Shown here piece after piece: positions 1 through 64,000 of a DNA stretch of 64,000 bases. This stretch comes from Clostridiales bacterium (GTDB lineage: Bacteria > Bacillota > Clostridia > Christensenellales > Aristaeellaceae). The stretch covers positions 62,001 to 126,000 of the forward strand of contig SVHC01000001.1 in the NCBI GenBank assembly GCA_015056055.1, given 5' to 3'. The position numbers were made by a program, and so were the translations under genes. Positions within the stretch are counted from its first letter, which is position 1. Every line of letters begins with the position of its first letter. Below the pieces are notes generated by a model. That model had not been told where the DNA came from, made no database searches, and was given only the letters and a program-made list of their open reading frames with translations.

Positions 1-750
1 GATCTGAAAGCACTTTCACCCTTTGAGAAGGCGAGTGACTTTGCTAAGACGCTACAGGGTATTTTGGATGATTATGCTATTTACGCAAACTGCGACAGGC
101 AAAAAGTCAGTAGTATTATCGAGGGTCTGAATCAGAGCGGCGATCCGGATTTGCAGGCTGTGGCAATTATGCTGCAAATGGCGATGGATAATCCGCTTAA
201 CTATCTGGGTGCCAACTGCGGCATAAAGGCATGTCAGAAGCTGGCTTTGACCATATTGAAGAAGGCCGGAAATGCCATTCTTGATAAGCTTTCAGCGATT
301 CCTATCGTTGGTCCTATACTGATGGGCATAAGGGTGGGTATTTCTGTTGGAACCGGTATCAACAAGGCGCTGATGAATATCGATGGCATCCAGAAGGCTG
401 CATATGATGCGGAATATGCTATCAACCTTGCACAAGCATACTATCCGACATATTTGGAGTGCTATTATGCATTCTATGAAGATCCGTTTTCTCCGGATAT
501 CTACAACGAATATATGGCTGCAGTGGCTACTTTTACTGAGCTGGTTGCGCTGGAATATGAAACCTACGCGGAAATTTCCAGGCAGATTGATAAGGCGCCG
601 TTGGGCAAGCTGGATAATCTGATCAGTTACCTCTCGGGAAAGAATCCGAATGCTATATTCAATTCTGTGGAAAACATTACTACACATATCCGGATGGAGC
701 TGAAGAATAATCTGAATAATTTCTATACTTACATAGTATGGCCGCTATAA
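1..750 (+). CDS. C-terminal part of an unrecognised protein
   Basis: The frame is open from the first base of the window and ends at a TAA at 748-750, so the N-terminus lies outside; a TTG at 64 is not needed as a start. About 249 residues are visible. They look largely helical. One segment around residues 95-120 (motif IPIVGPILMGIRVGISVGTG) is hydrophobic and glycine-rich and could be a membrane or pore-like hairpin. The tail is rich in Asn, Tyr and Glu. No domain family was recognised. A hairpin terminator follows 41 bases later, so this is the last gene of its transcript. It could be a secreted or contact-dependent effector C-terminus, but that is only a guess from the glycine-rich hydrophobic patch. 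Confidence 0.6.
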   Translation, partial: DLKALSPFEKASDFAKTLQGILDDYAIYANCDRQKVSSIIEGLNQSGDPDLQAVAIMLQMAMDNPLNYLGANCGIKACQKLALTILKKAGNAILDKLSAIPIVGPILMGIRVGISVGTGINKALMNIDGIQKAAYDAEYAINLAQAYYPTYLECYYAFYEDPFSPDIYNEYMAAVATFTELVALEYETYAEISRQIDKAPLGKLDNLISYLSGKNPNAIFNSVENITTHIRMELKNNLNNFYTYIVWPL

Positions 751-790
751 TGCCGTAGAGATTCGGCAGAAGGTAGTATGAATGAAGTGC

Positions 791-826
791 GCTGCGCGGG
801 TTAAAATCGCGCAGCATTACTTTTTC
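791..826 (+). terminator. Rho-independent terminator after the partial first gene
   Basis: GCTGCGCG at 791-798 pairs with CGCGCAGC at 808-815, and a T-run follows at 821-825. Confidence 0.8.
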
Positions 827-892
827 AAAGTTGCTATCAATGTGCAAAACACCGAAATGTTCGGATGAAAGCCGTTTTCAAGGGTTGATACA

Positions 893-921
893 TTGACTTT
901 TTGCCAGCGGTAATGTATTAT
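893..921 (+). promoter_or_regulatory. Sigma-A type promoter of the glycosidase operon
   Basis: TTGACT (893-898), 17-base spacer, TATTAT (916-921). Its position rules out an upstream start at 901 for the next gene, because that codon would lie inside the promoter. Confidence 0.7.
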
Positions 922-996
922 GTAAATTATAGGTGGAGTGGGTTTTGGCTGCTTTACCATATGATCGGATTCGGGATAAAAAGGAGTTTTATTTGG

Positions 997-2868
997 ATGA
1001 AAGAGCGTTATTTTGATACGGCTTCTTCCTTCCGCCTGCTGAAGGGAAGGCAGGACCCGATCCATGCTTTCGGAAACGGGGAAATTATGGCATACGGGCA
1101 CGGACCCGAATGGATTCAGATGCTGGGTGCGCCGTATTCCAGCCCGACGATATTCGGTATGTATGTACCGGCGGATGAGCAGGTGCAGGGAAAAACATAT
1201 CGCCATCCGGGTACGAATGCCTGGCAGCACGATCTGAACAAGGGTACCATTATTGAAACTGCTTCGCATGCGCACAAATGCCTTGCACGCAGATGGGATA
1301 TTAAGGAAGAATTCCGTATGGAAATCGTGCCGGAAAAATATCCGTGGTATCAGCTGAAAATGCGGGACCAGCGTGCTTTGATAAAGGATGCCGATTTTGC
1401 ATTTTTGATTCAGGCACCTGCGTTTATGCCGGCATACGGACACTATCCTGTGGGCTATGAAATTTGTACGCTGGTTGCGGGAAAGGGTGCGTCCCTTGAA
1501 TTCGGGGAGAACGGCGCAATCCTGACCATGAACGGCAAGGGCGAAATGTATGTTGCAAGTGCGCGTACAATGCCCGAGGCTGCAGATCAGCTGAGAAAAG
1601 CAATGCAGACCGGATTTGATGCGATCCTGGCAGAAGAAAATGAATTGGATCGTGCCTTTTTGCAGTCCTGTGCGGAAAAACGGTCCCCTCTTCGCGAACA
1701 TGCGCTTCGCGATGAAGTGCTGGCGGCGGTGGAAGATTTCCTTTTGCTTACACGCGCACAGCAGTCCGGGGAAGGCGGCATTCAGGCCGGTTACAATTAC
1801 CATTATGCCTATGTGCGCGACCAGTATGGTACCGGCCGCGGTTTGCTTGCATCCGGTGCGGTGGACGAAGCCAAAAAGATTCTTGCATTCTATCGGGATA
1901 CATTTGCACGGCATGGAATTATTGCGAATGCGCAGCCCATGGGTGCAAGCGGCTATTTCCATATTCATGAAAATGACGAAGTGGAAATTACGGGATATTT
2001 GCTTCTGCAGGCAGCGGAAGTGTTGGCGGCAACGGGGGATAAGGAGCTTTTCTATTCTCTGAAACCGATGCTGAACTGGGCGCTTAAGGCGCAGCTTAAA
2101 TGGCTGCACAATGATATGCTGCCCTTCAACGGTGATGAAACTTATGTTGCGGGCGGCCTTCTGACAAGGCTTGCACTGAATCACGGTTCGTTTGAGGCAA
2201 CGCTGCTGTTTATCATGGGAGGCAGAAGATACATTCGCGTCTGCAGGGAGCTTGACTGCCTTGAAGAGTGGATGGAAGGCGCTGCGGAAAAGATCGAATC
2301 TGCGGCGGCGAATTTCGAAAAGAATTTCCGCCGCGGCGACGGATACATTACAAATTCCCTGAAGCGGCTCGAAGGATTGGTAGAGCCGGAATTCCGCCAC
2401 GGCGTGTGCACCTGCAAGGGACATTTCAGCTGGCTGTACCGGGTGGGAGAGGGCAGTTATCACTGTTCGGAGTGCGCGGGAATTCCCGCATCCGAACCCT
2501 GCCATGAGGAATTCAGCCTGAAAAGCACGCTTTTGATGGATCCTTTTATCCGTGCAGCTCAGGTGGATAAAGAGGCAATCACCGAGCAGGTAAAAGCATT
2601 CCTTGAAAGCTACCGCAAAACAGGATGCCTGCCCACGCTGCCCGAAGGAAATAAATGCCTTGGTTATGATTACGGGCTTTTGCTTCTGGCTGCTGCGGAA
2701 TGCAATCTGGAGGCCGATGACCTGCTGCGCGATATGCTGGATATCCGCGATGCGTGCGGCGCATGGGTGGAATATTACATCGATTCCAAACCGGAAAGCA
2801 CGCTTTGCCGCCCGTGGGAAAGCGGCATGAATATTACTGCAGCTCTCCGCTATCTCGCCAAAGAATGA
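997..2868 (+). CDS. GH15-like six-hairpin glycoside hydrolase
   Basis: Predicted cytoplasmic glycosidase of the (alpha/alpha)6 barrel type, 623 aa; no signal peptide. The segment around residues 265-278 (YNYHYAYVRDQYG) and the one about 50 residues later (HENDEVEITGYLLLQAAEV) resemble the RD and QxD-E regions of glucoamylase-like GH15 enzymes. A CxC (about residue 470) and a CxxC (about residue 490) inside the barrel suggest a small metal knuckle, which is unusual for this fold. The start is the ATG at 997 with AAGGAG at 981-986; longer starts overlap the promoter. It is the first gene of a cluster with a cupin isomerase, a second glycosidase, and L-xylulose-type kinase and epimerase genes. 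The exact glycan is unknown. Confidence 0.75.
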   Translation: MKERYFDTASSFRLLKGRQDPIHAFGNGEIMAYGHGPEWIQMLGAPYSSPTIFGMYVPADEQVQGKTYRHPGTNAWQHDLNKGTIIETASHAHKCLARRWDIKEEFRMEIVPEKYPWYQLKMRDQRALIKDADFAFLIQAPAFMPAYGHYPVGYEICTLVAGKGASLEFGENGAILTMNGKGEMYVASARTMPEAADQLRKAMQTGFDAILAEENELDRAFLQSCAEKRSPLREHALRDEVLAAVEDFLLLTRAQQSGEGGIQAGYNYHYAYVRDQYGTGRGLLASGAVDEAKKILAFYRDTFARHGIIANAQPMGASGYFHIHENDEVEITGYLLLQAAEVLAATGDKELFYSLKPMLNWALKAQLKWLHNDMLPFNGDETYVAGGLLTRLALNHGSFEATLLFIMGGRRYIRVCRELDCLEEWMEGAAEKIESAAANFEKNFRRGDGYITNSLKRLEGLVEPEFRHGVCTCKGHFSWLYRVGEGSYHCSECAGIPASEPCHEEFSLKSTLLMDPFIRAAQVDKEAITEQVKAFLESYRKTGCLPTLPEGNKCLGYDYGLLLLAAAECNLEADDLLRDMLDIRDACGAWVEYYIDSKPESTLCRPWESGMNITAALRYLAKE

Positions 2869-2935
2869 GATGCGGTGTGCATAGATGAAAAACTATTTTG
2901 TGTGTGAAACACGTTGAATCAAGGAGGAAAATGAA

Positions 2936-4132
2936 ATGCTTGAAAAGAAAATCCGTGCCGCGTATGAGCAGGGTGAAGGTATCCTGCGTCTGGCTCCCGT
3001 TTTTGTACCGCGTCTGTTCTCCCAGCCCGGTCATCGCCTGAAGCTGCATCCGGACGATTATTTTGCCCTTGGCACGCAGCGCGGCGCTATTAAGGAGAGA
3101 TGGTTCTCTTCCGTTATCGCTGCAAACAACGGCCCGCTCGCAGCTCCCGACGAGGGCATGAGCTACGTTGTACCCACGGATGACCCGGCCGATAAGTTCA
3201 CCCTGCGCGATGCGATCGCAGAGCTGGGCGCAGAGGCAATCGGTACCGAGCTTCTGGAAAAATACGGCACCTGGCCGATGTATTCCAAGTTCTTCGATTA
3301 CAGCGTACCGCTGTTCCACCATGTTCACCTGACCTTTGACAAGGCAGCTATGGTAAACCGCCTCGGCAAGCCGGAATGCTACTACTATCCGCCGCAGCTG
3401 AACAACTATGACGGCACCATGCCTGCAACCTACTTCGGCTTCTCTCCTGAAGTTACTCCGGAAGAGGTCAAGGAGCGTCTGCGCGATTACGAAACCCGTG
3501 ATACCCGCATCACTGAGCTGTCCCGCGCATTCCGCATTCAGCTGGGCACCGGCTGGTACACCCCGGCAGGCGTTATCCATGCTCCGGGTTCCTACCTCAC
3601 CTATGAGCCGCAGTGGAACAGCGACGTTAACTCTGTTTATGAGAACGTTGCTTCCGGCGAAGTTTATTCCAAGTTCTTCCTCAACGAAAACTGCCCCGAG
3701 GACAAGAAGGACGATATCGATTACATCTTCTCCCTGCTGGATTGGGAAAAGAACGTCGATCCCGACTACCGCAAGCACTACTTCCGTCCGCCGGTTGTTA
3801 TCGATTCCGCACCCGACGGCTGCATCGAAAAGTGGGTTGTTTACGGCAACGAGTACGTCGGCGCGAAGGAACTCACCGTCATGCCGGGTCAGGAAGTCGT
3901 TATCACCGATCCTGCCGCATACGGACTCATCCTCACGCAGGGCCACGGCCAGCTGGGCGTTCACGATTGCGAAACCCCGACTCTCCTGCGCTTTGGCCAG
4001 CTGAGCCTTGACGAATACTATGTAACCGAAACCGCTGCAAAGGCAGGCGTTCGCATCCGCAACACCAGCCGCGTAGAGCCCTTGGTAATGCTCAAGCACT
4101 TCGGCCCCAACCATCCGGATATGCCCCGATAA
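2936..4132 (+). CDS. Cupin-fold, mannose-6-phosphate isomerase-like protein
   Basis: 398-aa protein with two cupin-like halves. The HHVHLTFD segment (about residues 124-131) and the TPAGVIHAPGS segment (about 210-220) supply the His ligands expected of a metal-binding cupin and resemble class I phosphomannose isomerases. The C-terminal half carries a second jelly-roll (tail KHFGPNHPDMPR). By family it should isomerise a sugar or sugar phosphate, but the substrate cannot be read from the sequence. A perfect AAGGAGG precedes the ATG. It lies 67 bases after the GH15-like gene and 21 bases before the next glycosidase, consistent with one operon. Confidence 0.7.
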   Translation: MLEKKIRAAYEQGEGILRLAPVFVPRLFSQPGHRLKLHPDDYFALGTQRGAIKERWFSSVIAANNGPLAAPDEGMSYVVPTDDPADKFTLRDAIAELGAEAIGTELLEKYGTWPMYSKFFDYSVPLFHHVHLTFDKAAMVNRLGKPECYYYPPQLNNYDGTMPATYFGFSPEVTPEEVKERLRDYETRDTRITELSRAFRIQLGTGWYTPAGVIHAPGSYLTYEPQWNSDVNSVYENVASGEVYSKFFLNENCPEDKKDDIDYIFSLLDWEKNVDPDYRKHYFRPPVVIDSAPDGCIEKWVVYGNEYVGAKELTVMPGQEVVITDPAAYGLILTQGHGQLGVHDCETPTLLRFGQLSLDEYYVTETAAKAGVRIRNTSRVEPLVMLKHFGPNHPDMPR

Positions 4133-4153
4133 AATAATGCGGAGGAATGTCGC

Positions 4154-6220
4154 ATGAATGCATTGCAGCTGAATACCGGAAAACTCCTTCTGGAGTTTTC
4201 CGGAGAAAACGGCGCGCTTATCAAGATGACGGCGCTTGAAACCGGCTGGAAAATTCAGAAGCGCCCTGAACTGGGCCTTTCCTGGCGACTGCTGGTTCCG
4301 CTTCACGATGAGCTGCGCAACAATCCTGTGCATGGTGAAAAGCAGAAGCTTGCATCCGTGGAAGAGATCGAAAACGGCCTGCGTTTCACCTGGAAGGGCG
4401 TAACGAGCGAACGCGGCGGCGATATGGATATCACCGTTAGCCTTACGGTAAAGGCCGAGGACGGTCAGGCCGTATGGTACACCGAGGTGGAAAACAATTC
4501 CCCGTATATCGTCGAAGCGGTGTATGCCCCGTACTTGGGCGACTTCTATCGTCCGGACGATGCAACGTGGATGAAGGCCTATGCTCCGGATTATGCTTCT
4601 TCCATAGAGCGCAATATTTATCCGACTTTCGATACCGGCAACGGCCCGTGGGGTCTGGATTATCCGGCGGTATATGTCGGCAGCGGTCCGAATATGCCCT
4701 TTGTAGAATTTCAGAGTGACACGCAGGGTCTGTTCATGGGCGTAAAGGGCACGGACAAGGAAGTTGTTTCCTGGCACTGGGAGATGCGTCCCGGCTGGAA
4801 GTCCAACATGGGCATGACCGTGATCAAGAAGGATGAGATCGCCGGAAAGCCCGTGCATGTGCTGGCTGCGGCGGTACATATGCCCTATATCATGCCGGGC
4901 GAGAGGCGCGCGCTTACACCCATCATGATCGAACCCTATCAGGGTACCTGGCACAAGGGCGTTGATATTTATAGAAAGTGGCGCGACAGCTGGTCCAATC
5001 CCGCAAAGGCGCCTGCGTGGGCTACCGAGCCGCACTGCTGGCAGCAGATTCAGATGAACTCTCCCGAGGATGAACTGCGTCTGCGCTTTACGGATCTGCC
5101 GAAGGTGGCTGCCGAGTGCGCAAAGCACGGCGTTACCGCCATTCAGCTGGTTGGCTGGAACTACGGCGGACAGGATCAGAACAACCCCTGCCATGATCCC
5201 GACCCGCGCCTTGGCACCTTTGAGGAACTCAAGCAGGCGATCGCAGACTGCCAGAAACTGGGCGTAAAGATCATTCTGTTTGCAAAATTCACCTGGGCTG
5301 ATATTGCGACCGAACGGTTCCGCACGGAACTCAACCGCATGGCAATCCGCGATCCGTACGGCGACTATTATCAGCATCCCGGTTATAGCTACTATACGCC
5401 CACGCAAATTATGAGCATCAATACCAAGCGCTTTGCGGTCATGTGCTTCGGCAGCGACGAGTACATGGAAGTGTGCAAGAAGGAATTTGCCAAGCTCATC
5501 GAGCTCAACTGCGACGGATTCCTTTATGACGAAGGTCAGCATCACAACACCTGCAAGGTCTGCTTCGATACCAGCCACGGTCATCGCTACGGCTGGCCGG
5601 TATATTCCCGCGACTGCGATTTCGTAAAGATCCTGAAGACGGTTCCCGGCCTGAGAGAGGATTTCCTCTTCTCCGGCGAAGCTGTGTACGACTGGGAGCA
5701 GGAAGATTACGGCCTGGTATATCACCGTACCGAGCAGAAGCGCTATCTGCCTATGCCGCGCTACATGCGTCCGCATCAGACGTTCATGACCTTTATTCCG
5801 GGATTTGACGACCGCAATATGGTCAATCAGTCCCTGATGCACCGCTATATTCTCAGCTATGAGCCCTATAACTTCAAGGGACATCTGGAGGATTTCCCGG
5901 ATACGCTGGAATACGGCAAGAAGATGTGCGCCCTGCGCGAAGAATACCGCCGCTTCTTCTGGGACGGCGAATTCCGTGACACCTGCGGCGCAAAGGTTAT
6001 TGATGCAGACGGCAAGCCTTATCCGACCTATTCGCATTTCATCGCCGAAAACGGTGACAGTGCAATGGTTATCTGCAACTACGAGGAGGAAGAACTCCGC
6101 GTGCGTGCAGAAACGGATGCCGGAAAGCTTACCAGCTATCGTCTGGTAGACGATGAAACCATCCTCCCGGCAGACGGCGAAATCGTGATTCCTGCCTGCT
6201 CCGCTGCTATTGTATTCTAA
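4154..6220 (+). CDS. TIM-barrel glycoside hydrolase (DUF6259-like)
   Basis: 688 aa with the order beta-sandwich (about 1-270), TIM barrel (about 280-600) and a short C-terminal beta domain, the layout of GH27/GH36/GH31-clan alpha-glycosidases. The barrel strand CDGFLYDEGQHH (about residues 452-463) offers a candidate nucleophile Asp, and FSGEAVYDW (about 505-513) a candidate acid/base Glu. No signal peptide, so the substrate is probably an imported oligosaccharide. RBS GGAGGAA lies before the ATG at 4154. The stop codon is followed within 7 bases by a copy of a structured repeat. Family assignment to DUF6259-type proteins is from memory of their appearance. Confidence 0.75.
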   Translation: MNALQLNTGKLLLEFSGENGALIKMTALETGWKIQKRPELGLSWRLLVPLHDELRNNPVHGEKQKLASVEEIENGLRFTWKGVTSERGGDMDITVSLTVKAEDGQAVWYTEVENNSPYIVEAVYAPYLGDFYRPDDATWMKAYAPDYASSIERNIYPTFDTGNGPWGLDYPAVYVGSGPNMPFVEFQSDTQGLFMGVKGTDKEVVSWHWEMRPGWKSNMGMTVIKKDEIAGKPVHVLAAAVHMPYIMPGERRALTPIMIEPYQGTWHKGVDIYRKWRDSWSNPAKAPAWATEPHCWQQIQMNSPEDELRLRFTDLPKVAAECAKHGVTAIQLVGWNYGGQDQNNPCHDPDPRLGTFEELKQAIADCQKLGVKIILFAKFTWADIATERFRTELNRMAIRDPYGDYYQHPGYSYYTPTQIMSINTKRFAVMCFGSDEYMEVCKKEFAKLIELNCDGFLYDEGQHHNTCKVCFDTSHGHRYGWPVYSRDCDFVKILKTVPGLREDFLFSGEAVYDWEQEDYGLVYHRTEQKRYLPMPRYMRPHQTFMTFIPGFDDRNMVNQSLMHRYILSYEPYNFKGHLEDFPDTLEYGKKMCALREEYRRFFWDGEFRDTCGAKVIDADGKPYPTYSHFIAENGDSAMVICNYEEEELRVRAETDAGKLTSYRLVDDETILPADGEIVIPACSAAIVF

Positions 6221-6226
6221 ATATGG

Positions 6227-6499
6227 GTGGCGGGGAAGTAAACTCCCCCGCCACTACCAACCACAATTCGCAATGGTCGTCCGTCATCGCATTCGCTTGA
6301 CGTACTTCCTTGCTCATTGGACTCTCGCCGCGCGGTTTCGCCCACTGGGCGCGCGCTTCGTTCGTCCCCTCACCAGATTTTACTGAAATCCTTTGGATTT
6401 CGGGCGTAAAATCTGCAATGAAGCAATTTTTTCTTCAGTCGCAGGCTCCCTGCAAAAAAATCTGCTCCTCGCGGCGTACACGCCGCCGCTGCGGATTGG
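6227..6499 (-). repeat. Structured intergenic repeat, copy A (full length)
   Basis: Non-coding, related to the DNA at 26776-26941, 27877-28024 and 54186-54443. It contains, on the plus strand: a 28-base terminal hairpin (6227-6254); a CCCAGTGGGC-type hairpin (around 6340); a long double stem at 6376-6413 (outer GATTTTAC/GTAAAATC, inner GAAATCC/GGATTTC); a stem with GCAGG/CCTGC flanked by T and A runs (6426-6461); and GCGGCG/CGCCGC (6471-6486). No convincing ORF. The terminal hairpin may also act as a terminator for the upstream glycosidase. Confidence 0.8.
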
Positions 6500-6545
6500 A
6501 AGTGTTTTGTTGTGCGGAGGGGGATTGTGTTTTCTGAGAGGTTAA

Positions 6546-6579
6546 GCAGTCCATCGGAAGTTTGTTTCCGATGGACTGC
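6546..6579 (+). promoter_or_regulatory. 14-bp hairpin/palindrome upstream of the kinase gene
   Basis: GCAGTCCATCGGAA (6546-6559) pairs with TTCCGATGGACTGC (6566-6579). No T-run follows, so a terminator is unlikely. A TACAAT hexamer at 6584-6589 lies just downstream, so the palindrome would sit near a -35 region; it could be an operator or an mRNA-stabilising hairpin. Confidence 0.45.
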
Positions 6580-6610
6580 GTCGTACAATTATTGCATGTA
6601 AGGAGAAACT

Positions 6611-8116
6611 ATGAATAAGTACGTAATGGGTGTTGACCACGGCGGAACCAGCACGAAGGCCGTTCTGTTTGACCTGAAGGGCAAGCAGATTGCTTCCGCC
6701 AAGAGGAATATTCCGCTGGATACTCCCAAGCCCGGCTTTACCGAGCGCGATATGGAAATCGTGTGGCAGATGCACTGCGAAGTTATCAAGGAAACGATTG
6801 AAACTGCGGGCATTGATGCGGCGGATATCGTTGGCGTATCGTTTTCCGGTCACGGCAAGGGTCTGTACCTTTGGGGCAAGGACGGTCGTCCGGCTCGTCC
6901 CGGCATCGTGTCTACGGACAGCCGCGCCCATGCCATCGTGGAAAACTGGTATGCGGACGGCACTGCCGAAAAGGTATATCCCCTCACCAATCAGAGCATT
7001 CTGGCCTGCCAGCCGGTTGCGCTTCTGCGCTGGCTGATGGATAATGAACCCGAAGTGATCGAAAATACGCAGTATATCTTCGGTGTGAAAGACTATGTAC
7101 GCTATCGCATGACGGGCGAGGCACGCGGTGAGATCACCGACCTTTCCGGTTCCGGCCTTGTAAATCTCAAAAAGGCTGCCTATGACCCGGAAGTGCTGGC
7201 GATTTTCGGTCTGGAAAAGATTGCCGATAAGCTGCCGCCCCTGGTATATTCCTCGGAATTCTGCGGCGCGGTTACGGAAGAATGCGCCCGCCTTACCGGT
7301 CTTAAGGTCGGAACGCGCGTGGCTGCCGGTCTTTTTGATATCGATGCCTGCGCTATCGGTATGAACGTATGCGATGACAGCCGCATTGCCGTGATTGCCG
7401 GTACCTGGGCCATCAACGAGTATATTGCAAAAGAGCCGGTTCTGGACGGCTCCGTAAAGATGAATTCCCTGTACTGCCTGCCGGGCTATTATCTGGCGGA
7501 GGAGTGCTCTCCCACGTCCGCTTCCAACTATGACTGGTTCCTGAACAACTTCATGGAGGAAGCAGCCGGAGAAAAGAACCTGTATGCATGGGCGAATGCG
7601 CAGGTGGACAGCGTTGCTGCCGATGAACAGGAAATCATGTTCCTGCCGTATCTGTTCGGCGGCTGCGACGATGCACGCACCAAGGCTTCCTTCGTAGGCA
7701 TGGAAGCATGGCACAATCGCGCACATATGCTGCGCGCCGTATGCGAGGGCATTGTTTACGGCCACCGCATGCAGGTTGAGCGTCTGCAGAAGAGCAGGAA
7801 GGAACCTGTGAAGGCGGTCCGCCTTGCAGGCGGCGTTGTACGCGCATCCGGCTGGGTACAGATGTTTGCCGATATTCTGGGCCTTGCCGTGGAAACCATC
7901 GATGTGGATGAGCTTGGCACGCTGGGCGCAGCCATGACCGCAGCCGTTGCAGCCGGTGAATTTGAAAGCCTGCAGGCAGCTGCAGAGGCTATGGTTCGCA
8001 TCGACAAGGTTTACGAGCCCAACACGGCTCTCGCTCCGATTTACGATCGCAAATTTAAAAAGTACCTGCGCGTGGAAGAGCAGGTTCGCAAGCTTTTTGC
8101 GGCAATGGAGGACTGA
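6611..8116 (+). CDS. lyxK: FGGY-family carbohydrate kinase, L-xylulose kinase-like
   Basis: 501 aa. The N-terminal phosphate-binding motif GVDHGGTSTKAVLFD (residues 7-21), the mid FDIDACAIGM region and the C-terminal AGGVVRASGWVQMFADILG with GTLGAAMTA are the FGGY ATPase hallmarks. Overall resemblance is to LyxK-type L-xylulose/3-keto-L-gulonate kinases. The adjacent epimerase of the UlaE/SgbU type supports L-xylulose-5-phosphate as the product. Start ATG at 6611 with AAGGAG at 6600-6605. It shares an operon with the next gene (2-base gap). Substrate remains inference; xylulose, ribulose or fuculose kinases are alternatives. Confidence 0.75.
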   Translation: MNKYVMGVDHGGTSTKAVLFDLKGKQIASAKRNIPLDTPKPGFTERDMEIVWQMHCEVIKETIETAGIDAADIVGVSFSGHGKGLYLWGKDGRPARPGIVSTDSRAHAIVENWYADGTAEKVYPLTNQSILACQPVALLRWLMDNEPEVIENTQYIFGVKDYVRYRMTGEARGEITDLSGSGLVNLKKAAYDPEVLAIFGLEKIADKLPPLVYSSEFCGAVTEECARLTGLKVGTRVAAGLFDIDACAIGMNVCDDSRIAVIAGTWAINEYIAKEPVLDGSVKMNSLYCLPGYYLAEECSPTSASNYDWFLNNFMEEAAGEKNLYAWANAQVDSVAADEQEIMFLPYLFGGCDDARTKASFVGMEAWHNRAHMLRAVCEGIVYGHRMQVERLQKSRKEPVKAVRLAGGVVRASGWVQMFADILGLAVETIDVDELGTLGAAMTAAVAAGEFESLQAAAEAMVRIDKVYEPNTALAPIYDRKFKKYLRVEEQVRKLFAAMED

Positions 8117-8118
8117 TC

Positions 8119-8949
8119 ATGCGCGATTATCAGCTTGGAATTTATGAAAAGGCCATGCCGAACGATACCACATGGCTGGAAAAGCTTACGGCGGCAAAGA
8201 ATGCCGGATTTGATTTCGTGGAAATCAGCGTAGACGAAAGCGACGCCCGTCAGGCACGCCTTGACTGGACGCAGGAAGAACGCATGATGCTGGTGAACAC
8301 CATGAAGGTGACCGGCATGCCCATCCGCACGATGTGCCTGAGCGGACACAGAAAGTATCCCCTCGGCAGCCATGACGAAGCCACGCGCGAACGCGGAATG
8401 AAGATCATGGAAAAGGCCATCGACCTTGCAGGCGACCTCGGCATCCGCATCATTCAGCTTGCGGGCTATGATGTGTACTACGAAGAGGGCGACGAGGATA
8501 CCAGAAAATGGTTTGCCGAAAACCTTGCAAAGTGTGTGCAGATGGCGGCTGCAAAGGGCGTTATGCTGGGCTTTGAAACCATGGAAACGCCTTTTATGGA
8601 TACCATCAGCAAGTCCATGGAATATGTGAATCTGGTGAATTCCCCGTATCTGGGCGTGTATCCGGATCTTGGAAACCTCACCAACGCGGCATACCTGTAC
8701 GGTCTTGATGTAAATGAGGAAATTGAAGCAGGTCGCGGTCATATCGTGGCAATGCACATCAAGGAAACCGAAGAGGGCAAGTACCGCGACATGCGCTTTG
8801 GCACCGGCCGCGTGGAATTTGTAAGCGGTATTGCAAAGGCGCGCAGCCTTGGCGTAAATTGCTTTGTGGCGGAATGCTGGTACGACGGCACTGAGGACTG
8901 GCAGGGTTCCATCCGCGAAGTGAACGATTTCGTCCGCGCACAGTTTTAA
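8119..8949 (+). CDS. ulaE: L-ribulose-5-phosphate 3-epimerase (L-xylulose-5-P epimerase)
   Basis: 276 aa TIM-barrel protein of the xylose-isomerase-like superfamily, matching UlaE/SgbU in length and motifs: YPLGSHDE (about residues 74-81), GFETMETPFMDT (with the metal-binding Glu), GVYPDLGNL, HIKETEEGKYRDMRFGTG and the terminal AECWYDG. It should interconvert L-xylulose 5-phosphate and L-ribulose 5-phosphate. The RBS GGAGG (8107-8111) lies inside the end of the kinase gene, so translation is probably coupled. An efficient terminator follows. Confidence 0.9.
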   Translation: MRDYQLGIYEKAMPNDTTWLEKLTAAKNAGFDFVEISVDESDARQARLDWTQEERMMLVNTMKVTGMPIRTMCLSGHRKYPLGSHDEATRERGMKIMEKAIDLAGDLGIRIIQLAGYDVYYEEGDEDTRKWFAENLAKCVQMAAAKGVMLGFETMETPFMDTISKSMEYVNLVNSPYLGVYPDLGNLTNAAYLYGLDVNEEIEAGRGHIVAMHIKETEEGKYRDMRFGTGRVEFVSGIAKARSLGVNCFVAECWYDGTEDWQGSIREVNDFVRAQF

Positions 8950-8968
8950 ACAAATATAGGTGAATGCT

Positions 8969-9012
8969 AAAAAGGCGTTGCTGCAGAAGAGTCTGCACCA
9001 GCGCCTTTTTTG
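8969..9012 (+). terminator. Rho-independent terminator after ulaE
   Basis: AAAAAGGCG..CTGCAGA pairs with TCTGCA..CGCCTTTTTT around the loop at 8988-8991, ending in a run of Ts at 9006-9011. Confidence 0.85.
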
Positions 9013-9027
9013 AATGGAAAAAATAGC

Positions 9028-9380
9028 GGACGGACGCGGTGAATCCCCTCCGTCATCATCGCACTGTTCTGCGCTGCGCTTGAACAGTGTTCCGCCGCTT
9101 CGCATTGCCTTACACTTCGTGAGGCAATGTTCCACCCCTGCGGAGCGCGTTGCGCTGTCCTCGGAGTTCCAGCTTCGCTTCGCTCAGCCTCCGGTTGCGG
9201 AGGACTGCGTCCTGTCCTCAGGGCTTCAGCCTACGGCCTCGATGCCACCTCCCCTTGATTCAAGGGGAGCTTGTCGTCGCGCGGGCCGACGGATTCCGGA
9301 GGCTGAAGTGGCGGCAAACTTCGAGCGCCGCCACGGAACACTGGGCAAACGCAGTGCAGGCCAGTGCGGAGAAAGGAATT
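9028..9380. repeat. Multi-hairpin non-coding intergenic element
   Basis: A stretch of successive stem-loops without a credible gene: CACTGTT/AACAGTG (about 9061-9088), CATTGCCT/AGGCAATG (about 9103-9130), GGAGGAC/GTCCT..TCC, CTCCCCTTG/CAAGGGGAG (about 9249-9270) and GTGGCGGC/GCCGCCAC (about 9309-9335). The first stems are each followed by GTTCC. Such GC-rich hairpin repeats are common between genes of gut Firmicutes. Its first 20 bases reappear imperfectly at about 60696-60717 (AATAGCGGACGGA core). Confidence 0.55.
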
Positions 9381-9435
9381 CGTTGGTGTTCTTGATAGAA
9401 TTGTGCTTTGAAAGAAGGGGTTTTCAGAACGGCTT

Positions 9436-9490
9436 TGTCATTTCAGACACGAAAATGTATAATTCAGACGCCAAAATGTATCTTTCAGAC
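9436..9490. repeat. 21-bp tandem direct repeats, possible solo IS end
   Basis: TTCAGAC and AAAATGTAT recur with an exact 21-base period: units begin at 9441, 9462 and 9483 (the last truncated). The tract starts with TGTCA at 9436. Exact two-turn spacing is typical of stacked protein-binding sites such as the multiple transposase sites at IS21-family ends. It lies 9 bases upstream of a -35 box, so it could equally be an operator array. Confidence 0.6.
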
Positions 9491-9498
9491 AGAATCGC

Positions 9499-9526
9499 TT
9501 GACAGAGAAATGCGGGATGTTATACT
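9499..9526 (+). promoter_or_regulatory. Strong promoter of the DUF6273 gene
   Basis: TTGACA (9499-9504), 16-base spacer, TATACT (9521-9526), with an extended -10 TG at 9518-9519. Confidence 0.8.
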
Positions 9527-9587
9527 TAAATTAAGAAAAGTATCAAAAAGCTTTTTAATATAAGGAAGGATACAGGAGACCGAGAAA

Positions 9588-10391
9588 ATGAAAACTGCGA
9601 AAATGGTATCATGGTTGCTTGTAGTGACTTTACTGCTGGGCTGCATGATTTTTCCGGCGAGTGCAGAAGGGGAACGGCTGCCTCCTCCTGAAATTATGGA
9701 AAGGGAAGATTTGAATTTTCCGTATCTTACATTTGGTGCCTACGAGCAGGACAACAACCTTGAAAACGGTCCGGAACCCATTGAATGGCTCGTGCTGAAA
9801 GAAGAGGATGGAAGGGCGCTTGTACTCAGCCGCTATGCTCTGGCGCTGATGAAGTATCACCATACTGTTGCTATAGATTCTTCGGTTACGTGGGAAACGT
9901 GGGAAAGCCGCGCATGGCTGAATGGGGAATTTCTGGAAGCGGCTTTTTCCAAAGCGGAACAGGAAAGAATTCCTACGGTAACGGTGGAAACTCCTATGGT
10001 TCATGACCATGACCCGGGATTTGATAATGTCCCGGTTAACGATACCGAGGATAAACTGTTTCTTTTGAGCATGCAGGAGGCATCAAGGTACTTAAAGGGT
10101 GGAAAAGCACGCAGATGCCAGCCCACGGCATATGCCATTGCGGGTTATGAAGCTGCAATGGGGCAGGACTGGGAAACGTCTATGAGTGGATTCTGGAGGC
10201 GCGAAGAATACATGGGGAATTGCGTCTGGTATCTGCGTTCGCAAGGCAAATTTCCCGGCAGTGCCGCGCTTGTAGAAGTGTATGGCAGGATGACATATAT
10301 GTTTGATGCTATGATATATCTACCGGAACTCATTGTGCGTGATTTTATGTGGGGTATTCGCCCTGCAATGTGGATTGATTTGACACCGTAA
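9588..10391 (+). CDS. Secreted DUF6273-domain protein
   Basis: 267 aa. An N-terminal signal peptide is clear: charged start, hydrophobic core LLVVTLLLGCMIF, and cleavage near ASA-EGE at about residue 26. The body has the pattern of DUF6273 proteins: FGAYEQDNN, then PIEWLVLKEEDGRALVLSRYAL, then TWETWESRAWLNGEFLEAAF, with a C-terminal WGIRPAMWIDL strand. These domains are found in exported Firmicute proteins and resemble a lectin-like or SUMF-type fold; the function is not established. RBS AGGAG lies before the ATG. It is transcribed alone from the strong promoter at 9499, next to repeat DNA. Confidence 0.75.
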   Translation: MKTAKMVSWLLVVTLLLGCMIFPASAEGERLPPPEIMEREDLNFPYLTFGAYEQDNNLENGPEPIEWLVLKEEDGRALVLSRYALALMKYHHTVAIDSSVTWETWESRAWLNGEFLEAAFSKAEQERIPTVTVETPMVHDHDPGFDNVPVNDTEDKLFLLSMQEASRYLKGGKARRCQPTAYAIAGYEAAMGQDWETSMSGFWRREEYMGNCVWYLRSQGKFPGSAALVEVYGRMTYMFDAMIYLPELIVRDFMWGIRPAMWIDLTP

Positions 10392-10426
10392 GGCTTCCGT
10401 TTGGGAGACTGAAAGGTGATGACTAA

Positions 10427-10558
10427 TCCGCTATACCCATGGGATGCCACCTTCCGGGAAATGATGACTATGTTCTCGTTATGTGCGATGAAAAATACGG
10501 CGCTATCCACATGGATAAATATATTTTCGTTGCAGAGGTCAGAAACGTGCTGATTTAA
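10427..10558 (+). pseudogene. Possible remnant of a coding C-terminus
   Basis: A 43-codon open stretch lacks a good start or RBS, but its last two thirds read like real protein (GNDDYVLVMCDEKYGAIHMD, then KYIFVAEVRNVLI, then TAA). An overlapping frame from an ATG at 10419 gives a less protein-like 45-residue peptide. It may be the tail of a decayed gene downstream of the DUF6273 gene. The remaining bases between 10392 and 10580 show nothing else. Confidence 0.25.
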
Positions 10559-10584
10559 TGGCTGGAGCGTGAGGCTCCGCATAC

Positions 10585-10624
10585 AAAAGAATCCCCCGCA
10601 GAGCGTTTGAACTCTGCGGGGGAT
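10585..10624 (-). terminator. Terminator of the spo0A-like/deoB operon
   Basis: ATCCCCCGCAGAG (10591-10603) pairs with CTCTGCGGGGGAT (10612-10624). Read on the minus strand, the stem is followed by TCTTTTGT. Confidence 0.85.
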
Positions 10625-10643
10625 AATAATGCTCAGATGTGTT

Positions 10644-11816
10644 TTACAGCTTGATTTCGGAATAGAAGGATTCGCCGTCCACGCGACCCTTTGCGCCGAG
10701 GGCTTCAAGGATGGTGGCGGAGATATCCGCAAAGGAAGCGCGATCGCCGAGGTTTACGCCTTCCTGCAGACCGAGACCCCATACCAGTACCGGCACGCGC
10801 TCACGGGTGTGATCGGTTCCTTTATAGGTCGGGTCGCAGCCGTGGTCGGCGGTGATGATGAGCATGCCGTTATCGCCCAAGAGGCGCAGGATTTCCGGCA
10901 GACGCTGGTCAAAGTTTTCCAGGCAGCGGGCAAATCCGTCCACATCCCTGCGGTGGCCGTACATGGAATCGGTATCGACAAGGTTTGCAAACAGCAGACC
11001 CTTCCAGCCGGGCTTTTTCAGTGCTTCGATGATGGCATCGGTGCACTCTTCGTTGCCGGCGGCGTGATTGGAGAAGGTCAGGCTGCGGTGATTGAAGATG
11101 TCCTCAATCTTGCCCACGCCGTAAACATCGTAGCCCTCGCCGGACAGAACGTCCAGCATGGTCTTCCCGGCGGGATCAACGGAGAAATCGCGGCGGTTGC
11201 CGGTGCGCACGAATGCGCCGGGCGTGCCGCTGAAGGGGCGTGCGATAACGCGGGCAACGCCGTACTTGCCCTTGCATACGCGGCGGGCAATGCGGCAGAT
11301 GTGCCACAGTTCCATCGGGGGAATAATGGCCTCATGCGCAGCGATCTGGAAAACGCTGTCCGCAGAGGTGTAAACGATCAGTTTGCCGGTCAGCAGATGC
11401 TCGGGGCCGAGTTCCTCGATGATTTCCGTGCCGGATGCGGCGCGGTTGCCGATGACCTGCATGCCGCTTTCACGTTCAAACGCTTCGATCAATTCTGCCG
11501 GGAAGCCGTTCGGGAAGGTGGGGAAGGGCTCTTCCAGCGTAAGTCCCGCGATTTCCCAGTGACCGGTGGTGGTGTCTTTTCCGGCGGCTTTTGCCTGCAG
11601 GGTGCCGTAATTGCCGATGGGCGGCTCGTCTTCATCGCCCATGCCTACGGTGTCCAGAAGACCCAGCTCGCTCAGATTCGGAATGGAAGGCTTGCCTGCT
11701 TCCAGAACATGCTTGAGGGTGTTGGCGCCCTCATCGCCGTATTTTGCAGAGTCTGCCTGCGCACCTGCTCCAAGCGCGTCAAGAACGACCAGTGCTACTC
11801 TTTGGATATTTGCCAT
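10644..11816 (-). CDS. deoB: Phosphopentomutase
   Basis: 390 aa, the usual DeoB length. It interconverts ribose (or deoxyribose) 1-phosphate and 5-phosphate in nucleoside salvage. Alkaline-phosphatase-superfamily metal motifs are visible: VVLDALGAGA near the N-terminus, the DTTTGHWE signature (about residues 81-88), and ITADHGCDPTYKGTDHTRE near the C-terminus. RBS GGAGGG lies before the ATG, inside the end of the upstream gene; the two overlap by 22 bases, so translation is probably coupled. Terminated by the hairpin at 10591-10624. Confidence 0.95.
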   Translation of the reverse strand: MANIQRVALVVLDALGAGAQADSAKYGDEGANTLKHVLEAGKPSIPNLSELGLLDTVGMGDEDEPPIGNYGTLQAKAAGKDTTTGHWEIAGLTLEEPFPTFPNGFPAELIEAFERESGMQVIGNRAASGTEIIEELGPEHLLTGKLIVYTSADSVFQIAAHEAIIPPMELWHICRIARRVCKGKYGVARVIARPFSGTPGAFVRTGNRRDFSVDPAGKTMLDVLSGEGYDVYGVGKIEDIFNHRSLTFSNHAAGNEECTDAIIEALKKPGWKGLLFANLVDTDSMYGHRRDVDGFARCLENFDQRLPEILRLLGDNGMLIITADHGCDPTYKGTDHTRERVPVLVWGLGLQEGVNLGDRASFADISATILEALGAKGRVDGESFYSEIKL

Positions 11817-12481
11817 TCAAATCCCTCCAGGCGTAGTATGTCCGCGATAAGCGCAATCATTTCGGTATTGGTGGGTTTGGCGCGCTTATCGTCGATGGTG
11901 TTGAGAAATAGTTCATATTGCATTTGCGCATTGCCGCGCGTCCATGCGCGCTCGATTGCGCGGTAAATCCGCTGTTTTACATATACGGCGGTTGTGGAAA
12001 AATGCTCCGCCACAACGGAATAAAGGCCTGCCATCATATCGCTGATGAGCTTTCGGTCAAGATATGCGTGCAAAACGGCACAAAGGAGCATATCGCGGCC
12101 CGGTCCGTCCTGAACGCCCAGCTGCGTAAGCAGTTCCAGTGCGCGGCGCTTTGCGCCATCGGGTACACACTGGCGGGACGGAGAAAGCATATCGAGTGCG
12201 GCGCGAAGACTTTCGTCATTCGGCTCGGCACGCAGGCAGTTCAGCCGGCCTTCCGGGTCGGCTTCGGTGAGTATAACGGCGGGATGGGTCATCAGTTCGC
12301 GCCTGTGGATGCGGTCAACAAGCTCGACCGGTCCGGTGGCGATTACCACATCCGGCATGGAGGAAAGCGCCCAGTAAAGCTCCGGCAGCGTGCGGCATAC
12401 ATGGAGCGTGCGGATGCCGAGGCGGCTTAAAACGGTGCGAAGATCGCAGTCCACGCAAACGGCAGTTTGCAGCATGCGCAT
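11795..12481 (-). CDS. Spo0A-family protein with degenerate receiver domain
   Basis: 228 aa from the ATG at 12481 (GGGGAGG at 12490-12496 decides the start). The C-terminal half is a recognisable Spo0A DNA-binding domain: LYSVVAEHFSTTAVYVKQRI, then YRAIERAWTRGN, then KPTNTEMIALIADILRLE. The N-terminal half aligns with a CheY-like receiver, but the phospho-acceptor Asp of the PDVLVLD motif is Thr (PDVVIAT), and the conserved Lys is missing. So it probably binds 0A-box DNA without phosphorelay control, or responds to another signal. It overlaps deoB by 22 bases. It could be the only Spo0A of a poor sporulator or a paralogue. Confidence 0.8.
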   Translation of the reverse strand: MRMLQTAVCVDCDLRTVLSRLGIRTLHVCRTLPELYWALSSMPDVVIATGPVELVDRIHRRELMTHPAVILTEADPEGRLNCLRAEPNDESLRAALDMLSPSRQCVPDGAKRRALELLTQLGVQDGPGRDMLLCAVLHAYLDRKLISDMMAGLYSVVAEHFSTTAVYVKQRIYRAIERAWTRGNAQMQYELFLNTIDDKRAKPTNTEMIALIADILRLEGFEWQISKE

Positions 12482-12600
12482 AAATACCGCCTCCCCTCTA
12501 CGAAAAGACAATTCGACGGAACAGGGGAAATTCCTCCATAATTTTCTCTTAATAAAAGGATTTTTTTGCAGACGGCCGTATAATCATGCTTCCAATTAAA

Positions 12601-12646
12601 AGTACCCCGCATCCGGCGGGAATATTCCCATAGATGCGGGGCACTT
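12601..12646 (-). terminator. Terminator of the M48 protease operon
   Basis: AGTACCCCGCAT (12601-12612) pairs with ATGCGGGGCACTT (12634-12646); the minus-strand reading ends in ACTTTTAATT. Confidence 0.75.
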
Positions 12647-12666
12647 TAATGCGTGGGAAAGGATTT

Positions 12667-13896
12667 CTACGAGCGGGAGTTCATGGCCTTTTCGACTTCC
12701 TCAATGCGGCTGGAAAGCGGCGGATGGCTGTATTCCAGCACTACATATACGCGGGAAGGGGAAAGATGGGCGAAATTTTCCTTTGCAAGCTTTTTGAGTG
12801 CGGTGATCATGGCTGCACCGTGGCCTTCCTTTACGGCCTGACGGTCAGCGCGATATTCGGCAAAGCGGCTGTAGGCGTTCATTGCCATGCCGGTAATGGG
12901 CTGCAGGATGCCAAGGCCTACGCTCAGAAGGATAAAACCGAAACCGTAATTGACGTTTGCAAATCCAAATGCCGTGTGAAGGGAACTCTCGCGTACGGCA
13001 AACCATACGACAACTGCCATCAGCAGAAGATTTCCGATATTCATGATCTGCTGCTTGAGAACATCCTTATTCAGCCCGTGACCGAGCTCATGGGCGAATA
13101 CGGCGCAGATTTCATCGGCAGACATGGCGTTCACCAGATTGTCATACAGTACGATGGTTTTCATCTTGCCAAAGCCGGTGAAATAGGCATTGAGCTTCGT
13201 GGTGCGGCGGGATGCATCCATCACTTCGATGGCCTTTACCTTGTAGCCGTGGCTGGTGAGAAGCGCCATCAGGCGGTCTTTCAGTTCGCCGTCCTCAAGC
13301 GGAACGAACTTGTTTCCCATGCGGCTGATGAACGGATACAGGAAGGAAATGACCAGGGAAATTACGAACACAGCGCCTGCAAACAGAACGATCATCCAGT
13401 CGCCCATGGACATGTGCAGCGCGGAAAGAATCCATACAAGCGCAAGCGAGAGAACAAGCTCGATTGCAAAGGAACGCAGCTGATCAATCACAAAGGTTTT
13501 CAGGGTGGAACGGTTGAAACCATATTTCTGTTCGATAACCATGGTGTTGACATAGCCGAAAATGGAACCTACGCCAATGTCGATCACGGTTTCCAGAAGA
13601 ACCACGGCAAAGAACTGCCAGCGAATGCCTTCCGGGAAAAGGGATGCGAATGCGGAGTATGCATTCGATGCAAGCACGCAGAGCGTTACAATGCAGGAAA
13701 CGGCGGTGGAAATCATGCTCAGGCGGCAGTTTTCGGCGCTGTATGCCTTCCATTTCTTGTAGGTTTCGGCATCATATACGTCGGCTACGTTTGAAGGGGT
13801 GGGATTGTTGGCGGAACGGTACTGCACGATATTCAGAATCATGCGGTACACGCTGCTCAGAACCACAAGCAGCAGAACGATCAGTTTGATATTCAT
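12667..13896 (-). CDS. M48-family membrane zinc metalloprotease
   Basis: 409 aa Ste24/HtpX-like protease. The catalytic zinc motif HELGH (about residues 268-272, in FAHELGHGLNKDVL) and a downstream EYRADRQAV Glu ligand are present. Several hydrophobic membrane spans occur: the N-terminal LIVLLLVVLSSVY, and others near 60-80, 95-115 and 180-210. Such enzymes degrade or process membrane proteins, or trim CAAX-like peptides. RBS GGAGGAA before the ATG. It is the last gene of a minus-strand operon; the racemase gene ends 18 bases upstream. Confidence 0.85.
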   Translation of the reverse strand: MNIKLIVLLLVVLSSVYRMILNIVQYRSANNPTPSNVADVYDAETYKKWKAYSAENCRLSMISTAVSCIVTLCVLASNAYSAFASLFPEGIRWQFFAVVLLETVIDIGVGSIFGYVNTMVIEQKYGFNRSTLKTFVIDQLRSFAIELVLSLALVWILSALHMSMGDWMIVLFAGAVFVISLVISFLYPFISRMGNKFVPLEDGELKDRLMALLTSHGYKVKAIEVMDASRRTTKLNAYFTGFGKMKTIVLYDNLVNAMSADEICAVFAHELGHGLNKDVLKQQIMNIGNLLLMAVVVWFAVRESSLHTAFGFANVNYGFGFILLSVGLGILQPITGMAMNAYSRFAEYRADRQAVKEGHGAAMITALKKLAKENFAHLSPSRVYVVLEYSHPPLSSRIEEVEKAMNSRS

Positions 13897-13914
13897 GTAA
13901 GATTCCTCCGTTTT

Positions 13915-14604
13915 TTATTCTGTCGCAAGAAGGGCAGCCTTCTGCGCGTGAATCAGGGTGGTATCAAATACCGGGAGAGAAACATCAGCCTGTCCGATCA
14001 GAAGGCCGATTTCCGTGCAGCCGAGGATAACGCCCTCTGCACCGCGCTTTTGCAGATCGGAAATGATGGTAACGAATTTTGCTTTTGAATCGTCCTTCAG
14101 AATACCGAGGCAGAGTTCGTTGTAGATAACGTCGTTAACGAGTTTAACGCCGTCATCATCGGGAATCACGACTTCAATACCGGTTTCCGTGATTTTGTTT
14201 TTGTAGAAATCCTGCGTCATGGTGTATTTTGTGCCAAGGAGAGCTACTTTCCGGATGCCGCGCGATTGGAGAACAGATGCGGTTGCCTCCGCAATGTGGA
14301 CGATGGGGATGGAGATTTTCTTTTGAATGTCCGGTGCAACCTTGTGCATGGTGTTTGTGCAGATAATGATAAAATCCGCACCGGCTTTTTCCAGATTCTG
14401 CGCGGCAGATGCCAGAACTTCCGCGCTTTTTTTCCACTCGCCCTGCGACTGATATTCCTCGATTTCGGCAAAATCCACACTGTAGAGCAGGATCTTTGCC
14501 GAGTGAAGGCCGCCGAGCTTTTCTTTTACGGTTTCGTTGATTACCTGATAATATGTAACCGTGCTTTCCCAGCTCATTCCGCCAATCAGGCCGATGGTTT
14601 TCAT
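13915..14604 (-). CDS. Aspartate/glutamate racemase-family protein
   Basis: 229 aa. It has the two catalytic cysteines of cofactor-independent amino-acid racemases: CTNTMH at about residue 83 and GCTEIGLL at about residue 194, plus the N-terminal GLIGGMSWEST signature of the YgeA/RacX type. It probably makes D-amino acids (Asp, Glu or a broad range) for the cell wall or signalling. RBS AAGGAG. It sits 19 bases downstream of the HD-domain gene in the same operon. Confidence 0.85.
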   Translation of the reverse strand: MKTIGLIGGMSWESTVTYYQVINETVKEKLGGLHSAKILLYSVDFAEIEEYQSQGEWKKSAEVLASAAQNLEKAGADFIIICTNTMHKVAPDIQKKISIPIVHIAEATASVLQSRGIRKVALLGTKYTMTQDFYKNKITETGIEVVIPDDDGVKLVNDVIYNELCLGILKDDSKAKFVTIISDLQKRGAEGVILGCTEIGLLIGQADVSLPVFDTTLIHAQKAALLATE

Positions 14605-14623
14605 GAGATTGCTCCTTTCAGAA

Positions 14624-15211
14624 TCATTCTTTTAAGCTGCCTCTGCGTATGTTTTCCTGAATGATTTGGTCGGTTGCTTCGAAAAGCGTATCCGAGCCAA
14701 GTTTGGTGAGATTGTGGCGGCGATAAATCTGCGCGGCGTTTACGCCGTGTTCCTTCCAGTCGCTGCCGCCGTTGGAATCATTCAGAATCAGAGGCTGCAG
14801 ATTGTCAAGGGAGTGCGCGAATTTGGATTCGGCAGTCTGATATTCCTCAAATTCATCGAACAGGGCAATGAATTCCGCTTTCTGGTCTTCCGGCAGAAGG
14901 GAGAATATGCGCTCCTTTGCCGCGTCCTCGCGCTCTTTCTGCGTTTTCAGGTTCTCGTCATCATAGGCGTAGGTATCGCCTGCATCGATTTCCACAATAT
15001 CATGAATCAGGCACATCAGAATGACTTTTGCGATATCGACTTTCTCGTTGGCGTGCTCGCGCAAAAGATAGGCCATAATGGCCATGTGCCATGCGTGCTC
15101 TGCATCGTTTTCCCGTCTGCCGTGACCGGACAGGTGGGTCTGGCGAAAGATATTTTTCTCTTTGTCGATTTCAAGGGCAAATTCCAATTGCTTTTTCAGG
15201 CGTTCGTTCAT
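14624..15211 (-). CDS. HD-domain phosphohydrolase (YfbR-like)
   Basis: 195 aa. The metal-binding H...HD...D pattern is visible: GRRENDAEHAWHMA (about residues 31-44), LIHDIVEIDAGDT (about 67-79), and a later Asp in HSLDNLQP. This is the pattern of 5'-deoxynucleotidase YfbR-type HD hydrolases, so a role in nucleotide pool cleaning is likely. RBS AGGGAG precedes the ATG. It lies in an operon with the unknown protein upstream (37-base gap) and the racemase downstream. Confidence 0.8.
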   Translation of the reverse strand: MNERLKKQLEFALEIDKEKNIFRQTHLSGHGRRENDAEHAWHMAIMAYLLREHANEKVDIAKVILMCLIHDIVEIDAGDTYAYDDENLKTQKEREDAAKERIFSLLPEDQKAEFIALFDEFEEYQTAESKFAHSLDNLQPLILNDSNGGSDWKEHGVNAAQIYRRHNLTKLGSDTLFEATDQIIQENIRRGSLKE

Positions 15212-15248
15212 GATAAAGGCTCCCTTATGATCAGGTTTCTTTATTATA

Positions 15249-16316
15249 TCACTTTTTCGTCAGACGGTATATACGGATTTTGGCCTTGGGGTCATATTTG
15301 CCAGCATAAAAACTGCCGTGCGTGACGGTAAGGACATGACCGTCCGCAAATTCTGCAAATTCGCCTTTGCAGGGCAGCCTTGCTGCGATTTTCAGGGTAG
15401 TATCGACGATGCAAATTTGATTTTTGGAACAAAGAAGGAGTTCGCCGGAGGGCAGAAATTCCTTTGCAATGAATCCTGCAGGAAGGGCCAGCTTTTTTCC
15501 GTGATACTTGGGCGGGCAGTGTTTGCTGAATGAAACCGTATGGACGTCAAGGGTAAGCGTGTGATTGAATCGCGGGTCCAGACGGAAGTGAGGGATTTGA
15601 TCGGTGTAGAACTCCTCCGTGCTTATTGGCACCAGCTTGCCTTCGGTGAAACGAACAGGATGGAAGGCGGCTCCGGCGGCGGTTTCATAGCCCAACAGGA
15701 AACAAAAAGGCTTGAAATACCGGGGATCATCCCCTTTGGGCAGATTGCGCAAAAAGAGTTTGCCGGGTTGCTCTGAAACAAGTTCAAGGCGAAACGGCGC
15801 GCTTTTTCCGGTAAGGCTTTTTTCTGCCGAGTGGTATTTCTGCCAGAACATATCCCCACGCGAACGGCGCAGAATTTCCGGTTCATTGCAAAATTCCGGT
15901 GCGTACAGAAGACATACGCCGAAATATTCTTCCAGCAGGGCGATTTTCTTCTCTGCATCAGCACATTTCAGAATAGAGGAAAGCCGTCTGTTTCCGGCGG
16001 GATAGCCGAGCAATTCTGCGATTTTACCAATGCCTGTTTTGCCGGAGGGATTAGAATCGGAATACCGGGCGACTGTTTTGCCGCTGAGAAACAGGGAAAA
16101 CCACACAGAATCGCTGTCCGCTACGCCAAAGAGAAGAACCGGCGCTTCAATACTTTTGGAAATGCGCTTTGCAATGCCATGCATTTCCTGCGGCGAAGTT
16201 TCGGAAAAATCCTCCGTGCAAGTCTGCCAGCCTTCGGAAAAAGGCAGGAATACATATGGACAATCGGCAGGAGAAACAGAACTGAAAATATGAATGCCGG
16301 AAAGGGAGATGCCCAT
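15249..16316 (-). CDS. Hypothetical protein, first gene of the HD/racemase/M48 operon
   Basis: 355 aa from the ATG at 16316, with AGAGGTGA as RBS; a TTG six codons upstream would overlap that RBS. No signal peptide or membrane span. The N-terminal half is mixed alpha/beta with a GLFG-like LLFGVADSDSVWFSLFLSG core. The C-terminal 130 residues are rich in beta strands and look like a short propeller or jelly roll (LPSGELLLCSKNQICIVDTT). No family was recognised. Confidence 0.7.
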   Translation of the reverse strand: MGISLSGIHIFSSVSPADCPYVFLPFSEGWQTCTEDFSETSPQEMHGIAKRISKSIEAPVLLFGVADSDSVWFSLFLSGKTVARYSDSNPSGKTGIGKIAELLGYPAGNRRLSSILKCADAEKKIALLEEYFGVCLLYAPEFCNEPEILRRSRGDMFWQKYHSAEKSLTGKSAPFRLELVSEQPGKLFLRNLPKGDDPRYFKPFCFLLGYETAAGAAFHPVRFTEGKLVPISTEEFYTDQIPHFRLDPRFNHTLTLDVHTVSFSKHCPPKYHGKKLALPAGFIAKEFLPSGELLLCSKNQICIVDTTLKIAARLPCKGEFAEFADGHVLTVTHGSFYAGKYDPKAKIRIYRLTKK

Positions 16317-16348
16317 GGTTTCACCTCTGAACAAATGCTATGACTACA

Positions 16349-16377
16349 GCAAGCGCAGGATATCTGCCTGCGCTTGC
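16349..16377. other. 11-bp intergenic hairpin
   Basis: GCAAGCGCAGG (16349-16359) pairs with CCTGCGCTTGC (16367-16377). It has no T-run on either strand, so it is probably a weak terminator or mRNA-stability hairpin between the zinc-ribbon gene and the next operon. Confidence 0.5.
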
Positions 16378-16410
16378 ATGAGAAAATTATTCCGCTGGAA
16401 TGTTATATGA

Positions 16411-17148
16411 TTACTTCTTGACGTATCCGTTGGCGAGGAGAGCGCTTTCCGTCTGATACATGGAGAGGAGACCGGAACCGGTGGTTTCAAGTATGCCGAG
16501 TTCGGAAAGCTTCTGAATGTTGGTGGAGTTGTCCAGTTTTTTGCAAGTGATAGTAATGATATAGTAATTGTTGCCCGTGCTGTAAGAAACCGAGCTGACT
16601 CCCGGAAGTTCGTATGCGCTAAAAACTTCCTTCATGGATTCATCCAAAACGGGGATTTCATCAGCGCTCAGGTCGCTTATCGGATAGTATATGGTGTCCA
16701 CCATTTCCTTGATAAGGTCACCGGAGTAACCGAATTCGAGATCTTCAATCATGCCGTCTTCGTCAACGATGGCGTATGCGGAGGAATCCATTCCGACAAA
16801 AATATGCGGGGCGCGAACAATATGTCTGCTGCTGAAAATCTCAGAGTAGGCTGCAGAGATCGTAGAACTCTTTTCAATAGTGGGCGTGTTGGCGGGAGTG
16901 GAAACCATGCCGGGTGCCAGAAGATATTTTCCGATCAGGAAGGCTGCAGCTACAACGATCAGGGTGACGAGGAAGGAACCCTTCTTTTTCGGCTGCTGTT
17001 TACCGGAAGGCTGGGTGGTGGTGTTAGCGGTTGCCGCTGCAGGTGCGCTCTGCGGCTGGGGGGCAGGATTGGCGGTTGCTTTGGCACCGCACTTGTTGCA
17101 GAAGCTGGCGTTATCCGGGATTTGCTGACCGCATTTGGAACAAAACAT
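16411..17148 (-). CDS. Zinc-ribbon single-pass membrane protein
   Basis: 245 aa from the ATG at 17148 (GGAGG RBS); the longer reading would include the promoter. The N-terminus is a zinc ribbon (MFCSKCGQQIP, then CNKCGAK). It is followed by a Pro/Ala/Thr/Gln-rich linker, a membrane span LVTLIVVAAAFLIGKYLL (about residues 60-78) and an extracellular domain of about 150 residues that ends in LLANGYVKK. This is a common Gram-positive design with a cytosolic zinc ribbon and an exported domain. Function unknown. Transcribed alone from a consensus promoter. Confidence 0.75.
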   Translation of the reverse strand: MFCSKCGQQIPDNASFCNKCGAKATANPAPQPQSAPAAATANTTTQPSGKQQPKKKGSFLVTLIVVAAAFLIGKYLLAPGMVSTPANTPTIEKSSTISAAYSEIFSSRHIVRAPHIFVGMDSSAYAIVDEDGMIEDLEFGYSGDLIKEMVDTIYYPISDLSADEIPVLDESMKEVFSAYELPGVSSVSYSTGNNYYIITITCKKLDNSTNIQKLSELGILETTGSGLLSMYQTESALLANGYVKK

Positions 17149-17182
17149 ACTGACTTCCTCCGTATAGTAAAGTTGTAGAAAG

Positions 17183-17211
17183 ATTATATATGTATGGCGA
17201 AAAAATGTCAA
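17183..17211 (-). promoter_or_regulatory. Consensus promoter of the zinc-ribbon gene
   Basis: On the minus strand TTGACA (17206-17211), 17-base spacer, TATAAT (17183-17188): both hexamers are perfect. Confidence 0.85.
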
Positions 17212-17229
17212 TAATCTGGAGAACCCTGA

Positions 17230-17264
17230 GAGAAAAATAAGGGCAGGGAACGCATGCCCTGCCC
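17230..17264 (-). terminator. Terminator of the small repeat protein gene
   Basis: GGGCAGGG (17241-17248) pairs with CCCTGCCC (17257-17264); minus-strand T-rich tail TTATTTTTCTCT. The same stem is reused after spoIVB at 17803-17830. Confidence 0.8.
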
Positions 17265-17281
17265 GATAAAGTCAGATTGGT

Positions 17282-17695
17282 TTACGGATTTCCGGTTCCC
17301 GAAGGAGTGGCAATGTAGTAGGGAAGAATATTGCGATAGCTGCCCAGGGGCTGTGCATTATTAGTGCCCATCGGATAGGAATTGACGGGCTCAGAAGTTT
17401 CCGCAGAGGCGGGTGATTGAGCCTCGATGCTTACAAGCTGCGGGTTGTCGTAGATGTTGTTTGCGGGATCTGTTACAACATAGATCCAGGAATTTGCATC
17501 GATATTGTAGCTTCTCAGCGGCTGCGCGTTATTGGTGCCCATAGGATAGGAAGTGATGGGCTTGGAAGTAATGGCTTTGATAGTGGGAATCAGAATCAGG
17601 GTAATGATCAGGAATGCTGCGACCACAGCGGTCAGTGCTGCCAGAATGGGATTCTTCTTTCTGGGTTGTTCGTAAGCGGAATTGGAATACATCAT
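17282..17695 (-). CDS. Small membrane-anchored protein with duplicated SYPMGTNNAQPL motif
   Basis: 137 aa. A cytosolic basic start (PRKKN) precedes one membrane span (ILAALTAVVAAFLIITLILI, about residues 16-35). The outer part holds two copies of SYPMGTNNAQPL, each followed by a Tyr/Asn-rich tail, about 55 residues apart. No family recognised; the repeats may be ligand- or wall-binding. RBS GGAGG before the double Met start. It has its own promoter and terminator. Confidence 0.65.
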   Translation of the reverse strand: MMYSNSAYEQPRKKNPILAALTAVVAAFLIITLILIPTIKAITSKPITSYPMGTNNAQPLRSYNIDANSWIYVVTDPANNIYDNPQLVSIEAQSPASAETSEPVNSYPMGTNNAQPLGSYRNILPYYIATPSGTGNP

Positions 17696-17741
17696 TCTAA
17701 GTCCTCCTTCCTTAAGTTAAGATTCTACTATCCTCAATTTA

Positions 17742-17769
17742 ATTATAACATTTTTCTGGGGAATGTCAA
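17742..17769 (-). promoter_or_regulatory. Strong promoter of the small repeat protein gene
   Basis: TTGACA (17764-17769), 16-base spacer, TATAAT (17742-17747), with an extended -10 TG on the minus strand. Confidence 0.85.
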
Positions 17770-17791
17770 GCCATTTGGGGAGTACGGCATA

Positions 17792-17830
17792 GCAAAAGCG
17801 AAGGGCAGGGTATGCGTGCGTTCCCTGCCC
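17792..17830 (-). terminator. Terminator of spoIVB
   Basis: GGGCAGGG (17803-17810) pairs with CCCTGCCC (17823-17830); followed on the minus strand by TTCGCTTTTG. Confidence 0.7.
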
Positions 17831-17840
17831 GATAAATCCG

Positions 17841-18842
17841 CTATGCCGCCATTTCGTCGTACATCCACTTTGCATATACGGCATATCCCTGCTGCGGGTC
17901 TCCGACATAGACGTGCGTCACCACGCCGACGAGCTTTCCATCCTGCAGAATGGGAGAGCCGCTCATTCCCTGCGCAATGCCGCCGGTCTGGCGGATGAGT
18001 TCTTCATCGGTGATTCGGATGCTCATGGAGCGCATGGCAGGTGAATCCTGCCGGGTACAGCGCGTGATTTCGCAGTCATATGCGTGTACCTCGCCGTCCG
18101 TCAGTGTGGTCAGAAGGATGGCTTTTCCGTTTTTCACGCTGGCAGGCTCGGCAATCGGTACGGTGCCGGAATAGGCGGATTCATACGGCTTTGCGTACAA
18201 TTCGCCGAACACACCGAAGGAATTGTTTTCCCGGATGGTGCCCACGGGAGCATCTTTCAGCGAAAATTGGCCGATCAATTCACCGGGTGAACCGGATTCG
18301 CTGCGGTTGATATCCACGACGGCGGCATCGAATAAAAGTCCGTCCTCTACGGAAAGAATGTTTCCTGTGTCGATATCCGTGATCGCGTGACCGAGCGAAG
18401 CATATTTCATCGTTTCGGGATCGTAAAACGAAAGTGTTCCGATTCCGGCAGCGCTGTCGCGTACCCATACGCCCAGGCGGCTTATACCGTCGCGTGGGTC
18501 GTGCACGGGGCGAATTTCTCTGGAGAAACGCTTTCCGTCCCGCTCAATCAGAAGTTCCACGGAATCCTTGCCGTCGATCAGATAAAGAAGATGTTCCGCG
18601 CTGGTGAGGCTTTCTCCATTTACGGAGAGGAGACGGTCGCCGGCACGCAGTCCGCTAAGCCGCGCCGGACTTGGGATATTTCCCAAATCAGAATTTCCGA
18701 TTACAACCAGACCTTCCGTTACAACGGCAACGCCGATGCTTTGACCGCCCGGAACAACAAAAATTTCTTCTGCGCCTGCGACCCCGGATGACGCAAGCAC
18801 TGCAACCAGTAAAATGGAAAGTACAATGATTCGCTTGTTCAT
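17841..18842 (-). CDS. spoIVB: SpoIVB-type serine peptidase
   Basis: 333 aa from the ATG at 18842 (AGGGGGAA RBS). It has an N-terminal signal/anchor (IIVLSILLVAVLASSGVAGA), a PDZ domain (about residues 55-125, with LRAGDRLLSVNGES) and a C-terminal S55 peptidase domain. The catalytic His is in YASLGHAITD, and the Ser in the GMSGSPILQDGKLVGVVTHV motif. In sporulation SpoIVB is secreted into the intermembrane space and triggers pro-sigma-K processing. In most spore formers it sits next to spo0A; here the Spo0A-like gene is about 5.4 kb further downstream. Confidence 0.9.
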   Translation of the reverse strand: MNKRIIVLSILLVAVLASSGVAGAEEIFVVPGGQSIGVAVVTEGLVVIGNSDLGNIPSPARLSGLRAGDRLLSVNGESLTSAEHLLYLIDGKDSVELLIERDGKRFSREIRPVHDPRDGISRLGVWVRDSAAGIGTLSFYDPETMKYASLGHAITDIDTGNILSVEDGLLFDAAVVDINRSESGSPGELIGQFSLKDAPVGTIRENNSFGVFGELYAKPYESAYSGTVPIAEPASVKNGKAILLTTLTDGEVHAYDCEITRCTRQDSPAMRSMSIRITDEELIRQTGGIAQGMSGSPILQDGKLVGVVTHVYVGDPQQGYAVYAKWMYDEMAA

Positions 18843-18910
18843 CAAAACATTCCCCCTGCTCTGACTGACGCTGCGCGCCGCTTTTGATAAGCTTTCCGAA
18901 CCGGGGACGC

Positions 18911-18939
18911 GGTATGCTGGCAAATTCGCCTCGTTATAC
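18911..18939 (-). promoter_or_regulatory. Candidate sigma-G/F promoter of spoIVB
   Basis: On the minus strand GTATA (18935-18939), 18-base spacer, CATACC (18911-18916). This fits forespore sigma factor boxes better than sigma-A and matches the known forespore expression of spoIVB. It is based on short motifs only. Confidence 0.4.
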
Positions 18940-18981
18940 CTGCGCATTTTGCAATAATGAAGGATTGCAGAAAATCAGCGA

Positions 18982-19009
18982 TTGCCAAATTTGAGAAACG
19001 TGGTATAAT
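18982..19009 (+). promoter_or_regulatory. Promoter of the secreted hydrolase gene
   Basis: TTGCCA (18982-18987), 16-base spacer, TATAAT (19004-19009) with an extended -10 TGG. Confidence 0.75.
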
Positions 19010-19091
19010 AAAAATGCGAGAGTGTCTGCAAGGGGCAGTAGACTGCATGCAGATGGGCTTGCTTAAATCAGAAAGTGAGGTGTTATCTCTC

Positions 19092-20417
19092 ATGAAACGA
19101 CTGTGTTGCTTTTTTATTCTTTGTATGATGCTGTTTTTTATCCCGGCATCTTATGCCGAAACCGTGCAGGAGCAGTTTGCACTGGCGGTTGTGGATGCAA
19201 TTGTAAATGGAAATTATGATGCAGTAGCAGGGCGCTTTTCCGATGAACTTAAAGCGGAAATGGACGCGCAGGAACTTCGTGAATCCTATGAATCGCTTAA
19301 AACGCTGACTGGCGAGTACTGGGGCGTTCACAGCGTGGAGCAGAGCCAGCTTGATGATACGCAGCTTGTTCTTGTAAGATGCGCATATGAAAAACATGGA
19401 CTGGCAATCAGCATTTCAATCGAGGAAAAGAAGATTTCCGGATTGGATTTTCAGCTGGTCGTGTTGGAGGGCATTGAAGGGCTGGAATATCCTCTGGATA
19501 TGACGAGCCGTGAAATGGTTTTCCTCCGCGAAGGAGAAGCGGATGAAACACCGGCAAAGCTGGTTGTCCCCGACGGGGAAGGTCCCTTCCCGGCAGTGGT
19601 ATTCCTGGCAGATTCCGGTGCACAGGATAAGGATGCTTCTACTTTTGCAAACCGCCCCTTCTATGATATTGCAGAAGGACTGGCAAGGGCGGGAATTGCA
19701 AGCATCCGATATGACAAATACACGTATCTGCATACAGGCAGCATGACGGAAGCGGAACTTGCCCGCCTGACCATGCAGGAAGAATACATTAACGATGCGC
19801 TGTGCGCCATTGAAATCCTGAAAGCAGATTCCAGAATCGGTGATATTTATATTGTTGGTCACGGTTTGGGAGCGAAGGCTGCACTGCGCGTGATTCAGGC
19901 AGCAGGTAAGGAAAATATTGCCGGTGCTGTTCTTCTGAGCAGTTCCACCGAGCCGCTCTGGCTGGATTTGGCAAAGCAGAGCACGGCTGCAATGACCGCA
20001 GAACAGCAGGAAAGCTATATGACGATTCTGCTTGAACAGATGGAACTTGCAAATAAGCTGGATACGCTGACGGAAGCAGAACTTCTGGAAAAGACGATTC
20101 TGGGCATGAGCGCGTACTATCATTACGACGAACAGTCTGTGGACGCTGTGCAGGCTGCGCTGGAAAATGCCGTACCGCTGTTTATTGCGCAGGGCGCTCT
20201 GGATTGGCAGATTTCCGATGGTACGGGAATTGAGGCGTGGAAAGAAGCGCTGAAGGATGCTTCCTTCCCGGTGGAATACAAACTGTATGACAATCTCAAT
20301 CATCTTTTGATCCCGCAGGAGGGTGAAGTAACCAAAACCATGCAGGATTATGCTGCGGAAGGCAAGGTGTCGGAAGAAGTTATTTCCGATATCGCTGCGT
20401 TTATACTGGGAGAGTAA
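19092..20417 (+). CDS. Secreted DUF3887 plus alpha/beta-hydrolase protein
   Basis: 441 aa from the ATG at 19092, with GTGAGG at 19075-19080. The signal peptide (CCFFILCMMLFFIPASYA) is cut near residue 21. An N-terminal DUF3887-like segment (about 22-115, AVVDAIVNGNYDAVAGRFSD) precedes an alpha/beta-hydrolase fold. The usual GxSxG nucleophile elbow reads IVGHGLGAKAAL, so the position normally Ser is Gly/His-shifted. The late acid/His region ends in NLNHLLIP. The elbow suggests altered or lost esterase activity. A strong promoter lies upstream; tilS follows after one base. Confidence 0.75.
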   Translation: MKRLCCFFILCMMLFFIPASYAETVQEQFALAVVDAIVNGNYDAVAGRFSDELKAEMDAQELRESYESLKTLTGEYWGVHSVEQSQLDDTQLVLVRCAYEKHGLAISISIEEKKISGLDFQLVVLEGIEGLEYPLDMTSREMVFLREGEADETPAKLVVPDGEGPFPAVVFLADSGAQDKDASTFANRPFYDIAEGLARAGIASIRYDKYTYLHTGSMTEAELARLTMQEEYINDALCAIEILKADSRIGDIYIVGHGLGAKAALRVIQAAGKENIAGAVLLSSSTEPLWLDLAKQSTAAMTAEQQESYMTILLEQMELANKLDTLTEAELLEKTILGMSAYYHYDEQSVDAVQAALENAVPLFIAQGALDWQISDGTGIEAWKEALKDASFPVEYKLYDNLNHLLIPQEGEVTKTMQDYAAEGKVSEEVISDIAAFILGE

Positions 20418-20418
20418 A

Positions 20419-21678
20419 ATGCTGCAAATTCCCGATTATGGGCATGTGCTGGTTGCGCTGTCTGGCGGCGCGGATTCCGTTGCGCTGGCGCTGCTGGCAA
20501 AAAAGAACTGCGCGCGTGTGACTGCCGCGCATGTGGAACATGGAATTCGGGCGGAAGCGTCGAAGCGGGATATGGCCTTTGTGCAGGAGTTTTGCAAAAG
20601 ACATGAAATTCCGCTGCATACCGTCTGCCTGGATATACCGGCTATGGCAAGGGAGAACTCCGTTGGGCTGGAAACGGCGGCGCGTGAGGCTCGATATGCG
20701 TTTCTGCGCAGGATAAAGGAAGAAACCGGCGCAGATGTGATCGCTACCGCGCATCATATGGATGACCAGATGGAAACCGTGCTGATGCATCTGTTTCGCG
20801 GAAGCGGTACGCGCGGGCTGGAAGGTATGCGCGAAAAAAACGGCGATCTTGTTCGGCCGCTTCTGGGATATACCAAGGCGCAGCTTGTGGAATATCTCAA
20901 AGAGCGGGGCGAAGGCTTCTGCGAGGATGAAACCAACCGGCAGGATATTACGCCAAGGAACATCCTGCGAAACCGCGCGATTCCGCAGATTCTTTCGGCT
21001 TACCCGAGGGCTGCGGAGGCGGTTGCGAGGCTTGCGCACACCGTTCGCCTGGAAGGCGAGTATCTTGATAAAGAGGCCGGCAGGCTGATACGGCGTGAAC
21101 TTTGCGGATGGTCGGTTGACCGCGGCGCGGATGAAGCGCTGGTGAAGCGGGCGATTGCTGCGCTGATACCGGATTTTGATTCGGTGAACGATGCATACGC
21201 GGGCAAAGCGGCAAGCCTTGCGCACGGATGGCAGGCGCGCACAGCTTCTGGCAGGATTTATCTCATCGCACCGGATGCGGGAGCGATCGAGGAAACTCCG
21301 CTTGCGGACGGCATTACGCGAACTGAGGTTATGGAAATCAGCGCGATGCCATGGGGCGACACACCGTCACGCGACAAAATGGCGCAGGTGTTCCGCAGGG
21401 ATGCTCTGACGGGCGCGTGTATCCGTGTGCGCCGGAACGGGGATTTCATAAGGCCCCTTGGAATGCAGGGGAAAAAGCTGCTTTCGGATTACATGCAGGA
21501 CAGGAGGCTTCCGCTTCCGCTGCGCGATTTCTGGCCGGTTCTGGCCGTAGGGAACGAGGTTTTGTGGGTAATCGGCATGGGTGTCAGTGAGACTTCAAAG
21601 GTGATCAAAGGTGCACACTGCGTCATGCTCACAGCAAAATATGTAGGACAATATGGAGGAGAAACAAATGAAATATGA
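20419..21678 (+). CDS. tilS: tRNA(Ile)-lysidine synthetase
   Basis: 419 aa from the ATG at 20419 (GGGAGAG just before). The PP-loop ATPase signature [11 protein letters not shown] (residues 13-23) and the N-type catalytic core ([32 protein letters not shown]) are clear; a TilS C-terminal domain follows. The enzyme converts C34 of the tRNA(Ile) CAU anticodon to lysidine and is essential for AUA decoding. The order tilS-hpt-ftsH is the classic Firmicute arrangement. It overlaps hpt by 11 bases. Confidence 0.95.
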
Positions 21679-22216
21679 TTTCATGGACGTTCTGGTTTCG
21701 AAGGAACAGATTGCGGAGCGCGTAAACGAACTGGGCAGGCAGATCACGGACGACTATTCCGGCAAGGATATTACCGTCATCGGTATTCTGAAAGGTTCTG
21801 TACTGTTCATGGCAGACCTGATCCGCGCAATTGAGATGCCTGTGGCAATTGACTTTATGGCTGTCAGCAGCTATGGTGCTTCCACTTCTTCCTCCGGCAA
21901 TGTCCGCATTCTGAAGGATCTGGATGCAAACGTGGCGGGCAGACATCTTCTGATTGTTGAGGACATCATCGATTCCGGCATCACCATGCAGTACCTTCTG
22001 AATAACCTTGCCTCCCGCGGCGCAGCGTCCATCCGCGTTTGCACGCTGCTTGATAAGCCCGAGCGCCGCCAGGTTCCCATTCAGGCGGATTACACCGGTT
22101 TCAGCATTCCCAACGAGTTTGTGGTGGGTTACGGTCTGGATTATAACCAGATGTACCGCAATCTTCCGGAAATTGGCGTTTTGCATCCGGAAATTTACAC
22201 AAATGCAGGAGAATAA
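21668..22216 (+). CDS. hpt: Hypoxanthine phosphoribosyltransferase
   Basis: 182 aa from the ATG at 21668, with GGAGGA at 21655-21660; a start at 21653 would overlap this RBS. The PRPP-binding motif [11 protein letters not shown] (about residues 94-104) and the N-terminal [14 protein letters not shown] loop are typical of Hpt. It salvages hypoxanthine and guanine to IMP and GMP. It overlaps the end of tilS. Confidence 0.95.
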
Positions 22217-22239
22217 TGGAGGAAAAGCCACGATTAAAG

Positions 22240-22293
22240 TGGTATAATAATTGAATAGCAGCGCTTTGACGGACGCAGCTTGTATGCGTCCGT
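22240..22293 (+). promoter_or_regulatory. ftsH extended -10 promoter and leader hairpin
   Basis: TATAAT at 22243-22248 with an extended -10 TGG and no clear -35. The leader contains ACGGACGCA (22269-22277) paired with TGCGTCCGT (22285-22293), a stable stem 27 bases before the start codon that may modulate expression of this stress protease. Confidence 0.5.
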
Positions 22294-22320
22294 GCGCAAT
22301 TTTCTGGGAGGACTCACATT

Positions 22321-24297
<1,977 letters not shown>

Positions 24298-24307
24298 CAG
24301 TTCATTG

Positions 24308-24335
24308 AAGCGCCGCTGTACAGCGGCGCTTTTGT
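24308..24335 (+). terminator. Terminator of ftsH
   Basis: AAGCGCCGCTG (24308-24318) and CAGCGGCGCTT (24321-24331) form a near-perfect stem, followed by TTGT. Confidence 0.85.
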
Positions 24336-24408
24336 CTGCAATCCAAACATTCCCATGCCGGCAAAGATGTTATAAATTGGGTAAGACGGCGGGATGGCGG
24401 TTTGTCCA

Positions 24409-24437
24409 TTGAAACTAAACAGGAATTGTGCTATAAT
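24409..24437 (+). promoter_or_regulatory. Promoter of the VanW gene
   Basis: TTGAAA (24409-24414), 17-base spacer, TATAAT (24432-24437) with extended -10 TGC. Confidence 0.85.
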
Positions 24438-24467
24438 TTGAAGACAAAACCAATACAGGGGGAAAAC

Positions 24468-26309
24468 ATGAGCGACCGGTATTCGAATGACAGACGGGGA
24501 AGCGGCGAAACTTCTTCCCGTTCTTCGGGTGCAAATCAGTCTATTCGCCCGCCGATTACCGACAGCCGTGCGGATTACGAAAGGCAAAGGGTAACGACGG
24601 AGCGGTATTATGGCCAGTCAGACCGCACCGGCGGAAACAGCCGGATGGCAAGCGGGTCTTCTGCACCGCAGCGCAGAAGTGATTCTCGCGGTTACTCCGG
24701 ATCATACGGTGATAATAGAAATTCGCGTCCGCAGCAGCGCAGCTATGCGCAGCAGAATGGCGGCAGGGATGCATATCGTACGGATGAAAGATATGCGCCG
24801 AGGACTTCTCAAAACCGTGCATCGGGTGCGGGAAATTCCGGCAATGCCTATCACCGGGATGAGGATTTTTATCCGTCCACGCGCCGTACGACGCCTCAAA
24901 GACGAAAAAAGCAGTCGCAGGGGCCGGGAATCTGGCTTATTTTGCTCGCAGTAATTGTGCTGGCGTTTTTCGGTATACGAATGATGGCGACGCTTGGCGT
25001 CGGAACGCCCACGTACTATGCCGGGCTTTCGGTAAATGGTATACCGCTGGAAGGATATACCTATGAAAACGGTGTCGCCCTGCTGCGCAACATGGTGGAC
25101 AACCGACTTAATTCAACTTACACTCTGGATTACAATGGCAGAACATGGCAGTTTACGCCTGCAAGCGATATTGCGGCACATATGGATGTGGAAACGCAGG
25201 CATCTCTTGCGTGGAATATCGGCCATGTGGGCAGCGTGTTCAGCCGACAGACACAGATCAATCAGCTGAAAGAGCAGCCGATCAATCTTACAAGCGCATT
25301 GCAATACGATTCCGGCGCGTTGGACGCCTTTATTGAATCGATACGACAGCAGATTGATGTGGAACCTGTGAATGCGGAAGTTCGCCTGACGACAACTGAG
25401 CCGGAGCTTATCGGCCAGTCGCAGGATGGATATGCGCTGGATACGCAGGTTTTGAAACAGACGCTGATTGCCTGCATGGAAAACGGAGGCTCACAGGTGC
25501 TGGCACTGCCTGTTATTACGGTGCAGCCTGAAATAAGCTCTGATACTGCGGTGGGCGGACTGCAGCGGATCGTGGACGTATCCACGGATGCAAGCATGTC
25601 CTCCAAGGATCGATTGCACAATATTCAGCTTGCCATGCGCAAGATCAATACTTATGTGCTTGAACCGGGTCAGCAGTTCTCTTACAACGCTGTGGTTGGC
25701 AAGCGTACGGAAGTTGCGGGTTTCAAGGAAGCAACGGCATATTCCGGCAACACTGTTACCAAGGAAATCGGCGGCGGCATCTGCCAGGTATCCAGTACGC
25801 TGTATCAGGCGGTATTGTACGCCGGACTCAAGGTGGATGAGCGCAATCCGCATTCCATGACCGTTTCCTACACGGAGGCGGGCAAGGATGCAACCGTGTC
25901 CGACAATGCCAATCAGGATCTTAAGTTCACGAACAACACGGATCACACCATCTATATCTATGCCTATACGGAAGAAGACCCGGTAACGGGAAAGATTATG
26001 GCAAGAGTGGTCCTGTATTCCAATCCGCTGGATTACAATGTGGTGGTCGAAAATCAGATTACCGAGCGCGTGGATTTTCAGCGCGTATATGAAAACGACG
26101 TAACCGGCGAACATGTATACTGGTCTACGGATGAGGTTCTCAAGCAGTACGGAAAGGCGGGCTGCCGCTGCGCAACGACCCGAATTTTCTACGATGCCGA
26201 GACCGGCGAAAAGCTGCTTACGGAACTGATGTCCAACGATACTTACAGACCGCTGAATGAAATCTATTGGCGTGGCATCCACAATCCGGATGGAACGCCC
26301 AATCGATAA
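24468..26309 (+). CDS. VanW-family membrane protein with long basic Ser/Arg-rich N-terminus
   Basis: 613 aa from the ATG at 24468 (AGGGGGAA RBS). About 150 low-complexity residues rich in Arg, Ser, Gly and Gln precede a membrane span (IWLILLAVIVLAFFGIRMMA). The outer part has a peptidoglycan-binding-like region and then a VanW domain with GQQFSYNAVVGKRTEVAGF and EIGGGICQVSSTLYQAVLYA (about residues 435-455). VanW proteins are surface proteins linked to cell-wall stress, without a proven enzymatic role. The disordered cytosolic head is unusual in length. Own promoter; ridA follows after 18 bases. Confidence 0.85.
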   Translation: MSDRYSNDRRGSGETSSRSSGANQSIRPPITDSRADYERQRVTTERYYGQSDRTGGNSRMASGSSAPQRRSDSRGYSGSYGDNRNSRPQQRSYAQQNGGRDAYRTDERYAPRTSQNRASGAGNSGNAYHRDEDFYPSTRRTTPQRRKKQSQGPGIWLILLAVIVLAFFGIRMMATLGVGTPTYYAGLSVNGIPLEGYTYENGVALLRNMVDNRLNSTYTLDYNGRTWQFTPASDIAAHMDVETQASLAWNIGHVGSVFSRQTQINQLKEQPINLTSALQYDSGALDAFIESIRQQIDVEPVNAEVRLTTTEPELIGQSQDGYALDTQVLKQTLIACMENGGSQVLALPVITVQPEISSDTAVGGLQRIVDVSTDASMSSKDRLHNIQLAMRKINTYVLEPGQQFSYNAVVGKRTEVAGFKEATAYSGNTVTKEIGGGICQVSSTLYQAVLYAGLKVDERNPHSMTVSYTEAGKDATVSDNANQDLKFTNNTDHTIYIYAYTEEDPVTGKIMARVVLYSNPLDYNVVVENQITERVDFQRVYENDVTGEHVYWSTDEVLKQYGKAGCRCATTRIFYDAETGEKLLTELMSNDTYRPLNEIYWRGIHNPDGTPNR

Positions 26310-26327
26310 AAACAGGAGGGTAAAACT

Positions 26328-26708
26328 ATGAAGCAGGCATTTTTGACGCAGAAGGGTCCCAAGGCTGTCGGCCCGTATTCCACCTGTGTGATCGCCGGCA
26401 ACACTGCCTATATGTCCGGTATGATCGGCATTAACCCGGCAGTCGGCGCTATTGAAGCAACCGATACCGAGGGTCAGGCACGCCAGGTTTTTGAAAACAT
26501 CTCCACCGTTCTGGGCGAGATGGGCATGACTCTGGAAAATGTTGTGAAGGTCAATGTATTCATGACCGATCTTTCCGAGTTTGCAAAGGTCAACGCGATC
26601 TATGCCGAGTATTTCAAGACTCCGTATCCGGCACGCTCCTGCGTGGAAGTTTCCAAGCTTCCCGTTGGCGCTCTTATCGAGATCGAAGTAATCGCTGTAC
26701 TGGGCTAA
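26328..26708 (+). CDS. ridA: RidA-family enamine/imine deaminase
   Basis: 126 aa, the usual RidA size. The motifs AVGPYSTCVIAGNTAYMSG and the C-terminal YPARSCVEVSKLPVGALIEIE, with the substrate-binding Arg and Glu, are conserved. It hydrolyses reactive enamines released by PLP enzymes. RBS AGGAGGG before the ATG. Likely co-transcribed with the VanW gene. Confidence 0.9.
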   Translation: MKQAFLTQKGPKAVGPYSTCVIAGNTAYMSGMIGINPAVGAIEATDTEGQARQVFENISTVLGEMGMTLENVVKVNVFMTDLSEFAKVNAIYAEYFKTPYPARSCVEVSKLPVGALIEIEVIAVLG

Positions 26709-26722
26709 ACTGTTTGCATGAA

Positions 26723-26750
26723 GCGCCGCGCCGAAAGGTGCGGCGTAAGT
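26723..26750. repeat. 28-bp direct repeat, left copy (GAAA-tetraloop hairpin)
   Basis: Identical to 26972-26999. CGCCGCGCC and GGTGCGGCG form a 9-bp stem around a GAAA loop. The two copies bracket structured repeat B. Confidence 0.85.
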
Positions 26751-26775
26751 CTGCCAAAAGTATTTTGTCAGACTT

Positions 26776-26941
26776 GTGGCAGGGAAGCACGCTCCCCCGC
26801 CACTGCCACCCTCACCAGATTTCACTGAAATCCTTTGGATTTCGGCCGTGAAATCTGCAAGGAAGCAATTTTTTCTTCAGTGCGCAGGCGCACCTGCAAA
26901 AAAATATGCTCCTCGCGGCGTACATGCCGCCGCTGCGGATC
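26776..26941 (-). repeat. Structured intergenic repeat, copy B (lacks one hairpin module)
   Basis: Carries the terminal hairpin (26776-26803), the double stem (26818-26855: GATTTCAC/GTGAAATC outside, GAAATCC/GGATTTC inside), the T/A-run stem (26868-26905) and the GC-rich end (26915-26930). The module containing CCCAGTGGGC, present in copies A, C and D, is missing. This and the flanking direct repeats account for the 314-base gap before the methyltransferase gene. Confidence 0.75.
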
Positions 26942-26971
26942 GTCTGCCTTATTGGCGATTTTAAGAGGTTT

Positions 26972-26999
26972 GCGCCGCGCCGAAAGGTGCGGCGTAAGT
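26972..26999. repeat. 28-bp direct repeat, right copy
   Basis: Exact repeat of 26723-26750. Here the hairpin is followed by TAAGTTTTAT, which is more terminator-like than the left copy. Confidence 0.85.
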
Positions 27000-27022
27000 T
27001 TTATATGTCGGTGTGATGATTT

Positions 27023-27811
27023 ATGAGAATTATTGGCGAAAAGCTGAACGGATTCATTCCGGAGATGGGGCGCGCGATTGAAACGCGGGATGCGGAGTAT
27101 GTTTGCTCCTGGGCGCGGGCACAAAGCGAGGCCGGAGCAGATTATCTGGATGTATGTGCCTCCGGCGCGCAGCGCGGCGAGGAAGACGCGCTTTTGTGGC
27201 TGATTGACCTTGTGCAGAAGGAAGTGGATACGCCCATTTCCATCGACACACCGGATGCTTTTCTGATGGAAAAGGCGATGAGGATGCTGAAAAGCCCCGG
27301 TATGGTCAATTCCGTTTCGCTGGAAGGCGGTGCGGCGGACAGGATGTTTCCGCAAATCCGGGACAGGGGTTTTTCGTGCATTGCGCTTTTGATGGATGGA
27401 GGAGTTCCCAAAACAGTAGAGGGGCGAATTGCTGCCTTCGAAAAGACCATGGAATGCGCGGAAAAATACGGGATTGATCACGACAAAGTATATGTTGATC
27501 CGCTTGTGACCGCGCTGGGCACGATTCCTGAATCGGCTGCCGTATTTATCGAAACATGCCGCGAGATTCGCAAAAGGGATGCGCACGTTCACGTTGTGGG
27601 GGGCGTGAGCAATGTTTCTTTCGGACTTCCGGCACGCAGGCATATCAATCGTGCGTTTGTCACAATGGCTATGGGTGCAGGGATGGACTGTGCTATCTGC
27701 GACCCGACGGATCGAGATATGATGGGAATCATCTGTGCAGCTGATGCACTTTTAGGTAATGACGAAATGTGCGCGGAATATCTGCAGGCGTACAGGCAGG
27801 GAAAACTGTAA
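27023..27811 (+). CDS. Methyltetrahydrofolate:corrinoid methyltransferase-like protein
   Basis: 262-aa TIM-barrel protein of the pterin-binding (DHPS/AcsE/MtrH-like) group. Motifs include RIIGEKLNGFIPEMG at the N-terminus, GADYLDVCASGA, PISIDTPDAFLMEKAM, and DPLVTALGT with GGVSNVSFGLPARR near the C-terminus. It should move a methyl group from methyl-tetrahydrofolate to a corrinoid protein; no corrinoid protein gene is adjacent. The ATG at 27023 has only a weak RBS. The gene lies between repeat copies B and C, which are in opposite orientation. Confidence 0.85.
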   Translation: MRIIGEKLNGFIPEMGRAIETRDAEYVCSWARAQSEAGADYLDVCASGAQRGEEDALLWLIDLVQKEVDTPISIDTPDAFLMEKAMRMLKSPGMVNSVSLEGGAADRMFPQIRDRGFSCIALLMDGGVPKTVEGRIAAFEKTMECAEKYGIDHDKVYVDPLVTALGTIPESAAVFIETCREIRKRDAHVHVVGGVSNVSFGLPARRHINRAFVTMAMGAGMDCAICDPTDRDMMGIICAADALLGNDEMCAEYLQAYRQGKL

Positions 27812-27818
27812 AAAACAA

Positions 27819-27855
27819 TGCCTCCGAAAGTGGTTTGCTTTCGGAGGCACTTTGC
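27819..27855 (+). terminator. Terminator of the methyltransferase gene
   Basis: TGCCTCCGAAAG (27819-27830) pairs with CTTTCGGAGGCA (27838-27849), followed by CTTTGCTT. Confidence 0.75.
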
Positions 27856-27876
27856 TTGGACGTAATGAAAGTTCAA

Positions 27877-28024
27877 ATCCGCAGCGGCGGCGTGTGCGCC
27901 GCGGGGACGAACAAAGCGCGCGCCCAGTGGGCGAAACAGCACGAAGAGAGTCCAATAAGCAAAGGAGCACAGCTGGCTTAGCGACGCTGAGCGACTATTG
28001 CGCATTGAGGAATGTTTACTGCCC
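27877..28024 (+). repeat. Structured intergenic repeat, copy C (internal deletion)
   Basis: Starts with the GC-rich hairpin end (ATCCGCAGCGGCGG) and then jumps directly to the GGGACGAAC..CGCCCAGTGGGCG module. The two middle stems of copies A, B and D are absent. From about 27950 on, it matches copy D over about 65 bases with only a few changes. It fills the gap between two convergent genes. Confidence 0.8.
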
Positions 28025-28034
28025 TGTGCATCGG

Positions 28035-29420
28035 TTATTCCGCCACAAGATTGTTGATCCAGACGCCTTTTTTGATCAGCACATAGCCGATGCAGGCTTT
28101 GATGATATCAACGCACTGACAAATTACGAACATGAGCACGATGGGAAGATTGGTGAGATGCGCAATGGCGAATGCCAGAGGCACGGAAACGCCCCACATG
28201 GCGACGCAGTCGAAAAGGAAGGTGATTCCTGTTTTTCCGCCGGAACGCAGCGTGAAATAGCAGGCGTTGTTGTACGACTGAAGGGGCATGAAAAGCGCAG
28301 TCATTCGAATCAGGGAGGAAGCGATATTGCGCACCGAATCGGTGGTGTTATAAATCTGCGGGAACAGCGGCGCAACCAGGAACAAAAGCGTTCCGACGAC
28401 GAAGCAACTGATTATTGCGAAGAAAATCAGGCGGTTGTCTGCTTCCCTTGCACCTTCCGTGTCACCGGCGCCAAGCTTCTGACCGACGATGATACCGACA
28501 GAAACACCCAGTGCCATATAGATTACGCTGAATACGTTCGCAATGGTAGAATTGATATTGACTGCGGCAACGGCATCCAGACCGCGGGTGGAGTAGCACT
28601 GGCTCAGGATTGCCATGCCGCCGGCCCAGAGAAGCTCATTGTACATAAGCGGCATGCCTTTTACAAGAATCTGCTTCGTGAGTTTCACCGGGATATGCAG
28701 ACGGCGGTATACACCGCAGATAAAAGGATTGCGCCCGGAATTTTTATGCGTCCAGATTGCAATGACAAAGAATTCCACAAAACGGGAGATGACCGTTGCA
28801 GCAGCGGCACCCTTGACGCCCATGGGTTCAAAACCGAGATGACCGAAAATCAGGATGTAGTTCAGGGAGAGATTCACGAGCACTGCGATAATGCCCGAAA
28901 CCATGGGAACTACCGTTTGACCGGTTTCACGCAGGGTACTGGAATACACTTGAACAAGTACAAAGGGGAGAAGACCGATGAGCATTATGCGCAGATAATC
29001 AATGCCGTATTGGAGCGTTGCTTCAATGCTGCCCTCCTGCGAGCCTTCGTGCAGATAGAGATTGATCAGAAGTTCATCGCAGAAAAAGAACAGAGCGGAG
29101 GCCAGTGCGGCAAGGATTACACCGAGAATGATTTTGAACTGGAACGTGCTGCGAAGACCTTCATGATTTCCGCTGCCGAAAAACTGTGCGCCGAAGATAC
29201 CTGCGCCGGATACTCCGCCGAAAATGCACAGATTGAATACGAACAAGAGCTGGTTTACAATGGCAACGCCGCTCATAGATTCCGTTCCGATCTGTCCGAC
29301 CATGATGTTATCCAGCATGGAAACAAAATTGGTGATGCCGTTCTGGATCATAATCGGCACCGCTACCGCAAGCACCATGGAATAGAATTTTTTATCGCCC
29401 AGATATTTTTTCCAATTCAT
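28035..29420 (-). CDS. MATE-family multidrug/toxin efflux transporter
   Basis: 461 aa with about 12 hydrophobic membrane spans. The N-terminal MATE pattern is visible (SMVLAVAVPIMIQNGITNFVSMLDNIMVGQIG), repeated in the second half (ILVKGMPLMYNELLWAGGMA). It should export drugs or metabolites using Na+ or H+. The start is the ATG at 29420 after AAAGGAG. It ends 10 bases from repeat copy C. Confidence 0.9.
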   Translation of the reverse strand: MNWKKYLGDKKFYSMVLAVAVPIMIQNGITNFVSMLDNIMVGQIGTESMSGVAIVNQLLFVFNLCIFGGVSGAGIFGAQFFGSGNHEGLRSTFQFKIILGVILAALASALFFFCDELLINLYLHEGSQEGSIEATLQYGIDYLRIMLIGLLPFVLVQVYSSTLRETGQTVVPMVSGIIAVLVNLSLNYILIFGHLGFEPMGVKGAAAATVISRFVEFFVIAIWTHKNSGRNPFICGVYRRLHIPVKLTKQILVKGMPLMYNELLWAGGMAILSQCYSTRGLDAVAAVNINSTIANVFSVIYMALGVSVGIIVGQKLGAGDTEGAREADNRLIFFAIISCFVVGTLLFLVAPLFPQIYNTTDSVRNIASSLIRMTALFMPLQSYNNACYFTLRSGGKTGITFLFDCVAMWGVSVPLAFAIAHLTNLPIVLMFVICQCVDIIKACIGYVLIKKGVWINNLVAE

Positions 29421-29540
29421 GGAAGACTTCGCTCCTTTGCGCATATTGAATGGTAAGCTATATACATCATATCAGGTTTTGTGATGCTGTCAAGCGAAGT
29501 TCTTGCGTACTGGGAAGTCATGCCGCATAGAAAAAAACGC

Positions 29541-29569
29541 TTCCATTTTTGGTGGAGTACGTGTATAAT
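29541..29569 (+). promoter_or_regulatory. Promoter of the glycosyltransferase/UDP-uronate operon
   Basis: TTCCAT (29541-29546), 17-base spacer, TATAAT (29564-29569). The -35 is weak. Confidence 0.55.
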
Positions 29570-29603
29570 ATAAAATAGAATAATAGTGCAAAGGGTGAAA
29601 CGG

Positions 29604-30731
29604 ATGAAGGTTTTGGTTCTGTCTACAAATACTGGCGGCGGGCACAATGCTGCAGGCAACGCGATTATTGAAGCGCTGGAAGAAATGGGCGTTCGCGCGG
29701 AGCTTGTGGATTCACTGGGTGTTGCCAGCAAGTGGGGCTCCAAAGCTGTGTCCGATGTATACAATGGTGTGGCAAAGCATGCACCGAAGCTTCTGGGCGC
29801 AGGATTTGGCATCGCGGATAAAATGACCGTCAAAAAGGTGCGCTCGGCAAGCTATGCATTGAATCTGATCAATGTGCACCGGCTGGAGGAATTTATTTTT
29901 GCAAAGGCGCCGGATGCGATTGTCACAACGCATGTTTTCTGCGCTCAGGCGCTTACACATCTGGTAAAGCATGCAAAAATCGGAGCGATGACGTTTGGCG
30001 TGACAACCGATTACAACTGCGGAATTTATTGGGAAGAAACAAAGATGGATGCCTATATACTTCCGCATCCTGATTTGACGGCTGCCTATATCGCAAAGGG
30101 AATGGATCCCCAAAGGCTGTATCCCTACGGGATTCCGGTAACGCCGAAAATTGCCGACGGACGGGATATCGTGGCTGCGAAGAAGAAATATGGCATCAAT
30201 CCGGAATGCAAGCATGTGATTGTGGCGGGCGGCAGCATGGGAGCGGGACGGCTTCCGGTAACCGTACGCGAACTGGATGAAACCTTGCCGGACGATGTGA
30301 TTATCAGCGCGGTATGCGGCAGCAACAAGGCGGCGCAGGAAGAGCTTGCCGCCATGAAGAAACCGCGCGTGAATGCAATGGGATATGTTTCGCCGCTGAA
30401 CGATTTTCTTGCGTCGGCGGATCTGGTGATTTCCAAAGCAGGCGGCCTGACATCCACAGAGGCGCTTGCACAGCGAATTCCTTTTATCGCGCTGCATTGT
30501 CTGCCTCCGCTGGAAACCACAAATGCAAAGTTTTTTGAAGCGCGCGGAATGGCGTACAATGCGAAGAACGATTACGCCGCGTGCAAGGCGGCAGTGAAAA
30601 TTCTGTACGATGCGAATGTTCAGGCAGCATTCAGACATGCACAGAGCCTGCATATTCCCACGGATGCTTCACGAAAAATTGCGCGGTTGATCGTGCGCAG
30701 CGTGGAGCAGGGAAAAGTTGTTGCGGAATAA
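29604..30731 (+). CDS. MGDG synthase/UgtP-like glycolipid glycosyltransferase
   Basis: 375 aa GT28-type GT-B enzyme. The N-terminal lipid-side motif LSTNTGGGHNAAGNAI (about residues 6-21) and the C-terminal nucleotide-sugar motif SKAGGLTSTEALAQRIPFI match diacylglycerol glycosyltransferases such as UgtP and MGD1. It probably transfers a sugar from a UDP-sugar to diacylglycerol at the membrane. Start ATG at 29604 (AAAGGGTGA). It heads an operon whose other genes make UDP-uronic acids, which suggests that the lipid head group may be a uronic acid. Confidence 0.8.
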   Translation: MKVLVLSTNTGGGHNAAGNAIIEALEEMGVRAELVDSLGVASKWGSKAVSDVYNGVAKHAPKLLGAGFGIADKMTVKKVRSASYALNLINVHRLEEFIFAKAPDAIVTTHVFCAQALTHLVKHAKIGAMTFGVTTDYNCGIYWEETKMDAYILPHPDLTAAYIAKGMDPQRLYPYGIPVTPKIADGRDIVAAKKKYGINPECKHVIVAGGSMGAGRLPVTVRELDETLPDDVIISAVCGSNKAAQEELAAMKKPRVNAMGYVSPLNDFLASADLVISKAGGLTSTEALAQRIPFIALHCLPPLETTNAKFFEARGMAYNAKNDYAACKAAVKILYDANVQAAFRHAQSLHIPTDASRKIARLIVRSVEQGKVVAE

Positions 30732-30753
30732 AAGTACAGGAGTGAGTGGACGG

Positions 30754-31926
30754 ATGCAGTGTATTTCCGGATTTGAACATGACTATGGGAGAGTCCCGGA
30801 CGGGATTGCTTTTTGCCCTTACCGTATTTGCCCGATCGGCGCACATAGTGACCATCAGCATGGTAAGATCACCGGTCTTGCCATTGATAAGGGAATCCAT
30901 ATTGCATATGGCGCTAAACAAAACGGTGTCATTGAATTGAAGTCAATTAATTTTCCCAAGCGGGCGCAGTGGCACATCAGCAGTACTCCCTCTGTGTGTC
31001 AGGGCGACTGGGCAGATTATCTGCGCGGAGCGACGATCGCTCTTGCCCGCAAACACGCGTTGAGTGTGGGCCTTTGCGGCGTGATTGAGGGAACGCTGCC
31101 CATCGGAGGGCTGTCTTCTTCGGCAGCAGTTATAATTGCTTTTTTATCGGCGCTGTGCAAGGTGAATAGGATCACCCTTTCCGAAAATGAGTTGATCCTG
31201 GCTGCGTTGGAGGCGGAACGCCAGTATGTGGGCGTATCGGTCGGCAAGCTTGATCAAAGCTGCGAGGTGTATTCGAAGAAGGACCATCTTTTGTATCTGG
31301 ATACGCTGGATGACAGCTATGAATTGATTCAGACGCCTGCGAATATGAAGCCATATGAGATCGCCGTTTTTTTCAGCGGCGTGGAACGCAACCTTGTCGG
31401 CAGCAAATTCAACATGCGCGTGGATGAGTGCCGCAGCGCGGCTTATGCTTTGAAAGCGTTTGCAGGCATGGAATACGGAAAATTTGAGGAGACCCATCTG
31501 CGAGAGGTGCCGCGTGAAGTGTATGAGCACTATAAAAGCCGCCTGCCGGAGGCATGGGCACGCCGCGCAGAACATTGGTATACTGAGTTTGAGCGCGTAG
31601 AAAAGGGCGCTGAAGCATGGCGGCGCGGCGATATAGAGGCATATGGGAAACTTTCGTTTGAAAGCGGCCATTCTTCGATTTACAATTGGGAAACGGGTTC
31701 TCCGGAATTGAAGGCGCTTTATGAAATCATGCTGCGTACAGACGGCATATATGGAGGCCGTTTCAGCGGCGCGGGATTTAAGGGCTGCTGTATGGCACTG
31801 ATCGACCCGGCGTTCAAAGAAAAGATTGCAGAAAAAGTTACCATGGAATACCTGCGCGAGTTCCCGCAGTTGGAAGGCAAGTTTTCGGTGCATTTCTGCA
31901 AAAGCGCAGATGGTGTAATGAAATAA
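30754..31926 (+). CDS. GHMP sugar kinase, galacturonokinase/galactokinase-like
   Basis: 390 aa from the ATG at 30754 (AGGAG RBS). It has the three GHMP motifs: PYRICPIGAHSDHQHG (sugar-binding, galactokinase signature variant), GTLPIGGLSSSAAV (ATP loop) and GRFSGAGFKGCCMAL. The PIGAHxDHQ form resembles plant galacturonokinase more than ordinary GalK (which has GEHTDY). With a nucleotidyltransferase and a UDP-glucuronate 4-epimerase next to it, galacturonate or glucuronate is a likely substrate. Galactose is the alternative. Confidence 0.8.
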   Translation: MQCISGFEHDYGRVPDGIAFCPYRICPIGAHSDHQHGKITGLAIDKGIHIAYGAKQNGVIELKSINFPKRAQWHISSTPSVCQGDWADYLRGATIALARKHALSVGLCGVIEGTLPIGGLSSSAAVIIAFLSALCKVNRITLSENELILAALEAERQYVGVSVGKLDQSCEVYSKKDHLLYLDTLDDSYELIQTPANMKPYEIAVFFSGVERNLVGSKFNMRVDECRSAAYALKAFAGMEYGKFEETHLREVPREVYEHYKSRLPEAWARRAEHWYTEFERVEKGAEAWRRGDIEAYGKLSFESGHSSIYNWETGSPELKALYEIMLRTDGIYGGRFSGAGFKGCCMALIDPAFKEKIAEKVTMEYLREFPQLEGKFSVHFCKSADGVMK

Positions 31927-31940
31927 ACGGAGGAGAGAGC

Positions 31941-32678
31941 ATGAAGTGTCTGGTGATGGCAGCCGGATATGCAACGCGGCTGTATCCACTGACGGAGAAT
32001 TTTCCCAAGCCGCTTTTGAATGTCGGCGAAAAAACGATTCTGGACTGGCTGCTGGATGATATTCATGCATCCTGTCCTGCGGAAGAATATATCGTGATCT
32101 CCAACCATAAGTACGCGCATTGCTTTGAGGAATGGGCAAAGGGGAAGTCTATCCCCGTGTCTGTGCTGGATGACGGTACCGACAGCAATGAAACGCGTCT
32201 GGGAGCGGTTCGCGATATTCAGTTCGCTATTGAAGAGAAGAAACTGGATGACGATCTTCTTGTGATAGCGGGGGATAATGTGCTGGATTTTTCGTTGGGA
32301 GCATTTATCGCTTATGCCAGAGGGAAGGATACCTCATGCATTATGCGTTATTTTGAACCCAATACCGAACGACTCAAAAAATGCGGCGTAGTACTGACGG
32401 ACGAAAACGACCGCATCGTCAGTATGGAGGAAAAGCCTGCCGAGCCGAAATCGAACTGGTGCTGTCCGCCGTTTTACTATTACAGGCGGGAGGATGTGCA
32501 CTTTGTTGCGGAGGGAATCCGCGAAGGCTGCGGTACGGATGCGCCGGGAAGCTTTGTAGCGTGGCTTTCGGGAAAAACTTCAATGCATGCAATGCAGATG
32601 CCGGGTAAAAGGTACGATATCGGCAATCTGGAAAGCTACCGAGAGGTGCAGGAAAACTATAAAGGAATCAAAGGCTGA
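31941..32678 (+). CDS. Sugar-1-phosphate nucleotidyltransferase
   Basis: 245 aa GT-A fold pyrophosphorylase. The N-terminal signature is MAAGYATRLYPLTENFPKPLL (residues 6-26); the metal Asp is in VIAGDNVLDFS, and EEKP near residue 158 is the typical C-side motif. It is short, like MurU- and RmlA-type enzymes. It should activate the sugar phosphate made by the preceding kinase with UTP (or another NTP). RBS GGAGGAGAG; 14-base gap to the kinase gene. Confidence 0.85.
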   Translation: MKCLVMAAGYATRLYPLTENFPKPLLNVGEKTILDWLLDDIHASCPAEEYIVISNHKYAHCFEEWAKGKSIPVSVLDDGTDSNETRLGAVRDIQFAIEEKKLDDDLLVIAGDNVLDFSLGAFIAYARGKDTSCIMRYFEPNTERLKKCGVVLTDENDRIVSMEEKPAEPKSNWCCPPFYYYRREDVHFVAEGIREGCGTDAPGSFVAWLSGKTSMHAMQMPGKRYDIGNLESYREVQENYKGIKG

Positions 32679-32696
32679 TACTTTGCGGAGAGAGAA

Positions 32697-33734
32697 ATGC
32701 TGAAGAAAAATACATGCCTTTCGGAAAAAACGATTCTTGTGACCGGAGCTGCCGGATTTATCGGCGCAGCGCTGGTAAAACGCATTTGCGCAGAAAATCC
32801 GGGTGCAAAGGTTATCGGAATCGACAATATGAACGATTATTACGATGTGAGCCTGAAGGAATACAGACTCCGGGAACTTGAGGCGATTCCGGGCTTTGTA
32901 TTTGTGCGCGGTGACCTTGCGGATCGTACGGCTGTGGACGGAATTTTCGGGCAATATAAGCCGCAGATCGTGGTCAATCTGGCGGCACAGGCAGGCGTGC
33001 GGTATTCGATTACCAACCCGGATGTATATATTCAGAGCAACCTGATAGGCTTTTATAATATTCTGGAAGCATGCCGCTATGCGGGTGTGGAGCATCTGGT
33101 ATATGCAAGTTCTTCCAGTGTGTATGGCAATAACAAAAAAGTGCCCTATTCGACCGATGACAAGGTGGATAATCCCGTAAGTCTGTATGCTGCCACCAAG
33201 AAATCAAATGAGCTGTTGGCACATGCCTATTCCAAATTGTATAATATCCCGATGACGGGTCTGCGCTTTTTTACGGTCTATGGACCTGCGGGTCGTCCGG
33301 ACATGGCATATTTTGGTTTTACGGATAAGCTGCGTGCAGGTAAAACGATTGAGATTTTCAATTACGGAAACTGTCAGCGCGATTTCACGTATATTGATGA
33401 TATTGTGACCGGCGTTGTGCATGTAATGGAGCATGTGCCGTCCCGGAATGAGGATGGAGTTCCCTATAAGCTCTACAATATCGGAAACAACAGTCCGGAA
33501 AATCTTCTGGATTTTGTGGATATCCTGCAGCAGGAATTGATTCGTGCGGGAATTCTGCCCGAGGATTACGATTTTGAGGCGCATAAAAAGCTCGTTCCCA
33601 TGCAGCCCGGCGATGTGGAAACAACTTATGCGGATACGAGTGAATTGGAACGCGATTTCGGTTTTCGACCGAAAACACCGCTTCGCGAAGGATTACGCCG
33701 GTTTGCGCAGTGGTATAAAGAATTTTACTGTTGA
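32697..33734 (+). CDS. UDP-glucuronate 4-epimerase-like NAD-dependent epimerase
   Basis: 345 aa extended short-chain dehydrogenase. It has the Rossmann motif [14 protein letters not shown] (about residues 16-29), [20 protein letters not shown], and the catalytic YAATKK (Tyr-x3-Lys), followed by [17 protein letters not shown]. These strings are diagnostic of the CapI/GAE group that interconverts UDP-glucuronate and UDP-galacturonate. The neighbouring UDP-glucose dehydrogenase makes its substrate. Confidence 0.9.
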
Positions 33735-33757
33735 TGTCAGTGGAAAGAGGAATGCAG

Positions 33758-34990
33758 ATGAGGATTGCAGTTGCAGGTCTCGGATATGTCGGTCTTTCGA
33801 TGGCCGTTCTTCTCTCGCAGCATAATGAGGTTGTTGCGGTGGATATCGTACCTGAAAAAGTTGATATGGTCAATCGGCGCATTTCTCCGATTCGCGATGC
33901 TGAGCTGGAAGCATATCTGGCAGAACACTCTCTGAATCTGACGGCAACGACGGATGCTGAAACTGCATACCGCGATGCTCAGTTTGTGGTAATTGCGGCT
34001 CCCACCAATTACGACAGCAAGCGCAACTATTTTGATACTTCTGCGGTGGAGGCGGTTGTCCGTATGGTGACGGAAGTAAATTCCGAAGCCGTGATCGTGA
34101 TCAAATCCACCATTCCTGTCGGCTATACAGAGGAAATTCGCAAGAAAACCGGAAATCCCAATATCATTTTCAGTCCGGAATTTCTGCGCGAAGGAAAGGC
34201 GCTGTATGACAATTTGTATCCTTCACGCATTATTGTGGGCGCAGATAAGGACAATGAAAAGCTTGTGAAGGCTGCGCGGACGTTTGCGGAGCTTTTGCAG
34301 GAAGGCGCAGTAAGAGAGGAGATCCCTACGCTTTTGATGGGAAGCACCGAGGCAGAGGCGGTAAAACTGTTTGCCAATACATATCTTGCGCTGCGTGTAA
34401 GCTACTTCAACGAGCTGGACACATATGCGGAGATGAAGGGTCTGGATGCAAAGAATATCATTGAGGGCGTGTGTCTTGATCCGCGTGTGGGCGGACATTA
34501 CAACAATCCGTCTTTCGGTTATGGCGGATATTGCCTGCCCAAGGATACCAAACAGCTTCTGGCAAACTATGAGGACGTGCCGGAAAACTTGATTGAAGCG
34601 ATCGTAAATGCAAACAGAACGCGCAAGGATTTTGTGGCGGACCGCATTTTGCAGAAGGCGGGCTATTACAGCGCAAACAGCGCATGGGATGCACATAATG
34701 AGCGCCAGGTTATTATTGGTATTTATCGGCTTGCTATGAAGAGCGGAAGCGATAATTTCCGACAGAGCAGCGTGCAGGGCGTAATGAAGCGCATCAAGGC
34801 AAAGGGTGCTACGGTTATCGTGTACGAGCCTTCGTTGGAAAACGGCAGTACATTTTTTAGCAGCCGCGTGGTGAATGACCTGGAGGAATTCAAAAAGCAG
34901 GCGGATGTGATCGTCGCAAATCGGTATGACGCCGCGTTGGCCGATGTGGAAGAAAAGGTATATACGCGCGACCTGTTCAGGCGCGATTAA
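33758..34990 (+). CDS. ugd: UDP-glucose 6-dehydrogenase
   Basis: 410 aa. N-terminal NAD motif [15 protein letters not shown], substrate region [14 protein letters not shown] and [20 protein letters not shown], and the catalytic Cys in [15 protein letters not shown] (about residue 260). It oxidises UDP-glucose to UDP-glucuronate. The start is the ATG at 33758; the ATG at 33752 leaves no space from the AGAGG RBS. It is the last gene of the operon before a strong palindromic terminator. Confidence 0.92.
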
Positions 34991-34999
34991 GGAAGAATA

Positions 35000-35037
35000 A
35001 ACAGGCTGCGGGAGAAATTTCTCCCGCAGCCTGTTTT
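35000..35037. terminator. Bidirectional terminator between ugd and the DMT transporter gene
   Basis: A perfect palindrome: the arm 35000-35017 (AACAGGCTGCGGGAGAAA) is the reverse complement of 35018-35035. A-run on the left and T-run on the right serve the two convergent genes. Confidence 0.85.
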
Positions 35038-35053
35038 ACATACATGGAATTGA

Positions 35054-35959
35054 TTAGAACAGATTGCACAGAAGGAAGATTGCGACTGCACCGGTAACCA
35101 TGCCGAACCACTGACGGTTGGTGAAGCGTTCTTTCCAGATGAAGATACCGGCGGCGGAAGTGAGCAGCATACCTGCACCGTTTACGATCGGGAAGAAAAC
35201 GATGGAAGGCATTGCGCCGGCCAGGAACATGTTGATCTGGTTGCACAGGGCAAAGCCAAAACCGGTAACAAGGGTGTAGATGGCAAAGCGCTTCATGTTG
35301 TCGCCGCTGAGGACAGTGACCTTCTCATTCTTGGTCTTGGAATAGTAGAAGGTGAGAAGAATCGAGGTCAGAGTGGCAACGAGGAATGCAATTACGAGGA
35401 AGATGCTCAGCTCGTCCTTGTACTGAGAACCCTGATGAATCTTCTGCATGATGCCGACAGAACCGGAGCAGAAAAAGGTTCCCAGAGCCAGGAAGAACCA
35501 TTTGAAGGATACGCCTACGCCGCTGTTTCGGTCGCCGCGGCTGTCAACAGCGCAGACGAAGGAAACAAGCATCAGTGCAATACCGATCCACTGAGATGCG
35601 GAAACCGGATCGCCGTACATTACGAAGCCGGACAGCGCGGGGATGATCATGGAGCAGGAGCAAATGATGCTGGTGTAGGAAAGCGGGCCGCATTCCAGTG
35701 CCTTAAGGTTCATAATGGAGGATACGCCCGTGACGATACCGAACACAATGCCGAGCAGCAGCGTGTAGGTGGAGGGCATGGTCAGCGTATTGGAAACAAG
35801 CGCGATCATGGCCAGCGTGATGGCGGAGATAAGGCTGGAAACGGCGTTGAACACCTGCATGTCAGAATTGTTCGGCTGGCTCTTTTTGCAGAAAGAATTG
35901 CGCAGGACACTGTACAGCAGGTTCATGATGACCGATACGGTCAGGAGGATGGCATTCAT
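35054..35959 (-). CDS. DMT-superfamily (EamA-like) transporter
   Basis: 301 aa with about 10 membrane spans arranged as two EamA halves; examples are LLLGIVFGIVTGVSSIMNL, IGIALMLVSFVCAV and the last span MVTGAVAIFLLCNLF. DMT permeases move small metabolites, sugars, amino acids or nucleotide sugars. It starts 6 bases after the stop of the first GH36 gene with a poor RBS, so translation is probably coupled. Pairing with alpha-galactosidases hints at a sugar or glycoside substrate. Confidence 0.75.
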   Translation of the reverse strand: MNAILLTVSVIMNLLYSVLRNSFCKKSQPNNSDMQVFNAVSSLISAITLAMIALVSNTLTMPSTYTLLLGIVFGIVTGVSSIMNLKALECGPLSYTSIICSCSMIIPALSGFVMYGDPVSASQWIGIALMLVSFVCAVDSRGDRNSGVGVSFKWFFLALGTFFCSGSVGIMQKIHQGSQYKDELSIFLVIAFLVATLTSILLTFYYSKTKNEKVTVLSGDNMKRFAIYTLVTGFGFALCNQINMFLAGAMPSIVFFPIVNGAGMLLTSAAGIFIWKERFTNRQWFGMVTGAVAIFLLCNLF

Positions 35960-35965
35960 GGGTAA

Positions 35966-37939
35966 CTATCTCTTTCTTTCGTAAAAATAGATTTTTCCGG
36001 AGCGGATGGGGAGAGTAACGGTAAATCCGGCCTTGAGCTCCTTGCCGGTGCATTCCGCCTTTTCGCCGGATTCGGCTTCGGTGAGGATGTAGGTTGCATC
36101 CTCATCTACTGCGCGGAAATTGGCGGTGAAAGACTCGATCGGGCAGGCGTTGTTGCGCAGAACTTCGAGGAAGCCTTCCTGACGCTCGGGGCTGAAGAAC
36201 TGCACGGCGTAGATATCCTCGCGGGAATTGCGGCACTCCGTCAGAGGATAGAAGTCGGAAGAATTCAGGATGTTTGCTGCCTTGCGCCAGATCGGTACCA
36301 TCTTGCGTGCGAGTTCAAACTCGGCTTCGCCTGCGTTCCAGAGGGTCATATCCGTCAAGGCAGGAGCGGTTGCAACATAGTAGGAATAGCGGTCCGGAAT
36401 GTGATATTCGCCGTTGTATTCGCCGGTTACCGGATCATCCCAGTTCATGTTATGTGCGCGGAAATAGGGAATCCAGGCGAGCATGTGGTTGTGCTGCAGC
36501 TGCTTGCTCGGATGATGGCCGTAGCAGTAGTCCGTGTAGTGCAGCGGTACTGCGCGGCGCATGGTTTCAAGGTCGTTTCGGCGTCCGCCGCCTGCGCAGG
36601 AATCGATCCACAGGCCCGGGTTGCGCAGAATGAGCGTATCCCAGTAGCGCAGATAGCCTTGCGTATGCAGGTTTTCCACCATGCCGATGCGATCATCAGA
36701 TTCGTTTTCCGTCCAGAAGGGATCGAAGGCGATGTTGAAATCCTGACGGTAGATGTGAACGTGGCTATCTTTGATGATGGAATCCACCTTTTCGATGATC
36801 CAGTCGCAGCATTCCGGAATGCCAAGATTCAGAACGTGATCCACGCTGCCATAGGGGCCTTCGGATTTGATGAGCCATTCGGGATGCTCGTTTACGAGAT
36901 CGGCCTGCTTCCAGATGCGTTCGGGTTCAAACCACAGAAGGAAACGGATGCCTTCCTCTTCGCATTTTTTGCCGATGGGGCCCAGACCGTTCGGGAAACG
37001 GGCAGGGTCGGCTTCCCAGCGCTTGATACCCCACCAGCTCAGATTTTCACCCCAGGGATACCAGCCGGCATCGATCCACCAGATATCAGGCTTCAGGCCG
37101 TTATCAAGATAGCTGTTCAGGGCGCGCAGCTGAGATTCTTCGGTTGCTTCGGTATGCTCTTTACCGGTGGGATCCCAGTCATGCAGGCACAGCTTGGCGG
37201 GCAGGGGCTGACCGTTTTCGCGGGGCAGAATGTGAGCCATGTACCAGCGACGCCACATGTTGGTGCCGCGGTCTTCATCACCTTCGTAGGCCACGAAGTT
37301 CAGGCGCGGGGTGCGCATGGTCTCGCCGGGATGCAGGAGAGTGTGACATCTCTTCTGACCGATGGAAATGTGAGCACCGCCTTCTGCGGGTTCAATGATG
37401 GCGTGCCAGGTGCCCGGCCAGCCGATGGCAAAGTTTACGCCCCAGTTTTCGGATGCCAAACGCATATAGGGGAATACGTTGCGGCAGGAAAGACCGTCAT
37501 CCGGAGCAAGGTCGAAAGTCTTATCCAGAGCGTCGTGATACCAGCGGCAGCCGTCATCGTTGCGGGTTGCGCCGTTGCTGTGCACGAAGGTGATGTTTTC
37601 CATCGGAATCACACCGTCCACAATGCGAACGTCGGAAAGGATGGCGCTGTCGGTATCGGCGGTGTTGGTAAAGAAGGCAAGGAATTCCGTACCCGGATAG
37701 TCGAGATACTCGACATATTCCACGCGGATTTCAAGGCCGTCTGCGGTTTTGCCGGTCACGATATACTGCATCATGTTGGCATCCACGCGGCGGATATCCA
37801 CCGTGGGATGGAATTCGGCGGGAATGCCGCGATAAGTCTTTCCTCCATAGCAGAAAGTAAGGGGGAGATTTTCAGGCGCGGTGAAGCGGAAAAGGTGATC
37901 TTTGCGCTTCATATCAGTAGCCCTGACAAAAGATTGCAT
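35966..37939 (-). CDS. GH36 alpha-galactosidase-like enzyme, copy 1
   Basis: 657 aa without signal peptide. N-terminal beta-sandwich (about 1-260), TIM barrel and C-terminal beta domain. The barrel motif HIYRQDFNIAFDPFW carries the expected nucleophile Asp (KxDxN of classic GH36 is RQDFN here), and SCAGGGRRNDLE the acid/base region. Substrate-side loops such as WWIDAGWYPWGENLSWWG differ from copy 2. It lies 13 bases downstream of copy 2, with RBS AAGGAGG overlapping that gene's stop. The exact glycoside is unknown. Confidence 0.85.
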   Translation of the reverse strand: MQSFVRATDMKRKDHLFRFTAPENLPLTFCYGGKTYRGIPAEFHPTVDIRRVDANMMQYIVTGKTADGLEIRVEYVEYLDYPGTEFLAFFTNTADTDSAILSDVRIVDGVIPMENITFVHSNGATRNDDGCRWYHDALDKTFDLAPDDGLSCRNVFPYMRLASENWGVNFAIGWPGTWHAIIEPAEGGAHISIGQKRCHTLLHPGETMRTPRLNFVAYEGDEDRGTNMWRRWYMAHILPRENGQPLPAKLCLHDWDPTGKEHTEATEESQLRALNSYLDNGLKPDIWWIDAGWYPWGENLSWWGIKRWEADPARFPNGLGPIGKKCEEEGIRFLLWFEPERIWKQADLVNEHPEWLIKSEGPYGSVDHVLNLGIPECCDWIIEKVDSIIKDSHVHIYRQDFNIAFDPFWTENESDDRIGMVENLHTQGYLRYWDTLILRNPGLWIDSCAGGGRRNDLETMRRAVPLHYTDYCYGHHPSKQLQHNHMLAWIPYFRAHNMNWDDPVTGEYNGEYHIPDRYSYYVATAPALTDMTLWNAGEAEFELARKMVPIWRKAANILNSSDFYPLTECRNSREDIYAVQFFSPERQEGFLEVLRNNACPIESFTANFRAVDEDATYILTEAESGEKAECTGKELKAGFTVTLPIRSGKIYFYERKR

Positions 37940-37952
37940 GGGAATCCTCCTT

Positions 37953-39926
37953 TTAGCCGATCTTTTTTTCGTAGAAATAGATTCGTCCGGAGCGGATGGG
38001 AAGGGAAACTGTCAGTCCGGCTTTCAGTTCCTTGCCGGTGTATTCCACCGTTTCGCCGGATTCGGCTTCGGTGAGGATGTAGGTGGCATTGTCATCAACT
38101 GCGCGGAAGCATGCGGTGAAGGATTCATCTGCGCAATTGTTGTTGCGTTCGATTTCGAGGAAGCCTTCCTGGCGCTCGGGGCTGAAGAACTGCACGGCAT
38201 ACATATCCTCGCGTGCGCCGCGGCACTCTGTCAGCGGATAGTAATCGCAGGAAAGCATCAGATTTGCTGCCTTGCGCCAGATGGGCTGCATCTCGCGGGC
38301 AATGGCGTAGGTTTCTTCGGGTGCATCCCATGCCAGCATGTCCGTGAGGGCAGGCGCCATTGCAGCATAATAGGCGAATTTATCGGGACCCCAGTTCGGA
38401 TGGCCGTATTCGCCGGTTTCGGGATTGTCCCAGTTCATGTTATGAGCACGGAAATAGGGGATCCATGCAAACATGTGATTGTGCTGCAGCTGCTTTTCGG
38501 GATGGTTGCCCATGCAGAAGTCGGAATACTGCAGCGGCACTGCGCGGCGCATGGTTTCAAGGTCGTTTCGGCGTCCGCCGCCTGCGCAGGAATCAATCCA
38601 CAGGCCCGGGTTGCGCAGGATGATGGAATCCCAGAAACGCAGATATCCCTGAACATGCAGGTTTTCCAGCGCACCGATGCGGTCTTCCGTTTCGTTTGCA
38701 TCCCAGTAGGGGCTTGCGTCAATGTTGAAATCCTGACGGTAAATGCGGACGTGTCCTTCCTTGATGACGGCGTCCACCTGTTCAATGATGGTGTCGCAGC
38801 ACTCCGGAATGCCGAGGTTTACAAGGTGATCGACCTTGTCGTACGGACCGCAGAAGGAAAGTACCCATTCCGGATGGTTCTTTGCCATCCAGGACTGCGG
38901 ATGTGCGCGCTCGGGTTCAAACCACAAAAGCAGCTGAATGCCGTTTTCGTCGCACTTTTCGCCGAGCGGTGCAAGACCGTTGGGCCAGCGGTTTTTATCG
39001 GGCTTCCATTCGGTGACCTTCCACCAGTCGTAATCACAGGGATACCAGCCTGCATCGAACCACCAGATATCGGGCTTTACGCCGCCTGCGATATAGGCAT
39101 CGATGCCGCGGGTCTGGTTTTCTTCGCTTGCAGCGGTAAATTCCGGCTTGCCTTCCGCGCAGAAAACGTGCATGCAGCACTTTGCGGGCAGGGGCTGACC
39201 GTTTTCGCGGGGCAGAATGTGATCAATATACCATCTGCGCCACATGTTGGCACCGCGGTCGGCATTGCCTTCGTAGGCAATAAAGTTCATACGCGGGGTG
39301 CGCATGGTCTCGCCGGGATGCAGAATCATATTGCATCTCTTCTGACCAACGGAGATATGTACGCCGCCTTCAGCCGGTTCAACAATTGCACGCCATGCTG
39401 CCGGCCAGCCGATGGCGAAATTTACGCCCCAGCTTTCGTTTGCAATGCGCATATAGGGGAATGCATTCTGGCAGGAAAGACCGTTAATGGGGGAAATATC
39501 AAAGGTCTTGTCCAGCTTTTCGTGATACCAGCGGCAGCTGAAATCATTGCGGGTTGCGCCGTCGCCGTGGGAGAAAAGGACGTTTTCCATCGGGATTACG
39601 CCGTCCACGATGCACACGTCGGAAAGAACGGCGCTGTCCGTATCGGCGGTATTTGTGAAGAAGGCAAGGAATTCCGTGCCCGGATAGTCAAGATATTCGA
39701 CGTATTCCACGCGGATTTCAAGACCGTCTGCGGTTTTGCCGGTCACGATGTACTGCATCATGTTGGCGTCCACGCGGCGGATTTCGACCGTGGGATTAAA
39801 CTCGGCGGGAATGCCGCGGTATGCCTTTCCGCCATAGCAGAAGGAAAGGGGCAGGTTTTCAGGAGCAGTGAAGCGGAAAAGCTTTTCCGTCAAACGCATG
39901 TCTTTGCCGGTTACAAAGGATTTCAT
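37953..39926 (-). CDS. GH36 alpha-galactosidase-like enzyme, copy 2
   Basis: 657 aa from the ATG at 39926 (AGGAGG RBS); the longer open frame would run through the promoter. Same length and architecture as copy 1, with the same RQDFN and SCAGGGRRNDLE motifs. The first about 110 residues and the segment after the acid/base are nearly identical to copy 1. The barrel loops (for example WWFDAGWYPCDYDWWK) are much more different. This is a tandem duplication with diversified substrate loops. First gene of the operon; the promoter is at 39964-39992. Confidence 0.85.
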   Translation of the reverse strand: MKSFVTGKDMRLTEKLFRFTAPENLPLSFCYGGKAYRGIPAEFNPTVEIRRVDANMMQYIVTGKTADGLEIRVEYVEYLDYPGTEFLAFFTNTADTDSAVLSDVCIVDGVIPMENVLFSHGDGATRNDFSCRWYHEKLDKTFDISPINGLSCQNAFPYMRIANESWGVNFAIGWPAAWRAIVEPAEGGVHISVGQKRCNMILHPGETMRTPRMNFIAYEGNADRGANMWRRWYIDHILPRENGQPLPAKCCMHVFCAEGKPEFTAASEENQTRGIDAYIAGGVKPDIWWFDAGWYPCDYDWWKVTEWKPDKNRWPNGLAPLGEKCDENGIQLLLWFEPERAHPQSWMAKNHPEWVLSFCGPYDKVDHLVNLGIPECCDTIIEQVDAVIKEGHVRIYRQDFNIDASPYWDANETEDRIGALENLHVQGYLRFWDSIILRNPGLWIDSCAGGGRRNDLETMRRAVPLQYSDFCMGNHPEKQLQHNHMFAWIPYFRAHNMNWDNPETGEYGHPNWGPDKFAYYAAMAPALTDMLAWDAPEETYAIAREMQPIWRKAANLMLSCDYYPLTECRGAREDMYAVQFFSPERQEGFLEIERNNNCADESFTACFRAVDDNATYILTEAESGETVEYTGKELKAGLTVSLPIRSGRIYFYEKKIG

Positions 39927-39963
39927 GATATGCCTCCTGTATGTATGCTTATAATATGAAAAA

Positions 39964-39992
39964 ATTGTAGCACACGCATATAACAGTGTCAA
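39964..39992 (-). promoter_or_regulatory. Promoter of the GH36 operon
   Basis: On the minus strand TTGACA (39987-39992), 17-base spacer, TACAAT (39964-39969). The -35 overlaps the T-tail of the preceding terminator. Confidence 0.85.
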
Positions 39993-40025
39993 CAAAAGCC
40001 CCGTGAAGTTATCCTTCACGGGGCT
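39990..40025 (-). terminator. Terminator of the asnA-egsA-ARH operon
   Basis: AGCCCCGTGAAG (39997-40008) pairs with CTTCACGGGGCT (40014-40025); the minus-strand reading ends in TTTTGTT. Confidence 0.85.
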
Positions 40026-40035
40026 GTAAATTATT

Positions 40036-41370
40036 TTATCCCAGCAGCTTCATTGTACGGGAAGCCATGTCGCTGATCTTTACGCGGCCGAATCCGTCAA
40101 CGCCGGATTCCAGGGAATCGTTGAGCGGAGCGATCCACTTTTCGGGCAGAGCCTTTGCGCCGAGCAGGACACCCAGAACGGAACCTGCGGTTGCGCCGTT
40201 GCAGTCGGTATCGAAGGCTGCGGAAACTGCAAGGGAAAGCGTGCGCTCGAAATCCTTTTCGCCGTACAAAAGAGCGTATGCAACGATCTGCGCGTTGGAG
40301 ATGGTGTGGCACCAGTCGTGGCTGTTGTTCTCATCCCAGCGTGCATGGATGCGGGCGAATACATCGTCTGCGGATACGCCTTCCTTCCACCATGCGATTA
40401 CATCGCGGATGGCGAGCGTCAGGCGGCTCTCCGGCGGGATTTCGGAAAGACCGGCTTCGATCACGGCGAGCACATCATCCGTGCAGAATGCGGCGGCGAT
40501 CATTGCGGCAACCCACATTTCGCCGTAGATGCCGTTCTTCACGTGGGAGATGCTGGCGTCGCGCCATGCCATTTCGGCTGCCATGGCGGTGTTGCCGGGG
40601 TTTACATAGCCGAAAAGGTCAGCGCGGATCTGTGCGCCGATCCATTCGCGGTAGGTATTCATAACGGTTGCGGATTCGGAAGGATCGTAGCCCATGGTGA
40701 TATTGCGGTAGGCGACGCGCTCGGCTGTGCACAGGTGCAGAAGCGGAAGATTGCGCAGCCAGCATTCGGCGACGTCATCCGGCGTAAAATTGCGGCCGGC
40801 GGTCTCGATCAGGCGCAGCGCAATGAGGGTGTAGTTCGTATCGTCGTCTTCCGGCATGCAGTCCACGGTGTTGATGAATGCACGGTTGGTATACTCGTAA
40901 TCCTTGAGCTCCGCCTGCAGGAAAAGCTCTACCGGAACATCGGAAGAAACATAGCGGCTGAGCGGGTAGTTATCCGTCAGTTTGAAGAAGGTGTGCATGT
41001 TTTTGCTGCGCCATCCTTCAAGCGGCTTTCCGAGCAGACAGCCGGACGCGCGGCCAAGCCAGCCGCCATAGATCTTGTCATAGGTGGTGTCGGCATCGGG
41101 GGCTTTGGTGATGGGAGTACCCGGGCGCAGTGCCTGAATATCGGAAAGTGCGCTGGGCTCCTTGGCATCGTTCGGGCATTCGCAGGCCTGAACACGGTCA
41201 AAAAGCTCGTGTGCGCGGGCATTTTTTTCCTTGCCGTCGGGCATGGCGACGACTTCCTTGATTTCGGCTTCCAGCTGTGCGTCGATGAGGCGGCCTTCTT
41301 CGCCTGCCTGACGAAGCTCATTGTCCAGTCCGGCGGAAAGCTGCAGCCATGGCTCATGTTTCAATGCCAT
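40036..41370 (-). CDS. ADP-ribosylglycohydrolase-family protein
   Basis: 444 aa. An N-terminal extension of about 95 residues precedes the ARH/DraG fold: GGWLGRASGCLLGKPLEG, the metal-binding DDDTNYT (about residues 174-180) and DTDCNGATAGSVLG near the C-terminus. The family removes ADP-ribose from proteins, nucleic acids or small molecules, and members also occur in sugar and nucleoside operons. RBS AGGAGGA. It lies 11 bases downstream of the EgsA-like gene. The natural substrate is not readable. Confidence 0.85.
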   Translation of the reverse strand: MALKHEPWLQLSAGLDNELRQAGEEGRLIDAQLEAEIKEVVAMPDGKEKNARAHELFDRVQACECPNDAKEPSALSDIQALRPGTPITKAPDADTTYDKIYGGWLGRASGCLLGKPLEGWRSKNMHTFFKLTDNYPLSRYVSSDVPVELFLQAELKDYEYTNRAFINTVDCMPEDDDTNYTLIALRLIETAGRNFTPDDVAECWLRNLPLLHLCTAERVAYRNITMGYDPSESATVMNTYREWIGAQIRADLFGYVNPGNTAMAAEMAWRDASISHVKNGIYGEMWVAAMIAAAFCTDDVLAVIEAGLSEIPPESRLTLAIRDVIAWWKEGVSADDVFARIHARWDENNSHDWCHTISNAQIVAYALLYGEKDFERTLSLAVSAAFDTDCNGATAGSVLGVLLGAKALPEKWIAPLNDSLESGVDGFGRVKISDMASRTMKLLG

Positions 41371-41381
41371 AAAAATTCCTC

Positions 41382-42725
41382 CTATTTCAGTTCAGAAACG
41401 AATTCGTCCAGATAACCGAGATCCCACAGGAAAGAGCAGGAAAGATATTTATCGCGGATATCGCGGGCGCAGAGGAAAGCGTCCTTTGCGTCTGCGTCCG
41501 AGATGCCGATTTCGGCGGGATTCATCGGCAGGGAAACGGTTTTCATCGTGTCAATCAGAAAATCGTAATCCGGAAGTTCTTCGCGGATGATGGAAAGAAC
41601 ATCATCCCAGTGTGCGATCAAAGCTTCGACACGCAGCGCATGCTTTGCGGGATCGTTTTTCTGCGTCTTTTCTTCAATAGCGAGAATCTGCGGCGCGGTT
41701 TTTCCGAATACGCGGTGTACGCGTGCTTCCCAGGCAGCTGCGTCAAAATTGGCGCGTGCTTCAAGGGCGCGTTCGCGGGTGGGGGTGAGAGATTTGATCT
41801 TCTCATAGATATCCATGGTCAGACGTGTACCTACGCCGACCTGAATACCGTGCAGTTCGCTTTTTTCGCCGCGTTCCAGCGCCATCATCTCCCACATGTG
41901 GGAAAAATAGTGTTCAAGGCCGGATGCGGGGCGGGAAACTTCCGCAAAGCCCATTGCCATGCCGGAGAGAATCAGTCCTTCCGCAACGGCTCCTACGGCT
42001 TCCGGGTCACGGTTTGCGAGCCCTTCGGCGCCGTCCACGCACTTTTTGAGTGCGCGGCGGATAAGGCTGGCCACCTCTTCGCAGTAATATTCGCCGGTAA
42101 TGATATGGGAAATGCGCCATTCGCAGATGGAAATGTATTTGGCAAGCATGTCGCCAAGACCTGCCTGCAGCATGCGCATGGGGGCATCCTTCATGATGTC
42201 CGTATCGGCAATAATCGCCTCCGGTACGCGGTTGTACAGCGTGGATTTTACGCCGTTTACAATCATGCTGGAGGAGTTGGAGGCATAGCCGTCCATGGAG
42301 GGCGCAGTGCCGACCACAAGCGAGGGCTTGCCTGCCGCAAAACCGGCAACCTTGCAGACATCGTTGATTACGCCGCTGCCCACTGCCAGAAAGCAATCGC
42401 AGGACGGATCAAAATTCATCATTACGCTGCCGACAGCGCGCTCGTCCGGTTCGATTTCGTTCCAGGGGAAAACAAAGGGAACAAATTCAATTCCGGCATT
42501 TTTCAGAACTGCATATACGCGCTCGCCTGCGGCCTTCAGCGTGTTTTTATCGCAGACGACGAAAGGACGCTTTTTGCCCATAACGGCAAGCGCCTCCGGC
42601 AGAGATTCCACCGCGCCGCGTGCAATCCTGACATATTTCAAAGGGGTTTTATGGGTCTTTCCGCATTCGCAGGGGAACTGCGCGGGGAAAGTCATTTCTT
42701 CAATCGGAAGATGGCAAAAAGGCAT
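41382..42725 (-). CDS. egsA: sn-Glycerol-1-phosphate dehydrogenase-like protein (AraM/EgsA)
   Basis: 447 aa member of the iron-containing dehydrogenase/dehydroquinate-synthase-like fold. NAD motif VGSGVINDVCKVAGFAAGK (about residues 116-134), GTAPSMDGYASNSSSM, and the metal ligands in GLGDMLAKY and GLEHYFSHMWEM are typical of AraM/EgsA. It would make sn-glycerol 1-phosphate from dihydroxyacetone phosphate. Bacterial versions are often in sugar-use operons. RBS GGAGG. Second in an operon with asnA. Confidence 0.85.
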   Translation of the reverse strand: MPFCHLPIEEMTFPAQFPCECGKTHKTPLKYVRIARGAVESLPEALAVMGKKRPFVVCDKNTLKAAGERVYAVLKNAGIEFVPFVFPWNEIEPDERAVGSVMMNFDPSCDCFLAVGSGVINDVCKVAGFAAGKPSLVVGTAPSMDGYASNSSSMIVNGVKSTLYNRVPEAIIADTDIMKDAPMRMLQAGLGDMLAKYISICEWRISHIITGEYYCEEVASLIRRALKKCVDGAEGLANRDPEAVGAVAEGLILSGMAMGFAEVSRPASGLEHYFSHMWEMMALERGEKSELHGIQVGVGTRLTMDIYEKIKSLTPTRERALEARANFDAAAWEARVHRVFGKTAPQILAIEEKTQKNDPAKHALRVEALIAHWDDVLSIIREELPDYDFLIDTMKTVSLPMNPAEIGISDADAKDAFLCARDIRDKYLSCSFLWDLGYLDEFVSELK

Positions 42726-42748
42726 GATAAAGCCTCCGTTTCAAAAAA

Positions 42749-43756
42749 TTACAGCAGGAATACGCCGTTTTCTTCGCAGATGCGGCGCGTTTCTTCCGGC
42801 CAGAGTGAGACCTGAACCTCGCCGATGTGACACTTCTGCAGCATCAGCATGCACAGGCGGGACTGACCGATACCGCCGCCGATGGTAAGCGGCAATTCGC
42901 CTGCGAGCAGACGACGATGGAAATCCAGCTCCGCACGCTCCTCGCATCCGGCAAGTTTCAGCTGGCGGGCAAGGGCTTCCTCATCCACGCGGATACCCAT
43001 GGACGAAATTTCGAATGCGCAGCCGAGCAGCTCGTTCCACAGGATAATGTCGCCGTTGAGGGACCAGTCGTCATAGTCGGGCGCGCGGCCATCGTGCGGT
43101 TTTCCGCTCTTGAGCTTGTCGCCGATCTGCATCAGAAATACCGTGCGGTATTTGCGGGCGATTTCGTTTTCACGCTGCTTGGGCGAAAGGTTGGGATACA
43201 TGTTTTCCAGTTCCTGCGTCGTGATGAAGTATACATCCGGGCAGATGCAGGGGGTGAGCTGCGGATACATGGCCGTTGCAGCAAGCTCGGTTGCGGCAAG
43301 GACGCGCACGATTACCTTTACGGTGTTTTGGAGATATTCCAGCGTGCGGTCTTCGGGCAGGATTACCTTTTCCCAGTCCCACTGATCCACATAGATGGAA
43401 TGCAGATTGTCCGCCTCCTCGTCGCGGCGGATGGCGTTCATATCGGTGTACAGGCCTTCGTGCGGGAGAAAACCGTACTGCTTGAGTGCCATGCGCTTCC
43501 ACTTGGCAAGGGAGTGCACGATTTCAACTTCACCGTCCATGTCGCGCACGGAGAAACTGACAGGCCGCTCAACGCCGCTCAGATTGTCGTTCAGGCCGGA
43601 TGCGCGCGTTACGAACAGCGGCGCAGATATGCGCAAAAGCTGCATGGCCTTGGCAAGCGTGCGTTCAAAGGTGTCCTTTACGAATTTAATGGCGGTTTCC
43701 GTTTCGCGCACGTCGAGCGTGCTTTTGTAGCCCTGAGGAATGTAGCAGTTCGTCAT
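42749..43756 (-). CDS. asnA: Aspartate-ammonia ligase (asparagine synthetase A)
   Basis: 335 aa, the AsnA length. Class II tRNA-synthetase-like fold; the strings [51 protein letters not shown] and [13 protein letters not shown], and the terminal [14 protein letters not shown], are diagnostic. It makes asparagine from aspartate, ammonia and ATP. RBS GGAGGG. It is the first gene of a three-gene operon under a perfect consensus promoter. Confidence 0.96.
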
Positions 43757-43820
43757 CTATATACCCTCCAGCTCTTCTCTACGGCTGGTTAAATACGTTA
43801 AGAGAAGATGTATTGTATAC

Positions 43821-43849
43821 ATTATATTCATGGAAATGTGGCTTGTCAA
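43821..43849 (-). promoter_or_regulatory. Perfect consensus promoter of asnA operon
   Basis: On the minus strand TTGACA (43844-43849), 17-base spacer, TATAAT (43821-43826). The short leader can form alternative stems: CTTCTCT/AGAGAAG (ends near 43808 and 43772), or CCAGC/GCTGG next to the ribosome-binding site. Confidence 0.9.
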
Positions 43850-43861
43850 TCGTAAGATTGG

Positions 43862-43890
43862 TTGACAAAAATTTGGTGGCTAATTATAAT
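43862..43890 (+). promoter_or_regulatory. Perfect consensus promoter of the second MATE gene
   Basis: TTGACA (43862-43867), 17-base spacer, TATAAT (43885-43890). The two divergent -35 boxes lie 12 bases apart, inside an inverted repeat TTGTCAATC-GTAA-GATTGGTTGACAA that could be a shared operator. Confidence 0.9.
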
Positions 43891-43920
43891 TGTATTTGGT
43901 ACAAAGGCGGTGAATTTAAT

Positions 43921-45321
43921 ATGGAGAAAACTCCGGAAAAGAAAAATGATTTTTCGGTAGGCAGTATTCCGGGTACGATCATGCGGCTTGCGATCCCAAT
44001 GATCGGTGCACAGCTGGTAAATGCGCTGTACAATGTGGTCGACCGTATATATATTGGAAAGATTCCCGGTGAAGGCGCACTTCCGCTGACCGGTGTAGGA
44101 CTTACATTCCCGATTATTTCCATTGTAATGGCGTTTGCCAATCTGTGCGGTATGGGCGGTGCTCCGCTTATGTCCATTGCGCGCGGCGAAGGAAATCTGG
44201 ATCGGGCGGAAAAAATTCTGGGCAATGCCGCGGCGCTTCTGATTTTGTTTGGAATCGTGATTGTTTGTGCCGGACTTTATTTTATGGAACCGCTTTTGTG
44301 GCTTTTCGGCGCGAGCGAAAGCACAATAGGCTATGCCAGGGATTATCTGAGCATTTATCTGATTGGCACGCCATGCGTGATGATGGTGCTTGGCATGAAT
44401 CCCTATATCACATCGCAGGGATTTGCCCGAACGGGTATGCTCACGGTCATGATCGGTGCGGTGATCAATATTGTGCTGGATCCCCTGTTTATCTTCGTTT
44501 TTAATATGGGCGTGAAAGGCGCGGCACTGGCAACTATCATTTCGCAGATGCTGTGCGTGCCGTGGGTGCTGAAGTTCCTGTGCGGCAAAAAGGCAATCGT
44601 AAAACTGCGCCCCAGGAATATGCGCATCCAGTGGGATATTACGGGAAAGATTCTCTCCCTTGGCGTTTCGAATTTCACCATGGGTCTTACCGAAAGCGCG
44701 GTGACCATCACCTGCAATTCGACCCTTCAGCAGTATGGCTCGATGGCGTTTGCGGGCGGCGGAGATGTGTATGTCGGCGTTATGACGGTTATCAGCACGC
44801 TGCGGCAGCTTACGATGCTCACGCTGAATGGTCTTGCAAACGGCGCATCTCCCGTTATCAGCTACAATTACGGCGCGAAATGCTATGACCGTACGAAAAA
44901 GAGCATTCTGTTCCTGAGCATCTGCTGTCTGGTATATGCGACTACGGCATGGGCGATACTTATGGCAATTCCGGGCGTGCTTATTCGCGTGTTCAACGAT
45001 GATCCTCTTCTGGTAGAGTATGGAATCCCGGCGGTTCGAATGTATTTCTGCGCGTTCTGCGTACTGTTCATGCAGATGGCGGGGCAGACAAGCTTTGTCG
45101 CCCTCGGAAAGTCGAGGCAGGCAATCTTCTTCTCGCTTCTGAGAAAAACATTCATTGTGGTGCCGCTTGTGCTTATCATTCCCAGAATTACAAACCTCGG
45201 CGCATTCGGCGTATTTGTGGCTGAACCCATCAGCGACGTCGTCGGTTCCATTGCCTGTTTTACGACCTTCATGCTTACGGTCTATCGCAGGATGGGAAAA
45301 GCAGAATCGCCGAAGAAGTAA
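43921..45321 (+). CDS. MATE-family efflux transporter (second)
   Basis: 466 aa from the ATG at 43921, with GGCGGTGA as a modest RBS; the longer frame would start within the promoter. Twelve hydrophobic spans; the N-terminal MATE pattern is MRLAIPMIGAQLVNALYNVVDRIYIG and the second-half partner ILSLGVSNFTMGLTESAVTI. It resembles MepA-type MATE pumps. Divergent from asnA. A bidirectional terminator separates it from mscL. Confidence 0.9.
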   Translation: MEKTPEKKNDFSVGSIPGTIMRLAIPMIGAQLVNALYNVVDRIYIGKIPGEGALPLTGVGLTFPIISIVMAFANLCGMGGAPLMSIARGEGNLDRAEKILGNAAALLILFGIVIVCAGLYFMEPLLWLFGASESTIGYARDYLSIYLIGTPCVMMVLGMNPYITSQGFARTGMLTVMIGAVINIVLDPLFIFVFNMGVKGAALATIISQMLCVPWVLKFLCGKKAIVKLRPRNMRIQWDITGKILSLGVSNFTMGLTESAVTITCNSTLQQYGSMAFAGGGDVYVGVMTVISTLRQLTMLTLNGLANGASPVISYNYGAKCYDRTKKSILFLSICCLVYATTAWAILMAIPGVLIRVFNDDPLLVEYGIPAVRMYFCAFCVLFMQMAGQTSFVALGKSRQAIFFSLLRKTFIVVPLVLIIPRITNLGAFGVFVAEPISDVVGSIACFTTFMLTVYRRMGKAESPKK

Positions 45322-45323
45322 CA

Positions 45324-45368
45324 GCATACAAAAAAGCCCCTGCTGGAGTGGCAGGGGCTTTTGTATGC
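45324..45368. terminator. Bidirectional terminator between MATE and mscL
   Basis: The arm 45324-45343 (GCATAC, A-run, GCCCCTGC) pairs with 45351-45368 (GCAGGGGC, T-run, GTATGC). Runs of A and T on the two sides serve both convergent genes. Confidence 0.85.
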
Positions 45369-45373
45369 GATTC

Positions 45374-45820
45374 TTACAGCTGAGAAGTGCAGTGACGGCA
45401 GCGGGTGGCGTTGTCGTCGATCTCGCCGAAGCAGTAGGGGCACTTGCGGGGCTCCTTGACGGGAGCGGGGGCGGGCTCTTCCTTCTTGTGCATCTTGGCA
45501 ACGAGCTTGACGAAGGCGAAGATGCACAGTGCAATCAGGAAGAAATCAATAACCGTCTGGATGAAAGCACCGTATTTGAACATGGGAGCAGCGGCATCCA
45601 CGGCAGCCTGGAAGCTTTCGTAGGTGTTGCCGTCCAGCGGAATATACAGGGTGGAGAAATCGATCTTTCCGGTAGCGAGGGAAAGCAGCGGCATGACCAG
45701 ATCATTTACCACGCTGGTAACGATCTTGGAGAAAGCACCGCCGACCATAACGCCGACAGCCATGTCGAGTACGTTGCCCTTGAAGGCAAATTTCTTGAAA
45801 TCATTCCACATAGAAATCAT
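45374..45820 (-). CDS. mscL: MscL mechanosensitive channel with C-terminal zinc ribbon
   Basis: 148 aa. The first 105 residues are a normal MscL: FKGNVLDMAVGVMVGGAFSK (first span and pore), then the periplasmic loop and second span AFIQTVIDFFLIALCIFAFV. Instead of the usual C-terminal helix bundle, an acidic/Pro linker leads to a CPYC...CRHC zinc ribbon (about residues 127-143). The channel releases solutes on hypo-osmotic shock; the ribbon may be a cytosolic sensor or assembly module. A TATAAT (45842-45847, minus) precedes it. A start at the fourth codon (Met-Trp) is possible. Confidence 0.92.
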   Translation of the reverse strand: MISMWNDFKKFAFKGNVLDMAVGVMVGGAFSKIVTSVVNDLVMPLLSLATGKIDFSTLYIPLDGNTYESFQAAVDAAAPMFKYGAFIQTVIDFFLIALCIFAFVKLVAKMHKKEEPAPAPVKEPRKCPYCFGEIDDNATRCRHCTSQL

Positions 45821-45923
45821 CCGTCCTTATGTTTTTTTATCATTATACTGCATTTTGTGCCTAAAATCTACAGGTTTGAGGTGCGAAGTCGTATTTTTTT
45901 CAGGGAATGCATATAAATCAAGA

Positions 45924-46643
45924 CTACTTGGCAACGATCAATTCATCATCACCGGAATATGTGATTTTCTGCCCGGGCTGAACAATAAGGAAACTTTCGT
46001 CCCACTCGCCGTTCACCAGCTTTTTCAGGATGGTATCGGTGCCTGTGATGCAGCGGTATTCAAGTTCCTGCTTTATGGCAATATCGCGGGTGATTTCCTC
46101 AAAACGGGGATCGGCCAGCTCGGGCCATTGAATGAGAGCTGCGCAGCTGTAATGCTGCATCCAGCTTTTTTCCAGTTCAATGAGGTATTCGGCATTGTCT
46201 TCGCCGAATTTTTCTACATACTCCATGTACTTTGCCTGCTCATCATAGCCGCGTCCGGGCGTTTTGAACTGCTCGATCCAGCCGGGGGAGTACCAGTAAA
46301 CGCCGCCGTGATAGGCATCGAAAATTTCCTGATAGGTTTTGCGCGAGCCTAAGAGGATGGAAATGCAGTCGTGTGCGCGGGGGATAACGAGGGGAATGCT
46401 GCGCGCTTTGAGCCCGATTGTTCCCATGGAGCAAAGGCCGTATCCCAGAAGGATTGCGTCACAGGGTTCATCCGATTCTTCGATTTTATCGATTTCCGCC
46501 TGCAGTGCAGGGCGCAGGGAAACCTGCGGATTGGTGTGAAGCTCTGTCGGCATCCACTGAATCTGAACGGAGTGCACAGAACGCGCGCACAGCATGTACA
46601 TTTCACGCAGGAATACCTGACAGCCCAAAAGCTTTAATTTCAT
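45924..46643 (-). CDS. DUF1638-domain protein
   Basis: 239 aa from the ATG at 46643 (GGAGG RBS). The DUF1638 pattern is clear: KLKLLGCQVFLREM at the start, DAILLGYGLCSMGTIGL, and the PRAHDCISILLGSRKTYQEI motif, with a Cys/His set that could bind metal. Members often occur near corrinoid-dependent methyltransferases, but the function is unproven. It follows the MBL-fold gene by 27 bases and is probably in the same transcript. Confidence 0.8.
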   Translation of the reverse strand: MKLKLLGCQVFLREMYMLCARSVHSVQIQWMPTELHTNPQVSLRPALQAEIDKIEESDEPCDAILLGYGLCSMGTIGLKARSIPLVIPRAHDCISILLGSRKTYQEIFDAYHGGVYWYSPGWIEQFKTPGRGYDEQAKYMEYVEKFGEDNAEYLIELEKSWMQHYSCAALIQWPELADPRFEEITRDIAIKQELEYRCITGTDTILKKLVNGEWDESFLIVQPGQKITYSGDDELIVAK

Positions 46644-46670
46644 AAAAGTGCCTCCACAAATCATTTGTGA

Positions 46671-47516
46671 TTATTGTATGTATACCCAGATTTTGCCGTC
46701 GGTATAAAAGTCGATGTTGCCCTGATAGACGGACAGAAGCGGGGTTTTGTGCCGATTCAGGAAAGAAAGTGTGTTTTGTACGCGTTCGGATGTCCTGTAA
46801 TTGGTCAGCACGCAGATTTCGGGCGCAACGGTTTCGAAGAAGAACTTGTTGGGTGTGTCGGTTCCGTGATGCGCAAGTTTCAGGATTTGAGCCTTTATTG
46901 CCTCGCCTGCTTCCTTGGCAAACGATTCCAGGGTGGCTGCGCCGACATCTGCCGTCAGCATAATGGAACAATCCCCAAAACGGATGTGCGAAGCCATGGA
47001 GCGGCTGTTGGTATTTTTGGAAGTGGGGTCCTGATAGAGAGTGATAATATTCCCGCCGAAAGAAAGGTCATCATCTTCGGTGAATTCCACCACGGGAACG
47101 CCGTTTGCTTCAGCCGATTTGATGGCAGCAATCATTTCCGCATTGAAATCCAGCGCATAGCAGACCATGAACTGCGCAACTTCGATTTTTTCAAAAAGCG
47201 TCCGGAAACCGTCGATGTGGTCGTCATGCGGATGGGTATTCACGGCATAGTCGATGAGTGTAATTCCGCGTTCCAGAAGATAATCGACCACTTCCTGACC
47301 GGAAGGAAGTATGCCGCAGTCTATGAGCATCGTTTCGCCGCTGCACTGTATGAGTATGCTGTCCTCCACGCCGATTTTGAAAAATGTGACCTGCATAAGA
47401 GGCGTATTTTTTGCAAAAGGGAGAGATTCAACCTTTTCGGGTGCTGCGGTTTCCTCTGCAAGGCATGCGGTGCCGCAAAGAAGCAGAACGAGGAGAAGGC
47501 AGAACAATTTGCGCAT
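46671..47516 (-). CDS. Secreted metallo-beta-lactamase-fold hydrolase (ComEC-like)
   Basis: 281 aa. It has an N-terminal signal peptide (LFCLLLVLLLCGTACLAEE; cleavage near residue 20) and then an MBL fold with the zinc motif NTHPHDDHIDG (about residues 92-102), MLTADVGAATLE and KLAHHGTDTPNKFFF. This matches the hydrolase domain of ComEC and its stand-alone relatives, which are probable extracellular nucleases or phosphodiesterases. Expression is from the promoter at 47549-47578. Confidence 0.8.
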   Translation of the reverse strand: MRKLFCLLLVLLLCGTACLAEETAAPEKVESLPFAKNTPLMQVTFFKIGVEDSILIQCSGETMLIDCGILPSGQEVVDYLLERGITLIDYAVNTHPHDDHIDGFRTLFEKIEVAQFMVCYALDFNAEMIAAIKSAEANGVPVVEFTEDDDLSFGGNIITLYQDPTSKNTNSRSMASHIRFGDCSIMLTADVGAATLESFAKEAGEAIKAQILKLAHHGTDTPNKFFFETVAPEICVLTNYRTSERVQNTLSFLNRHKTPLLSVYQGNIDFYTDGKIWVYIQ

Positions 47517-47548
47517 AAAAACACATTCCTTCCATAACTATTATGAGC

Positions 47549-47578
47549 AGTATAGCATAGAAGGAATGTATAAATCAA
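47549..47578 (-). promoter_or_regulatory. Promoter of the MBL-fold gene
   Basis: TTGATT (47573-47578), 18-base spacer, TATACT (47549-47554) with an extended -10. ACATTCCTT and AAGGAATGT arms flank it as an inverted repeat. Confidence 0.65.
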
Positions 47579-47593
47579 CAGAACTTTGAAATT

Positions 47594-48958
47594 TTATTCA
47601 CGTTCATCCATGGGGACATAGGGCTCGCGATTCATAACCGCGCGGTATGCAGGACGGATGATGCGGCCGCCGGTGTAGACCTCTTCGATGCGGTGTGCGC
47701 ACCAGCCGGCGATGCGGGCGATGGCAAACAGAGGAGTGAACAGATCTTCCGGAATGCCCAGCATCTGATAAATCAGGCCGGAGTACATATCTACGTTGGC
47801 GCAGATGCGCTTGCGTCCGCCCAGACGGCTGGACAGTGCGCGCAGACCCTGACGCTCGATGGATTCCATCAGATTGAAATCCTCGATGCAGCCCTTGCTC
47901 TCAACGAGTTCGCGGGCATACTTCTTGAGCATGAGGGTACGCGGGTCACTGACGGTATAGACTGCATGACCCAGACCGTAGATCTTGCCGCTCTTATCGT
48001 TTGCTTCCTTGTCGAGAATCTTATTGAGATAGTGGTAAATGGCATCTTCATCCGTAGTGTCGCGGACGTTTTCGCGGATGTTGCGGTACATTTCCATAAC
48101 CTTGGCATTCGCGCCGCCGTGCAGGGGACCTTTCAGCGCATTGATTGCGCCGGCGATCGCACCGTATGTATCCGTACCGGTGGAAGAAAGAACGCGGCAG
48201 GTAAAGGCGGAGTTGTTACCGCCGCCGTGCTCCGCGTGCAGGATGAGCATCATATCCAGAATATGCGCTTCCAGCGAGGTGAATTTTTTGTCCGGGCGGA
48301 GAATATAAAGGAAGTTTTCAGCGACGGAAAGATTTTCATCCGGTACATGGATAAAGAGAGAGTCGCCGTCGTAGTAGTGCTTCTTTACGGAGTAGGCATT
48401 TGCAACAATGACGGGGAAACGGCCGATCAGCTCAATAGACTGGCGAACCAGATTTTCGATGGAGTTATCGTCCGGATTGTCGTCATAGGAATACAGAGCC
48501 AGAACGCCGCGGGAAAGTTTGTTCATTACATTGCGGCTGGGGGCTTTGATGATCATGTCTTCCGTAAAGCCTGCGGGCAGCTTACGCGTTGCGGAAAGCA
48601 GCGAATCAAAGCGGGCAAGCTGCTCCTTGTTGGGAAGCTGACCCAGAAGAAGCAGGTATACAACCTCTTCAAAACCGAAGGTGCCGTCCTCCATGTGGGA
48701 ATTAACGATATCGATTACGTTGTATCCGCGGTAAAAAAGTTGTCCGGGGATGGATTCGGGTTCGCCGTCTACCATCTGATAACCGCGAACGCTGCCGACA
48801 CCGGTAACGCCGGCAAGAACACCGGTTCCGTCCGAATTGCGCAGACCGCGCTTGATATTGTAGCTGCTGAACTGGCTGGGATCGATAGAATAATTGTGTT
48901 TTACGTCATTAGACAGTTCGGCGATATAATTGTTTAGCATCTGCTGACTATACTGCAT
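47594..48958 (-). CDS. gltA: Citrate synthase
   Basis: 454 aa from the ATG at 48958; GGAGG nine bases upstream overlaps the alternative first Met codon at 48973. The catalytic His regions HAEHGGGNNSAFTCR and GPLHGGAN, GLGHAVYTVSDPR, and the late NVDMYSGLIYQMLG segment (catalytic Asp) are present. It condenses acetyl-CoA and oxaloacetate. It is divergent from the aconitase/isocitrate dehydrogenase operon, which completes a route to 2-oxoglutarate and glutamate. Confidence 0.95.
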   Translation of the reverse strand: MQYSQQMLNNYIAELSNDVKHNYSIDPSQFSSYNIKRGLRNSDGTGVLAGVTGVGSVRGYQMVDGEPESIPGQLFYRGYNVIDIVNSHMEDGTFGFEEVVYLLLLGQLPNKEQLARFDSLLSATRKLPAGFTEDMIIKAPSRNVMNKLSRGVLALYSYDDNPDDNSIENLVRQSIELIGRFPVIVANAYSVKKHYYDGDSLFIHVPDENLSVAENFLYILRPDKKFTSLEAHILDMMLILHAEHGGGNNSAFTCRVLSSTGTDTYGAIAGAINALKGPLHGGANAKVMEMYRNIRENVRDTTDEDAIYHYLNKILDKEANDKSGKIYGLGHAVYTVSDPRTLMLKKYARELVESKGCIEDFNLMESIERQGLRALSSRLGGRKRICANVDMYSGLIYQMLGIPEDLFTPLFAIARIAGWCAHRIEEVYTGGRIIRPAYRAVMNREPYVPMDERE

Positions 48959-48992
48959 CAGATAGTCCTCCATAATTCAAACATGATGTGAT

Positions 48993-49021
48993 AGTATACA
49001 CTATTTTGAGCCAAAATGCAA
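48993..49021 (-). promoter_or_regulatory. Promoter of citrate synthase
   Basis: TTGCAT (49016-49021), 17-base spacer, TATACT (48993-48998), minus strand. Confidence 0.65.
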
Positions 49022-49100
49022 TATTAAGATTTTATAAATTGCAGAAGAGGATGCGAAAGTGAAGATTACATGGATTTTTCGAAGCATACGACTATGTTTC

Positions 49101-49130
49101 TTGCAATGTACAAGCGGGTTGTGATATAAT
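49101..49130 (+). promoter_or_regulatory. Promoter of the aconitase-idh operon
   Basis: TTGCAA (49101-49106), 18-base spacer, TATAAT (49125-49130) with an extended -10 TGA. Confidence 0.75.
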
Positions 49131-49152
49131 GCAAAATCAGGGGGTGGCGAAT

Positions 49153-51312
49153 ATGATAACGCTGTTCGATAAAGGAATAAATCTTGTAAACGGAATCCCG
49201 GTTGAGGCCGGTTGTGAGGATAATGCGTCTTCCCGCGAGAAGACGATGGCTTTTTCGATTCTTACCGGGCACAATCAGGCAAAAGACCTGAAAAATGCCA
49301 GGATTAAATTTGATGCGCTGATTTCGCATGATATTACCTATTGCGGAATCATTCAGACCGCGCGTGCCAGCGGATTGGCCGAGTTCCCGGTGCCCTATGC
49401 GCTGACCAACTGCCACAACAGCCTGTGCGCTGTCGGCGGCACCATTAATGAGGATGACCATGCCTTCGGTCTGTCTGCTGCAAAGAAATACGGCGGCATC
49501 TATGTGCCGGCGAATATGGCGGTTATTCACCAGTATGCCCGCGAAATGATGGCAACCTGCGGCGGTATGATTCTGGGCTCCGACAGTCACACCCGTTATG
49601 GCGCTCTGGGCTGCATGGGCGTTGGTGAGGGCGGTCCCGAACTGGTTAAGCAGCTTCTGGGCAATACTTACGACCTTTCTTCGCCGAAGGTTGTGCTTGT
49701 ATATATGGAAGGCGAAGTTCCGCACGGCGTTGGTCCGCACGATGTAGCGCTGGCCATCTGCGGCGCGGTATATAAGAACGGCTTCGTCAAGAACAAGATC
49801 ATGGAATTCGCAGGTCCCGGCATTGCAAATCTGCCGATGGACTTCCGTATTGCCGTGGACGTTATGACGACCGAAACCGCATGCCTAAGCTCCGTCTGGG
49901 CAACCGACGATAAGACGAAGAAATATTATGTAGACCACGGCCGTGCAGATGCTTACAAGGCCATGGCTCCCGGCGAAGGCGCTTACTACGATTGCATGGT
50001 GCGCGTAAACCTTTCCAAGGTAAAGCCCATGATCGCGCTGCCGTACCATCCCTCCAACGCATACACCATCGACGAGTTCCGCGCCAATGCAAAGGATATT
50101 CTGGCCGATGCGGGCTGGGTGGCCGATAAGTGGCAGAACGGCAAGTTTGTGATGGACCAGGGCGTTATCGCAGGCTGCTCCGGCGGTATGTATCAGAATA
50201 TTGCAGAGGCGGCTGCCATTCTGCGCGGCAGGGACGTGGGCGGCTTCCCGCTGTCCGTATATCCGGCAAGTCTGCCGGTCAATGTCGCTCTGGCAGACAG
50301 GGGCCATCAGGCGACCCTCATGCGCGCGGGCGCACTGTTCAAGCCGTGCTTCTGCGGTCCGTGCTTCGGCGCGGGCGATGTACCGCGCAACATGGGTCTT
50401 TCCGCCCGCCATACCACGCGCAACTTCCCCAACCGCGAAGGCTCCAAGCCGTCCGAAGGCCAGATGGCAGCCGTCGCACTGATGGATGCGCGTTCCATCG
50501 CAGCAACTGCCCTCAACGGCGGTGTGCTGACCCCGGCAAACGAAATTGATTACGAGCGCAACTGGGAAGAAACCGAAGCGTTCGACAGCTCCATCTATGC
50601 AAAGAATGTTTATTTCGGCGTAGGCCGTCCGCAGAAGGATGCTTCCCTGCTGTTTGGCCCCGGTATTGCCGACTGGCCGAAGTTCGAAGCGCTGCGTGAT
50701 AACGTGCTTATCGGCATTGCAAGCTCGCTGAATGATGCTGTTACCACCACGGATGAACTGATTCCCTCCGGCGAAACTTCCAGCTATCGTTCCAATCCGA
50801 TCCGTCTTTCCGAGTTCGCGCTTTCCCGCCGCGATCCGGAATACGTGGGCCGCTCCAAGGCGATTCGCGACGGTCAGGCCGATTGGAAGAGCATTGCCGA
50901 GCTGGTAGGCGCTGAGGAAGAAAACACCACCATCGGTTCCGGTATCTGGGCCAACTGCCCGGGCGACGGTTCCGCACGCGAGCAGGCCGCATCCTGCCAG
51001 CGTGTACTGGGCGGTATTGCCAATATTTCCGCCGAATATGCTACGCGCCGCTATCGCGCAAACCTGATCAACTGGGGTATTCTGCCCTTTATTGCCCAGC
51101 CCATGGGAATCGAAGTCGGCGACTGGATCTATGTTCCGAATGTTCGTGAGCATCTGATCTCCGGCGCTGAGGAGTTTGCCGCAGTGCTTGTTCGCAATGG
51201 TGAAAAGAGTGATATTACTGTCAAGCTGCCGGGTATGACGGCGGAAGAACGCGAACTTATCGCACAGGGCTGCCTGATCAACCATTATGCTGCGCAGCGC
51301 GCAAAGGAGTAA
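49153..51312 (+). CDS. Aconitase-family hydratase (YbhJ-like)
   Basis: 719 aa from the ATG at 49153 (GGGGGTGG RBS). The aconitase fold is shown by [36 protein letters not shown], and the cluster Cys pair in [16 protein letters not shown]. It belongs to the less studied hydratase branch related to E. coli YbhJ rather than AcnA/AcnB. Its position between citrate synthase and isocitrate dehydrogenase makes citrate-isocitrate isomerisation the likely role. idh begins 8 bases downstream. Confidence 0.88.
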
Positions 51313-51320
51313 CGCAATTT

Positions 51321-52520
51321 ATGAATCGAATTCGTATGGCCAATCCCATCGTCGAGATGGATGGCGACGAGATGACCCGAATCATCTGGCAGCAGATTAA
51401 AGAAGAACTGCTGGAGCCCTTTGTGGAACTGAATACGGAATACTACGACCTCGGTCTCAAAAACCGCGACGCTACGGATGACCGCGTGACCATCGAGGCG
51501 GCAGAAGCCACCAAGAGGGTCGGTGTCGCCGTAAAGTGCGCGACCATCACCCCCAATGCGCAGCGCGTTGAGGAATATGGCCTGAAGAAAATGTGGAAGA
51601 GCCCGAACGGCACCATCCGCGCCGCACTCGACGGTACGGTATTCCGCGCTCCGATTCTGGTGAAAAATATCCAGCCCGTTGTGCGCACCTGGAAAAAGCC
51701 CATTACCATTGCGCGCCATGCTTACGGCGATGTATACAAGGCCAGCGAAATCCGAGTTCCCGGCGCGGGCAAGGCCGAAATCGTATTCACCGCACAGGAC
51801 GGTACGCAGCAGACCAAGCTGGTGCATGAATTTGACGGCGCAGGTCTTCTGCAGGGCATGCACAACACCGATGCATCCATCCGTGCATTTGCGCATTCCT
51901 GCTTCCGCTATGCGGTCGAAACCGAGCAGAGCCTGTGGTTCTCCACGAAGGATACGATTTCCAAGACGTATGACCAGACTTTCAAAATGATCTTCCAGGA
52001 AATCTACGAAAGTGACTATAAGGCCGATTTCGAAGCAAAGGGTATCGAATACTTCTATACCCTGATCGACGATGCGGTTGCGCGCGTAATCCGTTCCGAG
52101 GGCGGCTTTATCTGGGCGCTGAAGAATTATGACGGCGACGTCATGAGCGATATGGTTTCCACTGCGTTCGGCTCCCTTGCAATGATGACGAGCGTTCTGG
52201 TAAGCCCGAGCGGCGTATTCGAGTACGAGGCGGCGCACGGCACCGTAACGCGCCATTATTACCGTCACCTTAAGGGCGAGGAAACCTCTACCAACCCCAT
52301 GGCAACCATCTTTGCATGGACCGGCGCACTCAAAAAGCGCGGCGAACTCGACGGAAATGCGGAACTTTGCGCATTCGCCGAATCCGTGGAAAAGGCCTGT
52401 ATTGCCGCCATCGAGGAAGGCTATGTAACCGGCGACCTTGCTGCTCTCATCGGTCCGGAAGCCAAGAAGCTTACCACCATGGGATTCCTCAAAAACGTCC
52501 GCGCACGTTTGGAAGCATAA
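51321..52520 (+). CDS. icd: Isocitrate dehydrogenase, eukaryote-like (type II) NADP form
   Basis: 399 aa. The start [16 protein letters not shown], the phosphate-binding [20 protein letters not shown] and the [24 protein letters not shown] signature are those of the homodimeric type II enzymes shared with eukaryotes, not the E. coli Icd type. It oxidises isocitrate to 2-oxoglutarate. RBS AAAGGAG lies at the end of the aconitase gene; the two are co-transcribed. Confidence 0.95.
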
Positions 52521-52536
52521 TTACATAACCGATACG

Positions 52537-52569
52537 ATCCGCTGTTCCGTATGGAATGGCGGATTTTTT
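52537..52569 (+). terminator. Terminator of the aconitase-idh operon
   Basis: ATCCGC (52537-52542) and TTCC pair with GGAA and GCGGAT (52559-52564), followed by a six-T run. Confidence 0.8.
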
Positions 52570-52580
52570 CTGCTTTACTA

Positions 52581-52609
52581 TGGACAATTTGAATTCCTTC
52601 CGCTATAAT
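52581..52609 (+). promoter_or_regulatory. Promoter of the Gfo/Idh/MocA gene
   Basis: TGGACA (52581-52586), 17-base spacer, TATAAT (52604-52609). Confidence 0.75.
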
Positions 52610-52647
52610 GAAATAAGAATTTTCTGTAAAGAGGGGTGCGGAACCTT

Positions 52648-53811
52648 ATGAAGAAATCCATTCGTTTCGGACTGGTCGGATATAAATTTATGGGCAAAGC
52701 GCATTCGAATGCGCTGGCAAGGCTGCCGATGTTTTTTGATCTTCCTGCGGAAATTGACAGGGCTGTTCTGTGCGGACGCGACCCGGAATGGGTGCGCGAC
52801 GCGGCGGATAAGCTCGGCTGGCGCGAAATCGAGACGGATTATAAAAAACTCTGTGAGCGCAGCGATATCGACGTAATCGATATTACCGCGCCCTCCAATG
52901 CGCATAAGGATATCGCTCTTGCAGCAGCGGCAGGCGGCAAGCATATTTTCTGCGAAAAGCCCCTTGCACTGACCCTTGCGGATTCGCGCGAGATGCTGGA
53001 AGCCGCAAACAAGGCGGGTGTTCGCCATGCAATTGGCTTCAACTATCGCTTTGCTCCGGCGGTACAGCTGGCGAAAAAACTGATCGATGAAGGCAAGCTC
53101 GGCAAGATTTTCCATTTCCGCGGTTCCTTCCTGCAGGACTGGATCATTGACCCGGAATTTCCGAAGGTATGGAGATTGGATAAAAAGGTATGCGGTTCCG
53201 GTTCTCTGGGTGATTTGGGTGCGCATGTAATCGATATGGCACGCTTCCTGGTAGGCGATATCAAGACCGTAACCGGCATGGCAAAGACGTTCGTTCCCTT
53301 CCGCCCCGCAGCGGGACGCATGGAAGGTCTGTCCGCCAGCGGCAATTCCGGCGGCGCACTGGAACCTGTGGACGTGGACGATGCAACCAGCTTTGTCTGC
53401 GAATTCGAAAACGGTGCTTTGGGCCTGTTTGAGGCTACCCGCTTTGCACAGGGGCATAAGAATGACATGTCCTTCGAAGTAAACGGCGAAAAGGGATCTA
53501 TCCGCTTCCACTTTGAACGCATGAACGAATTGGAGTATTTCTGTGCATCGGATGAGCCGGGCGAACAGGGCTGGAGACTGATTCAGGTATCCGAAGGCAT
53601 CCATCCCTACTGGGCGCACTGGTGGCCGACCGGTCACGTTATCGGATTCCCGGAAACCTTCTGCCACGAGCTGTATGAATTCATTCGCTGCATTGATGAA
53701 CAGCGCGATTGTGCGCCGAACTTTGCAGACGGCGTGAAGTGCGCACAGATTATGGAGGCTGTTGATCTGTCCGTGGAGCGCAGGGCTTGGGTAGATGTGG
53801 ACTCTCTGTAA
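52648..53811 (+). CDS. Gfo/Idh/MocA-family oxidoreductase
   Basis: 387 aa from the ATG at 52648 (GAGGGGTG RBS). N-terminal NAD(P) Rossmann domain (GLVGYKFMGKAHSNAL), the family motif HIFCEKPLALT (about residues 98-108), and a C-terminal substrate domain with the catalytic Asp/His in LGDLGAHVIDMARFL. These enzymes oxidise or epimerise inositols, sugars or sugar acids. It has its own promoter and lies alone between terminators. The substrate is unknown. Confidence 0.88.
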   Translation: MKKSIRFGLVGYKFMGKAHSNALARLPMFFDLPAEIDRAVLCGRDPEWVRDAADKLGWREIETDYKKLCERSDIDVIDITAPSNAHKDIALAAAAGGKHIFCEKPLALTLADSREMLEAANKAGVRHAIGFNYRFAPAVQLAKKLIDEGKLGKIFHFRGSFLQDWIIDPEFPKVWRLDKKVCGSGSLGDLGAHVIDMARFLVGDIKTVTGMAKTFVPFRPAAGRMEGLSASGNSGGALEPVDVDDATSFVCEFENGALGLFEATRFAQGHKNDMSFEVNGEKGSIRFHFERMNELEYFCASDEPGEQGWRLIQVSEGIHPYWAHWWPTGHVIGFPETFCHELYEFIRCIDEQRDCAPNFADGVKCAQIMEAVDLSVERRAWVDVDSL

Positions 53812-53827
53812 TTAATTTGTTAAATGC

Positions 53828-53856
53828 TTGACGAGAAGTTCACAAAGTGATACAAT
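53828..53856 (+). promoter_or_regulatory. Promoter of the T-box/ior operon
   Basis: TTGACG (53828-53833), 17-base spacer, TACAAT (53851-53856). Confidence 0.8.
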
Positions 53857-53899
53857 TCAATCAATTATAACAAAATTACGAATGAAACCTTTGAAGCGG

Positions 53900-54146
53900 A
53901 AATCAAACCGTGATGCGCACCTACAGAGAGCGGGGGATGGTGGAAGCCCTGCGGAAGGCGGTACGGCAAATGGCCCGCTGAGGGCGAGGGGAACGGCAGC
54001 AATGCCCAGTATCCGGGACGCAGGCCGGCGTTATTGGCAGGAGGCGTGATTGCGCCTTCGTAAGGAGTGACCTGTGTTTTTTGCAGGTCAACAAAGGTGG
54101 TACCGCAGAATAGAGTCTGCCCTTTGACGGGGGCAGACTTTTGTTT
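53900..54146 (+). ncRNA. T-box riboswitch, probably tryptophan-specific
   Basis: The leader has the hallmarks of a T-box: the AGAGAG...GGTGGAAGC distal stem-I region (about 53925-53948), a specifier region followed six bases later by GAG, the T-box AAAGGTGGTACCGC (54093-54106), and a terminator (AGTCTGCCC 54114-54122 with GGGCAGACT 54131-54139 plus a T-run). The codon in the specifier position is TGG at 53971-53973 (Trp). Uncharged tRNA(Trp) would prevent termination and switch on iorA-iorB-paaK. The specifier was placed by comparison with other T-boxes, not by folding. Confidence 0.85.
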
Positions 54147-54185
54147 ATGCAAAATAGATTTCAGATTGCAACCAGTGGTATTTCA

Positions 54186-54443
54186 ATCCGCAGCGGCGGC
54201 GTGTACGCCGCGAGGAGCGTATTTTTTCGCAGGAAAGCCTGCGGACCGGAGAAAAAATCGCTTCCCTGCAGATTTCACGGCCGGAAGGCATGGCCTTCAA
54301 GTGAAATCCGGAGAGGGGACGAACGAAGTGCGCGCCCAGTGGGCGAAACAGCACGGCGTGAGTCCAATAAGCAAAGGAGCACAACTAGCTTAGCGACGCT
54401 GGGCGACTATTGCGCATTGAGGAATGCTTGCTTCCCCGACCAC
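54186..54443 (+). repeat. Structured intergenic repeat, copy D (full length)
   Basis: Contains all modules: GC-rich end hairpin (54193-54213), CGCAGG/CCTGCG stem with T/A-runs (about 54221-54258), the double stem at 54271-54308 (GATTTCAC/GTGAAATC outside, GAAGGC/GCCTTC inside), CGCCC/GGGCG (54333-54345), and the GCGCATTGAGGAATGC end. The inner stem sequence differs from copies A and B but stays paired. It lies between the T-box terminator and iorA, and fills most of the 701-base gap together with the T-box. Confidence 0.8.
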
Positions 54444-54445
54444 TG

Positions 54446-54475
54446 GTCTAACCTTTGATGGGGCAGACTTTTTTG
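54446..54475 (+). terminator. Degenerate second copy of the T-box terminator
   Basis: GTCTAACC-TTTGAT-GGGGCAGAC followed by a T-run closely resembles the true T-box terminator at 54114-54146, but its left arm is mutated (AA where GC is needed), so the stem is weak. It borders repeat copy D. Confidence 0.55.
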
Positions 54476-54512
54476 TATAGCAGGAAGGCGGTTCCTGCGA
54501 GAGGAGGACAAT

Positions 54513-56282
54513 ATGGAACTTTTGATGGGCAACGAAGCCATCGCGATGGGCGCGCTGGCAGCAGGCGTGCAGTTTGTATCGGGCTATCCGGGCACGCCGT
54601 CTACGGAGGTATTGGAAACGGTCGCAAAGCGCAGGCCGGAACATGTATATGTGGAATGGTCGGTGAATGAAAAGGCTGCTCTGGAGGTTGCTGCGGGCGC
54701 AGCGCTTGCGGGTGCGCGTGCGATGGTCACGATGAAGCAGGTGGGCCTGAATGTGGCAAGCGATCCATTGATGTGCCTCAACTATATCGGCGTGAAAGGC
54801 GCTCTGGTTGTGGTTGTGGCTGATGATCCCGGCCCGATTTCTTCGCAGACGGAGCAGGATACGCGCCATTTTGCGCGCTATGCCCGCATTCCGGTTTTTG
54901 ATCCGCAGACGCCGGAACAGGCATACCGCATGGTGAAGGACGCTTTTGAATGGTCCGAAAAATACCACACTCCGGTGATTCTCCGCCCGACAACGCGCGT
55001 GTGCCACGGCTGCGCCGCGATGGAAGTGGAAGAACCTGCCCCCGCAAGGGAAATTGAGGGCTTTGTGAAGGACGACAGCAAGTGGGTTATTTTCCCCCGA
55101 ACGTCGTTCCTGGCAAAAAAACGCCTGTTTGCGCAGGAAACGGAATTTGCGGATGCGCTTTCCGAATACAGCGAAAACTGCATCTGGGGCGAGGGCAAGC
55201 TCGGTATCGCAACCGGCGGCGGAACGGCTGCCTATGTGAAAGAAAATGACCTTCCGGCAAAGTATTTTGCGGTGGGAACGCCGTGGCCTTTCCCGGAGAA
55301 GAAGGCGCTTGAATTCCTGGAAGGACTGGATGCGGTGCTCGTATTGGAAGAGCTGGATCCCGTGATTGAAGATGCGCTGATTGCGGTATGCGGCAAATAC
55401 CGTCTGGATGTGAAAATTCTCGGCAAGCGCACGGGCGATATTCCGGCAGCGGGCGAATTGAGTGTTGAAAGCGCAGGCGCATGCATGAGGAAATTCCTCG
55501 GCATCGAGTGCGCGGAAGAAAAGCCGGCGGAAATGCCTGCCCTTCCGGTGCGTCCTCCGGTATTGTGCGCAGGATGCCCGCACAGGGGTTCCTTCTACGC
55601 GGTCAAGCAGGCGCTTAAGGGGCGTAAGGCTGTGTTCTCCGGTGATATCGGGTGCTATACGCTGGGCAACGCCGCGCCGCTGAATATGGTGGATACCTGC
55701 CTGTGCATGGGCGCAGGCGTAACCATGGCGCAGGGACTTGCACGCATGGAGAAGGATACCGTGCATGTTGCCTTTATCGGTGACTCCACCTTCTTCCATT
55801 CCGGAATTCCCGGCGTGGTAAATGCGCTTTATAACAATGCGGATGAAATTATCGTGGTGCTGGATAACTCCACTACCGCAATGACGGGCCATCAGCCGCA
55901 TCCGGGCATCGGCAAAACAATGATGGGCGGCGTACAGCCTGCAATTTCGCCGGTTGAGGTTCTGAAGGCGCTGGGCGTAAAAACGTGGCGTGCAAATGCG
56001 CTGAATCTGGAAGAGGCAAAAGCGGCAATCTGCGAAGCTGCCGAAGAGACCGGCGTACGCGCGGTGGTGCTTGAAAGCCCGTGCATAGCAATCGTGAAAA
56101 AGAAGGCGGCAATGGCTATCGACCGGGATAAGTGCATCGGCTGCAAAAAATGCGTGCGTGAAATCGGCTGCCCGGCAATCAGCATCGAGGGCGGTAAGGC
56201 AAGGGTTGATAAGACTCTGTGCACCGGCTGCACGCTGTGCGCACAGATTTGTCCCGTGAAGTGCATCGGGAAGGAGGCGTGA
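54513..56282 (+). CDS. iorA: Indolepyruvate:ferredoxin oxidoreductase, alpha subunit
   Basis: 589 aa, the IorA length. An N-terminal pyrimidine/TPP domain (FVSGYPGTPSTEVLE), a TPP-binding GDSTFFHSGIPGVVNALY...VVLDNSTTAMTG (about residues 425-460), and a C-terminal ferredoxin domain with two 4Fe-4S motifs (CIGCKKCVREIGCP, CTGCTLCAQICP). It converts indolepyruvate to indoleacetyl-CoA with ferredoxin, reversibly. RBS GAGAGGAGG before the ATG. First gene of iorA-iorB-paaK under a Trp T-box. Confidence 0.95.
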   Translation: MELLMGNEAIAMGALAAGVQFVSGYPGTPSTEVLETVAKRRPEHVYVEWSVNEKAALEVAAGAALAGARAMVTMKQVGLNVASDPLMCLNYIGVKGALVVVVADDPGPISSQTEQDTRHFARYARIPVFDPQTPEQAYRMVKDAFEWSEKYHTPVILRPTTRVCHGCAAMEVEEPAPAREIEGFVKDDSKWVIFPRTSFLAKKRLFAQETEFADALSEYSENCIWGEGKLGIATGGGTAAYVKENDLPAKYFAVGTPWPFPEKKALEFLEGLDAVLVLEELDPVIEDALIAVCGKYRLDVKILGKRTGDIPAAGELSVESAGACMRKFLGIECAEEKPAEMPALPVRPPVLCAGCPHRGSFYAVKQALKGRKAVFSGDIGCYTLGNAAPLNMVDTCLCMGAGVTMAQGLARMEKDTVHVAFIGDSTFFHSGIPGVVNALYNNADEIIVVLDNSTTAMTGHQPHPGIGKTMMGGVQPAISPVEVLKALGVKTWRANALNLEEAKAAICEAAEETGVRAVVLESPCIAIVKKKAAMAIDRDKCIGCKKCVREIGCPAISIEGGKARVDKTLCTGCTLCAQICPVKCIGKEA

Positions 56283-56286
56283 GGAA

Positions 56287-56874
56287 ATGTACAGTTGTTT
56301 ATTGTGCGGTGTAGGCGGACAGGGAACCGTTCTGGCTTCGCGTCTGATGGCACAGGCTGCCATGGAAAAAGGTTACTTTGCGCGTACGGCGGAAACCATC
56401 GGCATGGCGCAGCGCGGCGGCTGCGTGGTCAGCCATGTGCGCGTGGCTGAGGGGGATATCGCATCCTCACTGATTCCCGTGGGCGGCGCGGATGTGCTGG
56501 TGGGATTTGAACCGGGTGAGGCTGTCAGATGCCTGAAATACCTGAAACCGGACGGGCTTGCGGTGGTTTGCAAAACGCCGGTTGCGCCGGTAATGGCTTC
56601 CCTTAAAGGCGATGAATACGACGCGGATGTCATGATGGAATATCTGAAGGCAAATGCAAAGCATCTGATCGTATTGGATGCGGAGGAAATCGTCCGCGTC
56701 TGCGGCACGATGCGCGCGCTGAATGTTGCACTGCTCGGCGCAGTGGCAGCAAGCGGAAAAATGCCGCTTACCATGGAAGAAGCGGAAAATGCACTCCGGA
56801 AAAAAATCAAGCCGGAGCTTCTGGAAATAAATCTGACCGCGCTGAAATACGGCGCAGGAGCAAAGGAGGAATAG
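56287..56874 (+). CDS. iorB: Indolepyruvate:ferredoxin oxidoreductase, beta subunit
   Basis: 195 aa. The gamma-type domain starts with LLCGVGGQGTVLASRLMAQA, and TAETIGMAQRGGCVVSHVRV is the typical second motif. It partners IorA. It begins 4 bases after the iorA stop, with GGAGG inside the end of that gene. Confidence 0.93.
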   Translation: MYSCLLCGVGGQGTVLASRLMAQAAMEKGYFARTAETIGMAQRGGCVVSHVRVAEGDIASSLIPVGGADVLVGFEPGEAVRCLKYLKPDGLAVVCKTPVAPVMASLKGDEYDADVMMEYLKANAKHLIVLDAEEIVRVCGTMRALNVALLGAVAASGKMPLTMEEAENALRKKIKPELLEINLTALKYGAGAKEE

Positions 56875-56877
56875 ACC

Positions 56878-58116
56878 ATGACGATGAAGCAGGAAGTGCT
56901 GGACATTATTCGCGAACAAATCCGAAAGCTTAAGACCATTGAAAACGGTTTTTATGCACAGCGTTTTGCGGATATTGACCCGGATGCCATCCGTACGCAG
57001 GAGGATTTCGAAAATCTGCCCTTTACCGATAAGGGAAATCTGCGCGATGCGTATCCTTTGGGACTGGCTGCGGTTCCGGAAGAGGAAATCGTCCGCATCC
57101 ATTCCTCGAGCGGCACGACGGGTACGCCCGTTATCATCCCCTACACCCGCAAGGACGTGGATGACTGGGCGGAAATGTTCAAGCGCTGCTATGAAATCGC
57201 GGGTATCACGCCCAAAGACCGCGTGCACATCACGCCCGGTTATGGTCTGTGGACGGCGGGCATTGGTTTTCAGGCGGGTGCGGAGCGTCTGGGTGCAATG
57301 GTCATTCCCATGGGTCCGGGCAATACGGATAAGCAGATTCGCTTTATGCAGGACATGGGCTCCACCGTTTTGTGCGCCACCAGCTCCTATGCATTGCTTC
57401 TTGCCGAGGAAATTGAAAAGCGCGGCGTGATCAATAAGCTCAAGCTTAAAAAAGGCGTTATCGGCTCCGAACGCTGGGGCGAAAAGATGAGAAAGCGCAT
57501 TGCCGGCGAACTGGGCGTTTCTCTGTATGATATTTACGGTCTGACCGAAATCTATGGCCCCGGCATCGGCATCAGCTGCGATGCAGACAAGGGTATGCAT
57601 GTGTTCGATGATTTCCTCTACTTTGAGGTCATTGATCCCAAGACGGGGAAGAATGTGCCGGACGGGGAGATCGGCGAACTGGTTATCACGACCCTGCGCA
57701 AGGAAGGTGCGCCGCTGATTCGCTATCGCACGCACGATCTTACCCGCATTCTGACGGGCGAATGTCCCTGCGGCTGCAAATATCCGCGTATCGAGGCGAT
57801 CCTTGGCCGCACGGACGATATGGTCAAGGTCAAGGGCGTGAATATCTTCCCCGGACAGATCGACGAACTTCTGCATGAGGTCGAGGGTGTCAGCAGCGAA
57901 TATCAGGTGATGATCGACCACTTTGACGGTAAGGACAGGATCACGCTGTTCTTTGAAACCGAGATGCCTGCGGAGGAACGCAAGGCTCTGGGAACTGCTG
58001 TTCAGGCGCATTTCAAGGCGCGCATCGGCGTGACCGTGGTTCCCAAGCCGGTGTCCATCGGTGAACTCCCGCGCAGCGAGAAAAAATCTCAGCGCATTTT
58101 TGACAACCGCTACTAA
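56878..58116 (+). CDS. paaK: Phenylacetate/arylacetate-CoA ligase
   Basis: 412 aa AMP-forming ligase of the PaaK type. The ATP motif HSSSGTTGTPVIIPYT (about residues 77-92), YGLTEIYGPG (about 219-228), and C-terminal YRTHDLTRIL and GRTDDMVKVKGVNIFPGQ are diagnostic. It makes or uses an arylacetyl-CoA, the substrate or product of IorAB, so the three genes form one pathway between arylacetate and aryl pyruvate. RBS GGAGG inside the end of iorB. Confidence 0.92.
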   Translation: MTMKQEVLDIIREQIRKLKTIENGFYAQRFADIDPDAIRTQEDFENLPFTDKGNLRDAYPLGLAAVPEEEIVRIHSSSGTTGTPVIIPYTRKDVDDWAEMFKRCYEIAGITPKDRVHITPGYGLWTAGIGFQAGAERLGAMVIPMGPGNTDKQIRFMQDMGSTVLCATSSYALLLAEEIEKRGVINKLKLKKGVIGSERWGEKMRKRIAGELGVSLYDIYGLTEIYGPGIGISCDADKGMHVFDDFLYFEVIDPKTGKNVPDGEIGELVITTLRKEGAPLIRYRTHDLTRILTGECPCGCKYPRIEAILGRTDDMVKVKGVNIFPGQIDELLHEVEGVSSEYQVMIDHFDGKDRITLFFETEMPAEERKALGTAVQAHFKARIGVTVVPKPVSIGELPRSEKKSQRIFDNRY

Positions 58117-58143
58117 ATTGCGGATACAGGAAAAAGAGAAATC

Positions 58144-58178
58144 GCCCGTGCGTGCAGCTGCATTGCGCGGGCATTTTT
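58144..58178 (+). terminator. Terminator of the ior operon
   Basis: GCCCGTGCG pairs imperfectly with TGCGCGGGC around a TGCAGCTGCA core (58144-58172), followed by a T-run. Confidence 0.75.
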
Positions 58179-58234
58179 GCAGGTTCAAACGGGTGTTTTT
58201 GTCGTTTTGAGGAAAGAAGTGCCCTACATGGTTC

Positions 58235-58264
58235 TTGACAAATATGCAGAAGGAAGCGTATAAT
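58235..58264 (+). promoter_or_regulatory. Promoter of the first binding-protein gene
   Basis: TTGACA (58235-58240), 18-base spacer, TATAAT (58259-58264). Confidence 0.85.
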
Positions 58265-58312
58265 TTTTCATACAGTATGGAATGCTATGGGCTATTCATA
58301 GGGGGGAATACG

Positions 58313-59308
58313 ATGAAAAAAGCAGTTGCTCTGATTCTTGCAATGGTGATGGCGCTGGGAATGGTATCTGCGGCTGCGCAGGAAGAAACGTTTACCATCG
58401 GTATCTGCCAGTTTGACGGGCATGTGGCTTTGGAGGAGTCCACGCAGGGCTTTATGGATGCGATCACCGAAGTGCTGGGTGACAGAGCCATCTTTGATGA
58501 GCAGGATGCCGCCGGCGAGATTTCCCTTTGCAGCACGATCGTGAATAACTTCGTGGTGAAGGACGTGGATCTTATACTGGCAAATTCCACACCGGCGCTG
58601 CAGACCGCTGCATCCGCTACCTATGATATTCCCATTCTGGGAACTTCCGTGACGGAATACGGCGCTGCGCTGGATATTGCGGATTTTTATGGTATCGTCG
58701 GCTACAATGTATCCGGAACGAGCGACCTTGCACCGCTGGACAAGCAGGCGGCTATGATCACAACATTGTTTCCCGAGGCCCAAAATGTCGGCCTTTTGTA
58801 TTGCTCCAGCGAGGCAAATTCTGACTATCAGGTAAAAGTCGTAAGTGAGCTTCTGACGAAGGCCGAGATCAACGTAAAGGAATTTCCCTTTATGGACACC
58901 AGTGATATTGCCGCCGTATGCTATGCGGCGTGCGAATTCAGCGACGTGATCTATGTGCCCACGGATAACGTGGTGGCCTCTTCTGCCGCCATCGTGGACG
59001 GAGTGTGCCGCCCCATGGGCGTGCCGGTCATCGGCGGCGACGAGGGCATCTGCTCTGCCTGCGGCGTGGCTACGCTGTGCATCAGTTACTACGAACTGGG
59101 CTATACCACGGGCAAAATGGCGCTGCGCATCCTGCTGGACGGCGAGGATGTTGCAACGATGCCCATTGAATATGCCCCGGTATTTATGAGGCTGTACAAT
59201 TCGGAGATCTGCGCAGAACTGGGAATCACGCCTCCGGAAGAGTATGTTGAGATCGGTACGACCTTGCCGGTTGAAACAGAGGGAATTGAGAGTGATACAA
59301 AAAATTAA
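58313..59308 (+). CDS. trpX: ABC transporter substrate-binding protein (TrpX-like), copy 1
   Basis: 331 aa from the ATG at 58313 (GGGGGGAA RBS). Signal peptide AVALILAMVMALGMVSAAA, then a PF04392-type (ABC_sub_bind/TrpX) body: TFTIGICQFDGHVALEE, PILGTSVTEYGAAL, NVSGTSDLAPLDKQAAM, VIYVPTDNVVASSAAIV and the ISYYELGYTTGKMAL end. No lipobox is evident. The family is proposed to bind tryptophan or related aromatics. It is similar along its whole length to the protein at 59601-60632. Confidence 0.88.
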   Translation: MKKAVALILAMVMALGMVSAAAQEETFTIGICQFDGHVALEESTQGFMDAITEVLGDRAIFDEQDAAGEISLCSTIVNNFVVKDVDLILANSTPALQTAASATYDIPILGTSVTEYGAALDIADFYGIVGYNVSGTSDLAPLDKQAAMITTLFPEAQNVGLLYCSSEANSDYQVKVVSELLTKAEINVKEFPFMDTSDIAAVCYAACEFSDVIYVPTDNVVASSAAIVDGVCRPMGVPVIGGDEGICSACGVATLCISYYELGYTTGKMALRILLDGEDVATMPIEYAPVFMRLYNSEICAELGITPPEEYVEIGTTLPVETEGIESDTKN

Positions 59309-59320
59309 CACTCTAAACTC

Positions 59321-59349
59321 TTGCGTAATTATACAAACGGGAGTATAAT
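59321..59349 (+). promoter_or_regulatory. Promoter before the 34-codon ORF
   Basis: TTGCGT (59321-59326), 17-base spacer, TATAAT (59344-59349). Confidence 0.7.
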
Positions 59350-59381
59350 TGCAGCAACTTAAAGGGAAAGGGGAATGCAGG

Positions 59382-59486
59382 ATGAAAAACGGTATTTTTG
59401 CAGAAGTGCGTTCCCTGTTTGCAGCTTCCCGATTTGTGGCAGGCTTTATTTATCATGCCCGATTTCGATTTGCAAATGGGGGCTGA
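59382..59486 (+). CDS. Small ORF, 34 aa, Phe/Arg-rich (possible leader peptide)
   Basis: ATG at 59382 preceded by GGAAAGGGG; the peptide starts MKNGIFAEVRSLFAASRF and ends in ARFRFANGG. It has 6 Phe, 5 Arg and no Trp. It follows a good promoter and precedes a hairpin terminator (59522-59557) and the second binding-protein gene. That is the layout of an attenuator leader peptide, but it could also be a stand-alone small protein or chance. Confidence 0.4.
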   Translation: MKNGIFAEVRSLFAASRFVAGFIYHARFRFANGG

Positions 59487-59521
59487 TTCAGGATATACCT
59501 GCTGATTGCTTGTGATACTTG

Positions 59522-59557
59522 AAAGCGGCTCCGTTTATTCTGACGGCGCCGCTTTTT
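59522..59557 (+). terminator. Terminator/attenuator before the second binding-protein gene
   Basis: AAAGCGGCTCCGT (59522-59534) pairs with ACGG..GCCGCTTT (59543-59555); T-run to 59557. Confidence 0.75.
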
Positions 59558-59600
59558 GGTATAAAAAAAGAAGTATGGAAGTATGGAAGGAGAACTCACA

Positions 59601-60632
59601 ATGAAGAAGGTACTTGCTCTGGTTCTGGTTGCTATGATGATGCTCGGCTCTGTCTGCGCGGTCGCGGAAGATACGACGTACACGATCGGTATCTGTCAGC
59701 TGGTTCAGCATGTGGCGCTCGACGCTGCGACGCAGGGTTTCAGGGATGCCATCACCGAAGTTCTGGGCGATAAGGTCGTATTCGATGAAAAGAATGCTTT
59801 CGGCGATTCGCCTACCTGTGCAACCATCGTCAACGGATTTGTTTCCGCAAATGTGGATCTGATTCTCGCCAATGCGACGCCCGCCCTTCAGGCTGCGGCT
59901 TCTGCATCCTACGATATTCCGATCCTCGGTACCTCCGTTACCGAGTACGGCGTTGCTCTTGAAATTCCGGATTTCACCGGCGTTGTCGGCTACAACGTAT
60001 CCGGCACGAGCGACCTTGCTCCCCTCGACCAGCAGGCGGCGATGATCGTTGAGCTGTTCCCCGAGGCGAAGAACGTGGGCCTGCTGTTCTGCTCCAGCGA
60101 ACCCAACTCTGCCTATCAGGTAAAGGTCGTTGCTGAGGAATTGGCAAAGGTCGGCATCACCACTAAGGATTTCCCGTTCTCTGATCTGAACGACGTAGCG
60201 GCGGTCACCACGGCAGCCTGCGAGTTCAGCGATGTTATCTACGTTCCCACCGATAACACCGTAGCATCCGCCACCGGTATCGTTGACGGCGTTTGCCGCC
60301 CGGCAGGCGTTCCGATCATCGCGGGTGAAGAAGGCATCTGCTCCGGCTGCGGCGTTGCAACGCTTTCCATCAGCTACTATGATCTGGGCTATGCCACCGG
60401 CCTGATGGCTCTGCGCATTCTCGTGGACGGCGAGGACATCACCAAGATGCCCATCGAATATGCTCCGAACTTCACCAAGAAGTACAACGAGGAAATCAGC
60501 GCTGAGTTCGGTGTGACCATTCCCGAGGATTACATTGCCATCGGCGCTGAAGAAGAAGCCGAAGCAGCCGAAGAAGGCGAAACGGCTGAGGGAACCGAGG
60601 CAGCAGAGGAATCTGAACCTGCTGCGGAATAA
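59601..60632 (+). CDS. trpX: ABC transporter substrate-binding protein (TrpX-like), copy 2
   Basis: 343 aa from the ATG at 59601 (AAGGAG RBS). Signal peptide VLALVLVAMMMLGSVCAVA; the body repeats all motifs of copy 1 (TYTIGICQLVQHVALDA, PILGTSVTEYGVAL, NVSGTSDLAPLDQQAAM). It adds an acidic C-terminal tail of about 25 residues (repeats of EEAEAAEEGE type). It is directly followed by the permease and ATPase genes, so it is probably the main partner of this transporter. Copy 1 may have different ligand preference or regulation. Confidence 0.9.
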   Translation: MKKVLALVLVAMMMLGSVCAVAEDTTYTIGICQLVQHVALDAATQGFRDAITEVLGDKVVFDEKNAFGDSPTCATIVNGFVSANVDLILANATPALQAAASASYDIPILGTSVTEYGVALEIPDFTGVVGYNVSGTSDLAPLDQQAAMIVELFPEAKNVGLLFCSSEPNSAYQVKVVAEELAKVGITTKDFPFSDLNDVAAVTTAACEFSDVIYVPTDNTVASATGIVDGVCRPAGVPIIAGEEGICSGCGVATLSISYYDLGYATGLMALRILVDGEDITKMPIEYAPNFTKKYNEEISAEFGVTIPEDYIAIGAEEEAEAAEEGETAEGTEAAEESEPAAE

Positions 60633-60656
60633 CGCGGAATTATTTGTAAGCGGACA

Positions 60657-60684
60657 GCGTTTCAGGCCATTCGGCCTGAAACGC
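60657..60684 (+). other. 12-bp intercistronic hairpin
   Basis: GCGTTTCAGGCC (60657-60668) pairs perfectly with GGCCTGAAACGC (60673-60684) around ATTC. There is no T-run. Such hairpins after binding-protein genes often protect the upstream mRNA end and raise its level above that of the permease. Confidence 0.6.
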
Positions 60685-60766
60685 CTCTGTGCTTAAATGG
60701 CAAGAATAGCGGACGGATTCGAAGAGATTCGCCGGTATTCTTTGCACGTTTTGGGAGGATGATTAC

Positions 60767-61693
60767 ATGTCGCTGACCACGCTGCTTGCGGCCATGCCCG
60801 GTGCGATCTCACAGGGCGTTATCTGGGGAATCATGGCCATTGGCGTATATATCACATATAAAGTGCTCGACTTTTCGGATCTGACGGTGGACGGTTCTAT
60901 CTGCACCGGCGCAGCGGTCTGTGTCGTGCTGATGATCAATGGCGTAAGTCTGCCGATCGCAATGGTTGCTGCCGTGGCTGCCGGTATGCTTACGGGTCTG
61001 GTTACGGGCCTGTTCCATACGTTCATGGGAATCCCGGCGATCCTTGCCGGCATCCTTACGCAGCTTTCGCTGTATTCTGTCAATCTGAAAATCATGGGTA
61101 AAGCCAATCAGGCCATCAATGCCCGCAACTATGATCTTCTGGTCAGCATGCAGAAGTTGCGCAATGTACCTTTTTATGAGAACACGATTTTTATTGTGCT
61201 GCTGTTTTCGGCGGTCATGATTGCGGTTCTGTACTGGTTCTTCGGAACGGAGGCGGGCTGCTCGCTGCGTGCGACCGGTTCCAATCTCAATATGAGCCGC
61301 GCGCAGGGCATCAACACGAATTTCAACAAGGTTTTGGGACTGATGATCTCCAACGGCATTGTGGCCCTTGCGGGCGCGCTGCTTGCGCAGTATCAGGGCT
61401 TTGCTGAGGTGCAGATGGGCCGCGGCGCCATCGTTATCGGTCTGGCGGCAGTTATCATCGGTGAAGCGCTGTTTGGAAAAATCTTCCGGAACTTTGCGCT
61501 CAGGATGGTCAGCGTAATTCTGGGCGGAATCGTGTATTACATTGTATATCAGACGGTTATTTTGTTTGGTCTGGATCCGGATCTTCTCAAAATGCTGTCG
61601 GCGCTGGTCGTGGCCACCTTCCTTGCGGTACCGCACTGGAAAAATAAGTGGTTTGCAAAGCCGGCAAAGAAGGGAGGAACAGATCATGCTTGA
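60767..61693 (+). CDS. trpY: ABC transporter permease (TrpY-like)
   Basis: 308 aa with 8-9 hydrophobic spans of the BPD_transp_2 (LivH-like) permease type. Typical strings are IMAIGVYITYKVLDFSDLTVDGS near the start, ATGSNLNMSRAQGINT (cytosolic loop to the ATPase), and GLAAVIIGEALFG. It forms the membrane channel for the substrate delivered by the TrpX proteins. RBS GGGAGG. It overlaps the ATPase gene by 8 bases. Confidence 0.88.
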   Translation: MSLTTLLAAMPGAISQGVIWGIMAIGVYITYKVLDFSDLTVDGSICTGAAVCVVLMINGVSLPIAMVAAVAAGMLTGLVTGLFHTFMGIPAILAGILTQLSLYSVNLKIMGKANQAINARNYDLLVSMQKLRNVPFYENTIFIVLLFSAVMIAVLYWFFGTEAGCSLRATGSNLNMSRAQGINTNFNKVLGLMISNGIVALAGALLAQYQGFAEVQMGRGAIVIGLAAVIIGEALFGKIFRNFALRMVSVILGGIVYYIVYQTVILFGLDPDLLKMLSALVVATFLAVPHWKNKWFAKPAKKGGTDHA

Positions 61694-62480
61694 GATCAGG
61701 AATGTATCCAAAACCTTCAATCCCGGCACGATCAATGCAAAAACGGCGCTTGACAATCTGAATCTTACGCTCAATGCGGGTGATTTTGTAACGGTAATCG
61801 GCGGCAACGGCGCGGGCAAGAGCACCATGCTCAACGCCATCGCGGGCGTGTGGAAGCCGGATGCGGGTTCCATCCATATCGACGGAACGAACGTTACCGG
61901 CATGCCCGAATACCGCCGCGCAAGATTCCTGGGCCGCGTATTTCAGGATCCGATGATGGGTACTGCGGCGGATATGGGAATCGAGGAAAATCTCGCGCTT
62001 GCCCTCAGGCGCGGCCAGAGGCGCACCATGCGCTGGGGCATTACTGCATCGGAACGCGAAATGTATCGCGAAAAGCTAAAGATGCTCAATCTGGGGCTGG
62101 AAAACCGCATGACCAGCAAGGTCGGTCTGCTTTCCGGCGGTCAGCGGCAGGCGCTTACCCTGCTTATGGCAACGCTCAAGCAGCCGAAGGTTCTGCTTCT
62201 GGATGAGCACACCGCGGCGCTTGACCCCAAAACGGCAGCGCTGGTATTGCAGCTGTCCGATCAGATCATCCGGGAAAACAATCTGACCACCCTGATGATC
62301 ACGCACAATATGCACGATGCCATTCAGCACGGAAACCGCCTGATTATGATGCATGAAGGTCATGTGATTCTGGATATTTCCGGCGAGGCAAAAAAGAAGC
62401 TCACCGTGGAGGAACTGCTGGAACAGTTCAGCGTGGCAAGCGGAAAGCAATTTGCCAGCGACCGCGCACTTCTGTCATAA
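61686..62480 (+). CDS. trpZ: ABC transporter ATP-binding protein (TrpZ-like)
   Basis: 264 aa from the ATG at 61686 (GGGAGG RBS inside the permease gene). Walker A GGNGAGKST (about residues 38-46), ABC signature LLSGGQRQALTLL, Walker B VLLLDEHTAALDPKTA, and the H-loop ITHNMHDAI. It energises import by the TrpXYZ complex. Translation is probably coupled to the permease by the 8-base overlap. Confidence 0.92.
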   Translation: MLEIRNVSKTFNPGTINAKTALDNLNLTLNAGDFVTVIGGNGAGKSTMLNAIAGVWKPDAGSIHIDGTNVTGMPEYRRARFLGRVFQDPMMGTAADMGIEENLALALRRGQRRTMRWGITASEREMYREKLKMLNLGLENRMTSKVGLLSGGQRQALTLLMATLKQPKVLLLDEHTAALDPKTAALVLQLSDQIIRENNLTTLMITHNMHDAIQHGNRLIMMHEGHVILDISGEAKKKLTVEELLEQFSVASGKQFASDRALLS

Positions 62481-62516
62481 AGATACCGGTGGATCAGCTG
62501 CCGGAATATTTGATGC

Positions 62517-62559
62517 AAACGGCTCCTTTCGTCCGATAAGCGGCGGAAGGAGCCGTTTT
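62517..62559 (+). terminator. Terminator of the trpXYZ operon
   Basis: AAACGGCTCCTT (62518-62529) pairs with AAGGAGCCGTTT (62547-62558), followed by TTG. Confidence 0.8.
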
Positions 62560-62642
62560 GTATGAGAAGAATATCGGTGCGCATAGGATGAACGGAAAAT
62601 TCGAATTATGGGTAGTTTGGTATAGCACTTTTTTGAGAATTA

Positions 62643-62651
62643 TGCTATAAT
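62643..62651 (+). promoter_or_regulatory. Extended -10 promoter of yitT
   Basis: TGCTATAAT at 62643-62651; no convincing -35. Confidence 0.55.
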
Positions 62652-62672
62652 AAATAAGAAGGGGGAGTTGAA

Positions 62673-63533
62673 ATGCAAAAGAATTGGAAACGGGATGCAA
62701 GACGATTGCTCTATGTCCTTGTCGGCGCGGTATTGCTTGCGGCAAATATAAAATGCTTTATTCGGCCGGGCGGATTGTATCCGGGCGGCGTAAGCGGACT
62801 TTCGCTGCTTTTGCAGGAGATATTTGCGCGGTATATGAATCTGCAGCTTTCGTATACGCTTTTGAATCTGCTCCTGAATTCTGTTCCGATTGTGATCAGC
62901 TTCCTTTTTATCGGCAGGAAGTTTACCATATATTCCTGTCTTGCGATTGTGGTTGCAAGCGTATTGACGGATATTCTGCCCGGATATTCGATCACGCAGA
63001 CGCCTCTTTTGAACGCTGTGTTCGGCGGAATTATTCAGGGCACAGCGGTCAGCTGCTGTCTGCTTGCGGATGCCACCAGCGGCGGCATGGATTTTATCGC
63101 GATTTTTATGTCAGAGCGGTATAATAAGGATACATGGCATATTGTGCTGGGAATGAATGTGGTGATTCTTCTGTCCGCAGGGCTTCTGTTCGGCTGGGAA
63201 GCGGCGCTGTATTCGATTATTTTCCAGTATACTTCCACGCAGATTATCAATGCCGTATATAAGCGTTATCAGAAAAATACCCTCTTCATCGTTACAGACC
63301 ATCCGGAGGACGTGTATCGCACCATTGCGGAAAATACGCATCACGGCGCGACGCTTTTCCGCGGCACCGGTCTTTATGAAAATAAGGAACGTTCTATGCT
63401 GTACTCCGTTGTTTCCTCCGAGGAGGCAAAGCGCGTGATCCATCAGGTTCGCATTGTGGACCCCAAAGCCTTTATCAACTGTATGAAAACGGAATCCATT
63501 TCCGGCAGGTTCTATAAAAGGCCGAATGATTGA
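62673..63533 (+). CDS. YitT-family membrane protein
   Basis: 286 aa with five or six membrane spans (YVLVGAVLLAANIKCFI; PIVISFLFIG; ILLSAGLLFGWEAALYSII) in a YitT domain, and a C-terminal DUF2179-like cytosolic domain (about 205-280, NTLFIVTDHPEDVYRTIAEN, HGATLFRGTGLYE). Common in Firmicutes; transport of an unknown solute is suspected. RBS GGGGGAG before the ATG. It is followed by a terminator. Confidence 0.85.
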   Translation: MQKNWKRDARRLLYVLVGAVLLAANIKCFIRPGGLYPGGVSGLSLLLQEIFARYMNLQLSYTLLNLLLNSVPIVISFLFIGRKFTIYSCLAIVVASVLTDILPGYSITQTPLLNAVFGGIIQGTAVSCCLLADATSGGMDFIAIFMSERYNKDTWHIVLGMNVVILLSAGLLFGWEAALYSIIFQYTSTQIINAVYKRYQKNTLFIVTDHPEDVYRTIAENTHHGATLFRGTGLYENKERSMLYSVVSSEEAKRVIHQVRIVDPKAFINCMKTESISGRFYKRPND

Positions 63534-63562
63534 TGGAGCAGCAGTCATAGTTTTGGATGAGC

Positions 63563-63590
63563 AAAAGCCGCCTGAAAAGGGCGGCTTTTC
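63563..63590 (+). terminator. Terminator of yitT
   Basis: AAAAGCCGCC (63563-63572) pairs with GGCGGCTTTT (63580-63589). Confidence 0.8.
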
Positions 63591-63643
63591 TGCGCAAAAA
63601 TATGTGTCGTTCACAAAATGGACTTAATTTTCGGTATATTGCG

Positions 63644-63652
63644 TGATATACT
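63644..63652 (+). promoter_or_regulatory. Extended -10 promoter of the VTC gene
   Basis: TGATATACT at 63644-63652, 27 bases before the start codon; the -35 is poor. Confidence 0.5.
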
Positions 63653-63678
63653 GATAGCAGAGAAAAGGAGGGTGCGAT

Positions 63679-64000
63679 ATGCAGCAGCGGACCTTTGAAA
63701 GGTACGAAAAAAAGTATCTGCTTTCCGCCGAGCAGTATGGAAAACTTCGAAAAAAACTGGAAGATAAAATAGTGCCTGACCGGTACGGCAAAAATACGGT
63801 TTTGAGTGTGTATTACGATACGCCCGATTTTCGCCTGATACGAATGTCCATGGAAAAACCCATATATAAAGAAAAGCTGCGCATGCGAAGTTATGGTGTT
63901 CCGGCTGCGGATGAATCGGTTTTTGTGGAACTCAAAAAGAAGTATAATGGAGTTGTCTATAAGCGCAGGGTGAACATGCCGCTGAAAACGGCGGAAAAGT
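63679..64000 (+). CDS. VTC-domain polyphosphate polymerase, N-terminal part
   Basis: The ATG at 63679 follows AAAGGAGGG and opens a frame that runs off the window (107 codons seen). The N-terminus has the VTC tunnel-domain pattern: FERYEKKYLLSAEQY, VLSVYYDTPDFRLIRMS, YKEKLRMRSYG and FVELKKKYNGVVYKRRV. The basic residues here line the active tunnel in VTC4-type polyphosphate polymerases. In bacteria it is often next to a DUF4956 membrane protein, which might lie beyond the window. Confidence 0.85.
   Translation, partial: MQQRTFERYEKKYLLSAEQYGKLRKKLEDKIVPDRYGKNTVLSVYYDTPDFRLIRMSMEKPIYKEKLRMRSYGVPAADESVFVELKKKYNGVVYKRRVNMPLKTAEK

Follow-up and report, generated by a model that had tools for sequence, protein, structure and literature searches.

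T-box leaders with a tryptophan specifier have been described in Firmicutes in front of trp and transporter genes, as set out in the 2008 survey (PMC2494555), and trpX of Streptococcus suis is one such example (PMC9382623). The leader examined here shares with them the tRNA-Trp specifier, control by antitermination and a connection with tryptophan supply; it differs in the genes that follow, which are iorA-iorB-paaK, in some genomes preceded by a TrpP-type ECF importer. In Methanococcus maripaludis (Porat 2004, cited in PMC4162585), IOR likewise serves biosynthesis, with aryl acids as the starting material, although that route is archaeal and described there without a T-box. In Bacteroides, according to the relevant passages of PMC13285125, IOR likewise lies beside an AMP-forming arylacetate-CoA ligase and a biosynthetic role has been proposed, on the argument that an AMP-forming ligase next to IOR is a sign of biosynthesis. 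However, those passages mention no T-box, and the in vivo data that they recount are oxidative, with the B. thetaiotaomicron IOR making phenylacetate from Phe. The HpdDEFG-HpdJ-HpdK system of Clostridium scatologenes, treated in the same paper (PMC13285125), also uses a 2-oxoacid:ferredoxin oxidoreductase on an arylpyruvate, but it is nearer to VOR than to IOR, has a phosphotransferase and a kinase, is induced by tyrosine and is oxidative.

A reverse IOR is thus already known in methanogens and has been proposed for Bacteroides; the archaeal precedent from aryl acids that was named in a sequence-only reading of this locus agrees with the methanogen cases related in PMC13285125 and PMC4162585. 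Control of ior-paaK by a Trp T-box and its union with TrpP were not found in print in the open-licence literature searched. No paper there brought a T-box together with indolepyruvate, the combination of T-box riboswitch and phenylacetate returned, by title, only work on T-box inhibitors, and the main text of the 2008 survey (PMC2494555) named neither indolepyruvate nor phenylacetate. On the evidence described below, we consider it likely that a tRNA-Trp T-box switches on iorA-iorB-paaK in tryptophan scarcity, and that the enzymes lead from indoleacetate through indoleacetyl-CoA and indolepyruvate to tryptophan.

The window is the whole 64,000-nucleotide stretch of DNA that was analysed, C8:62001-126000 of a genome (G000) in 80 contigs with a completeness of 95%, which bounds every gene absence reported here, and a contamination of 2.84%. 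This genome falls into one family with G043, the genome of the locus L053, which is that of Candidatus Fimadaptatus faecigallinarum, a genus placed in the class Clostridia (NCBI). The host had been taken for a gut Clostridium, and neither the Clostridium identity nor the gut origin is established for this genome. Relatives of IorA were drawn from two sources, namely named genomes, for which 80 of 167 confirmed loci were used, and 151 genomes of the window's family, among the matches listed. Family orthologues were called at an IorA identity of at least 54%, and partial IorA fragments (e.g., in G013) were left out of the orthologue counts. Elsewhere in the window, at 47594-52520, genes for citrate synthase, an aconitase-like hydratase and an NADP isocitrate dehydrogenase lie together as a short oxidative TCA arm.

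The leader and the genes behind it

The features of the locus, all on the plus strand, are as follows.

53828..53856, plus strand: sigma-70-like promoter upstream of the leader (TTGACG-17-TACAAT), called by sequence likeness alone from a consensus scan (10/12 matches)
53882..54127, plus strand: T-box leader (RF00230, 80.7 bits, model positions 1-219 of 219, E 7.8e-18 in a search of 701 bases)
53886..53983, plus strand: stem I, the specifier domain (covariance model R1, 99 bits; the window is among the 13 training sequences of that model)
53895..53899, plus strand: 5' arm AGCGG of the helix below the specifier loop, pairing with 53975-53979 (covariation)
53971..53973, plus strand: specifier TGG (Trp), 6 nt ahead of GAG
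53975..53979, plus strand: 3' arm CCGCT of the helix below the specifier loop (covariation)
54098..54101, plus strand: T-box motif UGGU, facing the tRNA 3' end (sequence)
54112..54141, plus strand: terminator hairpin, 13 pairs
54185..54449, plus strand: dispersed repeat that does not belong to the switch (44 matches across the genome, counting the query)
54513..56282, plus strand: iorA, indolepyruvate:ferredoxin oxidoreductase alpha subunit (TIGR03336, 706 bits against a cut-off of 651, equivalog level)
56287..56874, plus strand: iorB, beta subunit (157-167 bits with the best IOR-beta models, each under its cut-off; PF01558)
56878..58116, plus strand: paaK, AMP-forming arylacetate-CoA ligase (PF00501 and PF14535, both over cut-off)
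58313..62480, plus strand: neighbouring TrpX-like ABC transporter with two binding proteins, permease and ATPase (TrpX model 183 and 202 bits, cut-off 390)

A complete T-box leader fronts iorA-iorB-paaK (54513-58116). The default Rfam scan of the whole window gave no RF00230 match, because the score of 80.7 bits lies below the gathering score of 93, and this full-length match came from scanning the leader by E-value. Nine of the 13 T-boxes in the window's genome, most of which precede synthetase genes, likewise scored below 93. The T-box motif GGTGGTACC at 54096-54104 could base-pair with the 3' end of the tRNA. The terminator stretch (54106-54145) folds at -19.9 kcal/mol, a stability reached by 0 of 200 shuffles, and the plain minimum-energy fold of the leader had a z of -2.44 (2 of 200 shuffles equally stable). 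The specifier was placed from homologous leaders and not from this plain fold.

The T-box had been read as lying in front of iorA-iorB-paaK; the order was upheld, and a dispersed repeat intervenes between leader and gene. The repeat is flanked by the inverted ends ACCAGTGGT/ACCACTGGT and, at about 54446-54476, by an imperfect duplicate of the terminator's 3' half, and it leaves the leader terminator intact. It contains one terminator-like site (54203-54222), where 1.2 are expected per shuffled region, and the consensus scan found no promoter-like site in it.

The equivalog scores of IorB were too low to name it (TIGR03334, 160 against 206; best, 167 against 284), and its identity fits by position after iorA and by PF01558. 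The two subunits would probably form an enzyme acting on indolepyruvate. PaaK scored 384 bits against TIGR02155, below the equivalog cut-off of 646, and it is therefore a PaaK-like ligase of unproven substrate. The same genome carries a second cluster, paaK-iorA-iorB-paaK (G000:C10, L032 6301-11262), which gave no T-box match and whose IorA is 45% identical to that of the window. A second T-box, at G000:C27:38808-41318 (L003), precedes a paaK truncated at the contig end and probably reads Phe, with TTC 7 nt before GAG. This C27 PaaK is 93-95% identical to proteins of other genera and only about 50% identical to its best match in a same-genus genome, and the stretch has a GC content of 0.484 against 0.51-0.53; this identity pattern and the lower GC make transfer or contamination possible.

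The specifier codon and the cognate tRNA

A TGG specifier six bases ahead of GAG, as in other T-boxes, had been read from the sequence, and the spacing was confirmed within the window's own genome. Of its 13 T-box matches 12 were examined for the specifier, and the cognate codon stood exactly 6 nt before GAG in seven leaders (tyrS, metG, pheS, cysS, valS, ileS and serS; synthetase genes behind T-boxes were named by eye from the translations, not by a model). The rule has exceptions: the likely codon lies at 7 nt in the proS and C27 paaK leaders, the thrS leader gave no match and the hisS leader reads Asp.

The position of the specifier was further supported by structure, since only a single base (53974) separates TGG from a 5-bp helix that covaries among the homologous leaders. 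Over the first 13 leaders, 61 of 65 cells of this helix were paired and 21 had changed on both sides; shifting the helix by 1-3 columns abolished the pairing, and 0 of 20000 permutations of the partners were as good. In these 13 leaders, none of 500 shuffles equalled the observed value on three of five measures, and 42 and 35 of 500 did so on the remaining two. Over 25 leaders, in an alignment of related sequences fitted to the model, 91.6% of the 274 cells in three stem I helices were paired with 68 changed on both sides, and 0 of 500 shuffles matched on all five measures.

TGG was invariant in 25/25 leaders. The first 13 had been gathered via the T-box motif, blind to the specifier, and the other 12 are somewhat biased towards TGG because the stem I model was built from TGG leaders. 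That model also matched the metG, pheS and cysS T-boxes of the window's genome at 26-36 bits, so a match to it does not in itself mean Trp; the specifier does.

The A preceding TGG was likewise invariant (25/25), and a reading of ATG (Met), one base upstream, therefore had to be excluded by other evidence. Such a reading would place the codon at 7 nt, as in the proS and C27 paaK leaders of the same genome. However, metG of that genome has ATG at exactly 6 nt, and TrpP- and TrpX-type transporters lie behind the same kind of leader. The discriminator base also argued against Met: the three CAT-anticodon tRNA genes of the window's genome have A73, whereas the facing base in the leader, C in 12/25 leaders and T in 13/25, fits G73 where it is C. 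We rejected the Met specifier on spacing, discriminator base and downstream Trp-transporter genes, and regard it as very improbable. The Trp reading agrees with tRNA-Trp, which has G73 in all six genomes, of 12 searched, in which a tRNA-Trp was confirmed by ARAGORN. The leader of the window carries the T, which would form a wobble with G73, and no tRNA-Trp gene was found in the window's assembly.

Recurrence of the leader and its link to tryptophan transporters

Leaders of this type recur. The first 13, found by scanning the region ahead of iorA for the T-box motif, comprise that of the window, eight from the 80 named loci and four from other family genomes, and iorA-iorB-paaK lies downstream in all 13; in L053 an extra frame, methyltransferase-like by eye, stands between the leader and iorA. 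With those found by the stem I covariance model, at least 24 further leaders were present at related loci, 22 before iorA, one before paaK and one before a TrpX-type transporter. Five model matches at E 0.33 to 4.7 were dropped, the G043 leader was not counted beside L053 (same genome), the identical leaders of L135 and L239 were counted once, and L233, L236 and L237 were repeats of counted leaders. Motif matches in L087 (-1010), L094, L096 and L114 were judged by eye to be chance, and the stem I model had no match there; those in L130 and L137 were likewise put down to chance by eye. T-box, TGG specifier, gene order, gene content and recurrence can all be read from the DNA itself.

In the family, 24 genomes had an IorA orthologue among the matches listed, with a T-box upstream in 13 and, in one (G021), between iorB and paaK. 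Five of these 24 loci (G041, G029, G039, G137 and G027) run into a contig end, and the part that remains has no T-box; five others (G047, G091, G098, G066 and G099) had none within about 6 kb. Among the 80 named loci, PaaK lies downstream of iorA in 65 and a T-box precedes iorA in 11; most show none, and many are truncated where a contig stops. A search for Trp-rich leader peptides ahead of ior found them in 11/80 loci, T-box loci included, against 4/80 in single-base shuffles, and they looked scattered. In L036, some 130 nt ahead of iorA (6001), inspection by eye showed a promoter-like site and a short leader with a terminator-like hairpin and T run, but no T-box; this may be a different type of leader on ior.

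In at least ten genomes (L072, L080, L093, G149, G045, G120, G092, G113, G044 and G067), the order is T-box, TrpP-type ECF importer, iorA-iorB-paaK, with PaaK present downstream in 10/10. The S component passed the Pfam TrpP cut-off of 27.2 in the three tested (34.6, 34.7 and 49.8), and the other seven are TrpP-type by 48-70% identity to these three. In L087, the T-box lies before a TrpX-type ABC transporter adjoining ior-paaK. The leader is common to the TrpP-type importer and ior-paaK, and this ties IOR and ligase to tryptophan supply. The TrpX-like ABC transporter of the window was considered as a member of the T-box unit and set aside as a neighbour, since a match lay beside ior in 0/13 loci and in only one of the 80 named loci (L087).

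These associations bear on the substrate. The enzymes could run in reverse with phenylacetate or 4-hydroxyphenylacetate as their main substrate, and the Trp T-box would then be simply the starvation sensor that evolution happened on: characterised IORs, as summarised in PMC13285125, take phenyl-, hydroxyphenyl- and indolepyruvate, and the nearest solved relatives of PaaK are phenylacetate-CoA ligases (E 1e-91 to 4e-98). This seems quite unlikely to us, because all 25 leaders read TGG and none Phe or Tyr, because TrpP- and TrpX-type genes stand under the same leader, and because chorismate synthase occurs in 11/13 of the first T-box genomes, so that Phe and Tyr have another possible route. Indoleacetate is the substrate that we favour.

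Tryptophan genes and the direction of the pathway

In the window's genome, TrpA and indole-glycerol-phosphate synthase (IGPS) were not found, chorismate synthase is present, and a lone TrpB (511 bits) lies on the minus strand of G000:C33 (L031, about 10346-11550), apart from other trp genes. The question raised with the original reading, whether the genome lacks trp genes, was therefore answered in part: TrpA and IGPS were not found, but this orphan trpB is present, and its product may add Trp from indole as an alternative source. Its neighbours are an FtsH-like gene and others seemingly unrelated to Trp. TrpA was absent from 10/13 of the first T-box genomes and matched in G154 and G155 (weakly, 92-95 bits) and in G156. 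Among cultured carriers of the leader, Clostridium thermopalmarium DSM 5974 (L038) gave no TrpA match and Caproiciproducens galactitolivorans a weak one. IGPS was absent from all 14 family genomes with a T-box, yet also from 133/151 overall. It occurred in 1/24 genomes with ior (among the matches listed) and in 17/127 without (Fisher p 0.31), and the idea that ior goes together with trp gene loss was rejected as not significant against the family base rate.

In the route that we propose, uncharged tRNA-Trp would bind the leader and transcription would pass the terminator, a regulatory step grounded in established T-box biology. PaaK would activate indole-3-acetate to indoleacetyl-CoA with conversion of ATP to AMP, IorAB would use reduced ferredoxin to carboxylate indoleacetyl-CoA, and the resulting indolepyruvate would be converted to Trp by an aminotransferase, a candidate gene being found under a Tyr T-box elsewhere in the genome. 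The unit would replace those steps between chorismate and Trp that are missing, and it is joined in related genomes with a TrpP-type Trp importer. We infer the substrate, the direction of flux and the aminotransferase. At G000:C62 (L034 5503-8174), a Tyr T-box is followed by a PLP aminotransferase gene and tyrS.

Read oxidatively, as the name IOR implies, the operon would turn indolepyruvate into indoleacetyl-CoA and indoleacetate, and the T-box would tune its level or answer some other need. This accords with the IOR of B. thetaiotaomicron, reported to be oxidative in vivo, and with the related oxidative route of C. scatologenes (both in PMC13285125). However, putting Trp breakdown under the control of Trp starvation would be self-defeating, the ligase here is AMP-forming where, in the account of PMC13285125, the C. 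scatologenes route has a phosphotransferase and a kinase, and the leader is shared with TrpP-type importers. We therefore hold the oxidative operon to be unlikely. An AMP-forming PaaK favours formation of the CoA ester, and reverse flux fits best because of this ligase, the failure to find TrpA and IGPS, and the logic of induction by starvation. Against reverse flux stand the oxidative B. thetaiotaomicron IOR, the commonness of IGPS loss in the family at large, TrpA in 3/13 T-box genomes, the T-box-free ior loci, the lone TrpB and the repeat before iorA. The regulatory half of the original proposal, in which a Trp T-box pointed to IorAB and PaaK in reverse, is thus well supported by TGG in every leader and by recurrence, and its metabolic half stands as the best-fitting reading, with the direction inferred.

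The leader offers genome-encoded evidence on a pathway direction that is disputed in bacteria, because cells short of an amino acid are not expected to induce its degradation. Biosynthetic and catabolic IORs could be told apart by a simple marker, the presence of a TGG T-box upstream of ior or paaK. Indole-3-acetate is usually counted only as a microbial product; if the proposed route is true, it would have bacterial consumers, and the absence of trp genes would wrongly mark these bacteria as Trp auxotrophs. We lean towards the view that several lineages of Clostridia have given up the last part of the trp branch for starvation-induced TrpP import or for rebuilding by PaaK and IorAB, both under one kind of tRNA-Trp riboswitch.
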